DNA of 64,000 bases from NCBI GenBank assembly GCA_036265815.1, contig DATAOI010000022.1:62001-126000 (forward strand), read 5' to 3'. The DNA is from Gemmatimonadales bacterium. Its GTDB lineage: Bacteria; Gemmatimonadota; Gemmatimonadetes; Gemmatimonadales; GWC2-71-9. Shown here piece after piece: positions 1 through 64,000 of the stretch; positions within the stretch are counted from its first letter, which is position 1, and every line of letters starts with the position of its first letter. Position numbers and translations under genes: made by a program. Below the pieces are notes generated by a model that was given only the letters and a program-made list of their open reading frames with translations, did not search any database and was not told the origin of the DNA.

Positions 1-509
1 ATGCCGGCCTGTCCGACGCGCACCTGCAGAACACCGACGAGACCCGGCGCGTCGTGGTGGAGCAGATCCGCCGATTCGCCCCGCGGGTCGTCATTCTTCC
101 CTTTCCCGTGGGGCGCCATCCGGACCACCGGATCGCCTCCGAGATCGGGCGGGATGCCTGCTACCTGGCGGGGCTGTCGAAGTATGACGCCCCCGGCACC
201 CCCCACCGGCCGTTCAAGCTGCTCTACGCCCTGTCCTACCGGGAGGACCCGCTCAAGCCGACGTTCGTGGTGGACATCAGCGCACAGTTCGACCGGAAGC
301 TCGCCTCGATCCGCTGCTATGGCAGCCAGTTCGATGGCGCCAGGGCGGCGGGCGAGATCTTCCCTACCGGACAGGACCTCTACTCGCTCATCGAGCTCCA
401 GAACGCCCATTACGGCTCCCTCATCCGTACCCGTTACGGAGAGCCGTTCTTCACCCACGAGACCATGCTGGTCGACGACGTCGTGACGCTCGGCGTTCAG
501 AGCATGTAA
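1..509 (+). CDS. bshB1: BshB1-like deacetylase, 3' part (partial)
   Basis: This is the C-terminal part of a LmbE/PIG-L-family zinc hydrolase that most resembles BshB1, which deacetylates N-acetylglucosaminyl-L-malate in bacillithiol synthesis. The frame is open from base 3, so the start lies outside the window; about 168 residues are visible. The motif GRHPDH (bases 111-128) carries the family's second zinc-binding His. The C-terminal GEPF and VDD stretch is typical of the BshB1 subgroup rather than of generic LmbE proteins. The first zinc motif (HPDD type) is not in view. The product is cytoplasmic, and its presence implies bacillithiol as the low-molecular-weight thiol. It ends 13 bases before the cysteine desulfurase. 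The subgroup assignment is inference; family membership is clear. Confidence 0.85.
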   Translation, partial: AGLSDAHLQNTDETRRVVVEQIRRFAPRVVILPFPVGRHPDHRIASEIGRDACYLAGLSKYDAPGTPHRPFKLLYALSYREDPLKPTFVVDISAQFDRKLASIRCYGSQFDGARAAGEIFPTGQDLYSLIELQNAHYGSLIRTRYGEPFFTHETMLVDDVVTLGVQSM

Positions 510-522
510 TATTCTTCACATC

Positions 523-1701
523 ATGTCACACGCCCCCGTGTATCTCGACCACGCCGCCACCACACCGGTCCGTCCGGAGGTGCTGGAGGCGATGCTGCCA
601 TACCTGACCGATCAAACCTTCGGGAACCCGTCCAGCGCCCACCGGTTCGGCCGCGCCGCGCGGGCCGGTCTGGAGCAAGCGCGGCGGGAGGTCGCCCAGG
701 CCGTGGACGCCGAGCCCAACCAGGTCATCTTCACCTCGGGCGGGACCGAGGCGGACAACCTGGGGATCGTGGGGGCCGCCCTGGCCGCGCGCGACCGCGG
801 CGGCGCCATGTGCGCCGTGGTGAGCGCCATCGAGCACAAGGCCATCCTCGCCGCCGCCCACGCCGTCTGTCACCTGGGCGGCCGCGAAGTGATCCTGGCG
901 GTCGACTCCGACGGAATCGTGGATCTGGCGGCGCTGGATCGGGCGCTGGCGGACGGTCCGGCCGTGGTGTCGATCATGTGGGTCAACAACGAGATCGGGG
1001 TGGTGCAACCGGTACAGGAGATCGCGGCCCGGTGCCAGGCGGCCAAGGCCTACTTTCATACCGACGCGGTACAGGCGTTCGGCAAGCTGCCGGTGTCGGT
1101 GCGGGAGCTGCCGTGTACCCTGCTCACCCTGTCCGGGCACAAGATCGGGGCGCCCAAGGGGATCGGCGCCCTCGTAGTGCGCGACCGAAAAGCGGTCGAG
1201 GCGATCATTCACGGCGGCGGTCAGCAGTACGGGATCCGGCCGGGCACCGAGAACGTGGCCGGCGCCGTCGCCCTGGGGCGCGCCACTGCCCTGGCCCGGG
1301 AGGAGCAGGCCGAGGAGAGCGCGCGGTTGCGGCTGCTTCGGGATGATCTGGCGGGCCGGCTCAAGGCCCGGCTGACCGACCTGGTGGTGAACGGGGAGAT
1401 GACCGGGCGCGCGCCCCACATCCTCAATGTCTCCGTCGCGGGAGCGGACAGCGAAGCGCTGCTCATGCACCTCGATCTCGCCGGGGTGGCCGCGTCGAGC
1501 GGATCGGCCTGTTCAACCGGGGCGGTGGAGCCTTCCCACGTCCTCACGGCCATGGGTGTGCCGCGGGAGCTGGCGCTCGGAGCCATCCGCTTCAGCTTTG
1601 GCCGGGAGTCGACGGCGGCCGACGTCGAGCGGGTCGTCGAGGTCATGCCCGATGTGGTCGCCAAGGTTCGCCGGCTCGCGGGAGTGCTGGGCCGTGTCTG
1701 A
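523..1701 (+). CDS. Cysteine desulfurase (NifS/IscS family)
   Basis: This 392-residue PLP enzyme removes sulfur from L-cysteine as an enzyme-bound persulfide for Fe-S cluster or thio-tRNA synthesis. The N-terminal YLDHAATTP is the family hallmark, TSGGTEADN lies at residues 71-79, and NNEIG near 155 and HTDAVQ near 179 line the cofactor pocket. The PLP lysine is Lys207 in SGHK. The persulfide cysteine is Cys330 in SSGSACSTG. Length is normal for the family. The ATG at 523 has no obvious Shine-Dalgarno sequence. The stop overlaps the GTG start of mnmA by eight bases, so the two are probably translated together and this enzyme likely supplies sulfur to MnmA. Whether it also feeds Fe-S assembly cannot be told from the sequence. 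Confidence 0.95.
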   Translation: MSHAPVYLDHAATTPVRPEVLEAMLPYLTDQTFGNPSSAHRFGRAARAGLEQARREVAQAVDAEPNQVIFTSGGTEADNLGIVGAALAARDRGGAMCAVVSAIEHKAILAAAHAVCHLGGREVILAVDSDGIVDLAALDRALADGPAVVSIMWVNNEIGVVQPVQEIAARCQAAKAYFHTDAVQAFGKLPVSVRELPCTLLTLSGHKIGAPKGIGALVVRDRKAVEAIIHGGGQQYGIRPGTENVAGAVALGRATALAREEQAEESARLRLLRDDLAGRLKARLTDLVVNGEMTGRAPHILNVSVAGADSEALLMHLDLAGVAASSGSACSTGAVEPSHVLTAMGVPRELALGAIRFSFGRESTAADVERVVEVMPDVVAKVRRLAGVLGRV

Positions 1702-2752
1702 GCGGGTACTGGTGGCGATGTCGGGCGGGGTGGACAGCTCGGTGGCGGCCGCGCGCCTGGTGGAACAGGGGTACGACGTGGTCGGCGCCACCATGAAGCT
1801 CTTCTGCTACGGCGACTCGGTGCCGGACCGCCCCTGCTGCTCGCTCGATTCCATCAACGACGCGCGGGACGTGGCCCATGCCCTGGGTGTGCCGCACTAC
1901 GTGCTCAATCTGGAGGACCGGTTCGATCTGCACGTGATTCAGAACTTCGTGAGCGAGTACAGCCGCGGACGCACCCCGATCCCCTGTGTCCGGTGCAACT
2001 CCTTCACCAAGTTCCGCGACCTGCTGGCGCACGCGGATGCGCTCGACTGCGCCTACCTCGCCACCGGCCACTACGCCGTGGCCCGAGAGGGCGCGCTCTA
2101 CCGCGGCCGCGACCCCCGGAAGGACCAGAGCTATTTCCTCTGGGGCATCGACCGGGCGGTGGTCGCGCGGATGCTGACGCCGGTGGGCGAGCTATCCAAG
2201 GCGGAGACCCGCGAGTACGCCCGCCGCCTGGGCCTCACCACGGCGGAGAAGCCGGAGTCGGTGGAGATCTGCTTCGTCCCCGATGACGACTACGCCGCCG
2301 TGCTCGAGCGCGAGCTCCCGGCCGATGCCCCCGCGCTCGCGCCCGGCCCCCTGGTGACCACTGCGGGCGAAATCGTGGGCCAGCACCGCGGGTACGCCCG
2401 CTATACCATCGGCCAGCGGAAGGGCCTGCCCGGGGGATTCGGCGCACCGCGGTACGTGGTGGCCATCCGGCCGGAACGCCGCGAGGTGGTGGTGGGCACC
2501 GCGGATGAGCTGGCCGGCCACCAGGTGCGGCTGGAGGAGCTCAACTGGCTGGCGGACGAGCTCGACCCGGGCGACGCCTGCGAAATCCAGCTCCGCTATC
2601 GGGCCCGCCCGGTCCCGGCCACCGTGCTCGAGCGGGGCGCGGAGTCGCTCGAGCTCGCGCTGGCCATTCCGGTCCGGGCGATCACTCCGGGCCAATCGGG
2701 GGTGCTCTACCAGACCGATGGCCGCGTGCTCGGCGGCGGCGTCATCGGCTAG
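1694..2752 (+). CDS. mnmA: tRNA-specific 2-thiouridylase MnmA
   Basis: MnmA makes the 2-thio group of wobble uridine 34 in tRNAs for Lys, Glu and Gln, using ATP and persulfide sulfur. The 352-residue protein begins with the PP-loop SGGVDSS (residues 10-16). The nucleophilic cysteine is Cys98 in TPIPCVRCN and the second catalytic cysteine is Cys193 in EICF; ATGHYA and KDQSYFL are the other family motifs. The GTG at 1694 is chosen because homologous sequence begins there and it overlaps the desulfurase stop. A longer frame upstream encodes only antisense-like sequence. The EICFVPD version of the second cysteine motif is one of the known variants. Pairing with a desulfurase gene matches the reaction. 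Confidence 0.95.
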   Translation: MSERVLVAMSGGVDSSVAAARLVEQGYDVVGATMKLFCYGDSVPDRPCCSLDSINDARDVAHALGVPHYVLNLEDRFDLHVIQNFVSEYSRGRTPIPCVRCNSFTKFRDLLAHADALDCAYLATGHYAVAREGALYRGRDPRKDQSYFLWGIDRAVVARMLTPVGELSKAETREYARRLGLTTAEKPESVEICFVPDDDYAAVLERELPADAPALAPGPLVTTAGEIVGQHRGYARYTIGQRKGLPGGFGAPRYVVAIRPERREVVVGTADELAGHQVRLEELNWLADELDPGDACEIQLRYRARPVPATVLERGAESLELALAIPVRAITPGQSGVLYQTDGRVLGGGVIG

Positions 2753-2773
2753 CGACGGCCGCCGCCGACACCC

Positions 2774-3145
2774 ATGCGATCCCTGCTGCTGCACTGGGTC
2801 TTCAACGCCGCCGCGCTCTGGGTGGCGGCGTACTTCATCTCGGGCCTCGACTTCTCCGGCGGCCCGGTTCGTCTGTTCCTGGTGGCGGCGGTGTTCGGGG
2901 CGGTGAACAGCCTGCTGCGGCCGTTGCTCACGGTCCTCACCTGCCCGCTGATTATCCTGACGCTGGGCCTCTTCACGCTGGTGATCAACGCCGTACTGCT
3001 GCTGGTGACCGGCTGGCTCTCCGAACGCTGGGACCTGGGATTCACTGTCGCCGGATTCTGGCCGGCGTTCTGGGGTGGGCTGGTGGTGGGAATCGTGAGT
3101 TTCCTGCTCTCGACCCTGGTCCGTCCCGCCCCCGAAGAGCGCTAA
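2774..3145 (+). CDS. Small membrane protein of the phage holin superfamily IV / YvlD type
   Basis: This 123-residue protein has about four hydrophobic segments and resembles the YvlD/DUF360 group (mycobacterial four-TM holin superfamily). The conserved features are the N-terminal LLLHWVFNAAALW, the central AVNSLLRPLL with TCPLIILTLGLFTLVINA after it, and a small C-terminal membrane helix. It begins 21 bases after mnmA on the same strand and may be co-transcribed. Despite the family name there is no phage context here, and the role of these chromosomal proteins is unknown. Family assignment is firm; a lytic function is not implied. Confidence 0.8.
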   Translation: MRSLLLHWVFNAAALWVAAYFISGLDFSGGPVRLFLVAAVFGAVNSLLRPLLTVLTCPLIILTLGLFTLVINAVLLLVTGWLSERWDLGFTVAGFWPAFWGGLVVGIVSFLLSTLVRPAPEER

Positions 3146-3188
3146 CGCCTTTCGGTGTTACGCTCCTGTTACATTTGGCTGTCCCCTC

Positions 3189-5330
3189 GTGGTGGACGGC
3201 CTGTACATTACCCGCGTGACCGATCTACTCCGACCCACCCCCCGGGTCCTCCTCGACGATCTGCACGATCCATCGCTGTATCTGAACCGAGAGCTTTCCT
3301 GGCTCGAGTTCAATCGGCGCGTGCTCCATGAGGCCCTGGACTCCCGCACTCCATTGCTCGAGCGGCTCAAGTTTCTGGCCATCTTCAGCAGCAACCTGGA
3401 CGAGTTCTTCCAGGTCCGTGTCGCCGGCCTCAAGCAGCAGGTGGCGGCGGGGATCGTGGAGCGCACCGCCGATGGAATGACGCCGGAGGATCAGCTCCGC
3501 AGGATCTGCTCGGTGGTACGGGGGCTGGTCGACCAGCATCGACAGGCTCTGGAAGAAGAGGTCCTGCCCGCCCTCGCCACCCACGACCTCAGGCTGCACC
3601 AGAGCCTGGCCCAGCTGTCCCCGGCGGATCGGACCCACCTCGACACCTATTTCCATGCCAATGTCTTTCCGGTGCTGACGCCGCTGGCGGTGGATCCGGG
3701 GCACCCGTTTCCCTACATCTCCAATCTCAGCCTCTCGCTGGCCGTGGTGCTGCGGGGCAGCGACGGCGAAGAGCACTTCGCCCGGGTGAAGGTTCCGAAG
3801 ATCCTTCCCCGCTGGGTTCCGCTGCCCACCGCCAACCACTTCATCCCGCTCGAGGCGGTGATCAGCGCGAATCTCGAGGCGCTCTTCCCCGGCGTGGAGA
3901 TCCTGGGCTGCTACACCTTTCGCATCACCCGCAACACGGATCTGCAGATCGACAACGGCGATGAGGCCGAGGACCTGCTGAGCCTGATCCAGGAGGAGGT
4001 CCGCAACCGTCGTTTTGCCGAGGTGGTGCGCATCGAGGTGCACGCCTCCATGCCGCAATCACTGCGCGAGCTCCTGCTCATGGAGTTCAGTGAGCAGCAG
4101 GAGCCTCCCGCCCGGCCACTGACGCCGGAAGACATCTACGAGGTGCGGGGGCTGATCGACACGGCGGACCTGCTCTCACTCTCCACGCTCGACTTCCCCG
4201 CGCTCAAGGACCCGACCTTCCATCCCGCCACGCCCGCGCGGCTGGCGGGCGCGCGCAATATCTTCGACGTGATCCGGGAAGGCGACATCCTGCTGCATCA
4301 TCCCTACGACAGCTTCGCGAACACCGTCGAGCGCTTCATCCAGACCGCCGCGGAGGATCCGGACGTCCTGGCGATCAAGCTCACCCTCTATCGCACCGGA
4401 GGCGACTCGAGCATCGCGCGGCTGCTGGCCCAGGCCGCCGAGCGGGGGAAGCAGGTCGCCGTGCTCATCGAGCTGCAGGCCCGCTTCGACGAGGAGAACA
4501 ACATCATCTGGGCTCAGCGGCTGGAAGACGTCGGGGTCCACGTGAGTTACGGAGTGGCCGGGCTCAAGACCCACGCCAAGGTCATGCTGGTGGTCCGGCG
4601 CGAGGGGGACACGATGCGCCGGTACGTCCATACCGGTACCGGCAATTACAATCCCAAGACCGCGCGGCTCTATACCGACTTCGGCCTGCTCACCGCCAGC
4701 GCCGAGCTCGGCGCCGACCTCACCGACCTCTTCAACGTGCTGACAGGGTTCGCCTCGCCGGCGGGTTACCGGAAGCTGGTGGTGGCGCCACGAGGCATGC
4801 GGGAGCGGTTCCTGGAGATGATCGCTCGGGAGGTGGCGCACCGTCGGGCCGGGCGGCCGGCCCACATCATGGCGAAGATGAACGCGGTGGTGGACCCGGA
4901 CATCATCGCGGCCTTGTACGAGGCGTCACGGGCGCAGGTACCGATCGATCTGATCGTGCGGGGGATCTGCTGCCTCCGGCCGGGCCTCCCGGGCCTGAGC
5001 GAGACCATCCGGGTGATCAGCACCGTCGGCCGCTTTCTGGAGCACTCGCGGGCCTTCTACTTCCTCAATGGGGGGGACGAGGAGGTCTATATCGGCTCGG
5101 CCGATTGGATGCCACGCAACCTGGACCGCCGGATCGAGGCGGTGACCCCGATCGAGAATCCGGCGCACCGGCAAGCGCTGCGTGACCTGCTGCGGCTCAT
5201 GTGGCAGGACAACCGGCAGGCCTGGGAGCTCCGTTCGGACGGAAGCTACGAGCAGCGTCGCCCGCTGGAGGACGAGCCCGAGCGGGCGACCCACCGCGTG
5301 CTGCTCGAGCGCCTGCGTTCAGTAGGGTAG
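3189..5330 (+). CDS. ppk1: Polyphosphate kinase 1
   Basis: PPK1 reversibly polymerises the gamma-phosphate of ATP into polyphosphate. The 713-residue protein has the N-terminal domain with [14 protein letters not shown] and [16 protein letters not shown], a central head domain, and two phospholipase-D-like C-terminal domains. The motif GLKTHAK near residue 462 carries the histidine expected to be phosphorylated; HTGTGNYN follows, and [12 protein letters not shown] marks the second catalytic domain. Length matches the family. The GTG at 3189 is the first in-frame start; a second GTG at 3216 would remove nine residues. The final 12 bases overlap the 3' end of convergent dnaJ. No phosphate-regulation site was recognised in the 43-base gap upstream. 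Confidence 0.97.
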
Positions 5331-6419
5331 GCCCGCCGAATCGGCGAACTTCTTGAGCAGCTCCTGCTGCTCCGGAGTGAGCTCGCTGGGGAAGGTCACC
5401 TGAACCGCCACCAGCTGGTCGCCCCGCCGGCCATTCTTCTCGATCCCCTGCCCCTTGATCCGGAATTTCCGGCCCGGCTGAGTGCCCGGCGGGATCCGCA
5501 ACATCACCTTCTTGCCGTCCAGCGTTCGCACCCGAAGCCGGGTGCCAAGGGCTGCCTGCGCCATGTTGATCGGCACCTCGCAGACGATGTCGAGCCCCTC
5601 GCGATGGAAGAAGCGGTCCGACTGCACCTGAAAGGTGACCAGCAGATCTCCCGGCGGCGCACCGGGACGGCTGGTCTCGCCTTGTCCCCGGAGACGCACC
5701 CGGGAGCCGTCCTCGGTGCCCGGCGGCACGGTGATGACGATGCTGCGCTCGCTCCGGACCTCCCCCGCGCCGTGACAGGTGGGACACGGCTCCGAAGGGA
5801 TCCGCCCCCGGCCGCGGCATTGGGGACAGGGACGATTGACGGCGAATCCACCTTGACCGAACGAGATGGTTCCGCGGCCGTTGCACTCGGGACAGGTGGA
5901 CCAGGTGGCGCCCGGTGCACCGCCGCTCCCGGTGCAGGTGGGGCATGGCTCGGTGACCGACAACGTGACCGGGACCCGGCCTCCCAGCATCGCCACCCGG
6001 AAGGGTATCTCGACCATGGTCTCCAGCGCCTCGGCGCGTGGCTCTTCCCGGCGGCCCCGCCCGAAGATCGAGGAGAAGATGTCGCCCAGGCCGCCGAAAT
6101 CGCCGAATTCGATCCCGCCCGTGTCGACGTCTCCCGGTGAGGCGCCGCCCGATCGAGCGCCGGCACCCGCGCGAGGGCCCCGGGCCATCCCGTCGAACGC
6201 GCCGAGCCGGCGCATCTGATCGTACTGTTTCCGTTTCTCCGCGTCGGACAGCACGCTGTGCGCCTCGGAAATCTCCTTGAAGCGCTCGCTGGCCTTGGGG
6301 TTGTTCGGGTTGGCGTCCGGATGGTACTGCTTTGCCAGCCGCCGGTAGGCCTTCTTGATATCCGCCTGACTGGCGGAATCGGGAACTCCGAGGACCTGAT
6401 AGAAGTCCTTTGCCGCCAC
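5319..6419 (-). CDS. dnaJ: Chaperone protein DnaJ
   Basis: DnaJ delivers unfolded clients to DnaK and stimulates its ATPase. The 366-residue protein has a J domain (residues 4-70) with the essential HPD in KQYHPDANP, a short Gly-rich linker, and a zinc domain with four CxxCxGxG-type repeats ([35 protein letters not shown]). The C-terminal substrate-binding domain follows. It starts with GTG at 6419, one base after the grpE stop, so the two form an operon. dnaK is not in the window. The 3' end overlaps the convergent ppk1 end by 12 bases, leaving no room for a terminator between them. Confidence 0.97.
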
Positions 6420-6420
6420 G

Positions 6421-7014
6421 TTACGCCTGCCCCTGCTCGGAGTAGACCTGAACGCGCGCGGGGCGCACCAGCGTTCCTTTGAAGCGGTACCCGGCCTGGA
6501 AGGTGGCGCTCACCTGGTGATCCTCCGCCGGGGACGGCGGCGGCACCGTGGAGACGGCCTCGTGCAAGCTGGGATCAAAGGGTTTTCCGACCGGGTCGAT
6601 GCGCTCGAGCCCCGCGGCGGACAGCTCCTTGTCCAGCTTCCGGGTCACCAGCTCGATAGCGTGACGGAGCGCCTCCGGCGTGGCGTTGCCGGTGTCCCCA
6701 CTGAGGCGATCCATGTCGTCGAGCACGTCGAGCAGCCGGCTCACCAGACCGGCCTGGGCCCGGTCAGTCAGCTCGGCCCGCTCCCGTGCGATGCGCTTGC
6801 GGTAGTTGTCGAACTCAGCGGCAAGCCTCAGGTGTTGCTCGCGCACTCCCTCCAGCTGCGACTCCAGCCGCCGCACGGCCTCGGCCTGGGGCTCCATCGG
6901 CAGACCGCCGACACCCCCGCCGAAATCCGCTTGGCTCTCCTCCTGACGGGACGACGGGTCGGCTGACATGTCGGTCGAGGCCAGGTCGGCGCCATCGGCG
7001 CTGGGGCCTGTCAC
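6421..7014 (-). CDS. grpE: Nucleotide exchange factor GrpE
   Basis: GrpE releases ADP from DnaK. I place the start at the GTG at 7014, giving 197 residues, because an AGGGAGGA ribosome-binding sequence lies about eight bases upstream. The longer in-frame GTG at 7077 would add 21 basic residues atypical for GrpE. The acidic, disordered N-terminus is followed by a long coiled coil ([22 protein letters not shown]), then the [20 protein letters not shown] and [12 protein letters not shown] motifs of the beta-rich C-terminal domain. A consensus -10 hexamer lies about 85 bases upstream, so grpE-dnaJ can be transcribed apart from cinA. No CIRCE (HrcA) element was found. Confidence 0.95.
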
Positions 7015-7097
7015 AAGATCGTCCTCCCTCAATTTGTCCCTTCTAAGTCTTCGATTTTCAGTCACTTGCGCCCTCACCTCGGCAGAATGGTCAGGGG

Positions 7098-7103
7098 ATT
7101 ATA
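7098..7103 (-). promoter_or_regulatory. Candidate -10 box of the grpE-dnaJ promoter
   Basis: The minus strand reads TATAAT exactly, in the 73-base gap between the end of cinA and the grpE leader. A convincing -35 hexamer is not visible 16-18 bases upstream. A short inverted repeat, GCAC-N5-GTGC, lies immediately upstream of the hexamer and could bind a regulator. The perfect hexamer in otherwise GC-rich DNA and its position support a promoter; transcription has not been shown. Confidence 0.55.
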
Positions 7104-7150
7104 GCACCTCGCGTGCCATTGTGGGATGGCCAGAGTGGCAGGAAAAGCCG

Positions 7151-8407
7151 TCAGTGCGGAAGGGACTTGTAGAGCAGCGAGAGCGCCCCCTGTGCGGCCC
7201 GGGCCCGGATATCGTGTCGGCTTCCACCGAAAACCGACTTGCGCGTTTCGACCACGCCCCCCAGGGCTACGGCGAGCCATATGGTGCCGACCGGCTTCGA
7301 CTCGCTCCCGCCGCCAGGCCCGGCGATGCCGGTGACCGCGACGGCTGCGTCGATCCCCAGACGGGTCAGAGCACCGGTGGCCATGGCGCTGGCCACGGCC
7401 TCGCTGACCGCGCCCTCGGCCTGGATCAGCTCGGGCGGCACGCTCAGAAGCGAGGTCTTGAGGTCGTTGTGGTAGCAGACCACCGCACCCATGAAGACGT
7501 CCGAGCTGCCGGGCACTTCGGTCAACCGGCCGCCCACCAGCCCGCCGGTACAGGACTCGGCGGTGCCGAGCCGGAGCCGCTTGGCGCGGGCCCGGTCGAG
7601 CACCAGGGCGGCGAGATCGTCATCGTCTTCGCCGTAGATGACCCCCTCGGCGCGACTGCGAATAATGCCGGCGGCGCTGCGGAGCCGCTGCTGCGCCTCC
7701 TCGGGACCAAGCTGCCAGGCGCTGAGCCGAAGATCGACGCCGTCGAGGCCCGGGAGATATGCCAGCGTGAGGGGGGCGATCTCCCGCTCGATCTCACCCA
7801 TCCGCTCGGCCAGGGTCGACTCGGGGATGCCGGTAGTCCGGAGGGTGAGCGAGCGGATCACCGCACCGTCGCTCCGGCCGGCCAGCCGCGGCACGACCTC
7901 GTGCTGCAGCAGCATGCGCATCTCGAAGGGAACGCCGGGGAGCATGATGACGAGCCCCGTGCCTCGCGGGCTCTCCGCATAGGGGTGCTCGATCCAGAGT
8001 CCCGGCGCCGTGCCCCAGCGATTCCGCAAAACCGTGGCGCCCGCCGGCACTTCGGCTTGAGAGCGGTTGCTCGCGGCCGGAGTGCGCTGGAACCGCGCGT
8101 AGCGCGCCAGCACGTCGGCCCAGACGGTGTCGTCGAACTCGAGCGGCAGGTCCAGCAGCTCGGCCACCACCCGCTTGCTCATGTCGTCACGGGTCGGTCC
8201 CAGGCCTCCGGTGGTAAGCACCGCGCCGGTCCGGCCGAGCGCGGACTCGACAGCCTCCCGGATGTGGTCCGGACGGTCGGCTACCGCGGTGCGGCGGACG
8301 ATACGCGCGCCTTCCGCCGCAAGCGCCTGCGCGATCTCCGCGCCGTTGGTGTCGACCGTGAAGCCGAGCAGCAGCTCGGTACCAATGGTGACGAGCTCGA
8401 GGTCCAT
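7151..8407 (-). CDS. cinA: CinA: competence/damage-inducible protein A, NMN amidohydrolase type
   Basis: The 418-residue protein has both CinA domains. The N-terminal MoCF-like domain begins ELVTIGTELLLGFTVDTN and holds TTGGLGPTRDD. The C-terminal amidohydrolase domain has AESCTGGLV and the Gly-rich stretch VTGIAGPGGGSESKPVGT, which contain the catalytic residues of NMN deamidase. Known roles in the family are nicotinamide mononucleotide deamidation (pyridine nucleotide salvage) and ADP-ribose pyrophosphate hydrolysis; a direct competence role is not established generally. It begins at an ATG 24 bases after pgsA on the same strand and is the last gene before the separate grpE promoter. Confidence 0.93.
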   Translation of the reverse strand: MDLELVTIGTELLLGFTVDTNGAEIAQALAAEGARIVRRTAVADRPDHIREAVESALGRTGAVLTTGGLGPTRDDMSKRVVAELLDLPLEFDDTVWADVLARYARFQRTPAASNRSQAEVPAGATVLRNRWGTAPGLWIEHPYAESPRGTGLVIMLPGVPFEMRMLLQHEVVPRLAGRSDGAVIRSLTLRTTGIPESTLAERMGEIEREIAPLTLAYLPGLDGVDLRLSAWQLGPEEAQQRLRSAAGIIRSRAEGVIYGEDDDDLAALVLDRARAKRLRLGTAESCTGGLVGGRLTEVPGSSDVFMGAVVCYHNDLKTSLLSVPPELIQAEGAVSEAVASAMATGALTRLGIDAAVAVTGIAGPGGGSESKPVGTIWLAVALGGVVETRKSVFGGSRHDIRARAAQGALSLLYKSLPH

Positions 8408-8431
8408 GTTGGCGGCTGGCTCGACCGGAGG

Positions 8432-9070
8432 TTACCGCGCCCGATCGCTGAAGAGTCCGCGATTGCGGTAGAGGTAGAGCGCGAAGGAGTAGACGGTGAG
8501 CAGTGCGGCCACAGCGAGCGTCACCGCGACGAAGCCGCCGTGAAACTCGTTCCAGTAGCCGGCGAAGCGGCTATGCTCCCAGCCCATCGGCTTCCGGGCA
8601 TCCCGGAAGGCGAACCACAGAATCACAGCCCCGACGAAGATGTTCTGGATGGTGGTCTTGAGCTTCCCCGCCCCGGCGGCCGGGATCACTACGCCGCGGC
8701 GGCTGGCCCACCAGCGGAAGGCGGTCATCGCCACCTCGCGTCCGATGAGCAGCAGGCAGACCCAGAGCGGGATGCTGCCCCACAGCGGGATGTCGTAGAG
8801 GTCGTGGCGCTGGCGCGAGATCCAGTAGATCGGAATGAGGGTGGCGAAGAGCAGCAGCTTGTCGGCGATTGGGTCGAGCAGCTTGCCCAGGTCGGTGACC
8901 TGGTTGCGGGTTCGCGCGAGGTGGCCATCGTACACGTCACTCACCGCAGCGACCACGAAGACGATGAAGGCGATCAGCTTGGGCCAGTAGCCCTCGATGA
9001 AGGGGAGGAGGGCGATGACCGGCGTGAAGCAGATCCGCACCAGGGTGATGATGTTGGGCAGGGTCCACAT
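8432..9070 (-). CDS. pgsA: CDP-diacylglycerol-glycerol-3-phosphate 3-phosphatidyltransferase
   Basis: PgsA makes phosphatidylglycerophosphate, the committed step to phosphatidylglycerol and cardiolipin, in the inner membrane. The 212-residue protein carries the complete CDP-alcohol phosphotransferase signature (DxxDGxxAR, eight residues, GxxxDxxxD), visible as SDVYDGHLAR followed by LGKLLDPIAD. About five or six membrane segments follow the family pattern. The N-terminus MWTLPNIITLVRI is typical of PgsA. It starts nine bases after mglA and continues the same operon. Confidence 0.93.
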   Translation of the reverse strand: MWTLPNIITLVRICFTPVIALLPFIEGYWPKLIAFIVFVVAAVSDVYDGHLARTRNQVTDLGKLLDPIADKLLLFATLIPIYWISRQRHDLYDIPLWGSIPLWVCLLLIGREVAMTAFRWWASRRGVVIPAAGAGKLKTTIQNIFVGAVILWFAFRDARKPMGWEHSRFAGYWNEFHGGFVAVTLAVAALLTVYSFALYLYRNRGLFSDRAR

Positions 9071-9079
9071 GATGACCGC

Positions 9080-9754
9080 CTACCCCAGCGTCTTGACGAC
9101 GTTCTTACTGATGGCTTTGAGGGTGTCGAAGACGCCTTCACCGGTCAAGGCCACGGCCTCGAAGTAGGGCGCCCGCTCGATCCATTGGCCATCGAGCTGG
9201 CCGACGAGAAACTCGGCCTCGTGGTTGGGGTCGGCCACCGGCCGCTGCCTGGCAGGATCGTCCACCGGCCACCCCGGGTTGAGCGACGCCTGCAGCTCGG
9301 TCACCGGCGCGGCATTGGGGAGGTCGCGCTTGTTGTACTGGATGGCGAAGGGAATCTTGGTGAGATCGTAGCCGTGCTGGGTCATGTTCTCGTAGAGATT
9401 CTGCATCGCCTCGATGTTCGCGTCCATCCGTTCGATCTGGCTGTCCGCCACGAAGACGACCCCATCCACCCCTTTGAGGATCAGCTTCCGCGAGGCGTTG
9501 TAGTAGACCTGTCCCGGCACGGTATAGAGGTGGAACTTGACCTTGAACCCGCGAATGGTGCCGAGATCGACCGGCAGGAAATCGAAGAACAGGGTGCGCT
9601 CGGTCTCGGTGGCGAGGGAGATCATTTTACCTCGCGCGGCAGGCGCCACCTTGTTGTACACGAACTCGAGGTTGGTGGTCTTGCCACCCAGCCCCGGGCC
9701 GTAGTACACCAGCTTGCAGTTGATCTCGCGTGAGGCGTAGTTGATCATCGACAT
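9080..9754 (-). CDS. mglA: MglA-type small Ras-like GTPase
   Basis: This 224-residue protein is an MglA-family GTPase, the bacterial relative of Ras/Arf that sets cell polarity and gliding in Myxococcus. The P-loop is GPGLGGKTT (residues 19-27). The switch 2 region reads TVPGQ, where Ras has DTAGQ; this Thr is a hallmark of MglA. The base-specificity motif is QYNKRDL. The upstream gene encodes a roadblock protein, the fold of the MglB GTPase-activating partner, so the pair is probably a working switch. The gene lies in a recR-to-pgsA operon. What process it controls here is unknown; no type IV pilus or gliding genes are in the window. Confidence 0.92.
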
Positions 9755-9769
9755 GCGCTGCCGTCCCCC

Positions 9770-10261
9770 TCAGGCCCCGAAGAGTTTGTCGATCTCGTCT
9801 TCCGCCTCGCCGAGGAACCCGGACTCCACCCCCGGCGCGCTCGTGCCGTCCCGGTTGAACATGTCCGTGAACACCTGGTTCAGCTGCCCCACCGCCGTCT
9901 TGACCCGGAGCTTCACCAAGCCCAAGGTGGTGCGGTTGTCGAACAGCACCACCAGAATGACTCGCCGGGCCACGTCCGCCAGGTACATCGACTCCCGTTC
10001 GCCCTGATGAAACAGCGCGCCGAACTCGGGCTCGCCCAGCATGCGGGCGAGCTGATCGTTGGCGCTGAAATCGGCGGCGGTGAGCGACGCGAAGGCGGTG
10101 GCATCGAAGGCCGGCGCCTCGCCCACCGTGGCCACCATCTGTCCGGTGCGATCGACGATGAGCGCGGTCCGGGCATTGGATTCGCCGAGAAAGCCCGTCA
10201 GGATCGTCTGGATCTGCCGGAAGTCGTCCTCCCGGAAGGTCCAGCTGGAGGCTCCGCTCAT
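9770..10261 (-). CDS. Roadblock/LC7-domain protein, MglB-like partner of MglA
   Basis: The 163-residue product is a roadblock-fold protein. The core has the usual five-strand pattern, seen in ARTALIVDRTGQMVATVG, MYLADVARRVILVVLFD and TLGLVKLRVKTAVGQL. An acidic tail (EAEDEIDKLFGA) ends the protein. Roadblock proteins next to MglA act as its GTPase-activating protein and polarity partner. I chose the ATG at 10261; the frame runs further upstream but only as antisense of the neighbouring small gene. It lies 15 bases before mglA and 10 bases after an 89-codon membrane gene. MglB function is inferred from fold and position. Confidence 0.85.
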   Translation of the reverse strand: MSGASSWTFREDDFRQIQTILTGFLGESNARTALIVDRTGQMVATVGEAPAFDATAFASLTAADFSANDQLARMLGEPEFGALFHQGERESMYLADVARRVILVVLFDNRTTLGLVKLRVKTAVGQLNQVFTDMFNRDGTSAPGVESGFLGEAEDEIDKLFGA

Positions 10262-10271
10262 CGGCCCGGCC

Positions 10272-10541
10272 TCATGCGAGAGTCGATTCCAACCGGCGGA
10301 CGATGGCCTCCGCGCGCCGGCGCAACGCCGGCTGCCGCTCCCAGGAGAGATAATCCCGGAGCAGGTGGACCGTCTCCACCCCCGACTGCCCGGCCAGAAA
10401 TCCCAGCGCGGCCAGGCGGCGGAGCGGGCGCGGGCTGAACAGATCCCGCCGGTGGAAGGCAAACCGGCGCTGGGCCAACAGCCACCCGGCCGCCCCGCCC
10501 GCCGCCACACCCCAGACGAAGACCCACCCGCGCGAGCGCAT
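10272..10541 (-). CDS. Small membrane-anchored protein, unknown
   Basis: This 89-residue protein has one N-terminal hydrophobic segment (about residues 6-24, WVFVWGVAAGGAAGWLLA) followed by a basic, helical tail. Its ATG overlaps the recR stop as ATGA, which supports real translation despite its size, and it ends ten bases before the roadblock gene. I recognise no family. Its place between recR and the roadblock/MglA pair suggests a membrane partner for that pair, but this is only inference from position. Confidence 0.65.
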   Translation of the reverse strand: MRSRGWVFVWGVAAGGAAGWLLAQRRFAFHRRDLFSPRPLRRLAALGFLAGQSGVETVHLLRDYLSWERQPALRRRAEAIVRRLESTLA

Positions 10542-11131
10542 CAGGTCACTTCCTGCCGGGCCACCAGCGCGTGCGCCAGGGTGACGCCGTCGACGTACTC
10601 CAAGTCACCACCCATCGGCAGCCCGCGCGCGAGCCGAGTCACCCGGACGCCATGGCCGGCGAGAAGCTGCTGGATGTAGGTAGCGGTGACCTCGCCCTCC
10701 ATGGAGGGATTGGTGGCGAGGATGACTTCCCGGATGCCTTCCTCGCGCACCCGAACCACCAAACGATCCAGCCGCAGTGCCTCGGGCCCGATGCCATCCA
10801 GCGGTGAGATCCTGCCACCGAGCACGTGGTAGCGTCCCCGGAAGTCGGTGGACCGGTCGACCACCGCCACGGTGGAGGCCTCCTCGACCACGCACACCAC
10901 CGCCGCGTCGCGCCGGGGATCGCGGCAGATGCCGCAGGGCTGCTCCTCGGTGAGGTTGCCGCACTGCTCGCATGCCCGGACCCGCTCGGTCACCGCCACC
11001 AGCGCCGAGGCCAGCCGGCCCGCCTGTTCGGAAGGTTGCTGCAACAGATGAAAGGTGAGCCGTTGGGCCGTCTTGCGACCGATCCCGGGCAGCCTGGCAA
11101 GCTCGGTGATCAGCTCCTCGATGGCACTCAC
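10541..11131 (-). CDS. recR: Recombination mediator RecR
   Basis: RecR acts with RecO (and RecF) to load RecA at gaps during recombinational repair. The 196-residue protein has the N-terminal helix-hairpin-helix (ELARLPGIGRKTAQRL), a four-cysteine zinc finger (Cys54, Cys57, Cys66, Cys69) and a Toprim domain ending in the ARGLPMGGDLEYVD motif. It starts with GTG three bases after ybaB. The order dnaX-ybaB-recR is a classic conserved cluster in bacteria. Confidence 0.97.
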   Translation of the reverse strand: MSAIEELITELARLPGIGRKTAQRLTFHLLQQPSEQAGRLASALVAVTERVRACEQCGNLTEEQPCGICRDPRRDAAVVCVVEEASTVAVVDRSTDFRGRYHVLGGRISPLDGIGPEALRLDRLVVRVREEGIREVILATNPSMEGEVTATYIQQLLAGHGVRVTRLARGLPMGGDLEYVDGVTLAHALVARQEVT

Positions 11132-11134
11132 CGG

Positions 11135-11464
11135 TCAGGCGGGCGGCGCGAAAGGAAGTTGCGGAACCTTACGCATTTCGGCCTGAAGCAACTCAGCCGC
11201 CCGCCGCTGCGCCTCGGCCACCGCGGTGAGGACGAGATCGCTCAGGAACTCGGCATCGTGATCTTCGAAGACCGCCGGGTCGATGTGGACGGCCCGCACC
11301 GTCCCCTGGCCGTCGGCGGTGACAGTGACCATGCCCCCGCCCGAGGAGGTCTCGAGCGTGCGTTTGGCCAGCTCGGTCTGCAACTGCTGCAGCCGGCCTT
11401 GCATCTGCTGGCCGAGCTGAAAGAGCTGCTGGAAGTCTGCCATGCTATCAGGTAGTCCTGCCAT
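11135..11464 (-). CDS. ybaB: YbaB/EbfC nucleoid-associated protein
   Basis: This 109-residue protein belongs to the YbaB/EbfC family of small dimeric DNA-binding proteins. The QQMQGRLQQLQTELAKR helix and the GGGMVTVTADGQG strand pair are typical. It lies between dnaX and recR, as in most bacteria. The start is at 11464; an internal ATG seven codons in (11443) also fits the usual family N-terminus. Confidence 0.93.
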   Translation of the reverse strand: MAGLPDSMADFQQLFQLGQQMQGRLQQLQTELAKRTLETSSGGGMVTVTADGQGTVRAVHIDPAVFEDHDAEFLSDLVLTAVAEAQRRAAELLQAEMRKVPQLPFAPPA

Positions 11465-11483
11465 GTCCGCCCAAAGTAGGGGT

Positions 11484-13166
11484 TCAGTCGACGATCTCCA
11501 AATCTAACGCATCCGCCGCCGTGTCGAGGGCGGGATCCTTCGCGCGAAAGCCCTTGAGACGGTCGGCTTTGATACTCGCCTCCGAGGGGGGTCGGGCCGG
11601 CCGGGGGGAGGCGGCGTCGCCGGAGGCTGGCGGGGCAACCCGCAACCGGAGCGGCTGGCCGCTGATGCGCTGCAGCACCTCCTCGACCGCTCTCGCTTGG
11701 GCCTGCAGCGGCTCGGCAAAGAGCCGGTGCGGCTCGTCCAGCGCGACGGTGAGCCAGGGCGGGTCGAGCGCGACCGGGGTGGCGTTGGCCAGCGCCTCGC
11801 CCAGGAAGCGGCTCCCGGCTCGCACGTCTGTGACCACTGCCTCCCAGGACTGCCGCACCTGCTCGAGCTCGGCCGACCCTTGCCCGATGGGCGGCCGGAC
11901 CGGCGTAGCGGCCGGTGGTCCCGGTTCTGAAGCGGCGGGGGGCGCCGGGCGGGTCGGTCGAGTCGGCGGCGGGTTCCCCGCACCTCGCGGTGCGGCCGGG
12001 GAGGCCCGCTCCGCTGCCCTTGGAGCACCTCCACCGGGATGGGAGGCGAGCACCTGGGCGAGGTCGACCGTGCGGTCCATCATGGCCCACCGGAGCAGCA
12101 ACGTCTCGACCACCAGCCGCGGGTTCACGCTGCGACGAATGGAGGTCTCACTCTCGGTGAGCAGCCGAAGCATGCGGAGGACGTCACCCGGCTCCAGACG
12201 GTTCCGAAACTCCGCCAGCGTTGCCCGCATCGCCTCGGTGAGCCCCTCTGGCTCCTGACCCAGCTGGAGGATCAGCAGCGCCCGAAGAGTCTCCCCCGCC
12301 CCGGCCATGAACTCCGCCAGATCGGCGCCGGCGTTGCTGAGCCGGTCGATGAGGGGAAACACACCGGCCGGCTGCCGCTCGGCGACCAGCGCGAGCACTT
12401 CGGCGTAGAGCTCATCGCCTACCAAGCCCAGGACCTCGCGCACCCGCTGGGCGGTGACGGTGCCTTCCCCGAAGCTGAGGCACTGGTCCAGCACCGAGAG
12501 CGCGTCACGCATGCCCCCATCCGCGTGGCGTGCGATGAGGGTGAGCGCATCGTCGTCGGCCTCGATCCCCTCGGCGTCGAGGACCTGGCGCAGCCGCTCC
12601 CGAATCGCGGCCGGAGCGATCCGCCGGAAATCGAACCGCTGCAGCCGGGAGAGCACCGGGGCCGCGGCCGCGGCAATCTTCTGCGGCTCGGTGGTGGCGA
12701 AGACGAAGACCACGCCCGGTGGCGGCTCCTCCAGAATCTTGAGCAACGCGTTCCAAGCCTCCCGGGTCAGCATGTGGGCCTCGTCCACGATGTAGACCTT
12801 GAAGCGGCCCTCCTGCGAGGCGGCGTACATGGCGCGCTCGCGCAGATCGCGCGCGTCGTCCACCCCGCGGTTGCTGGCCGCGTCGATCTCCACCACGTCC
12901 AGGTTGGCGGATCCGTTCCAGACCCGGACGCAGTTCTCGCATTCTCCGCAGGGATCGCCGGAGGACAAGCGGTTGGGGCAGTTGAGCGCCATCGCCAGGA
13001 TGCGGGCGGCGGTGGTCTTCCCGACTCCGCGCGGGCCGGTGAGGAGATAGCCATGGCCCACCCGGCCTCGGGCAACGGCGCCGCGGAGGACGGCGGCTAC
13101 GTGGTCCTGGACCAGGAGGTCGGCGAAGCGCTTCGGACGGTATCGACGGGCGAGTGCGATGGTCAT
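11484..13166 (-). CDS. dnaX: DNA polymerase III subunit gamma/tau
   Basis: DnaX is the AAA+ clamp-loader subunit of the replicative polymerase. The 560-residue protein has Walker A GPRGVGKTT (residues 44-52), a four-cysteine zinc module (from Cys63, with CGECENC at 73-79), Walker B VDEAHMLTREAWNALLKIL and a sensor near FVFATTEP. The C-terminal third contains a Pro/Ala-rich linker followed by a tau-like domain. I saw no A-rich slippery sequence of the kind that makes the short gamma form in E. coli. It begins 20 bases after the end of the SRP RNA gene, the same order found in many Firmicutes. Confidence 0.96.
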   Translation of the reverse strand: MTIALARRYRPKRFADLLVQDHVAAVLRGAVARGRVGHGYLLTGPRGVGKTTAARILAMALNCPNRLSSGDPCGECENCVRVWNGSANLDVVEIDAASNRGVDDARDLRERAMYAASQEGRFKVYIVDEAHMLTREAWNALLKILEEPPPGVVFVFATTEPQKIAAAAAPVLSRLQRFDFRRIAPAAIRERLRQVLDAEGIEADDDALTLIARHADGGMRDALSVLDQCLSFGEGTVTAQRVREVLGLVGDELYAEVLALVAERQPAGVFPLIDRLSNAGADLAEFMAGAGETLRALLILQLGQEPEGLTEAMRATLAEFRNRLEPGDVLRMLRLLTESETSIRRSVNPRLVVETLLLRWAMMDRTVDLAQVLASHPGGGAPRAAERASPAAPRGAGNPPPTRPTRPAPPAASEPGPPAATPVRPPIGQGSAELEQVRQSWEAVVTDVRAGSRFLGEALANATPVALDPPWLTVALDEPHRLFAEPLQAQARAVEEVLQRISGQPLRLRVAPPASGDAASPRPARPPSEASIKADRLKGFRAKDPALDTAADALDLEIVD

Positions 13167-13185
13167 TGGCGGAGGGAAAAGAAAA

Positions 13186-13286
13186 GTGCCTCAGGCTCCC
13201 CGAAGCGACACCGGGCATCGCTTAGCGCTGCTACCGGCGAGGTCCTGACGCGGTTCACGCGCCGGCGCCCTTCGGACCTGAGGCAC
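13186..13286 (-). ncRNA. ffs: Signal recognition particle RNA, small bacterial type (4.5S)
   Basis: This is the RNA scaffold of the signal recognition particle, which binds Ffh and FtsY. On the minus strand the ends GTGCCTCAGG and CCTGAGGCAC pair perfectly, then CGAAG pairs with CTTCG and GCGCCGG with CCGGTGT (two G-U pairs), giving one long hairpin of about 101 bases. The domain IV core is present: GTGAACC, then GTCAGGACC, then GGTAGCAGC followed by GCTAAG. The apical loop reads TCGCC (five bases) where most bacteria have a GGAA-type tetraloop. The 3' end runs into TTTTCTTTT, a plausible terminator tail. It lies just before dnaX. No Alu domain is present. Confidence 0.88.
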
Positions 13287-13290
13287 CAGT

Positions 13291-13296
13291 AATATA
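13291..13296 (-). promoter_or_regulatory. Candidate -10 box of the SRP RNA gene
   Basis: The minus strand reads TATATT, ending five bases before the first paired base of the SRP RNA (13286), as expected for transcription starting at or near the GTGCC end. No clear -35 hexamer was identified. The same promoter could feed dnaX and the downstream operon if the terminator leaks. Confidence 0.5.
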
Positions 13297-13322
13297 CTGC
13301 CGAAGCGCCGCCGAGGGAACTC

Positions 13323-14258
13323 TCAGCCCAGAATGGTGCGCTGCCGCTGCTGCATGGCGCGGAGCTCCCAGGTCTCCGCGACCACACCGCCGAGCAGGAA
13401 GACGATAGCGGTGTAGTAGACCCAGAGCACGAACAGGACGCTGGCGCCGATGCTGGCGTCGCCCACGTGTCCCTCGAGCGAGGCGAAATTGGCGAGATAC
13501 AGACCGTAGAGCCGCTTGGCGATCTCGAACAGCACGGCGGTGAAGGTCGAGGCCAGCAGCACCGTCTTCCAGGGCAGCCGCCGGACCGAGGCGTACCGGT
13601 AGGTGACATAGAAAAGCGAGATGGAAAAAATGAACGCCAGGAGCTCGCCGGCCACCCGCCCAAGGGTGGAAACGAAGAAGGCGAACTGGGGCACCCGCGC
13701 CGCGCCCCGCGCCCACAGGACCGCCAGGCCGGTGGTGAGCACGGTGTTCGCCAGGAACAGCACGACGGTCAGGACCACCATGCTGGCGTCTCGCAGCTTT
13801 GCCTGCAGCCAGATGACCAGGAAGTTCCGGCGCGGGGTCGGCCGGACTGAGACGTCGTAGATGTCGTTGAGCGACGTCCGCACCCCGGCGAAGAGCCGGG
13901 TGCTGAACCAGACGAAGGCCGGCACCGCGTAGAGGGAGAGGCGCCCGCGGTTCCGTGCGATGTCGGTGAGGAGTCCCTCGACTACCGCGAACGGATCGTG
14001 CCCCGGCTCCGACGAGTGCGGCGGGAAGAAGCGGTGGAACAGTCGGGTCGGCTCCACCGCGGGACCCCCTGAGATCGTCTGCGCCAGGTGGGTCAGGAGG
14101 ATCAGCAGGAGCACCACCAGCGGAATGGCGGCCAGCAGCGCGTCGAAAGTGAGGGCGCTGGCGAGAAACGGAATGTTGTTTTCGTCGGCGGCCTGCAGGG
14201 TGCGGCGAAGGAACCCGGCGGGGGACCGATGCCACCCGCCGGACCGGAGCCCGCTCAG
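13323..14258 (-). CDS. YihY/BrkB-family inner-membrane protein, probable CTG start
   Basis: This polytopic membrane protein belongs to the YihY/virulence factor BrkB family, of uncertain function. The body shows six or so membrane segments, with the family stretches TRLFAGVRTSLNDIYDV, GHVGDASIGASVLFVLWVYY and a C-terminal VVAETWELRAM. The first GTG in frame (14117) would remove conserved sequence: upstream codons encode NNIPFLASALTFDALLAAIPL, a standard BrkB first helix. No ATG, GTG or TTG exists between the preceding in-frame stop and 14117. A CTG at 14258-14256 overlaps the YtxH stop as CTGA, mimicking ATGA coupling, and gives 311 residues, normal for the family. The family is sure; the start is inferred. 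Confidence 0.8.
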   Translation of the reverse strand: MSGLRSGGWHRSPAGFLRRTLQAADENNIPFLASALTFDALLAAIPLVVLLLILLTHLAQTISGGPAVEPTRLFHRFFPPHSSEPGHDPFAVVEGLLTDIARNRGRLSLYAVPAFVWFSTRLFAGVRTSLNDIYDVSVRPTPRRNFLVIWLQAKLRDASMVVLTVVLFLANTVLTTGLAVLWARGAARVPQFAFFVSTLGRVAGELLAFIFSISLFYVTYRYASVRRLPWKTVLLASTFTAVLFEIAKRLYGLYLANFASLEGHVGDASIGASVLFVLWVYYTAIVFLLGGVVAETWELRAMQQRQRTILG

Positions 14259-14659
14259 GCGAGCGGCTCCTCGAGATCGCCGACGGCGCGGCGTCGGGCG
14301 CGGGCCTCCGACAGGCGGCGCTCAAGCTCCTCCCGCGCCGAGGTACCGCCGGCGCGGGGGCGCACGGCGGGGAGATCGTCCGGCTCGTCGAGCGCGTCCT
14401 CGTCCTCGTCGTCCAGATCCGACAGGGCCTCCCTGCCGCTGCCGAACTGCTGGGTCAGCTCGTCGAGCTTCTCCTCGGTCATCGCCCTGAGCTTCCACAG
14501 CCGGCGCTGCAGATGCCGGCGGGTCTCCTCCCCGCTGCGCGGCGCATAGAGCAGCGCGAGCCCGGCGCCGAGCACGGCGCCCCAGAAGAGCCACTTGGCG
14601 GACGAATCGCCCGGGCGCTCCACGTACACCACCTCACGGTCCTGCTTGCGGCGTGGCAT
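14255..14659 (-). CDS. YtxH-domain protein
   Basis: The 134-residue product has a single membrane helix with the YtxH signature (WLFWGAVLGAGLALLYAPRSG, residues about 22-42), then an amphipathic basic helix and a strongly acidic Asp/Glu-rich tail. YtxH proteins are small envelope or stress-associated proteins of unknown biochemical role. The ATG at 14659 has a GGGAGA ribosome-binding site. The stop is overlapped by the probable CTG start of the BrkB-type gene. It lies 11 bases after the aldolase gene. Confidence 0.8.
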   Translation of the reverse strand: MPRRKQDREVVYVERPGDSSAKWLFWGAVLGAGLALLYAPRSGEETRRHLQRRLWKLRAMTEEKLDELTQQFGSGREALSDLDDEDEDALDEPDDLPAVRPRAGGTSAREELERRLSEARARRRAVGDLEEPLA

Positions 14660-14669
14660 GCGAATCTCC

Positions 14670-16085
14670 CTATTCCCCGGCGTCGGGGTCGTCGGCCGCC
14701 GCGACCAGCACGGGCTTGAGGGCCGCGTGATGCTGGATCGGGGCCTGGACGAAGCGAAGAACGTCCTTCTCCGTCCCGTTGACGTTGAGCTGCTCGAAGA
14801 GGAATGCGAACATGCGCTCGAGGTCGGCCGCGATGGCGCCGCGGACATCCTCGGGCAGCGACCAGAACTCCCGCTTGAACGGCCCGATGGCCTTCTTCCG
14901 GGCCTTATAGTAGAACTGCTCGTTGGTGTCACCGCTCTTCCGCTCGGCCGCCGCATTCTCGTCCACCCAGCGGCGCAGGTCGTCCCGCAGCTCGCTGGGC
15001 AGCCGGGGGTGATCGAAGACGATGTTCTGGAAGTTGGTGGCCAGATGGATCTCGGCGGTCTCGATGCGGGGGAAGTTGCCGAAGGCGTTGGAGGGGAGGG
15101 TGCTGGCGCCGTGCTGGACCGCGCCAGCCAGCCCGTACTCCTCCCGGGCCGATCGGGACAGCGCCGCCAGCGCCTGGAGATCGATCTTCACATCGGCGAT
15201 CGACCCGTCGGGCAGCACGACGCCGCCGTGGGAGGTGCCGGTCTGCACCGAGATCTTGCTGATGCCCTCGCCGGTCCCGAGGGTGGCCAGGCTCCGGCGA
15301 TAGCCCTGCATGAAGGCGTGGAGCTCCTCGACGGTGCTGTTCTTCATCCCCACCTCACCGATCTCGGCGCCGACGGAGGCAGTCACGCCCCCGGGCTCCT
15401 GGGTTCGGATGAAGCTGGTGATCTCCGCCGCGCGTTCGTAGTTGACCCGCTGCTGCTCTTCCAGCGTGGCCTGGGAAAGGTCGACCAGCGTGGAGGTGTC
15501 GACGTCGATGTTGTAGAAGCCGGCGCCGATCTCCTCCTGGATGAGCTTCTTGACCTCGCCGATCTCTCCTTCCGGGTCGGCAGCGTATTTCTTCTGATTG
15601 ACCTGACAGTGATCGCCCTGGATGAAGAGCGGAAGAACGTAGCCCTCGCGGAGTGCGGCGCCGATCATCACGGCAACGTATTCGGCGGGCCGCTGGTCGG
15701 TGTAGGCGATCTCGGAGCGGGCGATCTCCAGCAGGATGGCGCCCGCCCGTCCGGCCTTGGCGGCGCGGAAGATGGCCCGGGCCGTGTCGTACGCCATGGT
15801 GCGGACGTTGATGGCCGGGACGGTGAAGCCGCTCACGTCACCGCGGCCGCGCGCCATGTACAGGCTATTGATGGACGCGGGCCGCGCGCCGGTCACCTGC
15901 CCCAACTCCCACAGGAGCCAGCGCGCCGCCTCCCGCTGCTCGGCGGTCCCGAAGACCGCCTGCCAGACGAGGCGGTCGGTGGCGGGAGAGCGGAGCTGGC
16001 CGGGATCTCGCACCGTGACCCCGCCGGGCACCACCGTGACCGCCCCGGCATAAAGCTCCACCGCCTGCTGGATTTCGTCAGCCAT
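14670..16085 (-). CDS. Class II fructose-bisphosphate aldolase-like protein, long form
   Basis: This 471-residue protein is a zinc-dependent class II ketose-bisphosphate aldolase relative. Zinc ligands and catalytic residues can be matched: Asp158-His159 in GDHCQ, His286 in TSHGG, His325 in QHGAS, with Glu241 in GAEIGE. The TIM-barrel core starts near residue 85 (FTVPAINVRT), so there is an extra N-terminal segment of about 80 residues and a C-terminal extension, making it longer than FbaA. GGAGG lies ten bases before the ATG at 16085. Genes for pgi and pyk just upstream support a glycolytic role, but the exact sugar phosphate is not certain; a tagatose- or sulfosugar-type substrate is possible. 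Confidence 0.8.
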   Translation of the reverse strand: MADEIQQAVELYAGAVTVVPGGVTVRDPGQLRSPATDRLVWQAVFGTAEQREAARWLLWELGQVTGARPASINSLYMARGRGDVSGFTVPAINVRTMAYDTARAIFRAAKAGRAGAILLEIARSEIAYTDQRPAEYVAVMIGAALREGYVLPLFIQGDHCQVNQKKYAADPEGEIGEVKKLIQEEIGAGFYNIDVDTSTLVDLSQATLEEQQRVNYERAAEITSFIRTQEPGGVTASVGAEIGEVGMKNSTVEELHAFMQGYRRSLATLGTGEGISKISVQTGTSHGGVVLPDGSIADVKIDLQALAALSRSAREEYGLAGAVQHGASTLPSNAFGNFPRIETAEIHLATNFQNIVFDHPRLPSELRDDLRRWVDENAAAERKSGDTNEQFYYKARKKAIGPFKREFWSLPEDVRGAIAADLERMFAFLFEQLNVNGTEKDVLRFVQAPIQHHAALKPVLVAAADDPDAGE

Positions 16086-16200
16086 GTGCCGTGCATCCTC
16101 CTTCCGGCCGCCTGCCTGCGACCGTGGGACAAAGGTAGGCCCCGGCTCTGGGACCGTCAAACAGTTTGGCCGCCAGGGCCGGTCGCGCGGGGAGACCCGA

Positions 16201-17613
16201 TCAGGTCTCGTCGGCGGTGCCGGGGGCGGCCGCCGCCGGGGTCTGGTATCCGGGTCGGCCCATCGCCGCGTAGGTGAGACGCTTACCCAGCTCGACGCCG
16301 GGCTGATCGAAGGGATCGATGCCGTACCAGACGCCGGCGTAGCCGGTGGCCAGCTGGAAGAAGAAGAACATGATCGCCTCGCCCAGGCTCGCGGGGCTGA
16401 GATCGGGCAGGCGAAGGGTGCAGCTCATGCGCCCCATCTGAGCCAGCGCCGCCGCCGTCGCCTCGTATTCGGCGCGCAGCAGCTCGCCCAGGGTGTGCCC
16501 TGGCAGGTAGGCCAGGTCGGCTGGCAAGGCCGGCGGCGAGCCGGAGCTCGGCGCCGCCGGCGCCGGGATGCGGACGTCCTCCCCTAGATCGTCCACCGTG
16601 ACGAAGGTGATCACCTTGTCGAACGGGCCCTCCATGAAGAGCTGAACCTGGCTGTGCTGGTCGGTGGCGCCCACCGCGGCCACCGGCGTCGGACCGGTGT
16701 ACACTGTCCGCCCCTCGCGATCGACCCGCTTCCCCAGGCTCTCCGCCCAAAGCTGCCGGTACCACTCGGCCAGCTCGCGGAGCCGGTCGGTGTAGGGCAT
16801 CAGCACGTTGATCCGAGCCCCGAGCGCGGTATCAGCGGCCCAGTGGAGCGCGGCGTAGAGCGCGGGCGGATTCCGCAGCAGGTCGGCCGCCTCGGCGCGC
16901 TCCCGCGCGCGCGCCGCGCCGGCCAGGAGGGCCTCGATGTCGACGCCGGCGAGCGCCGCGGGCAAGAGCCCGACCGGCGAGAGCACGCTGAAGCGGCCGC
17001 CCACGGCCGGCGGCACGCTGAGGGTAGCGATGCCATCGGTGGCCGCGATCTCGCGCAGCGCGCCGCGCGCGGGATCCGTGGTGAAGACGAGATGGCGGTA
17101 CGCCGCCGCGCCCAGCGCTTCCTCCAGCCAGGCGCGCACCACCAGGTACTGCGCCATCGTCTCCGCGGTGCCGCCCGACTTGCTGATCACGTTCACCAGC
17201 ACGCGGCGAGGATCGATCCGCCGGAGCGCGGCCGCCACCGTGGTGGGATCGATGTTGTCCAGCACGCTCACCCGGGGGAAGAATTCGCGTCCCTCGTCGT
17301 CCCATTCGTTCCAGGCGGGGCGGCGCAGCGCGTTCAGCAGCGCTTTGGTCCCGAGCGCGGATCCACCGATGCCGAGCACCAGGACGTGATCGTGCGCCTG
17401 GCCGAGCCCCTCGGCGAAGCGGGTGATCTCGCGGACGGCCTCCGGCTGGCTGACCAGATCGTAGAAGGCGTACTCGCCGGCGGCCCGGCGCCGTTGGACC
17501 TCGTCCTGCACCGCGCCGAAGCGGCCGGCCAGCTCGGTGAGGCGGGTGCGGGGGAGACCATGCCCGCCATCGAGTCGATCCTGGAGCATGCGACCGTAGG
17601 CGAGCGTGATCAC
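16201..17613 (-). CDS. pgi: Glucose-6-phosphate isomerase
   Basis: PGI interconverts glucose 6-phosphate and fructose 6-phosphate. The 470-residue protein has the two SIS subdomains; signatures are VISKSGGTAETMAQ, GGRFSVLSPVGLLPAALAG and the DQHSQVQLFMEGPFDK motif, with the catalytic lysine expected in VELGKRL near the C-terminus. It is the shorter, Thermus/Bacillus-like type. GTG at 17613 overlaps the stop of the MBL-fold gene (GTGA). It lies between a pyruvate kinase/MBL pair and an aldolase gene, all on one strand. Confidence 0.95.
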   Translation of the reverse strand: MITLAYGRMLQDRLDGGHGLPRTRLTELAGRFGAVQDEVQRRRAAGEYAFYDLVSQPEAVREITRFAEGLGQAHDHVLVLGIGGSALGTKALLNALRRPAWNEWDDEGREFFPRVSVLDNIDPTTVAAALRRIDPRRVLVNVISKSGGTAETMAQYLVVRAWLEEALGAAAYRHLVFTTDPARGALREIAATDGIATLSVPPAVGGRFSVLSPVGLLPAALAGVDIEALLAGAARARERAEAADLLRNPPALYAALHWAADTALGARINVLMPYTDRLRELAEWYRQLWAESLGKRVDREGRTVYTGPTPVAAVGATDQHSQVQLFMEGPFDKVITFVTVDDLGEDVRIPAPAAPSSGSPPALPADLAYLPGHTLGELLRAEYEATAAALAQMGRMSCTLRLPDLSPASLGEAIMFFFFQLATGYAGVWYGIDPFDQPGVELGKRLTYAAMGRPGYQTPAAAAPGTADET

Positions 17614-18386
17614 GGAACCTCGACCGTCAGGCCGTCGAAGGCCGGCATGATGCCCTCGGGCAGTTGCTCAGCCAGGGCGGCGTGACCGGTCTCGTGGGTG
17701 AGATGGGTGAGATAGGTTCGCTTGGCGCCGAGGGACTGGGCCGTCTGCACGGCCTCAGGAATGCTGAGGTGCGTCGGATGGGAGCGCCACCAGAGCGCGT
17801 TGATCACCAGCACATCGAGGCCGCGCAGGCTGGCGCGCTGCGCCTCGGGAATCGACTTCACGTCGGTAATGTACGCCAGTGCCCCGATCCGATACCCGAA
17901 CACCCGCAGGTGGCCATGGTCGAACGCCAGGGGCAGCACCTCGACACCAGCGATACGGATGGGGCGCCCCGGCTCGAGCGCGTGCATCTCAAGCGTCGGC
18001 TTGGAGGTCCCCTCGTAGGGACGCACCGCGTCATCGAAGATGTAGTTGAAGGACGTCCGTAAACGATCGAGCGTCTCGGCGGGTCCGTAGATGGGCAACG
18101 CCCGGCGGCCGCGCACCGAGAAGCTGCGGAGATCGTCGATACCGTTGATATGGTCGGCATGCTCGTGGGTGTAGATCACCGCGTCGACGCGGGAGAGGCC
18201 GGCAGCGATGAGCTGGAGCCGGAGCTCGGGCGGGGTGTCTATCAGGATGGTGGCATCGCCGGCCTGCAGCGCCGCCCCCGAACGGGTGCGTTTGTCGCGG
18301 GGGTCGGCGGACCGGCAGACTGCGCAGTCACAGCCGATCTGGGGCACGCCGAACGACGTGCCCGTGCCCAGAAAGGTGAGGCGCAT
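17610..18386 (-). CDS. MBL-fold metallohydrolase, PhnP-like
   Basis: This 258-residue protein has the metallo-beta-lactamase motif THEHADH near residue 93, further ligand His residues (AFDHGH, THLTHETGH) and an N-terminal GCDCAVCRS cysteine cluster like that of PhnP. PhnP hydrolyses cyclic phosphodiesters such as phosphoribosyl 1,2-cyclic phosphate; related proteins act on other cyclic or phospho-sugar compounds. No phosphonate (phn) genes are nearby. Instead the gene is locked between pyk (gap of three bases) and pgi (GTGA overlap), which suggests repair or hydrolysis of a side product of sugar-phosphate metabolism. That role is inference. Confidence 0.85.
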   Translation of the reverse strand: MRLTFLGTGTSFGVPQIGCDCAVCRSADPRDKRTRSGAALQAGDATILIDTPPELRLQLIAAGLSRVDAVIYTHEHADHINGIDDLRSFSVRGRRALPIYGPAETLDRLRTSFNYIFDDAVRPYEGTSKPTLEMHALEPGRPIRIAGVEVLPLAFDHGHLRVFGYRIGALAYITDVKSIPEAQRASLRGLDVLVINALWWRSHPTHLSIPEAVQTAQSLGAKRTYLTHLTHETGHAALAEQLPEGIMPAFDGLTVEVP

Positions 18387-18389
18387 GCC

Positions 18390-19853
18390 CTATACTGCTT
18401 CGATCTTGAGGAGGTTGGTAGTCCCGGGCATGTCGAACGGGACTCCGGCGGTGACGACAAGGCGTTCGCCCGGCTGCGCCAGCCCGCGCTCCAGGATCTG
18501 CTGGCGGGCGATCCCCAGCATCACCTCATAGTCGGTGGAGTGCTGGATGAGCGCGGGGGTGACGCCCCACACCAAGGCAAGCTGACGGAAGGTCTCCGGC
18601 TCGGGGGTCGAGGCGAAGATCGGGACGGTGGGACGGCAGGTCGCCACCTTCCGAGCGGTGAAGCCACTGCTGGTGAAGCAGACGATGAGCGGGGCCGACA
18701 GCATCTCCGCCGCGGCGCACACGGCGACGGCGATCGCGTCCTCGGTGCGCACCGGTCCGCTCTGTCCCTGCCGGTGCTGCGGGAGGGGAACGCCTTCGGA
18801 GGCCCGGCGGCCCAGCGCGGCGTCGATGGTGACGCCCCGCCCCTGGCGCTGCAGCTCCATCTCGCGGGCGATGCGGTCCATCGCGCACACCGCTTCCAGC
18901 GGATAGGTGCCGACCGCCGTCTCCGCCGACAGCATCACCGCGTCGGTGCCGTCCAGGATCGCGTTGGCCACGTCGGACGCCTCAGCCCGGGTCGGTCGGG
19001 GGGCCTGGACCATCGACTCCAACATCTGGGTGGCGGTGATGACCGGTTTACCATGCAGCCCCGCTTCCCGGATGATCTGCTTCTGCATCAGGGGGACTTC
19101 CTCGAATGGCAGCTCCACGCCGAGATCGCCCCGGGCCACCATGATGGCGTCGGACGCGTCGAGGATGCCGCACAGGTTCTTGAGCGCGGTGTCCTTCTCG
19201 ATCTTGGCGATCAGCCTGGTGCTGCGGGGGACCAGGGTGCGGAGCTGCTCCATGTCCTCCGGCCGGCGGACGAACGAGAGCGCGACGTAATCCACCCCGA
19301 CGGCCACCGCCTGAGCCACGTCCTCGAGGTCCTTCTCCGTCAGGGCCGGCGCGCTCACCTCGATGCCGGGCAGGTTCATTCCCTTGTGCGATTTGACCAG
19401 CCCGCCGTAGTGCACCATCGCGACCACCCGCCGATCCATCACCTGGATGACTTCGGCGTTCAACAGCCCGTCGTCGAGCAGGATCCTGGCGCCGACCCGT
19501 ACGTCGTTGGCCAGAGCATCGTAGGTGGTCGGAATCTCCCCCGGCGAGGCCTCCTCTTCCGGCGCGAAGACGACCCGCTCGCCCGACTCCAGCCGCAGTG
19601 GCTCGGCCAGCGTGCCGACCCGGATCCGTGGGCCTTGCAGATCGAGCAGCAGGGCGACGGAATCGCGGCGGCCATCGGTGACGGTTCGGAGCTGCTCGAT
19701 CCAGCGGTTGCGGATCTCGGCAGTGCCGTGCGACGCGTTGATCCGGACGACATCCACACCGGCGTCGATCAGGGCGGTCATCTGCGCCGGCTGGTCCCAC
19801 GCCGGGCCCAGCGTGGCGACGATCTTGGTGCGGCGAACCTGGGTACGAGACAT
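18390..19853 (-). CDS. pyk: Pyruvate kinase
   Basis: Pyruvate kinase transfers phosphate from phosphoenolpyruvate to ADP. The 487-residue protein has TKIVATLGPAW at the N-terminus, INASHGT, the signature region VARGDLGVELPFEEVPLMQK and TATQMLESM, and a C-terminal allosteric domain. Length is usual. It begins at ATG 19853 and leads the run pyk-MBL-pgi-aldolase. Confidence 0.97.
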   Translation of the reverse strand: MSRTQVRRTKIVATLGPAWDQPAQMTALIDAGVDVVRINASHGTAEIRNRWIEQLRTVTDGRRDSVALLLDLQGPRIRVGTLAEPLRLESGERVVFAPEEEASPGEIPTTYDALANDVRVGARILLDDGLLNAEVIQVMDRRVVAMVHYGGLVKSHKGMNLPGIEVSAPALTEKDLEDVAQAVAVGVDYVALSFVRRPEDMEQLRTLVPRSTRLIAKIEKDTALKNLCGILDASDAIMVARGDLGVELPFEEVPLMQKQIIREAGLHGKPVITATQMLESMVQAPRPTRAEASDVANAILDGTDAVMLSAETAVGTYPLEAVCAMDRIAREMELQRQGRGVTIDAALGRRASEGVPLPQHRQGQSGPVRTEDAIAVAVCAAAEMLSAPLIVCFTSSGFTARKVATCRPTVPIFASTPEPETFRQLALVWGVTPALIQHSTDYEVMLGIARQQILERGLAQPGERLVVTAGVPFDMPGTTNLLKIEAV

Positions 19854-19877
19854 GGGCTGGAGTTTAATGGCAGCAGG

Positions 19878-21482
19878 TCACACCTGCATCACCACCTCGC
19901 CGGCGACGACGGTGAGCACGGCGCGAGCGGTGCGAAAGGCGTCTCCACTGCCCTGCTCCGCCTCCGGCGCCACTCGCCATGCGACCAAGTCGGCATCCTG
20001 ACCCGGCGCCAGGGTGCCCCGGCGGTGCCCCACGCCGCCCGCCAGCGCGGCACCAGCCGTGTAGCCGCGGACGGCGTGCTCGAAGCCAAGCTTCTCCTCG
20101 GGATACCAGCCGCCGGCGGGGCCGCCCGCATTGCCGCGCCGCTCCATCGCCGCATACACCCCTTCGCGGGGATCGATGGAGGCCACCGGCACGTCGCTCC
20201 CGAATACCATGGGCGTCCGCCGCCGAAGCAGGGTGCGGAAGGCATAGGCCCCGGCGCCGCGCTCACCCCAATGCCGATCGACCAGAGGAATGTCGGTCAG
20301 GAGATGCGCCGGCTGCATCGAGGCGACTATGCCACCGGCGGCGGCGCGATCGAGATCCTGTGGGTGGACGCATTGAAAGTGCTCGATGCGGTGGGGAATG
20401 GCCGCTCGCGGCGCGTCGGAGAGGAGATCGAGCGCGCGCCGCACGGCCGCGTCGCCGATGGCATGCACCGTCGCCGCGATCCCCGACGCCGCGGCGGTGT
20501 GCACGGCCGCCTGGGCCTCCGCCGCGCTGGTGATGGCCATGCCGCGGTCCCGGCTGCCGGCATACGGATCGAGCATCCACGCGGTCCGGCTCCCCAGACT
20601 TCCGTCGAGAAACATCTTGACGCCGCCGATGGTGAGCCATTCGGAGCCGGTCCCGCTGCGGATCCCCCGGGCGACGAGATCCGGCAGCGCCTCGACCGGT
20701 GGGTGGAACAGCACGCGGAGCCGCAGGCGGCCACCAGCCTCGAGCCGGCGGAAGGTCTCGAGTACCCGGGTACCCTCCACGTCGTGAATGCCGGTGACAC
20801 CGAGCCGGTGGGCCTCGGCTTGCGCCTCTTGCAGGGCCCCGTCCAGCATCGGATCGGGGGGCTCCGGGAGATAGGGCGTCATGAGCCCGACCGCTCGCTC
20901 CAGCAGGAGTCCCGTGGGCTCCCCCGCCGCGTCGCGCACGATTCGTCCCCCGAAGGGATCGGGCGTGTCGCGGGAGATGCCCGCCACCCGCAGCGCCGCG
21001 CTGTTCACCCAGGCTGCGTGCACGTCGAGTGAGTCCAGGTAGATCGGTCCGGGCTGGAGCGCGTCGAGCGCATAACGATCGGGCGGCGTGGGCCATCCAT
21101 TCGCGTCCCAGCCCTGGCCCTGGACCCAGCCCTGGACCGGCGAGGCCGCCGCGATCTTCTCCAGCGCGGCGTCACGGGTCCCGACGCCGGCCAGCTCCAC
21201 TCTCCGCCGGTTGAGCGCCCACATGGCGAAGTGGGTGTGCCCGTCCACGAAGCCGGGGGTCACCAGGGTTTCCCGCCAGTCGAACGAGGGGGTGCCCGCG
21301 GGAACCATCCTCGCCACGGCCTGAGCCTCGCCGACCGCTCGAATGCGTCCTTCCTGCCACCAGATCGCGTCGCCGGAGAGGCCAGGCGCCAGGGTGAGAA
21401 TGCGGCGAGCCCGGACGAAGCCCGAGCCGGCGAGATTGGCCGGAATCACTGCGGGTGGGGTGGTTGTGAGGGCGCTTTCCAC
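19878..21482 (-). CDS. Amidohydrolase, YtcJ type
   Basis: This 534-residue protein is an amidohydrolase-superfamily enzyme of the YtcJ/exoenzyme-regulatory AepA group. The metal motif is VDGHTHF near residue 79; further ligand His residues are in VHAIGDAAV and HRIEHFQCV, and FGSDVP holds the final Asp. The C-terminal domain returns to the composite beta sandwich ([12 protein letters not shown]). Substrates in this group are N-acyl or amide compounds and are usually unknown. There is no signal peptide. GTG at 21482 is the called start. An AT-rich 229-base region with a perfect palindrome lies upstream. Confidence 0.85.
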
Positions 21483-21633
21483 ATGTTGAAAAGTCTAGGA
21501 AGTGAATATCTGGAAGAGCGGGAAAACGGGAGAAAACGCTTCTACTGAACCTAAGATGCGACTGGATACGAGCATCGTAAGTACTATGTTTTAAGCCTAT
21601 ATCAGTACTGTCACCACTAGCCCAAGCGAGAAT

Positions 21634-21652
21634 GGCGACAGTGTCGCCATAC
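21634..21652. promoter_or_regulatory. Perfect 19-bp palindrome, candidate operator
   Basis: The arms ATGGCGACA and TGTCGCCAT flank a single central base and are perfect inverted repeats. The element lies in the most AT-rich intergenic stretch of the window (21483-21711), about 150 bases upstream of the amidohydrolase start. On the minus strand TTGAGG lies just before it, so the palindrome would occupy a promoter spacer. It looks like a binding site for a dimeric repressor. The protein that binds it is unknown, and no regulator gene is adjacent. Confidence 0.5.
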
Positions 21653-21711
21653 CTCAAGTAATTATTCAGATTCGATGATTATGAACATCCTCTACATGGC
21701 GAAAGTGCAAC

Positions 21712-22524
21712 TTATGGGCGTTCGAGACCCATCAGCTGCAGACTCCCACCCCCGCCCTCGTATTGGGGCCCCACGAAGTGAATCGGTGAAGTCTTGAGGG
21801 CGGCGGCGAAGTCGTCCTTCCCGATGACCCGAAAGGAACCGGCCATTCCGAGGGTCCAGACTGGCTGAAGCACCAGCCTGCCGCCCGCAGGGCCGCCCCG
21901 CTCGCCCGCGCTCCAGGCCAGCTCCACCTGCCCAGCCGTTTTGCTGCCGCTGGTCGACGGCCGGCGGTCCCAGGTCACGCTCGTCTTGCCGACGTTCACC
22001 TGGAAGCGGTCTGCCGGGGGCGCCATGATGGTGTCCTCCTCACCCGGGGCGGCCTTCCCCATGACCAGCTTGGCCCCACGGACCTGGGCGCCGACGTTCT
22101 TGGCGTAATGGACCAGGTGCCCGCTATTGCTGAGGACGAGCAGCGCCACGTCCCGCGGCCTACCACCGGCCGCTGCCGCCGCTGTGGCCGTCCATACCCC
22201 GAAGAGGAGCGGCTTCCGGCCATTCTTGGAGGCGAAGCTGAAGCCCGGGCCGCGCAGAGTATCCAGCGCGTAGAGACACAATCGGGAGGGGGTCCACGTC
22301 GCGAATTCAGGCTGATCCTTCACCACGCCACGCACCGCCGGATGCAGCTCTCCCGCCTGGGCGGCGGAGAGCGGCCGGTAGTTTTCCGGGATGGCCTTTC
22401 GCGCGGCGGCAGGATTCAGCAGGAGTTGGACACAGAAGGCCGATCGAAGTCCCTCGATCTGGTAGGGCTCCGTTGGCTCGCGATTCTTCTCCTGGGCGGG
22501 CAGCGTCGATGCAGCCAGGAGCAA
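21712..22524 (-). CDS. Exported protein of unknown function
   Basis: The visible product is about 270 residues from a TTG at 22524, but the start is probably further upstream. In-frame codons before the TTG encode RYRPLLCAALPLLLAASTL followed by PAQ, a complete signal peptide. A strong GGAGGA (22568-22573) lies seven bases before the second of two tandem ATC codons (22560-22558), with no ATG or GTG in frame. The mature part is beta-rich with IPENYRPLSAAQAGELH near its start, faintly like acetoacetate-decarboxylase-fold proteins; I do not assign a family. It is the last gene of the ispG-ccdA-tlpA-peroxiredoxin run, 29 bases after the peroxiredoxin, suggesting an extracytoplasmic role. Confidence 0.6.
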   Translation of the reverse strand: MLLAASTLPAQEKNREPTEPYQIEGLRSAFCVQLLLNPAAARKAIPENYRPLSAAQAGELHPAVRGVVKDQPEFATWTPSRLCLYALDTLRGPGFSFASKNGRKPLLFGVWTATAAAAAGGRPRDVALLVLSNSGHLVHYAKNVGAQVRGAKLVMGKAAPGEEDTIMAPPADRFQVNVGKTSVTWDRRPSTSGSKTAGQVELAWSAGERGGPAGGRLVLQPVWTLGMAGSFRVIGKDDFAAALKTSPIHFVGPQYEGGGGSLQLMGLERP

Positions 22525-22589
22525 CGGCAGCGCCGCACACAGCAGCGGTCGGTATCGGATGATGGCGTCCTCCGCGAAATGTCCGCCGC

Positions 22590-23174
22590 TCAGGCCCCTC
22601 GCGCCTTCCGGACCGCGGCCCCGAGCTCGGCGTAGTGTTTGGGATCGAGCGCGTTGAATCTGAGGTTGCGATACTTCACCGCTCCGTCAGGACCGACCAC
22701 GTACACGGTCCGCCGGGAGAAGCCGCTGGCATCGTAGCTGCCGTATCTCCGAGCGACTTTCTGATCCCGGTCACTGAGCAAGCGGAACGGCAGGTCCAGG
22801 CTGGAAGCGAACCGGGAATGCGTCTCCAGCGAGTCGGTGCTGATCCCCACTACGACGACATCGGGACCGAACAACGAATCGTACTGCTCGCCGAAGGTGC
22901 GCATCTCGGCGGTGCAGCCGCTGGTGAAGTCCCGCGGGAAGAATGCGACCACCACCGTCTTCCCCCGGTCCCGCCAGAGCTGGTAGGGGTCGTCGGCCGG
23001 CCCCACTCCATCTTTGCCGGCCCACGGCAGGGTGAAATCCGGCGCGCGGCGCCCGACTTCCGGTCCCGAGACCATGGTAGCCGTCGGTTTGCCGTAGCCA
23101 GGTTCCTGGGCGCGGAGGGCGGGAGCTCCCGCAAGCAGGAGAGCGGAGATGAGAGCCAGGGCGCGAGCGTGCAT
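22590..23174 (-). CDS. Secreted peroxiredoxin (AhpC/TSA, BCP-like)
   Basis: This 194-residue thiol peroxidase has an N-terminal signal peptide (MHARALALISALLLAGAPAL, cleavage likely after RAQ). The thioredoxin fold holds FFPRDFTSGCTAEM, with the peroxidatic Cys87. No second cysteine is present in the mature part, so it is a 1-Cys type that needs an external reductant. The TlpA and CcdA genes just upstream could supply electrons across the membrane. It lies 24 bases after tlpA. Confidence 0.85.
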   Translation of the reverse strand: MHARALALISALLLAGAPALRAQEPGYGKPTATMVSGPEVGRRAPDFTLPWAGKDGVGPADDPYQLWRDRGKTVVVAFFPRDFTSGCTAEMRTFGEQYDSLFGPDVVVVGISTDSLETHSRFASSLDLPFRLLSDRDQKVARRYGSYDASGFSRRTVYVVGPDGAVKYRNLRFNALDPKHYAELGAAVRKARGA

Positions 23175-23198
23175 GAGCGGAGAGCCTCGGACGAAGGT

Positions 23199-23705
23199 TT
23201 ATCGGTGCTCGGTGACTCGGCGAAGCACGGCAGCGATGTCCTGGGTGCCGCCGAGGCCGGTGTAGGCCACCTTCCCCGCGGCATCCACCACGACGACATA
23301 GGAGGTGGACGGCACTTGGTAGGCGCGGATGCTGGTACCCTGATCGTCGTAGAGGGTGCGGAAAGGAGGGTGATCGGTGGCCAGATACCGGCGCACCCGC
23401 GTGGGGGTCTGGTTCACGGTGACGTTCACGCCGATGAATTCCACGCGATCGCCGAACTCCTGGTGCGCCGCCTCGACCCGGGGAAGCAGCTCCTTGCAGA
23501 GCTCGCACCAGGTGGCCCAGAACTCCAACAGCACGGGCTTCCGGCCGATGAACTGAGCCAGATCGACCGGCTTGCCGTCGAGGTCGTCGACCGACACCGC
23601 GGGGGCCTTGGCGCCGACCGCTATGCCGGCATCCTGCCCGGCCACCGGGCCTGCGAGACCGGCCAGAGCCGCGCCAACTACGAGGACCTCGCGCCACCGC
23701 CTCAC
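23199..23705 (-). CDS. TlpA-like exported thioredoxin
   Basis: This 168-residue protein has a signal sequence or membrane anchor (VLVVGAALAGLAGPVAG) and a thioredoxin fold with the active site WATWCELC (Cys67, Cys70). It probably reduces proteins or the neighbouring peroxiredoxin outside the cytoplasmic membrane. GTG at 23705 overlaps the ccdA stop as GTGA, so it is coupled to its presumed electron donor. Confidence 0.85.
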   Translation of the reverse strand: MRRWREVLVVGAALAGLAGPVAGQDAGIAVGAKAPAVSVDDLDGKPVDLAQFIGRKPVLLEFWATWCELCKELLPRVEAAHQEFGDRVEFIGVNVTVNQTPTRVRRYLATDHPPFRTLYDDQGTSIRAYQVPSTSYVVVVDAAGKVAYTGLGGTQDIAAVLRRVTEHR

Positions 23706-24418
23706 AGGACGCCTCCCATCCGCACCAGGTAGTACTCGGCCATCCCGATCAGGAGCACGCCCCCTGCTCGCTTGATCCAGACCATCCATCGGCCTGCCCG
23801 CGGCAAGGCCGTCACCAGCCCACCGAACAGGCCGACCGCGACCAGGAGCGCCGTCATTCCCAGGGAGAACACCAGCAGATAGAGAAAGCCCAGCGCCGCA
23901 CTGCCGCTCCTCGCCACGAAGGTGAGCACCGCAGCGAAGGCCGGCGCGCCGCAGGGAGCGGCCACCAGTCCCGAGGCGGCGCCCATCGCGAACGCGGCGG
24001 CGGGGGAGTCACCCACCAGTCGGCCGGCCCACGCGGCCCAACGCGCCGGTGCGCTCACGGTAAAGACGTCCAGCATGGCCAGGCCGAACACCAGCAGCAG
24101 ATTGGCCGTCAGAAAGTACGCCCAGGGGCTCGAGCTGACCGTGCCGAAGAGCGTACCCGTCAGCCCGGCAAGCAGGCCGAGCAGCGAGTAGACCAGCGCC
24201 AAGCCCGTGACGTAGGACAGGGTCAGCGCCACCGCCCGAGCGCGCGCCGGCCGGCGGGTGCCCAGCCCACTCAGCACGCCCGCCGTGATGGGGATCATCG
24301 GGTAGACGCAGGGTGTGAGACTGGTCGCGAGGCCGGCGCCAAAGAGCAGCGGAATCGCCACCAGCGGCTGCTCGCGGAGCGTGGAGTCGAGACCGGCGAC
24401 GAGCTGGGTGTGGGACAC
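23702..24418 (-). CDS. ccdA: CcdA/DsbD-type transmembrane electron carrier (first copy)
   Basis: CcdA moves electrons from cytoplasmic thioredoxin to periplasmic thiol proteins. The 238-residue form has six membrane segments and the paired cysteines in LTPCVYPMIPIT and VAAPCGAP. The start is uncertain: the GTG at 24418, one base past the ispG stop, fits operon spacing, while an ATG at 24454 inside ispG would add 12 residues. The next gene is tlpA, overlapping by GTGA. A second CcdA-family gene lies at 49711-50439. Confidence 0.85.
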   Translation of the reverse strand: MSHTQLVAGLDSTLREQPLVAIPLLFGAGLATSLTPCVYPMIPITAGVLSGLGTRRPARARAVALTLSYVTGLALVYSLLGLLAGLTGTLFGTVSSSPWAYFLTANLLLVFGLAMLDVFTVSAPARWAAWAGRLVGDSPAAAFAMGAASGLVAAPCGAPAFAAVLTFVARSGSAALGFLYLLVFSLGMTALLVAVGLFGGLVTALPRAGRWMVWIKRAGGVLLIGMAEYYLVRMGGVL

Positions 24419-24419
24419 G

Positions 24420-25658
24420 TCACCCGGCCCGGGGAGCGACCGAGTGCGCGTCATAGCGGCTGGCCACGTAGTCCTCGAGGATCTGGAGGAACTCGGGCAC
24501 GATCGCCTCACCTTTCAGCGTCAGCATGAGCCGGCCATCGATGTACACCGGCGCCTTGGGCTCCTCGAACGTCCCCGGGAGGGAGATGCCGATGTCGGCG
24601 TGCTTGGATTCGCCAGGCCCGTTCACAACGCAACCCATGACGGCGACCTTCATCTCCGCCACCCCGGGTCGCTCCTCCCGCCACACCGGCATCTTGGCGC
24701 GGAGATAGTCCTGAATCTCCTGGGCCATCTGCTGAAAGAAGGTGCTGGTGGTTCGGCCGCAGCCGGGACAGCTGGTCACCTGCGGGCTGAAGCTCCTGAG
24801 GCCGAGCGACTGGAGCACCTGCTGGGCCACCTGGACCTCTTCCGTACGGTCACCGCCGGGGGCGGGCGTGAGAGAGACGCGGATGGTATCCCCGATTCCC
24901 TCCTCCAGCAGAATGCTGAGCCCGGCCGTGCTCGCGATGATCCCCTTGGATCCGAGCCCGGCCTCGGTGAGACCGAGATGCAACGGGTAGTCGCACCGGC
25001 CGGCAAGCATCCGGTAGACATCGACCAGGTCCTGCACCCCCGACACTTTCGCGCTGAGCACGATGCGGTCGTGGGGCAGCCCGGTGTCTTCGGCGAGCTC
25101 GGCGGACTGGAGCGCGCTCTCGACCATCGCATCCATGGTGACCGCGCGGGTGTCTCGCGGCGTGGCCAGCCGCGCGTTCGCGTCCATCATCTCCGTCAGC
25201 AGCTGCTGGTCGAGCGAGCCCCAGTTGACCCCGATCCGTACCGGCTTGTCGTTGGCAATCGCCACCTCCACGATGGCGCGGAAGTGCTCGTCGTGCCGCT
25301 TCCCACCCACGTTCCCCGGGTTGATCCGGTACTTGGCCAGCGCCTCCGCGCAGGCGGGATAGCGGGTCAGCAGCAGATGGCCGTTGTAGTGGAAGTCGCC
25401 CACGATCGGCACCGTGACGCCCATGCCCTCGAGCTGCTCGACGATCTCGGGCACCGCCGCCGCCGCCGCCTCGTTGTTGACTGTCACCCGCACCAGCTCG
25501 CTCCCGGCCCGGCCCAGCTCGGCCACCTGCTGGACCGTGCTCGCGACATCGGCCGTGTCGGTGTTGGTCATCGACTGGACCACGATCGGGTGCGCCGAAC
25601 CCACGGGAACACCGCCGATCGAGGCGGTAACGGTCCGGCGTCGGGGAAAGGGTGGCAT
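24420..25658 (-). CDS. ispG: (E)-4-hydroxy-3-methylbut-2-enyl-diphosphate synthase
   Basis: IspG is the 4Fe-4S enzyme that makes HMBPP in the non-mevalonate isoprenoid pathway. The 412-residue protein begins [19 protein letters not shown] and has MTNTDTADV, the Cys ligands in SCPGCGRT and the third in [13 protein letters not shown] at 25658 is preceded by TTATATTCC, a possible -10 region. The gene leads an operon with ccdA, tlpA and a peroxiredoxin. It is divergent from fabH. Confidence 0.97.
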
Positions 25659-25725
25659 CGCCGGAATATAACTCCGCGCCAAGGGCGTTCTTGCGCGGGG
25701 TTCCCGACCTCCGCGAAATTCGGGG

Positions 25726-26733
25726 ATGCCTCCGAACCCCGAGTCTGTCACTCCCCGGGCCGCCATCACCGGCGTGGGCGGGTACGTGCCGGCACGGGTG
25801 GTGACCAACCTCGAGCTCGCTGCCCGGCTGGACACCTCGGACGAGTGGATCGTGACCCGCACCGGCATCCGCGAGCGCCGGCGGGGCGCGCCGGGCGAAA
25901 CCACCTCCACGATGGGCGCGGAGGCGGTGCGCCGACTGATGGCGCAACGCGGTCTGGGACCGGACGACGTGGGCGCACTGATCGTGGCGACGGTCAGTCC
26001 CGACATGCTCTTCCCGGCTACCGCCTGTCTGATCCAGGATCAGGTCGGGTTGCGGAACACCTGGGGATTCGACCTCTCGGCGGCCTGCTCCGGCTTCCTC
26101 TACGCCCTTACGACCGGCGCGCAGATGGTGGTGGCCGGCGCGCACCGGCGGGTGATCGTGGTGGGGGCCGACCTGATGAGTGCGATCATCGACCCGCTCG
26201 ACCGGACCACGGCCGTCCTGTTTGGCGACGGCGCCGGCGCGGTGCTGCTGGAACGGGCCGAGCCAGGTTTCGGAATCCTGGACTTCTACCACCGGGTGGA
26301 CGGGAGTGGTCGAGACGATCTGCTGATGCCCGCCGGAGGGAGTCTGCATCCCGCCAGCACGGCGACCGTTACCGCCCGGCAACATTTCCTGCGCCAGAAT
26401 GGACGGGTGGTCTTCAAGTTCGCCATCTCCCAGATGACCGAGTGCATCGAGATTCTGCTGGGCCGGCACCAGCTCACCCCCGCCGACATCGCGCTGGTCA
26501 TTCCCCATCAGGCAAACCAGCGGATTCTCGATGCCACCGCCGAGCGGTTGGGGCTGCCGGCTGAGCGGATGGCGTCGGTGATCGCGCGCTACGGCAACAC
26601 CACCGGGGCGACGCTCCCACTCGCACTGGAAGACGCGCTGTGCCACGGACGCATCAAGCGCGGAGACCTGGTGGTGTTCGTGGCGGTGGGAGCGGGATTC
26701 ACGGTCGGCGCAACCCTGGTCCGCTGGCAATAG
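25726..26733 (+). CDS. fabH: 3-oxoacyl-ACP synthase III (FabH)
   Basis: FabH condenses acetyl-CoA or a branched primer with malonyl-ACP to start fatty-acid synthesis. The 335-residue thiolase-fold protein has the nucleophile Cys121 in LSAACSGF, the His of VIPHQANQR and the Asn of [20 protein letters not shown] and TGIRERR are typical N-terminal signatures. It is a lone plus-strand gene, divergent from ispG and convergent with the aldo/keto reductase. Because it stands apart from other fab genes, a secondary role in another lipid pathway is possible. Confidence 0.93.
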
Positions 26734-26750
26734 CGCGGGACCGGCGCGGG

Positions 26751-27629
26751 CTAGGGCGCCGTCGAGAACTCGGCCGCGTCGATGGCAGCCAGATCGGCGG
26801 GCGTGAGGGTGAGATCGGCGGCCCCGATGGCGTCCAACGCGTGCGCCACCGTGCGCGCGCTCGGAATCGCGATCACCGCTGGCGACTGTGCCAGGACCCA
26901 GGCCAGCACCAGCGCGTGGGGCGACGCGCCGACTCGGGCTGCCATCGCCTGCAGGACCGGATGGGCGGGGAGCTTGCGGTTGAGCCGGCCGCCGCCGGTG
27001 GGACTGTAGGCGAGAAACCCGATGCCTCGCCCGGTGCAGTGACGCAGCACCCCCGTCGTCAGGGCCTCCCGAAAGAACGGATTGAGCCGGTTCTGCACGC
27101 TGGTGACCGGGAGGATCGACTCGGCCGTCCGGATCTGCTCGACCGAGACGTTGGACAAGCCGACCCGGCGGACCTTGCCCTCCCGGCGCAGCTCCTCCAG
27201 GGCGCCGATGCTCTCGGCGAACGGCACTCTCGGGTCGGGTGCGTGGAGCTGGTAGAGATCGATCTGCTCGACCTCGAGCGCCCGGAGGGAGCGATCGCAG
27301 GCGGCCCGGAGGTGCGCCGGTCGGGCGTCGCTCTCCCAGGCGCCGTTCCGCCGGACGATCCCGCCCTTGGTTGCCACCTGCACGGTTCCGCGATCCCCGC
27401 CCCAGGTCCGGAGCGCCCGGGCGATCAGCCGCTCGTTGTGACCGACATCGTGCTGGTCCAAGCAGTACGCGTCGGCGGTGTCCAGGAGAGTCACGCCGGC
27501 ATCTAGCACGACGCGGAGGACCGCCAACGCCTGCGCCTCCGGGGGTCGGTCCTGAATGGAGAGATGCATCCCGCCGTAGCCGATGGCGGTGACCGGCGGG
27601 CCGTCCGGTCCGAGCGGGCGGAGGTTCAC
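26751..27629 (-). CDS. Aldo/keto reductase
   Basis: This 292-residue NADPH-dependent oxidoreductase has the TIM-barrel signature. The catalytic residues are visible in LLDTADAYCLD (Asp and Tyr), ATKGG (Lys) and YQLHAPD (His); the cofactor-binding end reads IAIPSARTVAHALD. There is no signal peptide. The physiological substrate is unknown. It is convergent with fabH with 17 bases between. Confidence 0.9.
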   Translation of the reverse strand: MNLRPLGPDGPPVTAIGYGGMHLSIQDRPPEAQALAVLRVVLDAGVTLLDTADAYCLDQHDVGHNERLIARALRTWGGDRGTVQVATKGGIVRRNGAWESDARPAHLRAACDRSLRALEVEQIDLYQLHAPDPRVPFAESIGALEELRREGKVRRVGLSNVSVEQIRTAESILPVTSVQNRLNPFFREALTTGVLRHCTGRGIGFLAYSPTGGGRLNRKLPAHPVLQAMAARVGASPHALVLAWVLAQSPAVIAIPSARTVAHALDAIGAADLTLTPADLAAIDAAEFSTAP

Positions 27630-27657
27630 CGGCCTCCGAGCCCGGTGACCGCCGACT

Positions 27658-27930
27658 TCACGCCAGCCCCAACTGCCTGGTGAGCCGGCGCCAGTCGTCG
27701 GCGCCCAGGATCCCCTGCTCCAGCAAGGGGCTCAGGGTCGCCAGGATCTCGGCGCGGGAGCCATCGATCCGCCGATCCCGCAGCTCGCTGATCATGCGAG
27801 AGAAGCGGTGCTCGTACTCGTCCGCCTTGAGGTCCCCACTGGTGCGCTGGGCCGCGAGCTTGCGGAGCTCCTCCGCCACCCGCGCGGGGGTCACGGGCTT
27901 GAGGGTGTCGCCCTGCTGGTCAGCCGACAT
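27658..27930 (-). CDS. Small helical protein, unknown
   Basis: This 90-residue protein is predicted to be all helical and hydrophilic, with two paired segments (ARVAEELRKLAAQRTSGD and LATLSPLLEQGILGADDW) each holding a short-helix pattern like SHOCT-type domains. I assign no function. The ATG at 27930 has good coding character, and CATAAT upstream (27981-27986) may be its -10 box. It lies 28 bases before the aldo/keto reductase and could share its transcript. Confidence 0.65.
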   Translation of the reverse strand: MSADQQGDTLKPVTPARVAEELRKLAAQRTSGDLKADEYEHRFSRMISELRDRRIDGSRAEILATLSPLLEQGILGADDWRRLTRQLGLA

Positions 27931-27980
27931 GTCGTACCTCTCACAAGGCCATGGGTGAGGTGAAGCGACGATCCACCTGC

Positions 27981-27986
27981 ATTATG
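27981..27986 (-). promoter_or_regulatory. Weak candidate -10 box before the 90-residue gene
   Basis: The minus strand reads CATAAT in the 92-base gap between the response regulator and the small helical gene, about 50 bases upstream of the latter's ATG. No good -35 sequence is present, so this is a low-confidence suggestion. Confidence 0.3.
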
Positions 27987-28022
27987 GCTCGCACCGGCGC
28001 GCCACGTCCAGGGTCGAAGTCA

Positions 28023-28463
28023 CTACGGTCGCCTGACCCGGCGGGGTCCACTGGTGGTGCCGCGCGGAGCGGGGCGCCGCGGCGCACCTCCCAGGCAGCG
28101 ACGCACCTGCCCCAGCAGGGCCTCGACCGAAAAGGGCTTGCCCAGCACGGCACACGGAGCGACCACGCCAGCACCGGCCAGATGATCGGTGGCATACCCC
28201 GACATCAGGATGATCGGCAGGGCGGGATGGGACTCGGACAGGGTCCGGAGCAGCTCGACCCCGTCGAGCCGGGGCATGATGACGTCCGTTACGACGAGGC
28301 CGAGCCGCCGCTGTGGGTCGCCGACCAGCTCGAGCGCCTCCACGCCATCCTTCGCGGTGGTCACGTGGTAGCCCTCGCCTTCCAGGGCGCGGGCGGCGAA
28401 ACGCCGCACGGCGGGCTCATCATCGACGACGAGAACGTGCTGAGGCGCCCCGGGAGAAGGCAT
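28023..28463 (-). CDS. Single-domain response regulator
   Basis: This 146-residue protein is a receiver domain with no output domain. The acidic pocket is Asp14-Asp15 in VVDDE, the phosphoacceptor is Asp60 in VVTDVIMP, and the switch residues are Ser88 in MSGYA and Lys109 in LGKPF. A basic, Arg/Pro-rich tail follows. No histidine kinase is nearby, so it is an orphan that probably accepts phosphate from a hybrid kinase encoded elsewhere and acts by protein contact. Confidence 0.9.
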   Translation of the reverse strand: MPSPGAPQHVLVVDDEPAVRRFAARALEGEGYHVTTAKDGVEALELVGDPQRRLGLVVTDVIMPRLDGVELLRTLSESHPALPIILMSGYATDHLAGAGVVAPCAVLGKPFSVEALLGQVRRCLGGAPRRPAPRGTTSGPRRVRRP

Positions 28464-28525
28464 GGATCAAATCTAACCGCGGCCGGGGGCATCGGTCGCA
28501 AGGGGGGAGGACGGCCTGAACGAGG

Positions 28526-28561
28526 CAACGGGACGCCCGGCCTGAGCCGGACATCCCGTTG
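28526..28561 (-). terminator. Hairpin after nrdJ, possible terminator
   Basis: CAACGGGA and TCCCGTTG are perfect inverted repeats, and inside them CCGGC pairs with GCCGG around CTGA. The element lies 64 bases past the nrdJ stop. No T-run follows on the minus strand, so it may end transcription only with help, or act as an RNA-stabilising hairpin. Confidence 0.4.
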
Positions 28562-28624
28562 GGGCACCACCCGTGCGCTCCTCGAGTCGGTTACGTCAAT
28601 CGAGCTACCTGCGGATGACCACGA

Positions 28625-31144
28625 TCACCCGCACTCGCTGAAGCCGCACACGTGGCACTTCATGCACCCCTCGGCGAACTCGAGCTGCGAGCCGCAGTCG
28701 GGGCAGGCGCCGGAGAGGGTGTCCTGCATCCCTCCCAGCATCATCTGTTCGCCGCCGGGACCAGCGTATGAAGGCCGCTGCGCCACGACGGGAGCCGGCT
28801 CCGCCGCGGCGGGCGCACCGGGCAGGAGCTCCTGCTGGATGCCCTGCTTCTGCTGCATCCACCGCTCGATGGCGATACCGACGGCATCGGGCACAGAGAG
28901 CACCTTGTTGGGCCCGAGACCGATGACCCGGTCGGAGCTGATCCCGCGAAGCTGCCGGTAGATCTCCTTCATCGGAATGCCGGACCGGAGGGCCAGGCTG
29001 ATGAGCCGGCCGAGCGCCTCGACATCGGCCATCAACGCGCCGCCGGCCTTGCCCAGGCTCATGAACACCTCGAACGGCTGCCCCCGATCGTCCTCGGTGA
29101 TGGTAACGTACAGCGTGCCCAGTGGCGTCTCCAGCCGGCGGGTGGCACCCCGGAGCAGCTCGGGGCGGGAGCGCTTCTGCCGCCGCTGCAGGTTCTCCGC
29201 CTCCAGCTCGTGCACCATCTTCCGCAGCCGCTCGTTCTCGGCCTCGAGCTCGGCGAGCTGCCCCTTGAGCTCGGGCAGGGCCTCCGCTCCGCCTGCCCGC
29301 ATTCCCGCGAGGTCCGCCCGCGCCTCCGACTTGCCGCTGGAGGTGGCCTGCTCATGGACCTTCTTGGCGACCGAGCCGGTGGAGAGCACCTGCATGTCCC
29401 GGCTGCCATCGCGGTAAACCGTGACGCCCTTGCAGTTGAGCCGGTAGGCCAGACGGTAGATCTCCTCGACGTACTCCTCGGTGGCCTCGTTGGCGAAGTT
29501 GCAGGTCTTGGAGATGGCGCTGTCGTTGAACTCCTGGAACGCCGCCTGCATCCGGATGTGCCATTCGGGCTTGATGTGATTGGCAGTGACGAACACGCGC
29601 TGCCACTTGGCCGGCACCTCGGGGAAGTCGATGTGCCCGGCCTCCGCGATCCGCCGCATGAGATCGTCCGAATACCATCCCTCGGCCCGGGCGATCGCCA
29701 CGAAGTCCTCGTTCACATCGGGCATGAGCACGCCGGCCTGGTTCCGCATGAAGGCTACGGCGAAGAGCGGCTCGATGCCCGAGCTGCACCCGGCGATGAT
29801 GGAGATGGTGCCGGTCGGCGCGACGGTGGTGACGTTGCAGTTCCTGAGCCGGCGCATGGGCCGCACGCGCTCGCCCTTGGGGCCGCGGGCGCAGGTCTGG
29901 TCGGGACCCCAGATGCTGCGCTCCCACTCGGGGAAGACGCCGCGCTCGCGGGCCAGCCGCTCCGACTCGACCTTGGCCTCGTCGTCCACGAACTGCTGCA
30001 CCTTGCGCCCCAGCGCTACGCCCTCCTCGGAGTCGTAGGGGATGCCGAGCTTGACGAAGAGATCGGCCAGCCCCATCACGCCCAGACCGATCCGCCGGAT
30101 CCGCTGCGCCAGATCGGTGATCTCCTGGAGCGGATACTGGTTGGCGTCGATCACGTTCTCCAGGAAATGGGTCGAGAGGTGCACCACGCGCCGCAGATCG
30201 TCCCAGTCGATCTGACCGTCCTTCACGAAGACGCCGAGGTTGATCGATCCGAGATTGCAGACGTCGTACGGGAGGAGGGGCTGCTCGCCGCAGGGATTGG
30301 TGGCCTCGTAGGAGCCGAGGTGGGGAACCGGATTGTAATAGTTGGCCTTGTCGATGAAGAAGACGCCGGGCTCGCCGGTCTTCCAGGCGCCATGGATGAT
30401 CCGGGTCCACACGTCGCGTGCCGGCAGCTGGCCGGTGACCTTTCCCGTCTTGGGATGGTGCAGATCGTACATGGCTTCGGCCTCGACTGCCGCCATGAAG
30501 GCGTCGGTGACCGCGACCGAGATGTTGAAGTTGGTGATCTTGCTGGTGTCATCCTTACAGGTGATGAACTCCATGATGTCCGGATGGTCCACCCGGAGGA
30601 TGCCCATGTTGGCCCCACGCCGGGTGCCGCCCTGCTTGACGACGTCGGTGGAGGCATCGAACAGGCTCATGAAGGAGACCGGACCAGACGCCACGCCCAT
30701 GGTGGAGCGCACGATGTCGTTCTTGGGCCGGAGCCGGGAAAAGCTGAACCCGGTGCCGCCGCCGGACTGATGCACCAGCGCCATGGCGCGCAGCGTGTCG
30801 TAGATCCCGCTCTTGCCGTTGGAGAGCGAATCCTCCACCGGCAGCACGAAGCAGGCGGATAGCTGGCCGAGGGGCCGGCCGGCGTTCATCAGCGTCGGCG
30901 AGTTGGGCACGAAGTACCGCTCGGCCATCAGTCCGAAGAACGCATGGGCGACCTCGTCAACCCCACCAACCGACGCGCCGTAGCGGCGGTCCGCCTCCGC
31001 AATGGTCCGGGCCACACGCCAGAACAAGTCCTCGGGGGCCTCCACCGGCTTGCCGGCGTCATCCTTGATGAGATACCGCTTCTCGAGAACCGTGATGGCA
31101 TTGGGTGACAGCCGGACCGCGTCCCGTGGGGTGGACGAATTCAT
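28625..31144 (-). CDS. nrdJ: Adenosylcobalamin-dependent (class II) ribonucleoside-diphosphate reductase
   Basis: NrdJ makes deoxyribonucleotides with a B12-derived radical, needing no oxygen and no second subunit. The 839-residue protein starts at ATG 31144. Catalytic residues are clear: Cys98 (LSACFVLPV) and Cys296 form the reducible pair, and NPCGE (residues 283-287) holds the thiyl Cys285 and Glu287. Barrel motifs APTGTISIIAG and VTVYRDGS follow. A coiled coil (LAELEAENERLRKMVHELEA) is inserted between the catalytic core and the C-terminal domain. The last 26 residues contain seven cysteines in CxxC arrangements, a zinc tail that likely reduces the active site. No cobalamin riboswitch was recognised upstream. 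Confidence 0.96.
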   Translation of the reverse strand: MNSSTPRDAVRLSPNAITVLEKRYLIKDDAGKPVEAPEDLFWRVARTIAEADRRYGASVGGVDEVAHAFFGLMAERYFVPNSPTLMNAGRPLGQLSACFVLPVEDSLSNGKSGIYDTLRAMALVHQSGGGTGFSFSRLRPKNDIVRSTMGVASGPVSFMSLFDASTDVVKQGGTRRGANMGILRVDHPDIMEFITCKDDTSKITNFNISVAVTDAFMAAVEAEAMYDLHHPKTGKVTGQLPARDVWTRIIHGAWKTGEPGVFFIDKANYYNPVPHLGSYEATNPCGEQPLLPYDVCNLGSINLGVFVKDGQIDWDDLRRVVHLSTHFLENVIDANQYPLQEITDLAQRIRRIGLGVMGLADLFVKLGIPYDSEEGVALGRKVQQFVDDEAKVESERLARERGVFPEWERSIWGPDQTCARGPKGERVRPMRRLRNCNVTTVAPTGTISIIAGCSSGIEPLFAVAFMRNQAGVLMPDVNEDFVAIARAEGWYSDDLMRRIAEAGHIDFPEVPAKWQRVFVTANHIKPEWHIRMQAAFQEFNDSAISKTCNFANEATEEYVEEIYRLAYRLNCKGVTVYRDGSRDMQVLSTGSVAKKVHEQATSSGKSEARADLAGMRAGGAEALPELKGQLAELEAENERLRKMVHELEAENLQRRQKRSRPELLRGATRRLETPLGTLYVTITEDDRGQPFEVFMSLGKAGGALMADVEALGRLISLALRSGIPMKEIYRQLRGISSDRVIGLGPNKVLSVPDAVGIAIERWMQQKQGIQQELLPGAPAAAEPAPVVAQRPSYAGPGGEQMMLGGMQDTLSGACPDCGSQLEFAEGCMKCHVCGFSECG

Positions 31145-31331
31145 GAAGTTCCCCGCATGCAAGTTGGAAAGAAGGAGGATGCCGCGACGGCGTCGACCCG
31201 CATCGTACGACTCAGCTCCAAAACGGAAGGCCAAAGTAGGCCAAGCTCGAAGCCCACACAATACCACGGCAAGAGCCCGTAGCTGCGTGCGATGCCGCTG
31301 CCCACATCACAAAGATAACCACGTCTCCCGC

Positions 31332-31371
31332 TGTGGAAAACGTGGATACCGTGTGCTCGAGTTGTGGAAGG
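31332..31371. promoter_or_regulatory. Cluster of DnaA-box-like sequences upstream of nrdJ
   Basis: On the plus strand TGTGGAAAA (31332-31340) fits the relaxed DnaA box TGTGNAWAA exactly; CGTGGATAC follows at once (31341-31349) and TGTGGAAGG lies at 31363-31371, each with two mismatches. They sit about 190-230 bases upstream of nrdJ in a 266-base gap. DnaA is known to control nrd genes in E. coli, so a link to replication is plausible, but short degenerate boxes occur by chance. Confidence 0.3.
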
Positions 31372-31410
31372 AAAACGATGACTGCCGATCAGCCAGACGG
31401 AGACCGCGGC

Positions 31411-31929
31411 TCAGCCGCCGCGGGTGGCCTCGCGCAGTGGATACCGGCCGGCGCGGTGCGCGCGCGCCTGCTCCACGTAGTGCGCCCACGTCACGGCCAC
31501 CCGCTCGCTCAGCGCCGCGTCGACCGGGCGCACGATCCGTCCCGGCACGCCCATGACCAGCGAGCGGGGCGGCACCTGCATGCCCTCCGGGATCACCGCG
31601 CCGGCCGCCACGACACTGCCGGCGCCGATTCGCACCTGGTTGAGCAGGATACTCCCCATCCCCACGAGACACTCGTCCTCGACCGTGCACCCGTGCAGGA
31701 TGACCCGGTGGCCGACGCCGACGCGCGCCCCGATGGTACAGGGCTCGCCCTCGTCCACATGGACGATGGCGCCGTCCTGCAGGTTGGTCTGGGGACCGAT
31801 GATGATCGGCGCCATGTCGCCACGGAGGACGGCGCCATACCAGACGCTCGCCTCGGCGCCGAGCGTGACGTCGCCCATGACGGATGCGGTGGGAGCGATG
31901 AAGGCGGTGGGATGAATCCCGCCGCTCAT
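31411..31929 (-). CDS. Gamma-carbonic-anhydrase-family left-handed beta-helix protein
   Basis: This 172-residue protein has the hexapeptide-repeat beta helix (residues about 8-135) and a C-terminal helix. The metal-binding histidines match the gamma-CA family: VHVDEG, then GHRVILHG. YGAVLRGDMAPI and NLQDGAIVHV are typical. Many family members, such as YrdA and PaaY, have weak or no carbonic anhydrase activity, so enzymatic function is uncertain. The ATG at 31929 overlaps the kinase stop as ATGA, so translation follows that of the kinase. Confidence 0.88.
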   Translation of the reverse strand: MSGGIHPTAFIAPTASVMGDVTLGAEASVWYGAVLRGDMAPIIIGPQTNLQDGAIVHVDEGEPCTIGARVGVGHRVILHGCTVEDECLVGMGSILLNQVRIGAGSVVAAGAVIPEGMQVPPRSLVMGVPGRIVRPVDAALSERVAVTWAHYVEQARAHRAGRYPLREATRGG

Positions 31930-33971
31930 TGGGGGGCCGGCGGGAACAGCATCTGGGTCCACGCCTCGACCGGGGCCCCCTCCTTGAGCGCGGGATGCCA
32001 GGAGACCGTCCACACGAAGTTGCGCACCGCCCGCTCGAAGGTGGTGTCGTTCGACGGTCGGATCGACTTCACGTCCACCGTGCGGCCCTCGACCGACACC
32101 TTGACCCAGAGGAGTGATGGCCGGGGCGTGTCGGTGACCTCGTCCGGCAACGGCACGAAGGGCGGGTTGACCGGCTTGGGGCGCTCGTCGAAGCAGCTCG
32201 CGTCGGAGTTGTACCCCGGGCCCGGAGTGCACCGGCCAGCCAGCCGCTGGAGGATGGGCGCGCGGCGGCGAGGAAGCTCGGGCGAGCCGATCGGCGAGAG
32301 CGGAGGAGTGATCTCCTGGATCTCTCCCGGACGGACCACGAAGGTGTCGGAGTAGAAATTGAATCGCGGCGCCGACACCCCGACCGCGTGGGGGCCCGGC
32401 GCCAGCCGGGTGACCGGCTCGCTCACCGGCCGCTCATCGATCATCACGGTGGAGCCCCGCGGCAGGCCCACAATGCGGATCCCTCCACTGTCGACCGGTC
32501 CGGTCCCGCCGCTCGGCGTGGAGTCGCCGAGGTTGGCCGGCGCATCGGGTGGCCGAGGCGGGGTCCGGACCACGGGAGCGGGAGCGGACGAGGACGGCGC
32601 AACTGGGCTCGGCGCGGGATCGGGACGCGGCGCCGGGGTGCTCGCGGCGGTGGTATCCCGCCGAGCCCCGGTATCGGCCGGCGCCAGAGCGGCGGAGTCG
32701 GCCGCGACGCCCTGCCCCGCGGCGAAGCCGTGAGCCTTGTAATAGTAGAGGCCGCCGCCTCCGCCCCCCAGGATCGCCAGGACCACCCAGAGCCAGGTCC
32801 AGCCGGATGAACCCCCTCGCATGGCCAACGAGCGGTCGGCCACCCGGCGCGGCAGGTCCCGCCGCTCCAGCGGGGTAACCCGCCGGTTCACCAGCGGCGA
32901 CTCGAGCGGGGTGGTGGGCTGACTCACGATGATCGGCGGCCCACCGGCGATCGGGCTCGCCGATGCCGAGGGCCGGCCGCCGGACCCGACACCCGCCGCC
33001 ACTGCCGAGGCGCGCATCGCCCCGGGTGCCGCGGTGGGCTGTCCCTGAATCGAAGCCACCAGCTCTTCGCAGCTCTGGAACCGATCGGCCGGGTCCTTCA
33101 TGAGCATGCGCTTGATCACCTCGAAGATCCGCCGCTCGTCCGCGGTGATCAGCGATGGTGTCGGGATGGGCTCGGTGATGTGCTTGTAGCCGATTGAAAA
33201 GCTGTCTTCCCCGTCGTAGGGGACGGTGCCAGTGAGGCACTGGTAGGCCACCACGCCCAGGCTGTAGATGTCGCTCCGCCCGTCGATGCTCTGGGCCCGC
33301 GCCTGCTCCGGACTCATGTAGTGGGGCGTGCCGATGGACATCCCCGTCCCGGTGAGCTTCTGGCCCGACGCGGCCTTGGCGATGCCGAAGTCGGTCAGCA
33401 CGCACTGACCGAACTCGTCGAACATGATGTTGTCGGGCTTGATGTCGCGGTGCACGATGCCGCGCTGCGCCGCGTAGCCCAGGGCGCTTCCTGCCTCCAG
33501 CAGCAGCCGCCGGATCTCGGGTGGGGTGAGCTTCTTCTTCCGCTCTCCGAGGACGGTGGATAACGAGCCGCCCCGCAGGAACTTCATCACGAAGTAGATG
33601 ACCCGGCCAGCGCGACCCACCCGGTAGATCGAAATGATGTTGGGATGCTCGAGCTGGGCCGCGGTGCGCGCCTCGCGCTGGAACCGCTCCACGAACTCGG
33701 CGTCGAACGCCAGCGAGAACGGCAGGACCTTGATCGCCACTTCGCGCTCGAGCTGGCGATCCCGGGCGCGATACACCATGGCCATGCCCCCGCGGCCCAG
33801 CTCCTCGACGATATCGTACTCGGCGGCCAGCGCCTCCCGGACGAGATCGGTCTCATGGAGCGCCCCGGTGGCGATGGCGTGAACCGGGGTGGTGGCCATG
33901 AGGTCGAGACCGCAGGAGGGGCAGAACTTCGATTTTCCGGTGATCTCGCTTCCGCAGCGGGAGCAGAACAT
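31926..33971 (-). CDS. Transmembrane Ser/Thr protein kinase with zinc ribbon, PEGA and TonB_C-like domains
   Basis: This 681-residue protein joins several modules. Residues 3-20 form a zinc ribbon (CSRCG, CPSCG). Residues 53-310 are a Hanks-type kinase with GRGGMAMVY, Lys81, HRDIKPDN (Asp176) and DFG (Asp194). A Pro/Ser linker leads to one membrane helix (about 391-411), then a Pro/Ala-rich stretch, a PEGA-like domain (about 497-557, IVGLPRGSTVMIDE) and a C-terminal segment (about 619-678) with the pattern of a TonB C-terminal domain (WVKVSVEGRTVDVKSIRPS, then WHPALKEGAPV). The outer part probably senses or contacts envelope components. A PP2C phosphatase lies 5.4 kb away. It is divergent from a small unknown gene. 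Confidence 0.92.
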   Translation of the reverse strand: MFCSRCGSEITGKSKFCPSCGLDLMATTPVHAIATGALHETDLVREALAAEYDIVEELGRGGMAMVYRARDRQLEREVAIKVLPFSLAFDAEFVERFQREARTAAQLEHPNIISIYRVGRAGRVIYFVMKFLRGGSLSTVLGERKKKLTPPEIRRLLLEAGSALGYAAQRGIVHRDIKPDNIMFDEFGQCVLTDFGIAKAASGQKLTGTGMSIGTPHYMSPEQARAQSIDGRSDIYSLGVVAYQCLTGTVPYDGEDSFSIGYKHITEPIPTPSLITADERRIFEVIKRMLMKDPADRFQSCEELVASIQGQPTAAPGAMRASAVAAGVGSGGRPSASASPIAGGPPIIVSQPTTPLESPLVNRRVTPLERRDLPRRVADRSLAMRGGSSGWTWLWVVLAILGGGGGGLYYYKAHGFAAGQGVAADSAALAPADTGARRDTTAASTPAPRPDPAPSPVAPSSSAPAPVVRTPPRPPDAPANLGDSTPSGGTGPVDSGGIRIVGLPRGSTVMIDERPVSEPVTRLAPGPHAVGVSAPRFNFYSDTFVVRPGEIQEITPPLSPIGSPELPRRRAPILQRLAGRCTPGPGYNSDASCFDERPKPVNPPFVPLPDEVTDTPRPSLLWVKVSVEGRTVDVKSIRPSNDTTFERAVRNFVWTVSWHPALKEGAPVEAWTQMLFPPAPQ

Positions 33972-34038
33972 GGGGGCAAGCTACCCTTCCGGCTTAGGGA
34001 GTCAAGCGGATCTCGTGGCGTATCGCGAGAGCCCTTGC

Positions 34039-34061
34039 GGACGGCATGAGCGCTGCCGTCC
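34039..34061. repeat. Inverted repeat between the kinase and an unknown gene
   Basis: GGACGGCA and TGCCGTCC are perfect 8-base arms around a 7-base loop in the 210-base divergent gap (33972-34181). It could be an operator or an RNA hairpin in the leader of the plus-strand gene. Nothing else recognisable is present in this gap. Confidence 0.4.
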
Positions 34062-34181
34062 TCACTCCACCGCGTGCCCCGAGAGACTTGTGGCACGGCA
34101 CATGCACATCGCGCGCCGAGTGCCCGGCTTCTGGCGCCTCATTCCCGGTCCAGCCATCCCCATCGTTCCAGCGGAGAGCCC

Positions 34182-34634
34182 GTGGTACCGTATCACACGA
34201 TCGCCTTCAGCCAGCAGAAGCTCCGCGCCGCCCTGCGCCGTGCCGCCGGTCAGGATCCTGCCTTCACCTATGGCTTCGTGGTCCATTCCCGGCGTTACAG
34301 TGATCACCCCACGCTGGGGCTGATCACCCTGCACGGCGAGAGCCTGGCCCTGAATGAGCGGTTGCTCAGGTCCCTGGATGGCGCCTCGCTCTGGCTGTTC
34401 GGCCACGCCCGGATCACCCTGGGCGCCGGCAGCCCCGTGGACTCCGCCGAAGGCAGCAAGGCCGATCCGGCCGACCACCCGCTGTCATCCCTGCTGATGC
34501 ACATCGCGACCTTCGACACCACCGCCGGCATCACCCAGCACCTGGTTCAGGTCGAGGCGCTGGTCAAGGCCGAGACGCTGGTCCAGCCGCTCCTGGTGCT
34601 CACCCATGCCCGCCCGGCGGCCTGGCCGATGTAA
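34182..34634 (+). CDS. Conserved-looking cytoplasmic protein, unknown
   Basis: The GTG at 34182 follows GGAGA at good spacing and gives 150 residues; longer upstream codons are Arg/His/Pro-rich and not protein-like. The N-terminus (YHTIAFSQQKLRAALRRAA) is amphipathic helix, followed by an alternating beta pattern (TYGFVVHSRR, LGLITLHG, LWLFGHARI). No signal peptide, metal motif or known family was recognised. A strong terminator follows, so it is a single-gene unit divergent from the kinase. Confidence 0.6.
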   Translation: MVPYHTIAFSQQKLRAALRRAAGQDPAFTYGFVVHSRRYSDHPTLGLITLHGESLALNERLLRSLDGASLWLFGHARITLGAGSPVDSAEGSKADPADHPLSSLLMHIATFDTTAGITQHLVQVEALVKAETLVQPLLVLTHARPAAWPM

Positions 34635-34662
34635 GGCCCTGGTTCCCAGGCGCTCGAAGGAC

Positions 34663-34698
34663 GACCCCTCTTGGGAATCCAAGAGGGGTCGGCTGTTT
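34663..34698 (+). terminator. Rho-independent terminator
   Basis: A perfect 12-bp stem (GACCCCTCTTGG pairing with CCAAGAGGGGTC) with a GAAT loop is followed by GGCTGTTTT. It lies 29 bases after the stop of the 150-residue gene on the same strand and is the clearest intrinsic terminator in the window. It may also serve the convergent GWxTD-like gene, though the other side lacks a T-run. Confidence 0.85.
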
Positions 34699-34733
34699 TC
34701 CAGACCTCGTCGACCGCGCGGTCCAGCCCAGCG

Positions 34734-37016
34734 TCAATCCGCCACGACCTTGAACGTCTGTTCCCGGCGGTCCTTGCGGCCGGCGCCGTCGGTCAGCAGG
34801 ACTTCTAGTGTGTACGTGCCCGGCTTGAGACTCTCGAGCTTGAGGATCCTGTGGGCCGACTCGACCAGGGAGGTGGCGTGCGCGTCGAACTTGAGACTCA
34901 GGGCGGCGGAGCCGCCGCCGAAGATCTTCTTGAAGATTCCCCCGCCCCCGCCCTGACGACGCACGGCCACCCGCACCGAGTACGGACTCCCGCTTTCCAG
35001 TCCCTCGACCTCGTAGTACAGCTCCATATCCTCGGTGCGCTTGAACGTGTGCAGCGGGTTGAACAGGACGGTGTCGCCGGGACCGCGGTTCCACTGCAGG
35101 TTGGTCGACCGGTTGCCGAGCACCAGATCGCTCAATGCGATCGTGCTGGCCGTCGGCTGGCCGATGCGGATGGTATCCCGAGGGAGCACGACTCCGGATT
35201 CCTCGCCTTGCTGAACGGCCAGCCGGTACTCGTACTGCCCGGCCGGTACCGGAACCGAGACCCGGCCGACCAGGTACTCCTCCGCCGGCACCGGAGCGGG
35301 GGCCACGAAATGGCGGGTGGAATCGAGCGAGGCCACCACCCGGCCCGAGCGATCGGTGGCGGCGAAGCGCACCCGGACCGAGTAGAGAAAGCCTCGGGTG
35401 ACGGTCACCGGCTCCAGGCTCTTCCCCGCGATGGCATAGGCGATCTGGGCCTCGCTCCCGGCCGAGTCGTGTCCCACGGCGAGGACTTCGGTCTGCACTT
35501 TGAGCTCGGCCGGGAAGCGGAGCTCGTAGCTGTCGCTGGTGGTCCCTTCCGCGATGCTCTCCTGGCCCACCCGCCGCTCTTCCGTCTGATAACGGCTGCT
35601 GCCGATCTGTCCGGCGTTCTCCAGCCGCTGGTAGATCGGCGAGAGCTGCTCGCGGGAGACCATGAGCTGCTCGGCCATCGGGTTCTGGTCGGCTCGGTCG
35701 CCCCGGAGCGCGATGGTGCTGCTGAAGCCGAGCACGTCGAACAGGCTCTCGACCAGCTTGAAATCCTGCACATCTTCCCGGGCAACGAAATGGAAGATCA
35801 GGTCGCCCTCGGGGCGGCTGTAGCGCCAGGATTCGTTGGGCTCGAGGCCCGGTGCCGCGTAGGTGGCCCGGGTGGTGGGCTCCCCGTGACGGATGTAGAT
35901 CACGCCACGATCGTCGAAGTCGCGGCTCCCGGAGCGATAGCGCTCCACGATATCGTAGTGGCGGTTCAGTGAGGTGAGCTGGAAATTCTTTCGGGCGTAG
36001 AACAGCCGGCGGTAGTGCTCCCGCAGCCGCTCTCCCTCGGACCGGAGATCGATCCGGTCGCGCTGGGTCCAGAATCGTTTGAGGTAGGCGGCCCGCTGGG
36101 CGCCGTGGGCCTGGTCGAACTCACGCATGACGCTGTCAGGCGCGATGGTGGCGAGATCGGCACGGTACCCGGCGATGCCGGCCGAATCGTCGAGCGCGGC
36201 GCCTTCATAGTAGGGAGCCGCACCATCGAAGCGGCCCAGGAGGAACAGGGTGCGGGCGATCTCCAGCTGGCCCAGGCTCCGGTTGTTGCCGCGGGCCAGA
36301 TATCCCTGGAAGGCCACCAGCGCGGAATCCCCGTCTCCCACCTCGCGCTCCACCCGGCCGCGCGCCAGGAGCACGAGGGGATCGCTGCTGGCCGGAGTGG
36401 AGGCTGCGCGGCGTAACGCGTCCAGGGCCACTCCCAGCTTGATGTTCACCCGCTGCCGCAGCGCGGTGTTGGCCAGCTCGACCAGACCGCGTACGAACCC
36501 GGGATCCACCTCCGCCGACTTGGCGAGGGCCATGGCGGAGCGGGTCAGGGCGTCCTTCCCCAGCATGGTCTTGAGCCCGGTGACGAAGGAGATCTGGGAA
36601 TCGCCCACCCCGTATTCGGCCAGCCCCATGCCGTACCAGGAGTAGGGCCAGTTGGGTTGCAGATCGATGGCCCATTGGAACTCGGACGCCGCGTCGTCGT
36701 AATGGGCCTGGCCTCCCAGCTCGCCCAGGCGAAGCGAGAGAAACCCGAGGCGGAGGTGCCCCATGGCATTGTTCCGATCGGCCTTCGCCGTCTCGATCAT
36801 CCGCTTCTCCAGTGCCAGCAGGGCGGTCGAGTCGACGGTGCCGCCGAGCGAGTCGCGAAAACGCTCCAGGTCGGCTCGGTCGGGGGCCGTCTGGGCGAGC
36901 AGCCGGGACGCCGGCGCGCTGGTGCCCAGGGCGAGCAATCCGATCAGGCAGCCCCGGGTAAAACCGGAGATGCGGTGCGGGACGGGCGGATGGCGGAGCG
37001 GGAACAGGATGACCAT
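34734..37016 (-). CDS. GWxTD-family exported protein with TPR-like N-terminus
   Basis: The product is about 760 residues. I favour the ATG at 37016, with GAGGG eight bases upstream, over the ATG at 37055. A signal sequence (FTRGCLIGLLALGTSAPASR) is followed by a helical TPR-like region with GHLRLGFLSLRLGELG and PNWPYSWYGMGLAEYG. The GWxTD domain is recognised by FWTQRD, the tyrosine-rich helix YRRLFYARKNF, and the diagnostic DRGVIYIRHGEP; in place of GWxTD it reads DFDD. The C-terminal third is beta-rich. GWxTD proteins occur in Gemmatimonadota, Acidobacteriota and related phyla and their function is unknown. It lies downstream of the amidase gene on the same strand. Confidence 0.8.
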   Translation of the reverse strand: MVILFPLRHPPVPHRISGFTRGCLIGLLALGTSAPASRLLAQTAPDRADLERFRDSLGGTVDSTALLALEKRMIETAKADRNNAMGHLRLGFLSLRLGELGGQAHYDDAASEFQWAIDLQPNWPYSWYGMGLAEYGVGDSQISFVTGLKTMLGKDALTRSAMALAKSAEVDPGFVRGLVELANTALRQRVNIKLGVALDALRRAASTPASSDPLVLLARGRVEREVGDGDSALVAFQGYLARGNNRSLGQLEIARTLFLLGRFDGAAPYYEGAALDDSAGIAGYRADLATIAPDSVMREFDQAHGAQRAAYLKRFWTQRDRIDLRSEGERLREHYRRLFYARKNFQLTSLNRHYDIVERYRSGSRDFDDRGVIYIRHGEPTTRATYAAPGLEPNESWRYSRPEGDLIFHFVAREDVQDFKLVESLFDVLGFSSTIALRGDRADQNPMAEQLMVSREQLSPIYQRLENAGQIGSSRYQTEERRVGQESIAEGTTSDSYELRFPAELKVQTEVLAVGHDSAGSEAQIAYAIAGKSLEPVTVTRGFLYSVRVRFAATDRSGRVVASLDSTRHFVAPAPVPAEEYLVGRVSVPVPAGQYEYRLAVQQGEESGVVLPRDTIRIGQPTASTIALSDLVLGNRSTNLQWNRGPGDTVLFNPLHTFKRTEDMELYYEVEGLESGSPYSVRVAVRRQGGGGGIFKKIFGGGSAALSLKFDAHATSLVESAHRILKLESLKPGTYTLEVLLTDGAGRKDRREQTFKVVAD

Positions 37017-37135
37017 CAGTTGGACCCTCGAACGGGCATTCGGCGGCGGTACCATCTCACGGGGGCGTCACCTCGGGCGACGGGGCGGGACACCGGTGTA
37101 GGAGACGACCGGGAGAGCCCACCCTCCACATGACG

Positions 37136-39178
37136 CTAGTCCTCGCGGGCGCGCTCGCGGAGAAAGTTCCGGATGCCGTCGAACACGGCCTGGGCATAGA
37201 GCTGCTGCCCGCGTGGATCGCGGAGCGCGGCTTCCTGGTCGGGCAGGATCATGAACAGTCCTTCCGTGAGCACCGACGGCATCCAGGTGCCGCGGACCAG
37301 GGCCAGGTCCCCCCGGCCGATGCCCAGGTCCCGCAATCGCAGCTGCCGCACCAGCTCGGTCTGGACCGCGCGCGCGAGCGGCACGCTGCGAGACTGATTG
37401 TAATACACGCTGGTGCCGTTGTTGAGGAACGGATTGATCCCGTCGGGCAACGCGTTGTTGTGGATCGACACCAGCAGCTCCGCGCCACCCAGCTCCGCCT
37501 GCCGGACCCGGGGCCAGAGCTCGACCGGGGTGTCGCTCGTCCGGGTCATCAGTACGTGGGCCCCCGCCGCCGTGAGCAGAGCGCGGAGCCGTTCCGCCAC
37601 CGCGAGGTTGGCGACGGCCTCCCTGAGACCCGTCGGACCGGTGGCACCGGCGGGTGGATGGCCCGGATCGACGGCGATCACCCGCCCCTTGAGCGGGTCG
37701 GCCTCATCGATCGCGGGCGGGCGCCGCACGTCGAGCAGCAGATCGCCGTTCTCCCAGTGGGTCCGGTAGCCCCACAGCGAGTTGGCCAACTCCACCGTGA
37801 GCGTCACCTCGTCCGCGGCGGGCTGCCCCCAGGTCACCCGGCGGATGAGGGAGTCGCTCGGCCCGTAGCGCACCCAGTTCACGTCGCCCACCACGCCGTA
37901 GAGGTGGAGCACCAGGGCATGATCGCTCTCCACCAGCTCGAACGGCACCTGTTGCGTGACCGGGACCCGCAGTGTGACGCGGTCGGGCTGGGGCGTGAGT
38001 CGCACCGATCCGACGATTCCGCGGGGCACCGGGAGGCCGCGCTGGAGCGGGCGAGCGTCCGCGGCTGGGATCCACGCGTCGGACTCGGCGGAGAGCCGGA
38101 TTCGAAGCTCATCGTTCTCGCGACCGATCACCTCCGCCCGGGTGCCGGTCGGGAAGAACCAGTGATACGTGCCGCCGGGGAGTGCCCGACCCACCGTGAG
38201 ACTGTCGCTGGTGCCCAGACCCGAGGTGTCGTCGTTGAACTGGGCGATGACCGGCACGGTATCGAGCAGGGAGACCTGCAGTGGCCAGCGTGTCCGCGCC
38301 GTGTCGCTGCCGACGATGACCTCGACCCGGGCCCAGGCGGAATCCGGCGGTTGGATGCTCGGGAGGACCGCAGGGCAGTCCGGCTGCACCCCACAATGCC
38401 CTGCGGCCAGAGCCAGCACGCGAGAGAGGAACGGATCGCGGGGAAGGACCGGTCCGGGATCGGGACCGACTGGCCTGCCGCGGAGCAGACCGACGTAGCT
38501 GTCGCGCCGGAGCCGGGCCTCCAGCTTGGTGGTGTCGCGGTCGAAGACTCGCACCGCCGTGGGCACCGGCGCGGGCTGAGGCACCGCCGTCAGCGGGACC
38601 ACCGTGCCGTCCGGCAAGTGGAGGCGGACGAGCGCCCCTTCGGCCGCGCTGGCGCTCAAGCTCAGATACTCGTCGCGTGCCACCCAGACCTGCCCCCGCG
38701 GCGCCAGCGAGAGCGAATCGACCCAGGCGGCTCCAACGGTCTGGCGCCCGCGATCCGGCAGGAGCCGGTGGACCACGTAGGTCAGACGCGCCGAATCGGT
38801 CGCGGTCCGAGCCTCGAGCTGGAACTGCATGAGGCTGTCCCGCGGGAACGGGAGCCAGGCGAGCCAGGCTCCATTGGGCCACACGTGCACCGGCGTTCCA
38901 TTGACCGTGAGGCGGGCCTCCCCGGTGCCGGTCGAGCCCAGGAGAAAGCTGGAGTCGCGCAGCTCGAGGAGCGCATCCGGCGGCGGATACACCACCCGGA
39001 GGTCGAGCGCACCATGCGCCGCCGGAACCGGCGGCAATGCAGCCGAGGTCGCCGCGGAATCGGCGGGCGCACGCGGCGGGCCGCCGCGCTTGGGCAGTAC
39101 CGGTACGGCCGGCCGGTGGGCGCAGGCGGCTGCCAGAGCAAGCAGCCCGACCCATCCCAGGCATCGTTTGGCGACCAT
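37136..39178 (-). CDS. N-acetylmuramoyl-L-alanine amidase, lipoprotein
   Basis: This enzyme cleaves the bond between muramic acid and the stem peptide. From ATG 39178 the product is 680 residues with a lipobox in LAAAC, so it is likely anchored in the outer membrane or periplasmic face. The first 480 or so residues are beta-rich (AMIN-like region near VTLRVPVTQQVPFELVESDH). The C-terminal Amidase_3 domain has IAVDPGHPP, REAVANLAVAERL and SIHNNA, which carry the zinc His, Glu and second His. A GTG 15 bases upstream is an alternative start but weakens the lipoprotein signal. Confidence 0.9.
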   Translation of the reverse strand: MVAKRCLGWVGLLALAAACAHRPAVPVLPKRGGPPRAPADSAATSAALPPVPAAHGALDLRVVYPPPDALLELRDSSFLLGSTGTGEARLTVNGTPVHVWPNGAWLAWLPFPRDSLMQFQLEARTATDSARLTYVVHRLLPDRGRQTVGAAWVDSLSLAPRGQVWVARDEYLSLSASAAEGALVRLHLPDGTVVPLTAVPQPAPVPTAVRVFDRDTTKLEARLRRDSYVGLLRGRPVGPDPGPVLPRDPFLSRVLALAAGHCGVQPDCPAVLPSIQPPDSAWARVEVIVGSDTARTRWPLQVSLLDTVPVIAQFNDDTSGLGTSDSLTVGRALPGGTYHWFFPTGTRAEVIGRENDELRIRLSAESDAWIPAADARPLQRGLPVPRGIVGSVRLTPQPDRVTLRVPVTQQVPFELVESDHALVLHLYGVVGDVNWVRYGPSDSLIRRVTWGQPAADEVTLTVELANSLWGYRTHWENGDLLLDVRRPPAIDEADPLKGRVIAVDPGHPPAGATGPTGLREAVANLAVAERLRALLTAAGAHVLMTRTSDTPVELWPRVRQAELGGAELLVSIHNNALPDGINPFLNNGTSVYYNQSRSVPLARAVQTELVRQLRLRDLGIGRGDLALVRGTWMPSVLTEGLFMILPDQEAALRDPRGQQLYAQAVFDGIRNFLRERARED

Positions 39179-39221
39179 GGCTGCAAGGTACACGTTGACT
39201 ATGACTTACAGCAAAGGGACG

Positions 39222-39250
39222 TTGACGCTCCTCGGAGCGCTCTCTAGATT
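39222..39250 (+). promoter_or_regulatory. Sigma-70-type promoter for the PP2C gene
   Basis: TTGACG (39222-39227) and TAGATT (39245-39250) are separated by exactly 17 bases, in the 147-base gap between the amidase and the PP2C gene. Transcription would start near 39257, about 70 bases before the ATG. The spacer contains the palindrome GAGCGCTC. Confidence 0.6.
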
Positions 39251-39325
39251 CTGACACCCTTGCCATCGAGCGGACCCCCAGGAAGGGATTTCGCGAGTGA
39301 CTCTCGCCGCTGCTGTTGCTTGCGC

Positions 39326-40372
39326 ATGACGCGAGCTCCTGTCCGGGCCGCTGTCTTCGGCAAGACCGACCTCGGACGCACCCGGGAGCACAACGAGGAC
39401 ACTTTTCTCGTCGCTGATCTCAGCACGGGCAACGCCAGCCTGCAACCGGAGGTCCGCGAGCACGAGATCGGCCCGCGTGGCTCGCTGTTCATGGTGGCGG
39501 ACGGGATGGGCGGCGCCGCCGCGGGTGAGCTGGCCAGCGCGATGGCGGCGGATCTGATCTATCGTCACCTGGCCACTGCGTGGGCCCGGGACGCCGACGC
39601 GAGCGCGGAGCGCTTTGCGTTTCGAATGAAGGAGGCGGTCGAGCTCGCCAACGAGCAGATCTACGGCTATGCCCGGGAGCATCCCGAGGTCCGCGGCATG
39701 GGCACGACGGTCACCGCCGCGGGCGTGTTCGGCGAGGATCTCTACGTCGCCCAGATCGGCGACAGCCGGGGCTATCTGGTCCGCAACGGCGAGGCGATTC
39801 AGCTGACCAAGGACCAGTCCCTGATGCAGCGCCTGGTGGACGCCGGCGAGCTGACCGAGGAGGAGGCCGAGCAGAGCGAGCGGCGCAACATCATCCTGCA
39901 GGCGCTCGGTCCGGACCCGCGGGTACGGGTAGACCTCACGCATCAGGTCCTCCGCCGCGGCGACACACTCATCCTCTGCTCCGACGGACTCTCGGGATCA
40001 GTGCGGCGGGAGGAGTTCGCCCAGGTCGCCATGGAGCAGAAGGATCTCCCATCGCTCTGCTCCAAGCTCATCGACCTGGCCAACGAGCGCGGCGGGCCCG
40101 ACAACATCACGGTGGTGGCGGCGCGATTCGATGGCGAAGGGTTGCCGGAGCCGACCGAGAGCGAGGGGGTCGGCTACCGGGTGTACCACCTGGCCGACGT
40201 GGACGACACCGTGGAGCCGACTCCCGAGGAGGCTCCCCCACCCCCGCCGGCCAGCGCGCCGGTCGAGGCGCCCCCCGTCCCACCGGCCCCGCGCACCGGC
40301 CACGGCCGCGAGATACTGGCCTGGCTGGCGATCCTCTGTCTGCTGGCGGCGCTGTTGGCGTTCTGGCTATGA
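39326..40372 (+). CDS. PP2C-type Ser/Thr phosphatase with C-terminal membrane helix
   Basis: This 348-residue phosphatase likely reverses Hanks-type kinase phosphorylation. The metal-binding motifs are complete: GRTREHNEDTF, FMVADGMGGAA, IGDSRGYL, CSDGLSG and GGPDNITVV. A Pro-rich linker (residues about 300-325) leads to a C-terminal membrane helix (ILAWLAILCLLAALLAFWL), so the catalytic domain faces the cytoplasm. The ATG at 39326 is chosen because homology starts just after it. The permease gene begins nine bases after its stop. The transmembrane kinase at 31926-33971 is an obvious candidate partner. Confidence 0.92.
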   Translation: MTRAPVRAAVFGKTDLGRTREHNEDTFLVADLSTGNASLQPEVREHEIGPRGSLFMVADGMGGAAAGELASAMAADLIYRHLATAWARDADASAERFAFRMKEAVELANEQIYGYAREHPEVRGMGTTVTAAGVFGEDLYVAQIGDSRGYLVRNGEAIQLTKDQSLMQRLVDAGELTEEEAEQSERRNIILQALGPDPRVRVDLTHQVLRRGDTLILCSDGLSGSVRREEFAQVAMEQKDLPSLCSKLIDLANERGGPDNITVVAARFDGEGLPEPTESEGVGYRVYHLADVDDTVEPTPEEAPPPPPASAPVEAPPVPPAPRTGHGREILAWLAILCLLAALLAFWL

Positions 40373-40381
40373 CGTCGCCCC

Positions 40382-41653
40382 TTGCCGCAGGCTGAGCACG
40401 CCCCTGCTCCGCCGATCCAGAGCCCTCTCCGCGTTCGGCTGACCTGGCTCGCGGCCCTCTCGTTCGCCTCGGGCTTCCCGTTTGGTCTGGTCAACGAGAC
40501 GCTGCCGGTCTACCTGCGCACCCATGGCGCCGGTCTGGTGGAGATCGGCCTGGTGAGCGCCGTCAGCTTTCCCTGGACGTTCAAGTTCGTCTGGTCGCCA
40601 CTGGTGGACCGGCTGGGCACCCGACGGCAGTGGATCGCGGCCTGCCTGGCCGGACTCACGCTGCTCACGCTGGTGTTCAGCCGGGTGGATTACCAGACGC
40701 TGATGCAGCCCGCCTGGCACTCGGTCGGCGGCCATCTGGCCGGCGCGGCGGCCCTCCTCTCACGGCCGTTCTGGATCGCTCTCCTTCTCATGGTGGTTCT
40801 CTCCGCGACGCAGGACATCGCGATCGACGCGTATACCATCGAGGTCACCACCACCCAGGAGCTCGGCGTCGCCAACTCGGTGCGGATCGCCGCCTACCGG
40901 ATCGCGATGTTCATCGCCGGCGGACTGCTCATCTGGCTGGCCGGAAGGGTGGATTGGCCGACGTCATTCCAGGTCGGCACGATGATCGTTGCCGGGCTCA
41001 CCCTGCTGGCGCTGCTGCTGCCCACCCCTGCCCGTTCCGCCGGCCCACCGGTGGCGATCTGGGAGCCGTTGCGGGCCCTGGTGCGGCGGCCGGGGATCTG
41101 GGCAGTCGCGCTGTTTGCCATGCTGTTCAAGCTCGATATCTACGCCATGGACCCGATGACCCGCCCGTTCTGGGTGGACCGCGGCTTCACGCTGGAGGAG
41201 ATCGGGGCCATTCTGACCACCGGGCGCATCCTCGCGACGGTGGCGGGGGCGGTGCTGGGAGGCGTGCTCACCACGAAATGGGGAATTTTCCGGGCCCTCT
41301 GGGTCTTGGGGCTGGTGCAGGCCCTCTCCAGCCTGGGCTACGCGGGGGCTGCCGTGGCCGCGCCGTCCAAGCCGCTCCTCGCGGCGGTGGCGCTGTTCGA
41401 GAATTTCGCCCATGGGCTGGGCACCGCGGCGTTCGTCGCCTTTCTGATGTCGGTGTGCGAGCGCCGCTATGCCGCCACCCAGTACGCGGTGCTCTCCGCG
41501 CTGCTGGCACTGGGGCGCACGGTGGCCGGCGCCGCCTCCGGCGCCCTCGCCGAGCACCTGGGCTACGGCCATTACTTCCTGGTGACCTTCCTCCTGGGGC
41601 TGCCGGCGTTCGGGCTACTTCCCGCGATTCGGAACGCGGCCGCGCACGACTGA
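40382..41653 (+). CDS. AmpG-like MFS permease (probable muropeptide importer)
   Basis: This 423-residue protein has about twelve membrane segments. The N-terminal motif FASGFPFGLVNETLPVYLR and the ATQDIAIDAYTIE stretch after the fourth helix match the AmpG group, which imports anhydro-muropeptides. A TTG at 40382 is the called start. It is convergent with, and one base from, nagZ, and the anmK and murQ genes that process its presumed substrate lie just beyond. The AmpG call rests on these motifs and context; transport has not been shown. Confidence 0.82.
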   Translation: MPQAEHAPAPPIQSPLRVRLTWLAALSFASGFPFGLVNETLPVYLRTHGAGLVEIGLVSAVSFPWTFKFVWSPLVDRLGTRRQWIAACLAGLTLLTLVFSRVDYQTLMQPAWHSVGGHLAGAAALLSRPFWIALLLMVVLSATQDIAIDAYTIEVTTTQELGVANSVRIAAYRIAMFIAGGLLIWLAGRVDWPTSFQVGTMIVAGLTLLALLLPTPARSAGPPVAIWEPLRALVRRPGIWAVALFAMLFKLDIYAMDPMTRPFWVDRGFTLEEIGAILTTGRILATVAGAVLGGVLTTKWGIFRALWVLGLVQALSSLGYAGAAVAAPSKPLLAAVALFENFAHGLGTAAFVAFLMSVCERRYAATQYAVLSALLALGRTVAGAASGALAEHLGYGHYFLVTFLLGLPAFGLLPAIRNAAAHD

Positions 41654-43093
41654 TCAACCCACCCGCCGTCGCAGCCAGCGCGCCACCGCCTCCTGCATCA
41701 GACGCTGGCGATGCCAGGCGAGCAGCACCGGCGCGTCACTGGGAATCTCCTCCAATAGACGCGGATGCCCGAAGAGCACGATGAGATCGGCATCGGGCGC
41801 GGAGTTGGCGAGAGCGTCACGCGCGGCGGGGCCGAAGCCGGATCGCCCCTTCCAGGCCCGTGGCTCGGCGAAGGCGAGGACCACCCGTGCGCCACCGGTG
41901 TAGCGGCCCATCAGCTCCTCCCCCAGGGCACGCTGAGTCCAGTCGCTGGGCCCGGGCGGATAGGGGCCGCCGAGGTCGTCGTCCACCACGACCATGTCCA
42001 ACGGGCCGGCCAGACGGAAGACGTTCCCCCGCAGCAGTCCCTGCTCCAGCAACGCGTCCGCCAGGGCCTCCGCCGAGTCGAAGGGTCCGCGGGTCACCGG
42101 AGGCGTGGGACTGCTGGCGGCGTCGACGGCGCGCTGGTAGCGCCGCAGCGACTCGGCCAGGCGTTGCTGGGGAATGGCGCCGCTGGTGAGCGCCGAGAGC
42201 AGCGCATCCCTGACCCGGCGCGCGTCGTTGGGATAGAGCAGCAGGTCCACCCCGGCCTGGATCGCCTCCACCGCGGCATCCGACTCGCGCCGGCCCACCA
42301 GCGCTCCGTCCATGATGAGTGCGTCGGTCACCACCAGGCCGTCGAAGCCCAGCCGCTCGCGGAGCTCTCCCAGAATGGCGGGTGAGATGGTGGCGGGGAG
42401 ACCGGACGCGTCGAGTGCCGGGTAGGCCACGTGCGCCGTCATGATCGACGCGACTCCACTTTCCACGGCGACGCCGAACGGCAGGAGATCGCTGGCCCGG
42501 AGCGCTTCCGCGTCCTCCGAGACCACGGGCAGCGCCACGTGGGAGTCCACCTCGGTGCGCCCATGGCCGGGGAAGTGCTTGGCGCAGGCGAGCGCACCGG
42601 CATCCTGGCAGCCTTCGATCCAGCTCCGCACGAAGGTGGCGACCCGGTTGGGGTCGGCCCCGAAGGCGCGGGTCTGCACAATGGGATTCTCCGGGAGCAC
42701 ATCGAGATCGGCGACCGGGGCGAAGACCCAGTTGATGCCGACGGCCCGCGCCTCCTGTGCCGTCACCGACCCGGCCCAGCGAACGACCGCGGCGTCCTCC
42801 AGGGCGGCGAGCGCGGCCGGCGGGGGGAACTCGGTCAGCCCTTCGACCTGCTGGCCTGCGCCGCGCTCGAGGTCGGAGGCAATGAGCAGCGGCCGGCCCG
42901 CCCGGCGGAGCAGGTCGGCGGTGAGCCGGCGCACCGCCTCCACTGTGCCGCCGAAGAGGATGAAGCCCCCGACGCCGAGCGCCAGCGCATCGGCGATGGT
43001 GGCCGCCTCATGGGCGAAGCCGCCCTCGGGCCGCCAACGGAGCGCGGGCATGATGAGCCGGGCCGGCTCCAGCGGCGTCGTGGGCGTGGTCAC
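41654..43093 (-). CDS. nagZ: Beta-N-acetylhexosaminidase, GH3 (NagZ-like)
   Basis: NagZ removes N-acetylglucosamine from anhydro-muropeptides. The 479-residue GH3 enzyme has the substrate and catalytic loop KHFPGHGRTEVDSHV, including the His of the GH3 acid/base dyad, and the nucleophile Asp in VVTDALIMDGAL. A C-terminal domain follows the barrel, longer than in E. coli NagZ. No signal peptide is seen, so it is cytoplasmic. GTG at 43093 overlaps the anmK stop as GTGA. It is the last gene of murQ-anmK-nagZ. Confidence 0.9.
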   Translation of the reverse strand: MTTPTTPLEPARLIMPALRWRPEGGFAHEAATIADALALGVGGFILFGGTVEAVRRLTADLLRRAGRPLLIASDLERGAGQQVEGLTEFPPPAALAALEDAAVVRWAGSVTAQEARAVGINWVFAPVADLDVLPENPIVQTRAFGADPNRVATFVRSWIEGCQDAGALACAKHFPGHGRTEVDSHVALPVVSEDAEALRASDLLPFGVAVESGVASIMTAHVAYPALDASGLPATISPAILGELRERLGFDGLVVTDALIMDGALVGRRESDAAVEAIQAGVDLLLYPNDARRVRDALLSALTSGAIPQQRLAESLRRYQRAVDAASSPTPPVTRGPFDSAEALADALLEQGLLRGNVFRLAGPLDMVVVDDDLGGPYPPGPSDWTQRALGEELMGRYTGGARVVLAFAEPRAWKGRSGFGPAARDALANSAPDADLIVLFGHPRLLEEIPSDAPVLLAWHRQRLMQEAVARWLRRRVG

Positions 43094-44205
43094 GCCGGGG
43101 TCACCGTGCCGAGCACCCGGGGACCGCGGGCACCGGTGGCGGATGGCACGTTGCCCGGCTGTCCATGGACGGTCAGGTAGCCCAGGAGCGCGAACGCCAC
43201 CGCCTCCTTGGCGTCGCCGGGAAAGAAGAGATCGCTGAACCGGAGCAGCGGGTGATGGCCCGGCAAGGCCGCGAGCTGTCGCTCCAGCGACGCCATCAGC
43301 ACCGGGTGATGGCACCCGCCTCCCGATGCCACCACCTCCGCGTCGCCGGTGGTCCAGCAGCCGACGGCCCGGGCCACGGTGCAGGCCGTGAGCTCCACCG
43401 CCGTGGCGACGCCATCCGACCCTGGGACGCGTCGGTGAAGGGTCCGGGCGTAGCCGTCGCCGAATCGCTCGCGGCCGGTGCTCTTGGGCGGCGGTGCCCC
43501 GAAGAACGGATCGCGCATCAGCTCAGCGAGCACCGACCCGTCCGGCCGACCGGCGGCGGCGATATGGCCATCGAGGTCGAAGGTGCAGCCCGGCTCGACC
43601 AGCCGCGCGAGCGCGTCGATCACCGCGACACCGGGTCCGGTGTCGAAGGCGAGCACGCCCGACTCCACGGCGCGGCGGGGAACATACGTGAGATTGGCCA
43701 TGCCTCCGATATTCAGCAGAATCCGGGGGGTCTCGCTCGAGGCAAAGAGCAGGACGTCCGCCATCGGCACCAGCGGCGCTCCCTGCCCGCCCGCGGCCAC
43801 GTCGCGCGCGCGGAAGCCGCTCACCACCCGAACGCCGAACCGCTCGGCGAGCACGGCGGGCTCGCCCAGTTGCCAGGAGACGGTGGGCGGCTCGTGCCAG
43901 ATGGTCTGCCCGGGGAAGGCGATCACGTCGAGCTCGGACGCCGGAACTCGAGCCTGGATCAGCAGCCCTTCCACCGCCTCGGCCGCCCACTCGGCGAGAC
44001 GCACGTGAAGCCGGGCGAGAAACGCGCTGTCGCCGCCAACCAGGCCCCGCTGGATGTCGGCCCGCTCGGCCTCGCCGTAGGGCCGGGTGACGAACTCGAG
44101 CAGCCGGGCGTGGGTGGGGCCCTCGAGCTGAACCAGTGCGGCGTCGATGCCGTCCAGCGAGGTGCCCGACATCAGCCCGACCGCGAGCGAGGGGCGTTCG
44201 GTCAT
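43090..44205 (-). CDS. anmK: Anhydro-N-acetylmuramic acid kinase
   Basis: AnmK opens and phosphorylates 1,6-anhydro-MurNAc to MurNAc 6-phosphate. The 371-residue ASKHA-fold protein has VGLMSGTSLDGIDAALV at the N-terminus, PGQTIWHEPP, LNIGGMANLTYV and FDTGPG. Length is usual. ATG at 44205 overlaps the murQ stop (ATGA) and its own stop overlaps nagZ (GTGA). Confidence 0.96.
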   Translation of the reverse strand: MTERPSLAVGLMSGTSLDGIDAALVQLEGPTHARLLEFVTRPYGEAERADIQRGLVGGDSAFLARLHVRLAEWAAEAVEGLLIQARVPASELDVIAFPGQTIWHEPPTVSWQLGEPAVLAERFGVRVVSGFRARDVAAGGQGAPLVPMADVLLFASSETPRILLNIGGMANLTYVPRRAVESGVLAFDTGPGVAVIDALARLVEPGCTFDLDGHIAAAGRPDGSVLAELMRDPFFGAPPPKSTGRERFGDGYARTLHRRVPGSDGVATAVELTACTVARAVGCWTTGDAEVVASGGGCHHPVLMASLERQLAALPGHHPLLRFSDLFFPGDAKEAVAFALLGYLTVHGQPGNVPSATGARGPRVLGTVTPA

Positions 44206-45125
44206 CCGGAGACCGGCGGCGGATCGCCGACGACCACCCGAAGGCGGCCGGCGTGCTCGGCGAGAAGACGCTCGGCCTCTTCGCGGGACACGCCGCGCCG
44301 GGCCATCACGATCGCCGTCTTGACGCTGCCCTCGGCGCCGTCGAGCACCGCACGCACCGCGTCACGCGGCAGGCCGGTGGTCTCCATGAGGATGCGTTGG
44401 CTCCGGTCCACCAGCTTGTCGTTCCAGGCGCGGAGATCCACCATGAGATTGCCATAGATCTTGCCCAGTCGAATCATGGCGCCGGTGGTGAGGGTATTGA
44501 GCACCAGCTTGGTGGCGGTGCCGGCCTTCATCCGGGTCGAGCCGGTCACGATCTCGGGGCCCACCAGCACGGTGATGCACACGTCGCAGGTCTCCTGCAG
44601 CAGCCGCGGCGGTGGTGAGCAGGAGACTAGCGCGGTGCGGGCGTCCAGGGTCTGCGCGCGCGAGAGTGCCGCTCTGACGTACGGTGTAGTGCCGCTCGCC
44701 GCGATGCCCACAACCACGTCGTTCGGTCCGACCCGGCGGGCGTCCATTTCGGCAAGACCGGCGTTGACGTCGTCCTCGGCGCCCTCGATCGAGCGGACCA
44801 GCGCCGGCAAGCCGCCCGCGATGATGCCGACGACCATCTCGGGCGGGGTGCCGAACGTGGGAGGGCATTCGGCCGCATCGAGCACGCCGAGCCGACCGCT
44901 GGTGCCGGCCCCGACGTAAAGGAGCCGGCCGCCGACACGGAAGGCGGCCTCGATCAGATCGATGGTACGCGCGATCTCCAGCCGCGCCTGGGCCACGGCG
45001 GGGGGGACGGTGGCGTCCTCGGCCCCGATGAGATCGACGATCTCCAGGGCGGAAGCGGTATCGATCGTGGAGCTGCGGGGGTTGCGCCGTTCGGTCAGGC
45101 GCGGATCGAGGTAGTCGTCAGCCAC
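44202..45125 (-). CDS. murQ: N-acetylmuramic acid 6-phosphate etherase
   Basis: MurQ cleaves the lactyl ether of MurNAc 6-phosphate to give GlcNAc 6-phosphate and D-lactate. The 307-residue SIS-domain protein has TERRNPRSSTIDT, YVGAGTSGRLGVLDAAECPP and GSTRMKAGTATKLVLN, all diagnostic. GTG at 45125 opens the operon murQ-anmK-nagZ. The 109-base gap to ggt contains AT-rich TAAATTAG on the plus strand but no certain promoter. Confidence 0.96.
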   Translation of the reverse strand: MADDYLDPRLTERRNPRSSTIDTASALEIVDLIGAEDATVPPAVAQARLEIARTIDLIEAAFRVGGRLLYVGAGTSGRLGVLDAAECPPTFGTPPEMVVGIIAGGLPALVRSIEGAEDDVNAGLAEMDARRVGPNDVVVGIAASGTTPYVRAALSRAQTLDARTALVSCSPPPRLLQETCDVCITVLVGPEIVTGSTRMKAGTATKLVLNTLTTGAMIRLGKIYGNLMVDLRAWNDKLVDRSQRILMETTGLPRDAVRAVLDGAEGSVKTAIVMARRGVSREEAERLLAEHAGRLRVVVGDPPPVSG

Positions 45126-45234
45126 GCGAGCAGGCGAATGGGAGTATCCGGGCGCGAACCTGACGCTAAATTAGAGCCCGACCGTCGCCCGGGGCAACCT
45201 CCCCGGCTCCCCGACACCACACCACGAGGCTCGC

Positions 45235-46953
45235 GTGCGAATCGATCGCCTGCTGCCGGTTGTCATGCTGGTCCTGCCGCTCGCGTGTGCCCACCACGGC
45301 GAGAGCGCGACGGAGACGGGCCTCCGTCCCGAGTGGCGCTTCGCCGGCAAGGCCGGGGTGGCGGAGGGCCGCGCGGCCATGGTGGTGTCGGGAAGCCCGC
45401 TCGCGAGTGAGGTGGGCCGGGAAATACTCCGTGCGGGCGGGAACGCGGTCGACGCGGCGGTAGCGGTGGGGTTCGCGCTCGCCGTGGTTCACCCGGAGGC
45501 GGGCAACCTGGGCGGCGGCGGATTCATGGTGATCCGTCCGCGGGACGGGGCGGTCCAGACACTCGACTACCGGGAGACGGCGCCCGCCCGCGCCACCCGC
45601 GACATGTATCTGGACGACAAAGGACAGCCGACCGACCGGAGCCTCACCGGCGCGCTCGCGGCCGGCGTGCCCGGTGCGGTGGCGGGCTTGACCGAGGCAC
45701 ATCACCGGTACGGACGCCTGCCGCTGGCCCGCCTGCTCGAGCCCGCCATCCGGCTGGCGCGCGACGGCTTCGCGGTAGATGTCTACCGGAGTGAGTCGAT
45801 CCGGGAAGACAGCGCCCGCCTCGCGCTCTTCCCGGCATCCCGGGCCAGCTTCCTCCCCTCCGGCCGGCCGCCGGTGCCGGGGACGACGCTCCGGCAACCC
45901 GATCTCGCCGCCACGCTCCAGGCAATCAGCGACAGCGGCGCTGCCGGCTTCTATCGCGGGCGGGTGGCCGATCTCATCGTGGCGGAGATGGCGCGCGGCG
46001 GCGGGATCATGTCGCGGGACGACCTGGCCGGCTATCGCGCCATCTGGCGGGATCCGATCGTGGTGGCGTATCACGGCTACACCATCTACTCCATGCCGCC
46101 GGCGTCGTCGGGCGGTGTCACCATGGGCGAGATCCTGAACATCATGGAGGGATATTCGCCGCTGCCGCGGTTCGGCTCGGCCGAGCTGATCCACCGGGAG
46201 GCCGAAGCGATGCGGCGCGCCTTCACCGACCGGAACACCTATCTGGGCGACCCCGCGTTCGTCCGCAACCCGGTGGACCGGCTGCTCTCCAAGGCGTACG
46301 CCGCCGAGCAGCGGCGGAGCATCGGCCAACGAGCGACCCCGACGCCCAAGTTCGATCCTTCGGTCCGGAGCGGCGCGTCGACCACGCATTATTCGGTGGT
46401 GGACGCCGAAGGCAACGCCGTGAGCTGCACCACGACGCTCAACGACAGCTACGGTGCCGCGGTCACGGTGACCGGCGCCGGCTTCCTGCTCAACGACGAG
46501 ATGGACGATTTCGCCACGGCGCCTGGCAAACCCAACATGTACGGCCTGGTCCAGGGTGAGGCGAACGCGATCGCGCCGGGAAAGCGGATGCTGTCGGCGA
46601 TGACCCCGAGCATCGTCCTCGATCCTGAGCGGCGGCTCTATCTCGTGCTGGGGACGCCCGGCGGGCCGCGGATCATCACGATGGTCTACCACGTCATCTC
46701 CAACGTGATCGACCACCGGATGACGCTGCCCGATGCCGTGGCCGCGCCGCGGATGCACCATCAGGGACTCCCCGACAGCATTCAGACCGAGACAGGCGCG
46801 TTTCCGGAGGCCACGCTGGACAGCTTGCGGGCGCGGGGCCACGCGATCGAGGCCCGCGGATACTGGGGCGATGTCGAGGCGATCATCCGGGCGCCCGCTG
46901 GCTGGGAAGGGGTCAGCGATCCCCGACGCGGAGGCGGCGGCGCCGGGTACTGA
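45235..46953 (+). CDS. ggt: Gamma-glutamyltransferase lipoprotein
   Basis: GGT hydrolyses or transfers the gamma-glutamyl group of glutathione-like and gamma-Glu peptides. The 572-residue precursor starts with GTG and has a lipobox (LPLAC), so it is membrane-anchored outside the cytoplasm. It is an autocleaving Ntn hydrolase: the nucleophile is Thr383 in STTHYSVVD. GNLGGGGFMV, AMTPSIVLD and GTPGGPRII are conserved. Because the organism seems to use bacillithiol rather than glutathione, gamma-D-Glu muropeptides or poly-gamma-Glu are possible substrates (inference). A strong GC hairpin overlaps its 3' end. Confidence 0.93.
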   Translation: MRIDRLLPVVMLVLPLACAHHGESATETGLRPEWRFAGKAGVAEGRAAMVVSGSPLASEVGREILRAGGNAVDAAVAVGFALAVVHPEAGNLGGGGFMVIRPRDGAVQTLDYRETAPARATRDMYLDDKGQPTDRSLTGALAAGVPGAVAGLTEAHHRYGRLPLARLLEPAIRLARDGFAVDVYRSESIREDSARLALFPASRASFLPSGRPPVPGTTLRQPDLAATLQAISDSGAAGFYRGRVADLIVAEMARGGGIMSRDDLAGYRAIWRDPIVVAYHGYTIYSMPPASSGGVTMGEILNIMEGYSPLPRFGSAELIHREAEAMRRAFTDRNTYLGDPAFVRNPVDRLLSKAYAAEQRRSIGQRATPTPKFDPSVRSGASTTHYSVVDAEGNAVSCTTTLNDSYGAAVTVTGAGFLLNDEMDDFATAPGKPNMYGLVQGEANAIAPGKRMLSAMTPSIVLDPERRLYLVLGTPGGPRIITMVYHVISNVIDHRMTLPDAVAAPRMHHQGLPDSIQTETGAFPEATLDSLRARGHAIEARGYWGDVEAIIRAPAGWEGVSDPRRGGGGAGY

Positions 46954-46975
46954 TCGGCGCCGCCGCTTCTCCTTC
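46934..46975 (+). terminator. GC-rich hairpin, likely terminator of ggt
   Basis: A perfect 12-bp stem (GCGGCGGCGCCG with CGGCGCCGCCGC) spans the ggt stop codon, which lies in the 9-base loop, and is followed by TTCTCCTTC. It would end transcription between the convergent ggt and lipoprotein genes. The T-tract is poor. Confidence 0.5.
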
Positions 46976-46991
46976 GACGAACTACACCGAC

Positions 46992-47840
46992 TCAGCTCTG
47001 GGCGACGAACTTCTGGTCCAGCGTGACGGTCACGGTGGTCCCCTGAGGGAGCACCACGTCACGGTCCTTGGTCTCCACCGCGCGCTGCGCCCCGATGGCA
47101 CCGCCGATGATGCCGCCGATGACGGCGCCCTTGGTGCTGCCGCCGAGCACCCGGCCGACGACCGCACCCGCGCCGGTCCCCACCCCAACCTTCGCGATGT
47201 CACCCGCGCCGGTCTTGCGGCCCTCCAGCTTCGTCTTCACGCCGGTGATCGAGGCGGTGATCGGGTGAGACGCGCCGTTGATGGAGACGGCGGTCGGCTT
47301 GACGGTGAGCGTGCCGGTGGTGTCGCCCTTGTTTTCCGACTCCTTGATGGCGGTGATCTGGAGCGTCACCTGAGAGCCCGCCGGAATGACCACTTTGCCG
47401 GAGGCGTCCTTCACGTCGCTGCCGACGGTGGCCGTCACCTGGTCACCCACCTTGTTCTTCTGCGAGCGGATCTCGGCATCGGTGGTGGCCGAGATGGTCG
47501 TGCCGGCCGCTAGTGCGGAGGCGGCCGCCGGGGCCGCGGCGGGAGGAGCGGCGCTGGGCTGCGGAGCCGGGGCCGCCGCCGGCGCGCTCGGCTTGGGCTT
47601 GGGAGCCGCGGGCTTCGGCGCCGGCTTGGGGGCCGCCGGCTTCGGTGCCGGCGTGGCCGCGGGCGCCGCCGAGCTGGCGGTGTCCGCCGAGGGCTGATCG
47701 TTCAATGGCGCGGTGGAATCCACCGGGGCCAGCTGCAGGTCGCGGCTCAGACTGTCGGCCGACGCCACATCACGGCGGTCGCTCCGGCCGCAGGCCGCGA
47801 CGGAGATAAGGGTGAGCGCCGCGAGCATCGTTCTCGACAT
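46992..47840 (-). CDS. Lipoprotein with Pro/Ala/Lys linker and glycine zipper
   Basis: The ATG at 47840 follows GGAGG at seven bases; an upstream in-frame start would bury the signal. The 282-residue precursor has a lipobox (VAAC), then a low-complexity linker of repeated Pro-Ala-Lys (about residues 55-110), a beta-rich domain (TISATTDAEIRSQKNKVGDQ, then VVIPAGSQVTLQI) and a glycine-zipper segment (GVGTGAGAVVGRVLGG) that may insert in or coat the membrane. The linker looks like a periplasm-spanning arm. I know no function for this arrangement. It is divergent from the ABC exporter. Confidence 0.75.
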   Translation of the reverse strand: MSRTMLAALTLISVAACGRSDRRDVASADSLSRDLQLAPVDSTAPLNDQPSADTASSAAPAATPAPKPAAPKPAPKPAAPKPKPSAPAAAPAPQPSAAPPAAAPAAASALAAGTTISATTDAEIRSQKNKVGDQVTATVGSDVKDASGKVVIPAGSQVTLQITAIKESENKGDTTGTLTVKPTAVSINGASHPITASITGVKTKLEGRKTGAGDIAKVGVGTGAGAVVGRVLGGSTKGAVIGGIIGGAIGAQRAVETKDRDVVLPQGTTVTVTLDQKFVAQS

Positions 47841-47904
47841 CGATACCTCCTCATTGATGTGACTTGCCGGGGTTCCGCGGCTCGGTGACATTTCAGCCAC
47901 TCTT

Positions 47905-49674
47905 ATGCGCGAGCTGCGATCCCTCCTGCCCTACCTCAGGCCCTACACCCGAACCTACACGCTCGGGCTGGTCCTGGTGGTCGTCTCCAACAAGTTTGCA
48001 ACTCTCGGACCGCGCTATATCGAGCGGGCCATCGACGCCCTGCGCCAAGGCTCGGCGTTCAAAGAGGTGCAGATCGCGCTCGCGCTGCTGCTCGCCGTGG
48101 CGCTCGCAGGGGGTGTGGCGCGGTACGGCATGCGCGAGTTGCTCAACAGCGGTAGCCGCCGCGTCGAGACCGACCTGCGGGACCATCTCTTCCATCACCT
48201 GCAGCGGATGTCGGCGGAATTCTACGACCGGTACCCCACGGGCGATGTGATGGCCCGCACCACCAACGACCTGCTGGCTGTCCGGATGGTGGCCGGCCCG
48301 GCGCTCATGTATCTGGTGGATACTACTATACGGGCGTTGCTAATTGCACCTGCCATGGTCTCGATCAGTCCTCGGCTGACCGCCATGGCGTTCATCCCGC
48401 TGCTGGGGCTCCCGGTGGCGATGATCTCGCTGGGACAGCGGGTCCACCAGCGCAGCCAGGCCATCCAGGCACAGTTCAGCAGTCTCACCAGCCAGGCGCA
48501 CGAGAACCTGTCCGGTGTGCGGGTGGTCCGGGCCTACCGGCAGGAGCAGGCCGAGATCGCCGCCTTCGAGCGGTTGAGTAAGGACTACCTGCGCCGGAAC
48601 CTCCAGCTCGCCCGGGTGCAGGGGCTCTTCTTCCCGCTGCTCACCATGCTGGGTGGATTGAGCGCGGTCGTGGTGCTCTACATCGGAGGCCAGCTAGTGA
48701 TGGCGGGTCGGGTGACGGTCGGCGAGTTCGTCGCGTTCGGTGTGTATCTGGGGATGCTGGTCTGGCCCATGATCGCGCTCGGTTGGGCGGTGAACCTGGT
48801 GCAGCGCGGCGCGGCGTCGATGGGACGCATCAACGAGCTCTTCGCCCAGCGGCCCGCCATCACCGGGCCGGCGGTGCCTGAGCGCCTTCCACCGGCCCGC
48901 GGCGGACGCTCGGTCGAGTTCCACGGCGTCCGGTTCGCCTACCCCGGCGCCGCCGATCGGGGAGCGGTGCTGGAAGACATCTCCTTCCGGGTGGAGGCGG
49001 GACGCTCGCTGGCCATCGTCGGGGCCACCGGGTCGGGCAAATCGACGCTGGTCGATCTTCTGGTGCGGGCCTACGACCCCGACCGCGGCGCGATCCTGCT
49101 GGATGGCGTCGACGTGCGCCGCCTCTCGCTGACCGAGCTCCATCGCGCCATCGGGTTCGTCCCGCAGGAGACCTTCCTCTTCAGTGACACGGTCCGCGAG
49201 AACGTGCTGCTCGGCGCGCCGGATGATGGTCGGCTGGACCGGGTGGCGGAGGTGGCGCAGCTCACCGAAGCGCTCCCCGCGCTGCCGGACGGCTACGAGA
49301 CACTGTTGGGCGAGCGCGGTATCAACCTCTCGGGTGGCCAGAAGCAGCGCGCGGCGATCGCGCGCGCCCTGGCCCAGGATCCGCCGGTCTTCGTGCTGGA
49401 CGACGCCCTGAGTGCGGTGGACGCGCACACCGAGGCCAGGATCCTTCGTGCGCTGCGCGGGGCGCTGGAAGGGCGGACCAGCATCATCGTCTCCCATCGG
49501 CTGGCCGCCGTGCGGGACGCGGACTGGATACTGGTGCTGGACGAGGGGCGGATCGTCGAGCAAGGCATTCACCTCGAGCTCATCGGCCGGGGAGGGCGCT
49601 ATTGGGAGCTGCTGCGCCGGCAGCAGCTCGAGGAGGAGCTGGAGGAAGAGGAGGTCGGCGGCAGCCCGGCCTAG
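47905..49674 (+). CDS. ABC exporter, fused membrane and ATPase domains (MsbA/LmrA type)
   Basis: This 589-residue half-transporter has six membrane helices (residues about 15-300) and a nucleotide-binding domain with Walker A GATGSGKST, the signature LSGGQKQR and Walker B VFVLDDALSAVD. It would act as a homodimer. The substrate could be lipid, drug or peptide; nothing nearby identifies it. The C-terminal tail is strongly Glu-rich (EEELEEEEVGG). It is convergent with the ccdA copy. Confidence 0.93.
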   Translation: MRELRSLLPYLRPYTRTYTLGLVLVVVSNKFATLGPRYIERAIDALRQGSAFKEVQIALALLLAVALAGGVARYGMRELLNSGSRRVETDLRDHLFHHLQRMSAEFYDRYPTGDVMARTTNDLLAVRMVAGPALMYLVDTTIRALLIAPAMVSISPRLTAMAFIPLLGLPVAMISLGQRVHQRSQAIQAQFSSLTSQAHENLSGVRVVRAYRQEQAEIAAFERLSKDYLRRNLQLARVQGLFFPLLTMLGGLSAVVVLYIGGQLVMAGRVTVGEFVAFGVYLGMLVWPMIALGWAVNLVQRGAASMGRINELFAQRPAITGPAVPERLPPARGGRSVEFHGVRFAYPGAADRGAVLEDISFRVEAGRSLAIVGATGSGKSTLVDLLVRAYDPDRGAILLDGVDVRRLSLTELHRAIGFVPQETFLFSDTVRENVLLGAPDDGRLDRVAEVAQLTEALPALPDGYETLLGERGINLSGGQKQRAAIARALAQDPPVFVLDDALSAVDAHTEARILRALRGALEGRTSIIVSHRLAAVRDADWILVLDEGRIVEQGIHLELIGRGGRYWELLRRQQLEEELEEEEVGGSPA

Positions 49675-49710
49675 GGGAGCGAGCCCGCGCTGCTGTCACC
49701 GCGCTCGGCG

Positions 49711-50439
49711 TCAGATCTTCCCCCGCAGCGCCTCCGGTGTGAGGCCCTGGAGCCAGCCCGCCAGACGAGTGAACTCGCCGCTCACCAGCAGGATGCCGAC
49801 CAGCACCAGCAGGATTCCGCTGGCCCGCATCACCCACGGCAGAAATCGGCGGAAACGCTGGAACCACTCGAGAAACGACTCCAGCGCCACGGCTGCCACG
49901 ACGAACGGCAGCGCGAGTCCCGCGGAGTAGAAGCCGAGGAGCAGCATGCCGCGGGAGAGATCGGTCGTGGTGGCGGCGAGCCCCAGGATGCCACCCAGCA
50001 CCGGCCCGATGCAGGGGGTCCACCCCGCCGCGAACGCCATGCCGACCAGCGCGGAACCCAGATAGCCGACCGGTTTCCGCTCCAAGTGCAGCCGGCGCTC
50101 CCGGGTGAGCAGGCCGGGCGCGAACGCTCCCAGCGAGACCAGCCCGAATCCGATGACGATGATGCCACCCAGGCGCTGCAGCCAGATCTGATAGTAGTTG
50201 AGCGCCCGGCCGAGCGCGGTCGCGCTGGCGCCGAGCAGGATGAAGACGAGGCTGAATCCAGCGACGAAGAGCAGCGCGTGGAGCAGCGCCGTCCAGCGGC
50301 GGCCCCCCGTCTCCGGCAGGCTCATCCCGGTGAGAAAGCCGAGGTACGATGGTACCAGCGGCAGCACGCAGGGCGAGAGGAAGCTAAGCAGGCCCGCGGT
50401 GAACGCGACGATCAGTCCCAAGGCGACCGGCTGGCTCAT
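49711..50439 (-). CDS. ccdA: CcdA/DsbD-type transmembrane electron carrier (second copy)
   Basis: This 242-residue protein has six membrane segments and the CcdA cysteines in LSFLSPCVLPLVPSYL and AAGWTPCIGPVLGGIL. It is closer to classical cytochrome-c-type CcdA than the copy at 23702-24418. ATG at 50439 overlaps the fur stop (ATGA). No cytochrome c maturation gene lies beside it in this window. Confidence 0.9.
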   Translation of the reverse strand: MSQPVALGLIVAFTAGLLSFLSPCVLPLVPSYLGFLTGMSLPETGGRRWTALLHALLFVAGFSLVFILLGASATALGRALNYYQIWLQRLGGIIVIGFGLVSLGAFAPGLLTRERRLHLERKPVGYLGSALVGMAFAAGWTPCIGPVLGGILGLAATTTDLSRGMLLLGFYSAGLALPFVVAAVALESFLEWFQRFRRFLPWVMRASGILLVLVGILLVSGEFTRLAGWLQGLTPEALRGKI

Positions 50440-50906
50440 AGCGGCCCCAGCTCCCGCTGACGGCAATCGCGGCAGACCCCGTAGATCTCCACCCGGTGAC
50501 GCTGGTGCTGGAACCCGTGCTCGTCGGCGATGACGGGCAGCATCCGCTCCAGCCGCTCGTTCTGGAACTCTTCCACCCGCCCACAACGCTGGCAGATGAG
50601 GTGCTCGTGATGGGCCTGCGCCGGCATCGGCTCGTAGCGCTTGAAGCCTTCGCCGAAGTCGTGCGCCCGGACCAGCCCACTCTGGACCAGGACCTCCAGC
50701 GTGCGGTAGACCGTCGCAGTTCCCACCTGCTCACCACGCTCCTTCAGTGTGCGCCGGATGCCCTCCACCGAGGGATGGCCCTCGGAGAGAAACACCACCT
50801 GAGCGACGAGGTCGCGTTGCCGGGTGACGGGTTGCCGATGTTCGCGGAGGTAGCGTCGAAACCGCTCGAGGAGGGCCGCCCCCTCCACCTTAGCGAGCGG
50901 CACCAT
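50436..50906 (-). CDS. fur: Fur-family metalloregulator
   Basis: This 156-residue regulator has a winged-helix DNA-binding domain (QPVTRQRDLVAQVVFLSEGH, then GTATVYRTLEVLVQSGLV) and a dimer domain with HHEHLICQRCGRVEEF and C-terminal CRDCRQRE for zinc. It could respond to Fe, Zn, Mn or peroxide; sequence alone does not decide. ATG at 50906 overlaps the end of the 127-residue gene by 17 bases. A TonB-dependent receptor 1.5 kb away is a likely target if it senses iron. I found no certain Fur box. Confidence 0.93.
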   Translation of the reverse strand: MVPLAKVEGAALLERFRRYLREHRQPVTRQRDLVAQVVFLSEGHPSVEGIRRTLKERGEQVGTATVYRTLEVLVQSGLVRAHDFGEGFKRYEPMPAQAHHEHLICQRCGRVEEFQNERLERMLPVIADEHGFQHQRHRVEIYGVCRDCRQRELGPL

Positions 50907-51273
50907 CGAGCTCGGGCGGCCGCGGCGGAAACCAGCGCTCGGGCGAGACCGCGAGCGGCGGATGTTCGTCGTCGATCCGGCGTTGGGCCTCGTGCAGCAG
51001 CTGGGCGAGCGCCTCGACCGGTCCACTGCCGACCTCCAGCACCGAAGCCTCGAACTTCCCCCGCTCCTTGCCCTTGACCGCAAGCACGTAGCGCGCCGTG
51101 TAAATCCGCCGCCGATCGCCATCCACACGGGAGACGACGGCGGTGCCGTACTCCCGCCCCTCGTGCCGGACCGAGCTGAACACCCACACTCCGTCCACCT
51201 CGACGGGAGGGAGCTGCTCCGCCACCGCCTGAGCGAGCCGGGCCCAGCCGGGCCCGGTGCCCGGCTCGATCAC
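50890..51273 (-). CDS. Small protein between the LOR/SDH-type gene and fur, unknown
   Basis: GTG at 51273 overlaps the preceding stop as GTGA, giving 127 residues. An ATG at 51291 would add six. The N-terminal helix (WARLAQAVAEQLPPVEVDGV) is followed by a beta-rich part (GTAVVSRVDGDRRRIYTARY) and a C-terminal helix, ending with WFPPRPPELDGAA. No family was recognised. Its stop overlaps fur, so it belongs to a tightly coupled chain of four genes. Confidence 0.65.
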   Translation of the reverse strand: MIEPGTGPGWARLAQAVAEQLPPVEVDGVWVFSSVRHEGREYGTAVVSRVDGDRRRIYTARYVLAVKGKERGKFEASVLEVGSGPVEALAQLLHEAQRRIDDEHPPLAVSPERWFPPRPPELDGAAR

Positions 51274-52361
51274 GCCGGCCCCTGCTCCCATCGCTCGGTA
51301 TAGAACCGGAGGACGTGCATGAAGTCCTGCGCGTTGGTCACTACGCCATAGGCCTGGTGGGTGCCACGGTCCTTGAGCTTGTTGACGACGAACTCGGTCT
51401 GGTCGACGCAGATCGTCATCAGCGGCGCGGGCGCGCCCCGGCAGAGGTGAAACGCGGGAAGCATATTGCCCACCGCAATGGCGTGCAGGGCGGTGGCCAC
51501 GAAGATGGCCCCGGTGGCTTTCACGGTATGCTCGCGCATGGCGTCCTGGGCAGCGAGCGTATCGCTGTACACGCCGGGAAGCGGTCCGTCGTCCCGAATG
51601 GAACCCGCGAGCACGTAGGGCACGCCTTCGGTGACCAGCGCGTGCATGATGCCACTCCGGATGACCCCCTGCTCTACCGCCGCTTCGATAGATCCGGCCG
51701 CGCGGACCCGATTGATCGCCCGCATGTGGAGTCCATGCCCGCCTTGCGTCGGCTGTCCGGTGTTGCTCATACCCAGGGTGGTGCCGAAGATGGCCGCCTC
51801 CATGTCGTGCACCGCCACGGCGTTTCCGGCCAGAACGGCCTGCACATAGCCATTCCGGATGAACCACTCGAAATCCGCGCGGGCCCGGGAGTGGACCAGC
51901 GCGGGTCCCACCACCCAGACCAGATACCCGCCGTTGCGCTTCTCCTCGCCCACCCGCGCCGCCAGCTCCTCGTAGTTGACCGGCCGCTCCCGGCTTACCT
52001 CCGTGCTCATGAAACGAAATTCGTTGGCGCCGTGCACGCTGCCGAGGAATCCCTGGGAGTGGACCACGATGCCCTGGCTGCCGTCCTCCGCCTCCCCCAT
52101 GGCGACGAGCTCGCCCCGGCGGAGACGCCTCGGCTCGATCGTCTCCAGGCCGGTGGAGCGTTTCACCACCACACAGTCCATCCGTGGCCTGATCGGCGCG
52201 TGCCACCGGCCGTCCACCCGGATGTAGGTGGGCAGGTTCGAGGTGGAGAAGAACCCCTCCGGCAGCACCCCGTCCGCCGGGAGCGGCTCGAAACGAGCCT
52301 CCGGCGCGCCGGCGAACGGCGGCTGGGAGAAGTCGGGCGAAGTCGTTGGATTTTCTGGCAT
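51270..52361 (-). CDS. LOR/SDH conserved-region protein (TIGR00300-like), possible ornithine cyclodeaminase
   Basis: This 363-residue protein resembles the conserved region shared by plant lysine-ketoglutarate reductase/saccharopine dehydrogenase, the archaeal ornithine cyclodeaminase and the C-terminal half of cyanobacterial AgrE/ArgZ. Visible signatures are RPRMDCVVVKR, RVGEEKRNGGYLVWVVGPA, NAVAVHDMEAAIFGTTLG, GHGLHMRAINRVRAAGSI and CVDQTEFVVNKLKDRGTHQA. If the activity holds, it would turn ornithine into proline and ammonia. ATG at 52361 begins the best-conserved product. It is divergent from the TonB receptor and couples to the next gene by GTGA. Family is likely; activity is inferred. 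Confidence 0.75.
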   Translation of the reverse strand: MPENPTTSPDFSQPPFAGAPEARFEPLPADGVLPEGFFSTSNLPTYIRVDGRWHAPIRPRMDCVVVKRSTGLETIEPRRLRRGELVAMGEAEDGSQGIVVHSQGFLGSVHGANEFRFMSTEVSRERPVNYEELAARVGEEKRNGGYLVWVVGPALVHSRARADFEWFIRNGYVQAVLAGNAVAVHDMEAAIFGTTLGMSNTGQPTQGGHGLHMRAINRVRAAGSIEAAVEQGVIRSGIMHALVTEGVPYVLAGSIRDDGPLPGVYSDTLAAQDAMREHTVKATGAIFVATALHAIAVGNMLPAFHLCRGAPAPLMTICVDQTEFVVNKLKDRGTHQAYGVVTNAQDFMHVLRFYTERWEQGPA

Positions 52362-52458
52362 TTGGGGGAGGAAGGTAGGGGGGCGCCAGGGTGTATTCAA
52401 GCGTGCGGAGCGGGTCCACGGCGGGTTTACCTTTCCGATAGCCCCTGAGGAGACTCAC

Positions 52459-54633
52459 ATGATAGGACCCGAAACCCGCCCCCGAATCCCCCGCTCCGCC
52501 TTCCGGCAAGCCACCCTGTTCGTGCCGCTGCTGGCGATGCTCGGCCGTGGCGTGGAAGCCCAGCAGCCCAGTCCGTCAGATTCGGTCCGGCGGGATACCA
52601 CCCGGGTCACCCGTCTGCCGGATATCAACGTGTCGGCCACCCGCTCGGCGGAGCCCCTGGAGCGGGTGCCCTATGCCACCGGTGTGCTCAACCGGGGTGA
52701 CCTGCAGCGCGGCCAGCAGACGGTCGGCCTCGATGAAGCGCTGAACAACCTGCCGGGTGTCGTGGTCTCCAACCGCTACAACTTTTCCCTGGACCAACGG
52801 ATCTCGATCCGCGGTTTCGGGAGCCGTTCCAACTTCGGGGTGAGGGGCATCAAGATCCTGCTCGATGGCGTCCCCCAGACGCTGCCGGACGGGCAGAGCC
52901 AGCTCACCAACGTCGAGTTTGCCAATATCGGGCGGGCAGAGGTGCTGCGGGGCTCGAGCTCCTCACTGTACGGAAACGCCTCCGGCGGGGTGATCTCGTT
53001 TCAGAGCGAGCCGGCGGCCGCGGCGCCATTCGCCCAGCGGGTACGGGTCCAGGGCGGCACAGGGAAGGAGGGGAACGACGACTTTTACAAGTGGCAAAGC
53101 TGGAGCTCCGGCCGGCTGGGGAGCGCCAGCGGAACGCTGTCCCTGTCGCAGTTCAAGGCCGACGGCTTTCGCGAGCACAGCGGGGCGGAGGTGCGGCAGC
53201 TGAATGCAGGGATCGACTACGTGTTCTCCGGCAGCACGATCGGGACGCTCAGGTTCAGCGCGGCGGACGACCCGCGGGCGGAGAACCCCGGGGCACTCAC
53301 CTATGCGGAATGGATGGCCAATCCTGATTCGGCCGCGGCCAGCAACATCCTCCGGCGGGCCGACAAGGACGTCCAGCAGCAGCAGCTCTCCCTCGGTGCC
53401 CGGCATGTCGACCCGGCGGGGAACGAGGTCGCCGTCACGGTCTTCGGGGTGCTACGCGATCTCAAGAATCCGCTCGCCGCGCCACCGCAGGGTGGTCCAA
53501 CGGGCATGACGATCGGAACCTACGTCGATATCGGTCGTGTGGTGGGCGGGGCTCGCGCCAGCGCGACATACCGTCTGGGCTCGGCCAGCTGGTCACCCCA
53601 GCTAACCACTGGAGCGGACCTGCAGCGCATGCGGGACAACCGGCAGAACCTGGTGGCCGTCTCAGGCGTGCCGACCGATAGCGTGCTGATCGACCAGCGG
53701 GAGAAGATCACCGAGTTCGGCCCCTTCGCCCAGCTCGCCTGGACGCCGAACAAGCGCTTTCTGGTGAGCGGCGGGGTCCGTTACGACTGGGTGCGGTTCG
53801 ACGTGCTCGATCGTCATCTCAGCGACGGGCTCGACAACAGCGGGGTGCGCACCAACGCGGCGTTCAGCGGCAACATCGGTGCCAGCTGGAGTGCCAGCGA
53901 GCAGTTCGTGCCGTACGTGAACCTCTCGACCTCGTTCGAGACCCCGACCACCACCGAGCTGGCCAACCAGCCCAACGGAACCGGCGGCTTCAACAGCGCG
54001 CTCAAGCCCCAACGGGCGGTCACGTACGAGGTCGGCGCGCGGGGACGCGCCTCTTCTCGAGTCTCCTATTCGGCGGCGTTCTTCATCGGCCGGATCACCG
54101 ATGCCCTGGTGCAACAGCAGGAGGTGGGGGGCCGTGCCTTCTTCGTGAACGCCGGCAAGACTCACAACGACGGCGCCGAGCTGGGGCTCACGGTGACGCC
54201 CGTGGACGGGCTGAGCTTGAGCGGCGCCTACACCTTCGCGCACTACCGGTTCGCCACCGGCGACGCTCTCGACGGCAACAAGCTACCCGGCGTACCGGAT
54301 CACTTCTGGCGGTTGGGCCTCAGAACCAACCTCTTCAGTGGGCTCTACGTCGACGCCGACCACACCATCAGCTCCTCGCTCTTCGCCGACGATGCCAACA
54401 GCATCCCGGTGGACGCCTGGGGCGCCGGCGTCACCAACCTGCGAGTCGGCTGGAGCGGCAACGCGGGCAGCATGCAGCTCTCACCGTTCGTCGGGTTCAA
54501 CAATCTGTGGGACCGGCGGTACGTCGGCTCGGTGACCATCAACGGGAACTTCGGGCGGGTGTTCGAGCCGGCGCCGGGCCGGGTGGTCTACATCGGAACC
54601 GAGATCGGATACCGGACGGCGGCAGAGCCGTAG
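52459..54633 (+). CDS. TonB-dependent outer-membrane receptor
   Basis: This 724-residue protein has a signal peptide (ATLFVPLLAMLGRGVEA), a plug domain with DEALNNLPGVVVSNR, RGFGSRSNFGVRGI and GSSSSLYGNASGGVI, and a large beta-barrel ending in an aromatic/hydrophobic strand. GGAG lies before the ATG. It resembles iron-complex receptors such as FecA-like proteins, but ligand cannot be told. Fur is encoded nearby on the other strand, which fits iron control. The barrel is complete. Confidence 0.93.
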   Translation: MIGPETRPRIPRSAFRQATLFVPLLAMLGRGVEAQQPSPSDSVRRDTTRVTRLPDINVSATRSAEPLERVPYATGVLNRGDLQRGQQTVGLDEALNNLPGVVVSNRYNFSLDQRISIRGFGSRSNFGVRGIKILLDGVPQTLPDGQSQLTNVEFANIGRAEVLRGSSSSLYGNASGGVISFQSEPAAAAPFAQRVRVQGGTGKEGNDDFYKWQSWSSGRLGSASGTLSLSQFKADGFREHSGAEVRQLNAGIDYVFSGSTIGTLRFSAADDPRAENPGALTYAEWMANPDSAAASNILRRADKDVQQQQLSLGARHVDPAGNEVAVTVFGVLRDLKNPLAAPPQGGPTGMTIGTYVDIGRVVGGARASATYRLGSASWSPQLTTGADLQRMRDNRQNLVAVSGVPTDSVLIDQREKITEFGPFAQLAWTPNKRFLVSGGVRYDWVRFDVLDRHLSDGLDNSGVRTNAAFSGNIGASWSASEQFVPYVNLSTSFETPTTTELANQPNGTGGFNSALKPQRAVTYEVGARGRASSRVSYSAAFFIGRITDALVQQQEVGGRAFFVNAGKTHNDGAELGLTVTPVDGLSLSGAYTFAHYRFATGDALDGNKLPGVPDHFWRLGLRTNLFSGLYVDADHTISSSLFADDANSIPVDAWGAGVTNLRVGWSGNAGSMQLSPFVGFNNLWDRRYVGSVTINGNFGRVFEPAPGRVVYIGTEIGYRTAAEP

Positions 54634-54645
54634 AGGCGCAGAGCC

Positions 54646-57111
54646 CTAGAGGAGCGAGACGGGGTCCCGATCGATCACGATTCTGGCGCCCCGGCTCCGC
54701 GGCAGGCGGGCCGCCGCATATCGCACCACCCGACCAAGCGACTCCGCCGGACCCTTGAGCAGCACGTGCCACCGCCAACGGTCCTTGAGCTTGGCCAGCG
54801 GGCACGGCGCTGGCCCGAGGACCGTAATCGGCAGTCCGTGCGTTGCTGCCAGCGCCTGGCACCAGTCCGCCAGGCCCGCCGCCGCCCGGCCGACCGCCAC
54901 CTCGTCCAGCCCCGACACTAGCAGGTTGACTAGCGACACTTCCGGGGGATACGGCGGCGACGAACGCAGCAGTCGCTCTTCCCGCAGGAAGCCCTCCACG
55001 TCGTGCCGCGCCGCCCAGACCAGCGCATGGTGGGTGGGATGCCGCGTCTGCACCAGCACCCGTCCTCCCTTGGGCCCCCGCCCCGTTCTCCCCGCCACCT
55101 GGGCCAGCAGCTGAAAGGTGCGCTCCGCCGAGCGGAAATCCGGGAGGTAGAGTCCGGTGTCGGCATCGGCCACGCCCACCAGCGTCACGTTGGGGAAGTC
55201 GAGCCCCTTGGCGATCATCTGAGTGCCGATCAGCAGGTCCACGTCACCCGCGCCAACCGCGCCGAGAATCCGCTGGTGCGACCACTTGGTACTGGTGGTG
55301 TCGAGATCCATCCTGGCGATCCGGGCCTGGGGATAGCGCTCCGTCAGCAGCCGCTCGAGTTGCTGGGTCCCGATCCCTCGCATCTGCTGCACCGGATTGG
55401 CGCAGGCCCGGCAGGTGAACGGCAGCGCCTCCTGATGTCCGCAATAATGACATCGCAGCCCGGGCGGCGTCTGATGCACCGTGAGCGAGATGCTGCAGCG
55501 GGGACATTGCCAGACCTCCCCGCAGTCGGGGCACTGGAGGAAGGCCGCGAAGCCCCGGCGGTTGAGCAGCAGCAGCGCCTGCTCCCCCCGGGCGAGCGCG
55601 GCGACGATGGCCGCGTCCAGTGACTCGGACCAGGCGAGGCCACCCGTGACCGCGACCTTCGGCGTGGTCCGGAGATCGATCAGCTCGACCGGCGGCAGCG
55701 GACGGGCCCCGATCCGCTGGGGAAGCCGCAGCAGTCGAGGCCGGCGCTCCTGGCTCGCTGGCCCGGCCTCCGCTCGGACCAGCGTCTCGAGCGACGGTGT
55801 GGCGCTGCCGAGCACGAGCCGGGCGCCCTCGATCCGCGCCCGCACGGCCGCCACATCGCGCGCGTGATAGCGTGGGGTTTCGCCGTTCTTGTACGTTGCC
55901 TCGTGCTCCTCGTCCAGCACGATCATGCCGAGGTTCGCCACCGGCGCGAAGATGGCGGAGCGGGCCCCCACCGCCACTCGGCGCTCGCCTCGCCGGAGCA
56001 TGCGCCAAGCATCGGCCCGCTCACCGTCGGACAGGGCGCTGTGCAGGACGGCCACCTGATCGCCGAACGCTCCGCGAAAACGGCTCACCGTCTGCGGTGT
56101 CAGGCCAATCTCGGGCACCAGCACGATGGCGCCCCGCCCGGCATCCAGCATCCGCCGCACTGCCTCGAGGTAGACCAGTGTCTTGCCGCTGCCGGTGACG
56201 CCCAGGAGGAGCGCGCTGTCGCCGGGGGCGAGCGCTTCGATCGCGGCGAGGGCAACAGCCTGATCCGGGGTGAGCTCGGTGGGTGGTGGCGTCCCCGGTG
56301 AATCCGCGAACGGATCCCGCAGCCGCTCGGCGAGTTCGATACGCACCAGACCGCGAGCCTCCAGCGCGCGAATCACCGCCGGCGTGAAGCCGAGCTGGGT
56401 CACCACGTGCTTCACCTGCGCACCGCCGCCGAGCTGCTCCAACGCCTCGTACAACCGGCGCTGTTTGGGAGCCCGCCGGAAGAGCGCGTCGCGCTCGAGC
56501 AGGGTGGGAGCGTCGCCCCCGAGCGTGACGACCCGCTCGGTGGCCCCAGCTCCGCCGACGTCGGGCGGCTCGACCCGGAGCTCGACCGCGCCGACCCGCG
56601 CCAGCCGGTCGAGCACTTCCCAGAGCGGGCGCCGGAGCGCCCGTGCGGCGGTGGCTACCGATGCCTCGCCGCCACGATCACCCAGCCAGTCGAGCACATT
56701 GCCGGCAAAGCCGCCGGTGACCCGGGCCGTCGTGCGCAGGGAAACGACCACCTCGGAGGCGCCCCACATGCCGGCGGGGAGGACGCACTTGAGGGTCAGT
56801 CCGAGCGGTGCGCCGTAGTAGCCCGCGATCCACTCGGCCGCCGCGAGCACGCCGGCCGGAACCGCCGGCTCCTCGTCCGGGGCCGCCAGGATGTCCCTCG
56901 GCTCGGCCTCCGGTGCCGGCGCGTCCGCGCTCACCACGATGCCGATCAGCTCGCGGCGGCGTACCGGCACCACCACCCGGGCGCCGGGGACCACCCGGTC
57001 TTCCAGCGTCTCGGGGATTCGGTAGGTGTACGAGGAAGCGAGCGGGAGCGGGAGGGCAACCTGGGCGAACCGCGCCGGCGACGCCGGCGGTGAGACCGAG
57101 CCGGTGGTCAT
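54646..57111 (-). CDS. priA: Primosomal protein N' (PriA helicase)
   Basis: PriA restarts stalled replication forks. The 821-residue protein has an N-terminal DNA-binding domain, Walker A GVTGSGKT, the DEEH box VLDEEHE, and eight zinc cysteines in CPDCGEVWQCPRCS and CHYCGHQEALPFTCRAC, followed by the C-terminal helicase motifs (GTQMIAKGLDFPNVTLV, QVAGRTGRG). ATG at 57111 overlaps the epimerase stop as ATGA; longer upstream frames are Arg/Gly-rich antisense. Confidence 0.96.
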   Translation of the reverse strand: MTTGSVSPPASPARFAQVALPLPLASSYTYRIPETLEDRVVPGARVVVPVRRRELIGIVVSADAPAPEAEPRDILAAPDEEPAVPAGVLAAAEWIAGYYGAPLGLTLKCVLPAGMWGASEVVVSLRTTARVTGGFAGNVLDWLGDRGGEASVATAARALRRPLWEVLDRLARVGAVELRVEPPDVGGAGATERVVTLGGDAPTLLERDALFRRAPKQRRLYEALEQLGGGAQVKHVVTQLGFTPAVIRALEARGLVRIELAERLRDPFADSPGTPPPTELTPDQAVALAAIEALAPGDSALLLGVTGSGKTLVYLEAVRRMLDAGRGAIVLVPEIGLTPQTVSRFRGAFGDQVAVLHSALSDGERADAWRMLRRGERRVAVGARSAIFAPVANLGMIVLDEEHEATYKNGETPRYHARDVAAVRARIEGARLVLGSATPSLETLVRAEAGPASQERRPRLLRLPQRIGARPLPPVELIDLRTTPKVAVTGGLAWSESLDAAIVAALARGEQALLLLNRRGFAAFLQCPDCGEVWQCPRCSISLTVHQTPPGLRCHYCGHQEALPFTCRACANPVQQMRGIGTQQLERLLTERYPQARIARMDLDTTSTKWSHQRILGAVGAGDVDLLIGTQMIAKGLDFPNVTLVGVADADTGLYLPDFRSAERTFQLLAQVAGRTGRGPKGGRVLVQTRHPTHHALVWAARHDVEGFLREERLLRSSPPYPPEVSLVNLLVSGLDEVAVGRAAAGLADWCQALAATHGLPITVLGPAPCPLAKLKDRWRWHVLLKGPAESLGRVVRYAAARLPRSRGARIVIDRDPVSLL

Positions 57112-58133
57112 CTCGCCTGGACGCCGAGCCCCGGGCCTGCGGGAAGGGTCACCCGCCCGCCGTCGATCGACGCGCCCTGAAACGGATCGTTGGCGAGCAG
57201 GGCCGCGCCGTCCAGATCGACGATGTCCACCAGAGGCGTGAAATGTGCGGCCGCGGTGATGCCGAGCGAGCTCTCGATCATGCAACCCACCATCACCATC
57301 ATCCCGTGCGCTCGAGCGATGGCGATCATCCGAATCGCCTCCCGCAGGCTGCCGCACTTGGCGAGCTTGATATTGATCCCGTCCACCTTTCCGACCAGCC
57401 GGGGAATGTCGACGGCGGTCTCGCAGCTCTCGTCGGCGATGACCGGAATCGACGCGCGGCGGGTGATCTCGCCGAGGCCATCCAGCTCACTCGGCGGCAG
57501 CGGCTGCTCCAGCACGGTGACGCCGAACTCCTGTAGCACCGGGAGCATGGCGATGGCCCGCTTGACGGTCCAGCCGCAGTTGGCGTCGACCCGAATCTCC
57601 TTGTCCGTGGTGTCGCGGATGGTCCGCAGGATCTCGACGTCGCGGTCGGTGCCCAGCTTGATCTTGAGGATGGGATATTGGGCCGCCTCGAGCACCTTGG
57701 CCCGGAGCTTCTCCGGCGTGTCCAGTCCGATGGTGAAGGTGGACATCGGCGCCTTGGCGGGGTCGAGCCCCCAGAGCTGATACACGGGTACCCCGAGTCG
57801 CTTGCCCGCCAGGTCGTGCAGGGCCGCCGAGAGCGCTGAGCGGGCCGCCGGATTTCGCCGCAACATGGTGGCCCAGCGGCGCTCGGTCTCCTCCAGATCG
57901 AACGGGCTCTCCGGCATCTCGCAGGCGTACAGGTTGAGCGCGGAGAGCACCGACTCGGGCGTCTCGCCGTAGAACTTGGTCGGCGCGGCTTCGCCCCACC
58001 CCTCGTGGCCGTCGCCATCGCGCAGGCGCACCCAGATGGTCCGGTAGTCACTCTGGCCCCCGCGCGCGATGATGAACGGATGCTTGGTCCGGAGCTCGAG
58101 GAACTCGGCTTCCAGATGAAGGCGCTGGGTCAC
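57108..58133 (-). CDS. L-Ala-D/L-Glu epimerase (enolase superfamily)
   Basis: This enzyme epimerises L-Ala-D-Glu from murein peptides to L-Ala-L-Glu for reuse. The 341-residue protein has the enolase-superfamily layout: Lys157/Lys159 in KIKLG, metal ligands Asp183 (RVDANCGW), Glu209 (LEQPLP) and Asp234 (IADES), Lys in INIKLAKCG, and the DLDG motif typical of dipeptide epimerases. Substrate is inferred from these motifs and from the nagZ-anmK-murQ set in the same window. It starts with GTG and couples to priA by ATGA. Confidence 0.85.
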   Translation of the reverse strand: MTQRLHLEAEFLELRTKHPFIIARGGQSDYRTIWVRLRDGDGHEGWGEAAPTKFYGETPESVLSALNLYACEMPESPFDLEETERRWATMLRRNPAARSALSAALHDLAGKRLGVPVYQLWGLDPAKAPMSTFTIGLDTPEKLRAKVLEAAQYPILKIKLGTDRDVEILRTIRDTTDKEIRVDANCGWTVKRAIAMLPVLQEFGVTVLEQPLPPSELDGLGEITRRASIPVIADESCETAVDIPRLVGKVDGINIKLAKCGSLREAIRMIAIARAHGMMVMVGCMIESSLGITAAAHFTPLVDIVDLDGAALLANDPFQGASIDGGRVTLPAGPGLGVQAR

Positions 58134-58181
58134 GGGAGCCTCGGACTGGTCGGAGGGTGGTCGGGGGGCGCGGCTTGTAGA

Positions 58182-59078
58182 CTAGGCGAGCGCGGTCACG
58201 TGCGCCAGCGCCCCATCAGCGAGGCGGGAGGGAACGTAGCCGCCCTCCAGCAGCCCGACGATCGGCGCGTGGGGCAGCCGCTCGCGAAGCCGCAGCGTCA
58301 GGTCGGCGTAATGTGCGGGCTCCAGGGTGAAGCCGCCGAGCGGATCGCCCCGCATAGAGTCGAAGCCGGCGGAGACGAGGACCAGCGCTGGGCTCCAGTC
58401 CTGGGTCGCGGCCTGGACGGCCGCCCAGAGATCGTCCACGTAGAGCGTCGGCGGCTTCCCGGGCCCGCGCGGAACGTTGAAGATGTTGCCCACTCCCCGC
58501 TCCTCCGCCATCCCGGTGCCAGGATACCACGGGTGCTGGTGCAGCGAGACATAGCGGACCGTCTCATCGGCCTGGACCAGCGCCTGAGTGCCGTTGCCGT
58601 GGTGCACGTCCCAATCCACGATCAGCACGCGGCGGTGGCCAGCCGCCTGCGCGTGCCGCGCAGCGACCACCACGTTGTTGGTGAGACAGAACCCCATGCC
58701 TCTGGCGGCCAGTGCATGATGGCCGGGCGGACGGATGGCGGCGAAGGCATTCCCTCGCCCGGCCAGGGCATGCTCCACCGCCGCGAGCGCGGCACCGGTG
58801 GCGCCAAGGACCGCAGCCCAGCTCGCATCGTTCAGAATGGTGTCGAGAAAGAGCGCACCGCCGCCCCGCGCGCTCATCGATTCGAGACTGCGAAGATAGT
58901 TGTCGGGATGAACGGCGAGGAGTGCCTCACGGGGCCCCGGCGCGGCCTCGATTACATGGACGGCGGAGCGGCTCCGGAGCGCGGAGAGCAGCACGTTGAG
59001 TCGGGCGGGCGTCTCCGGGTGGTCGGGGCCGGGGTCGTGCCGCAGACAGTCCGGGTGCGTGAAGACGCGAATGGGCAC
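58182..59078 (-). CDS. Histone-deacetylase-family hydrolase (AcuC/APAH type)
   Basis: This 298-residue zinc amidohydrolase has the full HDAC active site: HPETPARL, IRPPGHHA (His120-His121), DWDVHHGNGTQ (Asp157, His159 as zinc ligands), SAGFDSMRGDPLGG (Asp240) and the catalytic Tyr in LEGGY. Bacterial members act on acetylpolyamines, acetoin-pathway enzymes or acetyl-lysine. It lies 14 bases after the ubiquitin-fold gene on the same strand, so the two may be co-transcribed. Confidence 0.92.
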   Translation of the reverse strand: MPIRVFTHPDCLRHDPGPDHPETPARLNVLLSALRSRSAVHVIEAAPGPREALLAVHPDNYLRSLESMSARGGGALFLDTILNDASWAAVLGATGAALAAVEHALAGRGNAFAAIRPPGHHALAARGMGFCLTNNVVVAARHAQAAGHRRVLIVDWDVHHGNGTQALVQADETVRYVSLHQHPWYPGTGMAEERGVGNIFNVPRGPGKPPTLYVDDLWAAVQAATQDWSPALVLVSAGFDSMRGDPLGGFTLEPAHYADLTLRLRERLPHAPIVGLLEGGYVPSRLADGALAHVTALA

Positions 59079-59092
59079 CCGGGGTGCTCCCG

Positions 59093-59353
59093 CTAGCGAA
59101 CCGGCTGCCGGCGGCGGCGAAGCACGATCAGCGCCCCGTTGGGCACCAGCCCCGCCTCGGCCAATGAGCGCGACTCGTCCTCCAACTCGGCACCGCGGAA
59201 CTTGAGGAGGTACGCGTCCGGATTGCCGATGACCCGGGTGGCCTGAAGCGCCTGCCGCTTCACTTCGGCCAGCGGCGTGGAGGCCGGGAGATCGAGCCGC
59301 ACCTGGTCCCAGGCATCCTGGACCATGACGCGCAGCGGGATGACCGCGCTCAC
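59093..59353 (-). CDS. Ubiquitin-fold (YukD-like beta-grasp) small protein
   Basis: The 86-residue product shows a ubiquitin-type pattern: a first beta hairpin (LRVMVQDAWDQVRLDLP), an amphipathic helix (LAEVKRQALQA), a strand (YLLKFRGAELEDE, cf. IFAGKQLEDG in ubiquitin), a short SLAEAGLVPNG turn (cf. TLSDYNIQKES) and a final strand ALIVLRRRR. It ends in QPVR, not GG, so it is not an obvious conjugation modifier. YukD-type proteins occur in type VII secretion operons, but no EssC or WXG100 gene is in the window. ATG overlaps the stop of the 90-residue partner. Fold is inferred from sequence pattern alone. Confidence 0.7.
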   Translation of the reverse strand: MSAVIPLRVMVQDAWDQVRLDLPASTPLAEVKRQALQATRVIGNPDAYLLKFRGAELEDESRSLAEAGLVPNGALIVLRRRRQPVR

Positions 59354-59622
59354 GCCACGGTCTCCGAGGGCGCGGGCAGCGTGGAGAGGAACCGGTCGAC
59401 CTGCTGGTCGAACAGCAGAGTCGAGGCGCGCACCCGGGTCCCGTCCCCCGAGGCCATCACCGCGATCGCGATCTCCTCCCCGCCCTGGCCGCGCAGCGTC
59501 AGGTAAGTGGGCCCCTCCTTCTCCGGAAATGCGGCCTGCATCGGGATCCGCTCCCCGAAGAACCGCTTGGCCCGGCGAAGCACCTCCGCGCCGTCCAGCG
59601 TCGTGACGACCTGGTACACCAT
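59350..59622 (-). CDS. Small protein paired with the ubiquitin-fold gene, unknown
   Basis: This 90-residue protein has an N-terminal helix with LRRAKRFFGERIPMQA, then beta strands (PTYLTLRGQGG, EIAIAVMASG, TRVRASTLLF) and a C-terminal helix, a compact alpha/beta domain a little like a truncated START/SRPBCC fold. No catalytic residues stand out. Its ATG lies eight bases after the beta-propeller stop and its TGA overlaps the ATG of the ubiquitin-fold gene, so the two are translationally coupled. Confidence 0.7.
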   Translation of the reverse strand: MVYQVVTTLDGAEVLRRAKRFFGERIPMQAAFPEKEGPTYLTLRGQGGEEIAIAVMASGDGTRVRASTLLFDQQVDRFLSTLPAPSETVA

Positions 59623-59630
59623 GGCGAGAC

Positions 59631-60707
59631 TCAGTGGGTTGAGGTTTGCTGGCCCACGGAGCGGATGGCGATCCCCGTCGGCTGGCCCGGTACCGCGATG
59701 CTGGAGATCAGCCTGCGGGAGGCAAGGTCGATGACGTCCACCGCCCCGGGATCGGCGCCGATCGATTCGCAGGACACGTACGCCAGCCGTCCGTCGGGCG
59801 AGAAGGCCACGCCGTGCACGACCTTCTTGCTGGTGGAAATCCGGGCCAGCTCGGTCAGGCCGACGGCGTCAACCAGGCTCACGCTCTGGTCCTTCTTGTT
59901 GGTGACGATCACCAGCTTGCCGTCGGGCGACGGCTCCACGTTGTAGGCGCCCTTCCCCAGCGGGATCTCCTTCGTCCGGGTGAGCGTGGCCGCATCCCAG
60001 ACCTGCAGGCTGTTGCCGTAATTACAGGCGACGTAGAGCCGGCGGTCGTCCGGTGAGACCGACACGAACGTGGGCGCGCATTCCATCGACATGCCCGCCA
60101 TCGCGTGGGGCCCTCCGGTTGCGGCCCGCCGGGTGATGGCGAAGGTGCCCACCTGGAGCTCCAGGATCTCGTCACTGTGCATGCAGGAGAGATAGACCCG
60201 AGTGCCCGCATGATTCACCTTCACCCCGTGCGGCATATCGCAGGACGGGAGGTCGGTGATCTTGGTCATGGTGGGGAGATGAACCACCGAGACGACGTTG
60301 ACCCGGGGATGATCCCCGTGGAAGTCGGAGTTGGCCACGAAGGCGAACTGGCCGTCGGGCGTGAGCCCGATGGTGGTGGGAAAGAGCTCGACTTCGGCGC
60401 GGCCAAGGAGCGTGTCCCCCGCCACGTCGAGCTTCCAGAGCGAGCCGAATGGCGTGCCGTGCGCGATGGTGACGTAGTAGCTCTTCTGATCGCGCGAGAC
60501 CGCGAGGTTGTGCGGACCGTCGTTGTCGGACGGCATGAGGCCGACCGGCACCACATGATCGCGCGCCAGCCCTCCCGCCACCGGCTTGAGCCAGGTGACG
60601 AGGTCGGCGGATTCACTCACCACGCCGACCCGGTAGCCCGGGTCCGCACTCTGGGCCTGCGCTGCTCCGGCGAGCCCAAGGCTCGCCACCGCCAGCCGGC
60701 GAATCAC
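59631..60707 (-). CDS. Secreted YVTN-type beta-propeller protein
   Basis: The GTG at 60707 with GGAAAGGA upstream gives 358 residues with a signal peptide (RLAVASLGLAGAAQAQ). The mature part is a seven-bladed-type propeller; repeats contain GLTPDGQFAFVANS, SVSPDDRRLYVACNYG and AFSPDGRLAYVSCES. Such proteins bind surface ligands or act as scaffolds; no enzymatic residues are evident. It begins 58 bases after glyS and leads into the ubiquitin-fold pair. Confidence 0.88.
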   Translation of the reverse strand: MIRRLAVASLGLAGAAQAQSADPGYRVGVVSESADLVTWLKPVAGGLARDHVVPVGLMPSDNDGPHNLAVSRDQKSYYVTIAHGTPFGSLWKLDVAGDTLLGRAEVELFPTTIGLTPDGQFAFVANSDFHGDHPRVNVVSVVHLPTMTKITDLPSCDMPHGVKVNHAGTRVYLSCMHSDEILELQVGTFAITRRAATGGPHAMAGMSMECAPTFVSVSPDDRRLYVACNYGNSLQVWDAATLTRTKEIPLGKGAYNVEPSPDGKLVIVTNKKDQSVSLVDAVGLTELARISTSKKVVHGVAFSPDGRLAYVSCESIGADPGAVDVIDLASRRLISSIAVPGQPTGIAIRSVGQQTSTH

Positions 60708-60765
60708 TGCGAGGGTCCTTTCCGCGACGAGCGGGGAAGATAACCTGGCGGCACTCCCCGCTGGC

Positions 60766-62094
60766 TCAGAGGCGCGCCGCCAGGTACTCCGCCACCTGGT
60801 CCAGACCCACCCGCTCCTGTTGCATCGAATCGCGATGACGCACGGTGACTGTCCGGGCGCTGGTCGTCTCACCATCCACCGTAATGCCGAACGGGGTACC
60901 CGCCTCGTCCATTCGACGGTAGCGCCGGCCGATCGCGCCGCTGTCGTCGTAGAAACAGGGGAACCGGCGCTTGAGCCCGTGATAGAGCTCGGTGGCCAGC
61001 TCCGGCATTCCATCCTTTTTCACCAGCGGAAAGACGCCCGCCTTGATCGGGGCGACCGCGGGGTGAAGACCGAGCACCACACGGGTCTCTCCTTCCACCT
61101 GCTCCTCACGGTAGGCATCCACCAGCAGGGTCAGCGCCACCCGGTCGGCCCCGGCGGAGGTCTCGACGATGTTGGGGAGGTAGCGCTGGTTGGCCGCCTG
61201 GTCGAAGTACTCCAGCTTCTTGCCGGAGAACTCCTGGTGCCGGCCGAGATCGAAGTCCCCCCGGTTGTGGACCCCTTCGATCTCCTGCCAGCCGAAGGGA
61301 AACTCGTACTGCACGTCGTACGCGGCCCGGGCGTAGTGCGCCAGCTCGGTGGCGTCGTGCTGGTGCCACTGCAGCTTGGCGGGGGTGAGTCCGAGCGCCT
61401 GATGCCACTCCATGCGCCAGGCGCGCCACCGCTCGAACCACTCGGCGTCGGTGCCCGGCTGCACGAAGAACTGCATCTCCATCTGCTCGAACTCGCGGGT
61501 GCGGAAGATGAAGTTCCCCGGGGTGATCTCGTTGCGGAACGCCTTGCCGATCTGGGCGATGCCGAAGGGCACCTTCTGCCGTGAGCTCTGCAGGACGTTG
61601 AGATAGTTGACGTAGATCCCCTGGGCGGTCTCCGGCCTCAGATACACCACGGCCGCCTGCTCCTCCACCGGCCCCATGAAGGTCTTGAACATGAGATTGA
61701 AGAGCCGCGGCTCGGTGAGCGTCCCCTTGTTGCCGCAGACGGGGCACTGGGCATCGGGCTGACCCGGGGTGCCTTTGATGCGCGGGTCGTCCGCGCGGAA
61801 GCGGGTCTTGCAATGGCGGCAGTCGACCAGCGGGTCGGTGAATCCGGCCACGTGACCGGATGCCTCCCACACCCGGGGATGCATCAGGATGGCGGCATCC
61901 AGCCCTTCGATGTCGTCGCGGGCATGCACCATGGCGTCCCACCAGCGATCCTTGACGTTCTTCTTGAGCTCGACGCCCAGCGGCCCGTAATCCCAGACCG
62001 ACCCCAGCCCGCCGTAGATCTCGGAGGACTGGAAGACGAATCCGCGGCGCTTGCAGAGGGAGACCAGCTTGTCCATCAGGGCGGTATCGGCCAT
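60766..62094 (-). CDS. glyS: Glycyl-tRNA synthetase, homodimeric type
   Basis: This 442-residue class II synthetase is the alpha2 type rather than the alpha2-beta2 type. It starts [19 protein letters not shown] and has the [18 protein letters not shown] active-site region, a zinc-like [16 protein letters not shown] module, motif 2 near [20 protein letters not shown] and motif 3 near [10 protein letters not shown]. The anticodon-binding domain closes the protein. ATG at 62094; no T-box leader was seen. The 279-base gap upstream contains GATAAT (62288-62293) and other AT-rich bases suited to divergent promoters. Confidence 0.96.
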
Positions 62095-62373
62095 GAAACG
62101 CCAGGCGTTGAAGGGAGGGGCTGTCGGAGCGAGGGAAAATAGGGCGGGACAACGTGCGAAGGAAGCCGCGCGAGGTGCCAGGCAGCCATAATCGCCTCGC
62201 TGGGCCAGGGCCTGATCTGCCGAATCCACGACTTCCCGCAGATGACCCGTTCCGATCCTCCCGATACCGCCGCGCAACACTTCGTAAGATAATTAGCCAC
62301 AATAACTTGACCACGGCCGCCCAGTGGCGGAAATCTTGCTTCTGCAGCGGGCACCGCAACCCGGCCGATACCC

Positions 62374-64000
62374 ATGTCCCTGAGCTCGAGGCACGAGGAA
62401 CCCAGCTCGCCCTCTCCCGCGCCCGGCTCTCCCCCGCCAGGCGCGCGATCCGTCACGACGCTCTCCCGGGACCTGGCTGATTTCCTGGTCGAGTTTTCGA
62501 TCGTGCTTCACAAGCGCGCGATGTACCCGCTCGGCCACCCCCACCTGCAGGAATCCACCGAGCGCTTCGTCAATCGGCTGGAGTCCTTGCTGGCCCCGCG
62601 CGACTCGCTCGCCATCGGCGTGGCCCGCCATCAGCTCATCGTCGCGGGCGTCGCCACCGATCCACGAAATGCCCTGCTGAGTGACCTGGCGCGCCGGCTC
62701 CACCGGCACCGCATCGCCACGGTGCGCTTCGAGCGCGGCATCGCGCTGCAGGAGATCGACGAGTTGCTGGGCGTACTGGCGGCGGATCCGCAGGACGAGC
62801 GCGGTCCGTTCGGGCTCCGGCCCGAGGCTGGTTCGTCCTGGTCCCATCTCCGGATCCAGCCGCCCGAGCTCACCCGACTCTTCCTCCAGGACGAGGACGA
62901 GGGGCCGATCGAGGAGCACACCGCGGGCGGTACCCTGTGGCTAGGCTTGGCTCACCTGGCCCTCACCGCCGACGGTGGTGCCGCCAACGACGCGGAGGAC
63001 CCACTCCTGGTGGCCCGCGCCATCGACGCGCAGCCCGATCAGGTGGCCTACGACCGCGTGGTCCTCGACTACCTGGGTCAGATCGCCGACGAGATGTCCG
63101 GGCGGCAAGGCGCCTGGGAGCCGCGGGTGCGCGAGCGCGTCTCCCGGCTGGTCACCTCGCTCAAACCCGAGACTCTCCGGCGGGTGCTCGAGGCCGGCGC
63201 CGATGATCGCGAGCGCCGCCGCTTCGCGCTCACGGCCTCCGAAGTGCTCGCGGTCGACGCGGTGATCGAGGTGGTCGAGGCGGCCGCCACCACGACCGGA
63301 CAGACCATCTCGCATCAGCTCCTCCGCCTGCTCCACAAGTTTGCCCACCACGCCGAGCAGGGACCCGAGCGGCACCGGGCGGAAGCGGAGTCGACCTTGC
63401 GCCGCAACGTGGCGCAGCTCATCACCGATTGGGATCTGGAGGACCCGAACCCCGGCAACTACACGGCGGTGCTGGACGGGATGGTGCGCCAGTCGCCGGA
63501 TGCGTCGCCCGAGGCAGAGGAGCGGCTCGACTGCGAGCCCCAGGTGGTGCTGCAGATCGCGCTGGAGATCGACTGCGACGGTCCCCGTGTCCGCGGGGCG
63601 ATCGACGACCTCCTGAGCGACGGGCAGACCGGGGCCGCGATCGAGCTGCTGTGCCGCGCACCCACGCCGTCCGCCCTGGCGGACGAGCTCTGGCGACTGG
63701 TCGCGACGCCGGCCCGGCTCCGGACGGAGCTGTCAGCGGAGCGCATCGACTTCACCCTGGTCGAGGGCCTCGCCAGCCGGCTGGGCCCCCTGGCCACGGA
63801 GCCGCTGTTGGACGTGCTCGAGCGATCGGTCGACCGCGCTGCACGGGCGCGGACCTTACAGCTGCTCCAGGCAATCGGCCACACCGTCGCGCCCGCCGCG
63901 GCCGCGCGGCTCGCCAAGGCACCCTGGTACGTGCAGCGGAACCTGCTCGCGCTGCTGCGGACCCTGCACACCTGGCCCGCCGGATTCTCGGCGGTGACCT
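62374..64000 (+). CDS. Large helical-repeat protein, cut by the window end
   Basis: The frame is open from the ATG at 62374 to the last base without a stop, giving at least 542 residues. A disordered Ser/Pro start leads to a conserved-looking block (LADFLVEFSIVLHKRAMYPL, then GHPHLQ) and a VTTLSRDL helix. The rest is helix-rich with repeating Leu/Ala pairs and many acidic and Arg residues, for example LLDVLERSVDRAARARTLQL, in the style of HEAT-type repeats. No transmembrane or catalytic motif was seen in the visible part. The rest and the function are unknown. Confidence 0.7.
   Translation, partial: MSLSSRHEEPSSPSPAPGSPPPGARSVTTLSRDLADFLVEFSIVLHKRAMYPLGHPHLQESTERFVNRLESLLAPRDSLAIGVARHQLIVAGVATDPRNALLSDLARRLHRHRIATVRFERGIALQEIDELLGVLAADPQDERGPFGLRPEAGSSWSHLRIQPPELTRLFLQDEDEGPIEEHTAGGTLWLGLAHLALTADGGAANDAEDPLLVARAIDAQPDQVAYDRVVLDYLGQIADEMSGRQGAWEPRVRERVSRLVTSLKPETLRRVLEAGADDRERRRFALTASEVLAVDAVIEVVEAAATTTGQTISHQLLRLLHKFAHHAEQGPERHRAEAESTLRRNVAQLITDWDLEDPNPGNYTAVLDGMVRQSPDASPEAEERLDCEPQVVLQIALEIDCDGPRVRGAIDDLLSDGQTGAAIELLCRAPTPSALADELWRLVATPARLRTELSAERIDFTLVEGLASRLGPLATEPLLDVLERSVDRAARARTLQLLQAIGHTVAPAAAARLAKAPWYVQRNLLALLRTLHTWPAGFSAVT

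Follow-up and report, generated by a model that had tools for sequence, protein, structure and literature searches.

What does a standalone ubiquitin-fold protein do in a member of the Gemmatimonadales, and does it act together with the orphan protein whose gene overlaps its own? The question is raised by two genes on the minus strand of the window, by which we mean the whole 64,000-nucleotide stretch of DNA that was analysed. The downstream gene (59093..59353) starts with GTG and encodes an 86-residue ubiquitin-fold (beta-grasp) protein with the tail RRRRQPVR, referred to below as UBL. The upstream gene (59350..59622) encodes a 90-residue protein, P90, which carries an RGQGGEE motif and has a predicted beta-alpha-beta4-alpha fold like those of TBP, KA1 and Bet v1. 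A first-pass annotation, made from the letters of the window, had placed both reading frames here with the start of UBL overlapping the stop of P90, and the sequence confirms this: the GTG of UBL (59353-59351) shares bases with the TGA of P90 (59352-59350) in a 4-nt overlap, GTGA (59350..59353), which is identical in 57 of 80 related loci and implies that translation of the two genes is probably coupled. Both are established as genes that are translated and under selection, since synonymous change is well above non-synonymous change in orthologues of 63-77% protein identity (at one of them, L062, dS is 1.04 and dN 0.18 for P90, and dS is 1.10 and dN 0.17 for UBL).

Conservation of the pair was followed by profile searches of whole genomes, with one profile per protein, in 297 genomes of the phylum; the order Gemmatimonadales comprises families f1-f3 (171 genomes), and its counts were tallied from the phylum-wide tables. 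Of the 297 phylum genomes, 202 have P90 and 180 have UBL, and within the order the numbers are 165 and 157 of 171, or about 92-96% of the genomes searched. A profile scan of genome contigs, from which 80 Gemmatimonadales loci were kept (all of them Gemmatimonadota), finds P90 and UBL adjacent in 80 of 80, with a maximum separation of 68 nt. The first-pass annotation had staked its reading on the pair staying together in related genomes, and these genome counts and the uniform adjacency bear it out. Beyond the order, P90 lies upstream of UBL at all 18 UBL loci scanned in family f7 and at both of those in f9, where the P90 sequences are divergent (E 1e-8 to 1e-2). Adjacency is thereby held across five families (f1, f2, f3, f7 and f9) as all other neighbours change, from GlyS, HDAC and PriA genes to a GAF-like protein and MoxR, to SerA, BtuF and MoeZ, or to a helicase-like gene. 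Because these surroundings differ completely between families, the pair is the sole constant.

The two genes also occur apart. Genus g41 has kept P90, RGQGGEE motif included, despite the loss of UBL, and supplies 9 of the 14 order genomes that lack UBL; at locus L190 the P90 gene directly abuts an HDAC gene and UBL is gone. P90 is present without UBL in families f4 and f5, and UBL is present without P90 in one genome (G030). At two of the f4/f5 loci (L191, ~7001-8999; L192, ~4000-6067) the gene immediately after P90 encodes a divergent DEAD-helicase-like protein with a nucleotide-binding motif that looks altered.

At the locus in the window the pair is flanked on the same strand by a gene for a beta-propeller protein, probably exported and with its start not resolved (59631..60800, 8 nt upstream of P90), and by a gene for a 298-residue HDAC-type amidohydrolase (58182..59078, 14 nt after UBL). 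The latter matches Pfam PF00850 (Hist_deacetyl) at E 7.9e-74, and its catalytic motifs (RPPGHHA, DWDVHHGNGT, SAGFD and EGGY) are intact in the translation. Because the successive gaps are 8, -4 and 14 nt, we infer that propeller, P90, UBL and HDAC form one transcription unit. Both neighbours had been noted at these positions from the letters, and both are there, the HDAC gene by its Pfam match; as a setting for the pair they fare differently. The HDAC gene lies downstream of UBL in 74 of the 80 Gemmatimonadales loci, whereas the propeller, recognised in just 30, is an optional neighbour and was dropped as a partner. Linkage of the HDAC gene to the pair is missing in f7 and f9; it is a frequent third member within the Gemmatimonadales only, an order-level trait.

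The usual block in the 80 loci reads GlyS-(propeller)-P90-UBL-HDAC-(enolase-superfamily epimerase)-PriA. In family f2 the gene before P90 encodes a GAF-like protein of ~445 residues and the one after UBL is HDAC or MoxR, these types being judged by eye from translations; Gemmatimonadaceae-type loci of this kind (L195, L196, L197, L198, L189 and L190) have the GAF-like gene just 5' of P90, and several have MoxR/DUF58-like genes downstream. In f7 and f9 the pair has SerA, BtuF and MoeZ genes around it at some loci, and genes for a short-chain dehydrogenase and a helicase-like protein next to it at others.

Structure prediction provides further insights into both proteins. The AlphaFold model of UBL, built from 55 sequences, is a ubiquitin beta-grasp with a pLDDT of 86.6 and predicted elements E4-11, E16-23, H28-38, E48-52, E55-57 and E73-79, so the model has the strand and helix order of the ubiquitin-like beta-grasp superfold. 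Foldseek matches it to 988 PDB chains at E <= 0.001 (ubiquitin, ISG15 and SUMO among them), and the TM score against ubiquitin and ISG15 is ~0.8. The best row given by VIA-align 2 is the bacterial BilA Ubl (8tyx_A; Z 13.7, rmsd 1.7, 80 residues), and numerous other ubiquitin-fold entries trail it by no more than 1 to 1.5 Z. With the sequence profile alone, E is 8e-6 for a ubiquitin-like protein and ~3e-5 for single ubiquitin domains. A ubiquitin fold had been read from the letters, and it is now backed by predicted structure, fold comparison and profile match to ubiquitin chains. The best Pfam family is YukD, below threshold (E 0.0018; 19.4 bits against a curated cut-off of 27; best family member 3.6e-5), and PF10790 (DUF2604) gives weak matches to 20 UBL members. 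Weak matches to TmoB-like monooxygenase subunits occur in 4 members; no monooxygenase genes were noticed nearby, and this candidate was rejected.

The P90 model (pLDDT 93.2) is arranged as strand-helix-four strands-helix. Its best fold match is the KA1 domain 2zfd_B (Z 9.7, rmsd 1.9 over 80 residues; Foldseek E 0.007), a modest match of a predicted model that carries no functional information. Bet v1/START-like proteins, phosphoglucomutase C-terminal domains and DUF302 follow, all of which, together with KA1, we take to have the SCOP TBP-like fold; one SCOP fold class holds Bet v1, KA1 and TBP. The Rv2186c cyclase (Z 9.0, rmsd 4.2) and Aha1 (Z 7.8) show a related arrangement, which is not decisive for a Bet v1/START-type fold. 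By sequence, P90 comes closest in the PDB to a haloalkane dehalogenase (E 0.28 over 25 residues), which we regard as a chance match. Neither P90 nor UBL has an above-cut-off family in Pfam, NCBIfam, PHROGs or PADLOC, and a full-text literature search for Gemmatimonadetes and ubiquitin-like returned no paper treating the pair by title. None of these databases thus has an above-cut-off entry for the UBL family, for P90 as its partner or for the pair as found across the order. The fold of UBL is known, and standalone proteins with a ubiquitin fold have been described in bacteria before.

Is the pair part of one of the known bacterial settings of this fold? The first-pass annotation had held that the window contains no type VII secretion, E1 or JAB gene and that the pair fits neither secretion nor Bil-type conjugation, and the searches for WXG100, E1 and JAB uphold both statements. 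WXG100 genes are absent from 26 genomes of the order, the window's own included, and the same search found the B. subtilis protein used as a control. The only ThiF/E1-like gene of the source genome is fused to a CysO-like domain and lies on another contig (C47), where the sole above-cut-off JAB gene (Mec-like) adjoins this fusion and a CysM-like gene; E1 and JAB are therefore encoded outside the window. The three genes stand in a row (L200:6030-8823: CysM-like, Mec-like JAB, CysO-MoeZ fusion) as a compact sulfur-carrier cysteine cluster. The other JAB-model match in the genome is weak and may be RadC, which is our guess. No E2-like enzyme was recognised among the neighbours examined.

The C-terminus of UBL bears on the same question. 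In 80 of 80 Gemmatimonadales loci UBL ends exactly two residues past one alignment column; that column is P in 75, the last residue is R in 64, and the Arg two columns before the P is invariant, giving a tail of the form RRxPVR. C-terminal Gly-Gly occurs in none of these 80 proteins. An end so fixed in length and so conserved suggests that the C-terminus itself is used, in the Gemmatimonadales by something other than standard E1 chemistry. All UBLs examined from f7 and f9 have a stretch rich in aromatic residues followed by a terminal Gly, as in HYPRFEG and HYPPFRG. One f7 protein (L222; UBL from 1145, plus strand) has the Gly-Gly end HYRAFGG, its relatives having a single Gly.

P90 has paralogues beside another ubiquitin-fold protein. 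Families f6, f7 and f9 have a block reading CarA-(SppA)-HU-P90-MoaD-MoaE-MoaA, with a P90 paralogue as the gene immediately before MoaD. Of 14 loci with this paralogue, 13 show the arrangement, and in 12 of them the two genes are within 125 nt of each other; MoaD-linked copies are found at L168, L170, L174, L176, L177, L179, L181-L185 and L187. The MoaD proteins of these loci carry a C-terminal Gly-Gly. Gemmatimonadales have CarA-HU-MoaD-MoaE-MoaA in the same order without P90 (L205, L209 and L216), and in the tree their P90 groups with the MoaD-linked copies (support 94/86). It is tempting to propose that P90 exchanged MoaD for UBL as its ubiquitin-fold partner; this is only suggested, as a lead, because the AU test does not reject a single UBL-linked P90 clade (p 0.351) and so leaves it standing. 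At one locus (L172, ~7500-7880) P90 is kept and MoaD, MoaE and MoaA were not seen; there it adjoins a small charged helical protein (MTYEERQ..) that is found near moaA in relatives too. A second, long-branched P90 copy in f6 (L188:6669-7115; genome G306, contig C59) lies off the Moa locus, near ABC transporter genes. Because P90 sometimes persists without UBL or MoaD, its pairing with UBL is not obligate, and its retention without UBL in g41, f4 and f5, and once after MoaD loss at L172, points to some partner-independent role.

A plausible explanation of these observations, to which we give an even chance, is that P90 and UBL join non-covalently into a heterodimer that acts as adaptor or regulator and that, in the Gemmatimonadales, is probably connected with the deacetylase. 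In this model the overlapping genes would allow P90 and UBL to be made at matched levels as a two-protein module, and P90, with its predicted TBP-like (KA1/Bet v1-like) fold, would most likely bind UBL in the cytoplasm. UBL would be used non-covalently, the Gemmatimonadales protein lacking Gly-Gly and having neither an E1 or JAB protease linked to it nor a secretion machine. The heterodimer would then serve as adaptor or regulator of a housekeeping process, which in this order probably involves the deacetylase encoded by the neighbouring gene. A competing view is that P90 and UBL are separate housekeeping proteins that only share an operon. In its favour, either gene can stand alone (P90 in g41, f4 and f5; UBL in G030), but we think it on balance unlikely in view of adjacency across five families despite changing neighbours, an arrangement repeated with MoaD. 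A bolder and rather doubtful extension of the heterodimer is that P90 is the founding member of a family of small proteins with a TBP-like fold, each dedicated as chaperone or docking factor to a ubiquitin-fold partner (UBL here, MoaD elsewhere), and that a copy which left the Moa operon in the Gemmatimonadales now serves UBL.

That UBL is instead a covalent modifier or sulfur carrier, activated by the single MoeZ-type E1 of the genome and processed by the JAB protease encoded elsewhere, we consider improbable. The genome does hold one ThiF/E1-CysO-like fusion with a true JAB alongside, an f7 UBL locus lies near a MoeZ/CysO cluster (L175, adjoining BtuF and MoeZ genes), f7 UBLs end in Gly and that of L222 in Gly-Gly, and BilA Ubl is the top fold row. 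However, the tail is PVR or similar at all 80 Gemmatimonadales loci and never Gly-Gly, most f7 and f9 UBLs have a single Gly, and the E1/JAB cluster already has its own CysO and CysM-like partners and is unlinked to UBL in the order. A role as a YukD/EsaB-type component of a secretion apparatus is largely refuted: YukD is the best Pfam match, albeit sub-threshold even for the best member, but the 26 order genomes have no WXG100 and no secretion ATPase was recognised among the neighbours. A toxin-antitoxin pair is scarcely credible either. Two small overlapping genes would fit such a pair, and ratA-rnfH was once so labelled (PMC11988751); the present pair, however, is single copy and near-universal, each gene has been lost alone in some lineages, neither has a PADLOC or PHROG match, and later work explained RatA toxicity itself by a start codon that had been mis-annotated (PMC11988751).

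We know of few standalone bacterial ubiquitin-fold proteins outside sulfur transfer, type VII secretion and conjugation (RnfH and TmoB). A nameless pair that is near-universal in its order, recurs in sister families and has a MoaD-linked paralogue is thus a tractable case, which could show what ubiquitin folds do without conjugation and how general TBP-like-fold partners are. Comparison with known systems places it as follows. YukD/EsaB is likewise a standalone bacterial ubiquitin fold and the best sub-threshold Pfam match, but UBL falls below the curated YukD score and occurs in genomes without WXG100 genes; the contrast also draws on the aureus work in PMC5845737. Bil-type conjugation supplies the top solved fold, whereas UBL has no linked E1 or JAB deconjugase and, in the Gemmatimonadales, no Gly-Gly. 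The sulfur carriers MoaD, ThiS and CysO share the superfold, and MoaD has a P90 paralogue ahead of it in three families of the class, but Gemmatimonadales UBLs do not have the C-terminal Gly-Gly of the local MoaD proteins.

In layout and predicted folds the closest precedent is ratA-rnfH of proteobacteria (ratAB, pasTI), a documented pair (PMC1779556, PMC11988751) in which a START-fold gene is followed by an overlapping ubiquitin-fold gene. START/RnfH is a conserved gene neighbourhood (PMC1779556), and RatA/PasT is now regarded as a Coq10-like ubiquinone chaperone (PMC11988751). The E. coli genes stand in the order of P90 and UBL and share 11 nt. They differ in that RatA has 158 residues against the 90 of P90, and in that no SmpB neighbour was seen at our pair. 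With hhalign neither the P90 profile against E. coli RatA nor UBL against E. coli RnfH gives an alignment, P90 has no polyketide-cyclase Pfam match, and RnfH (PF03658) has no match at E <= 0.1 in the 26 genomes. Because no sequence relation to RatA or RnfH was detected, we propose that P90-UBL may work like ratA-rnfH without being a member of it. If P90 is indeed a dedicated partner of ubiquitin-fold proteins, its pairs and ratA-rnfH would together make up a kind of two-protein module that recurs and in which ubiquitin folds are put to use without conjugation.
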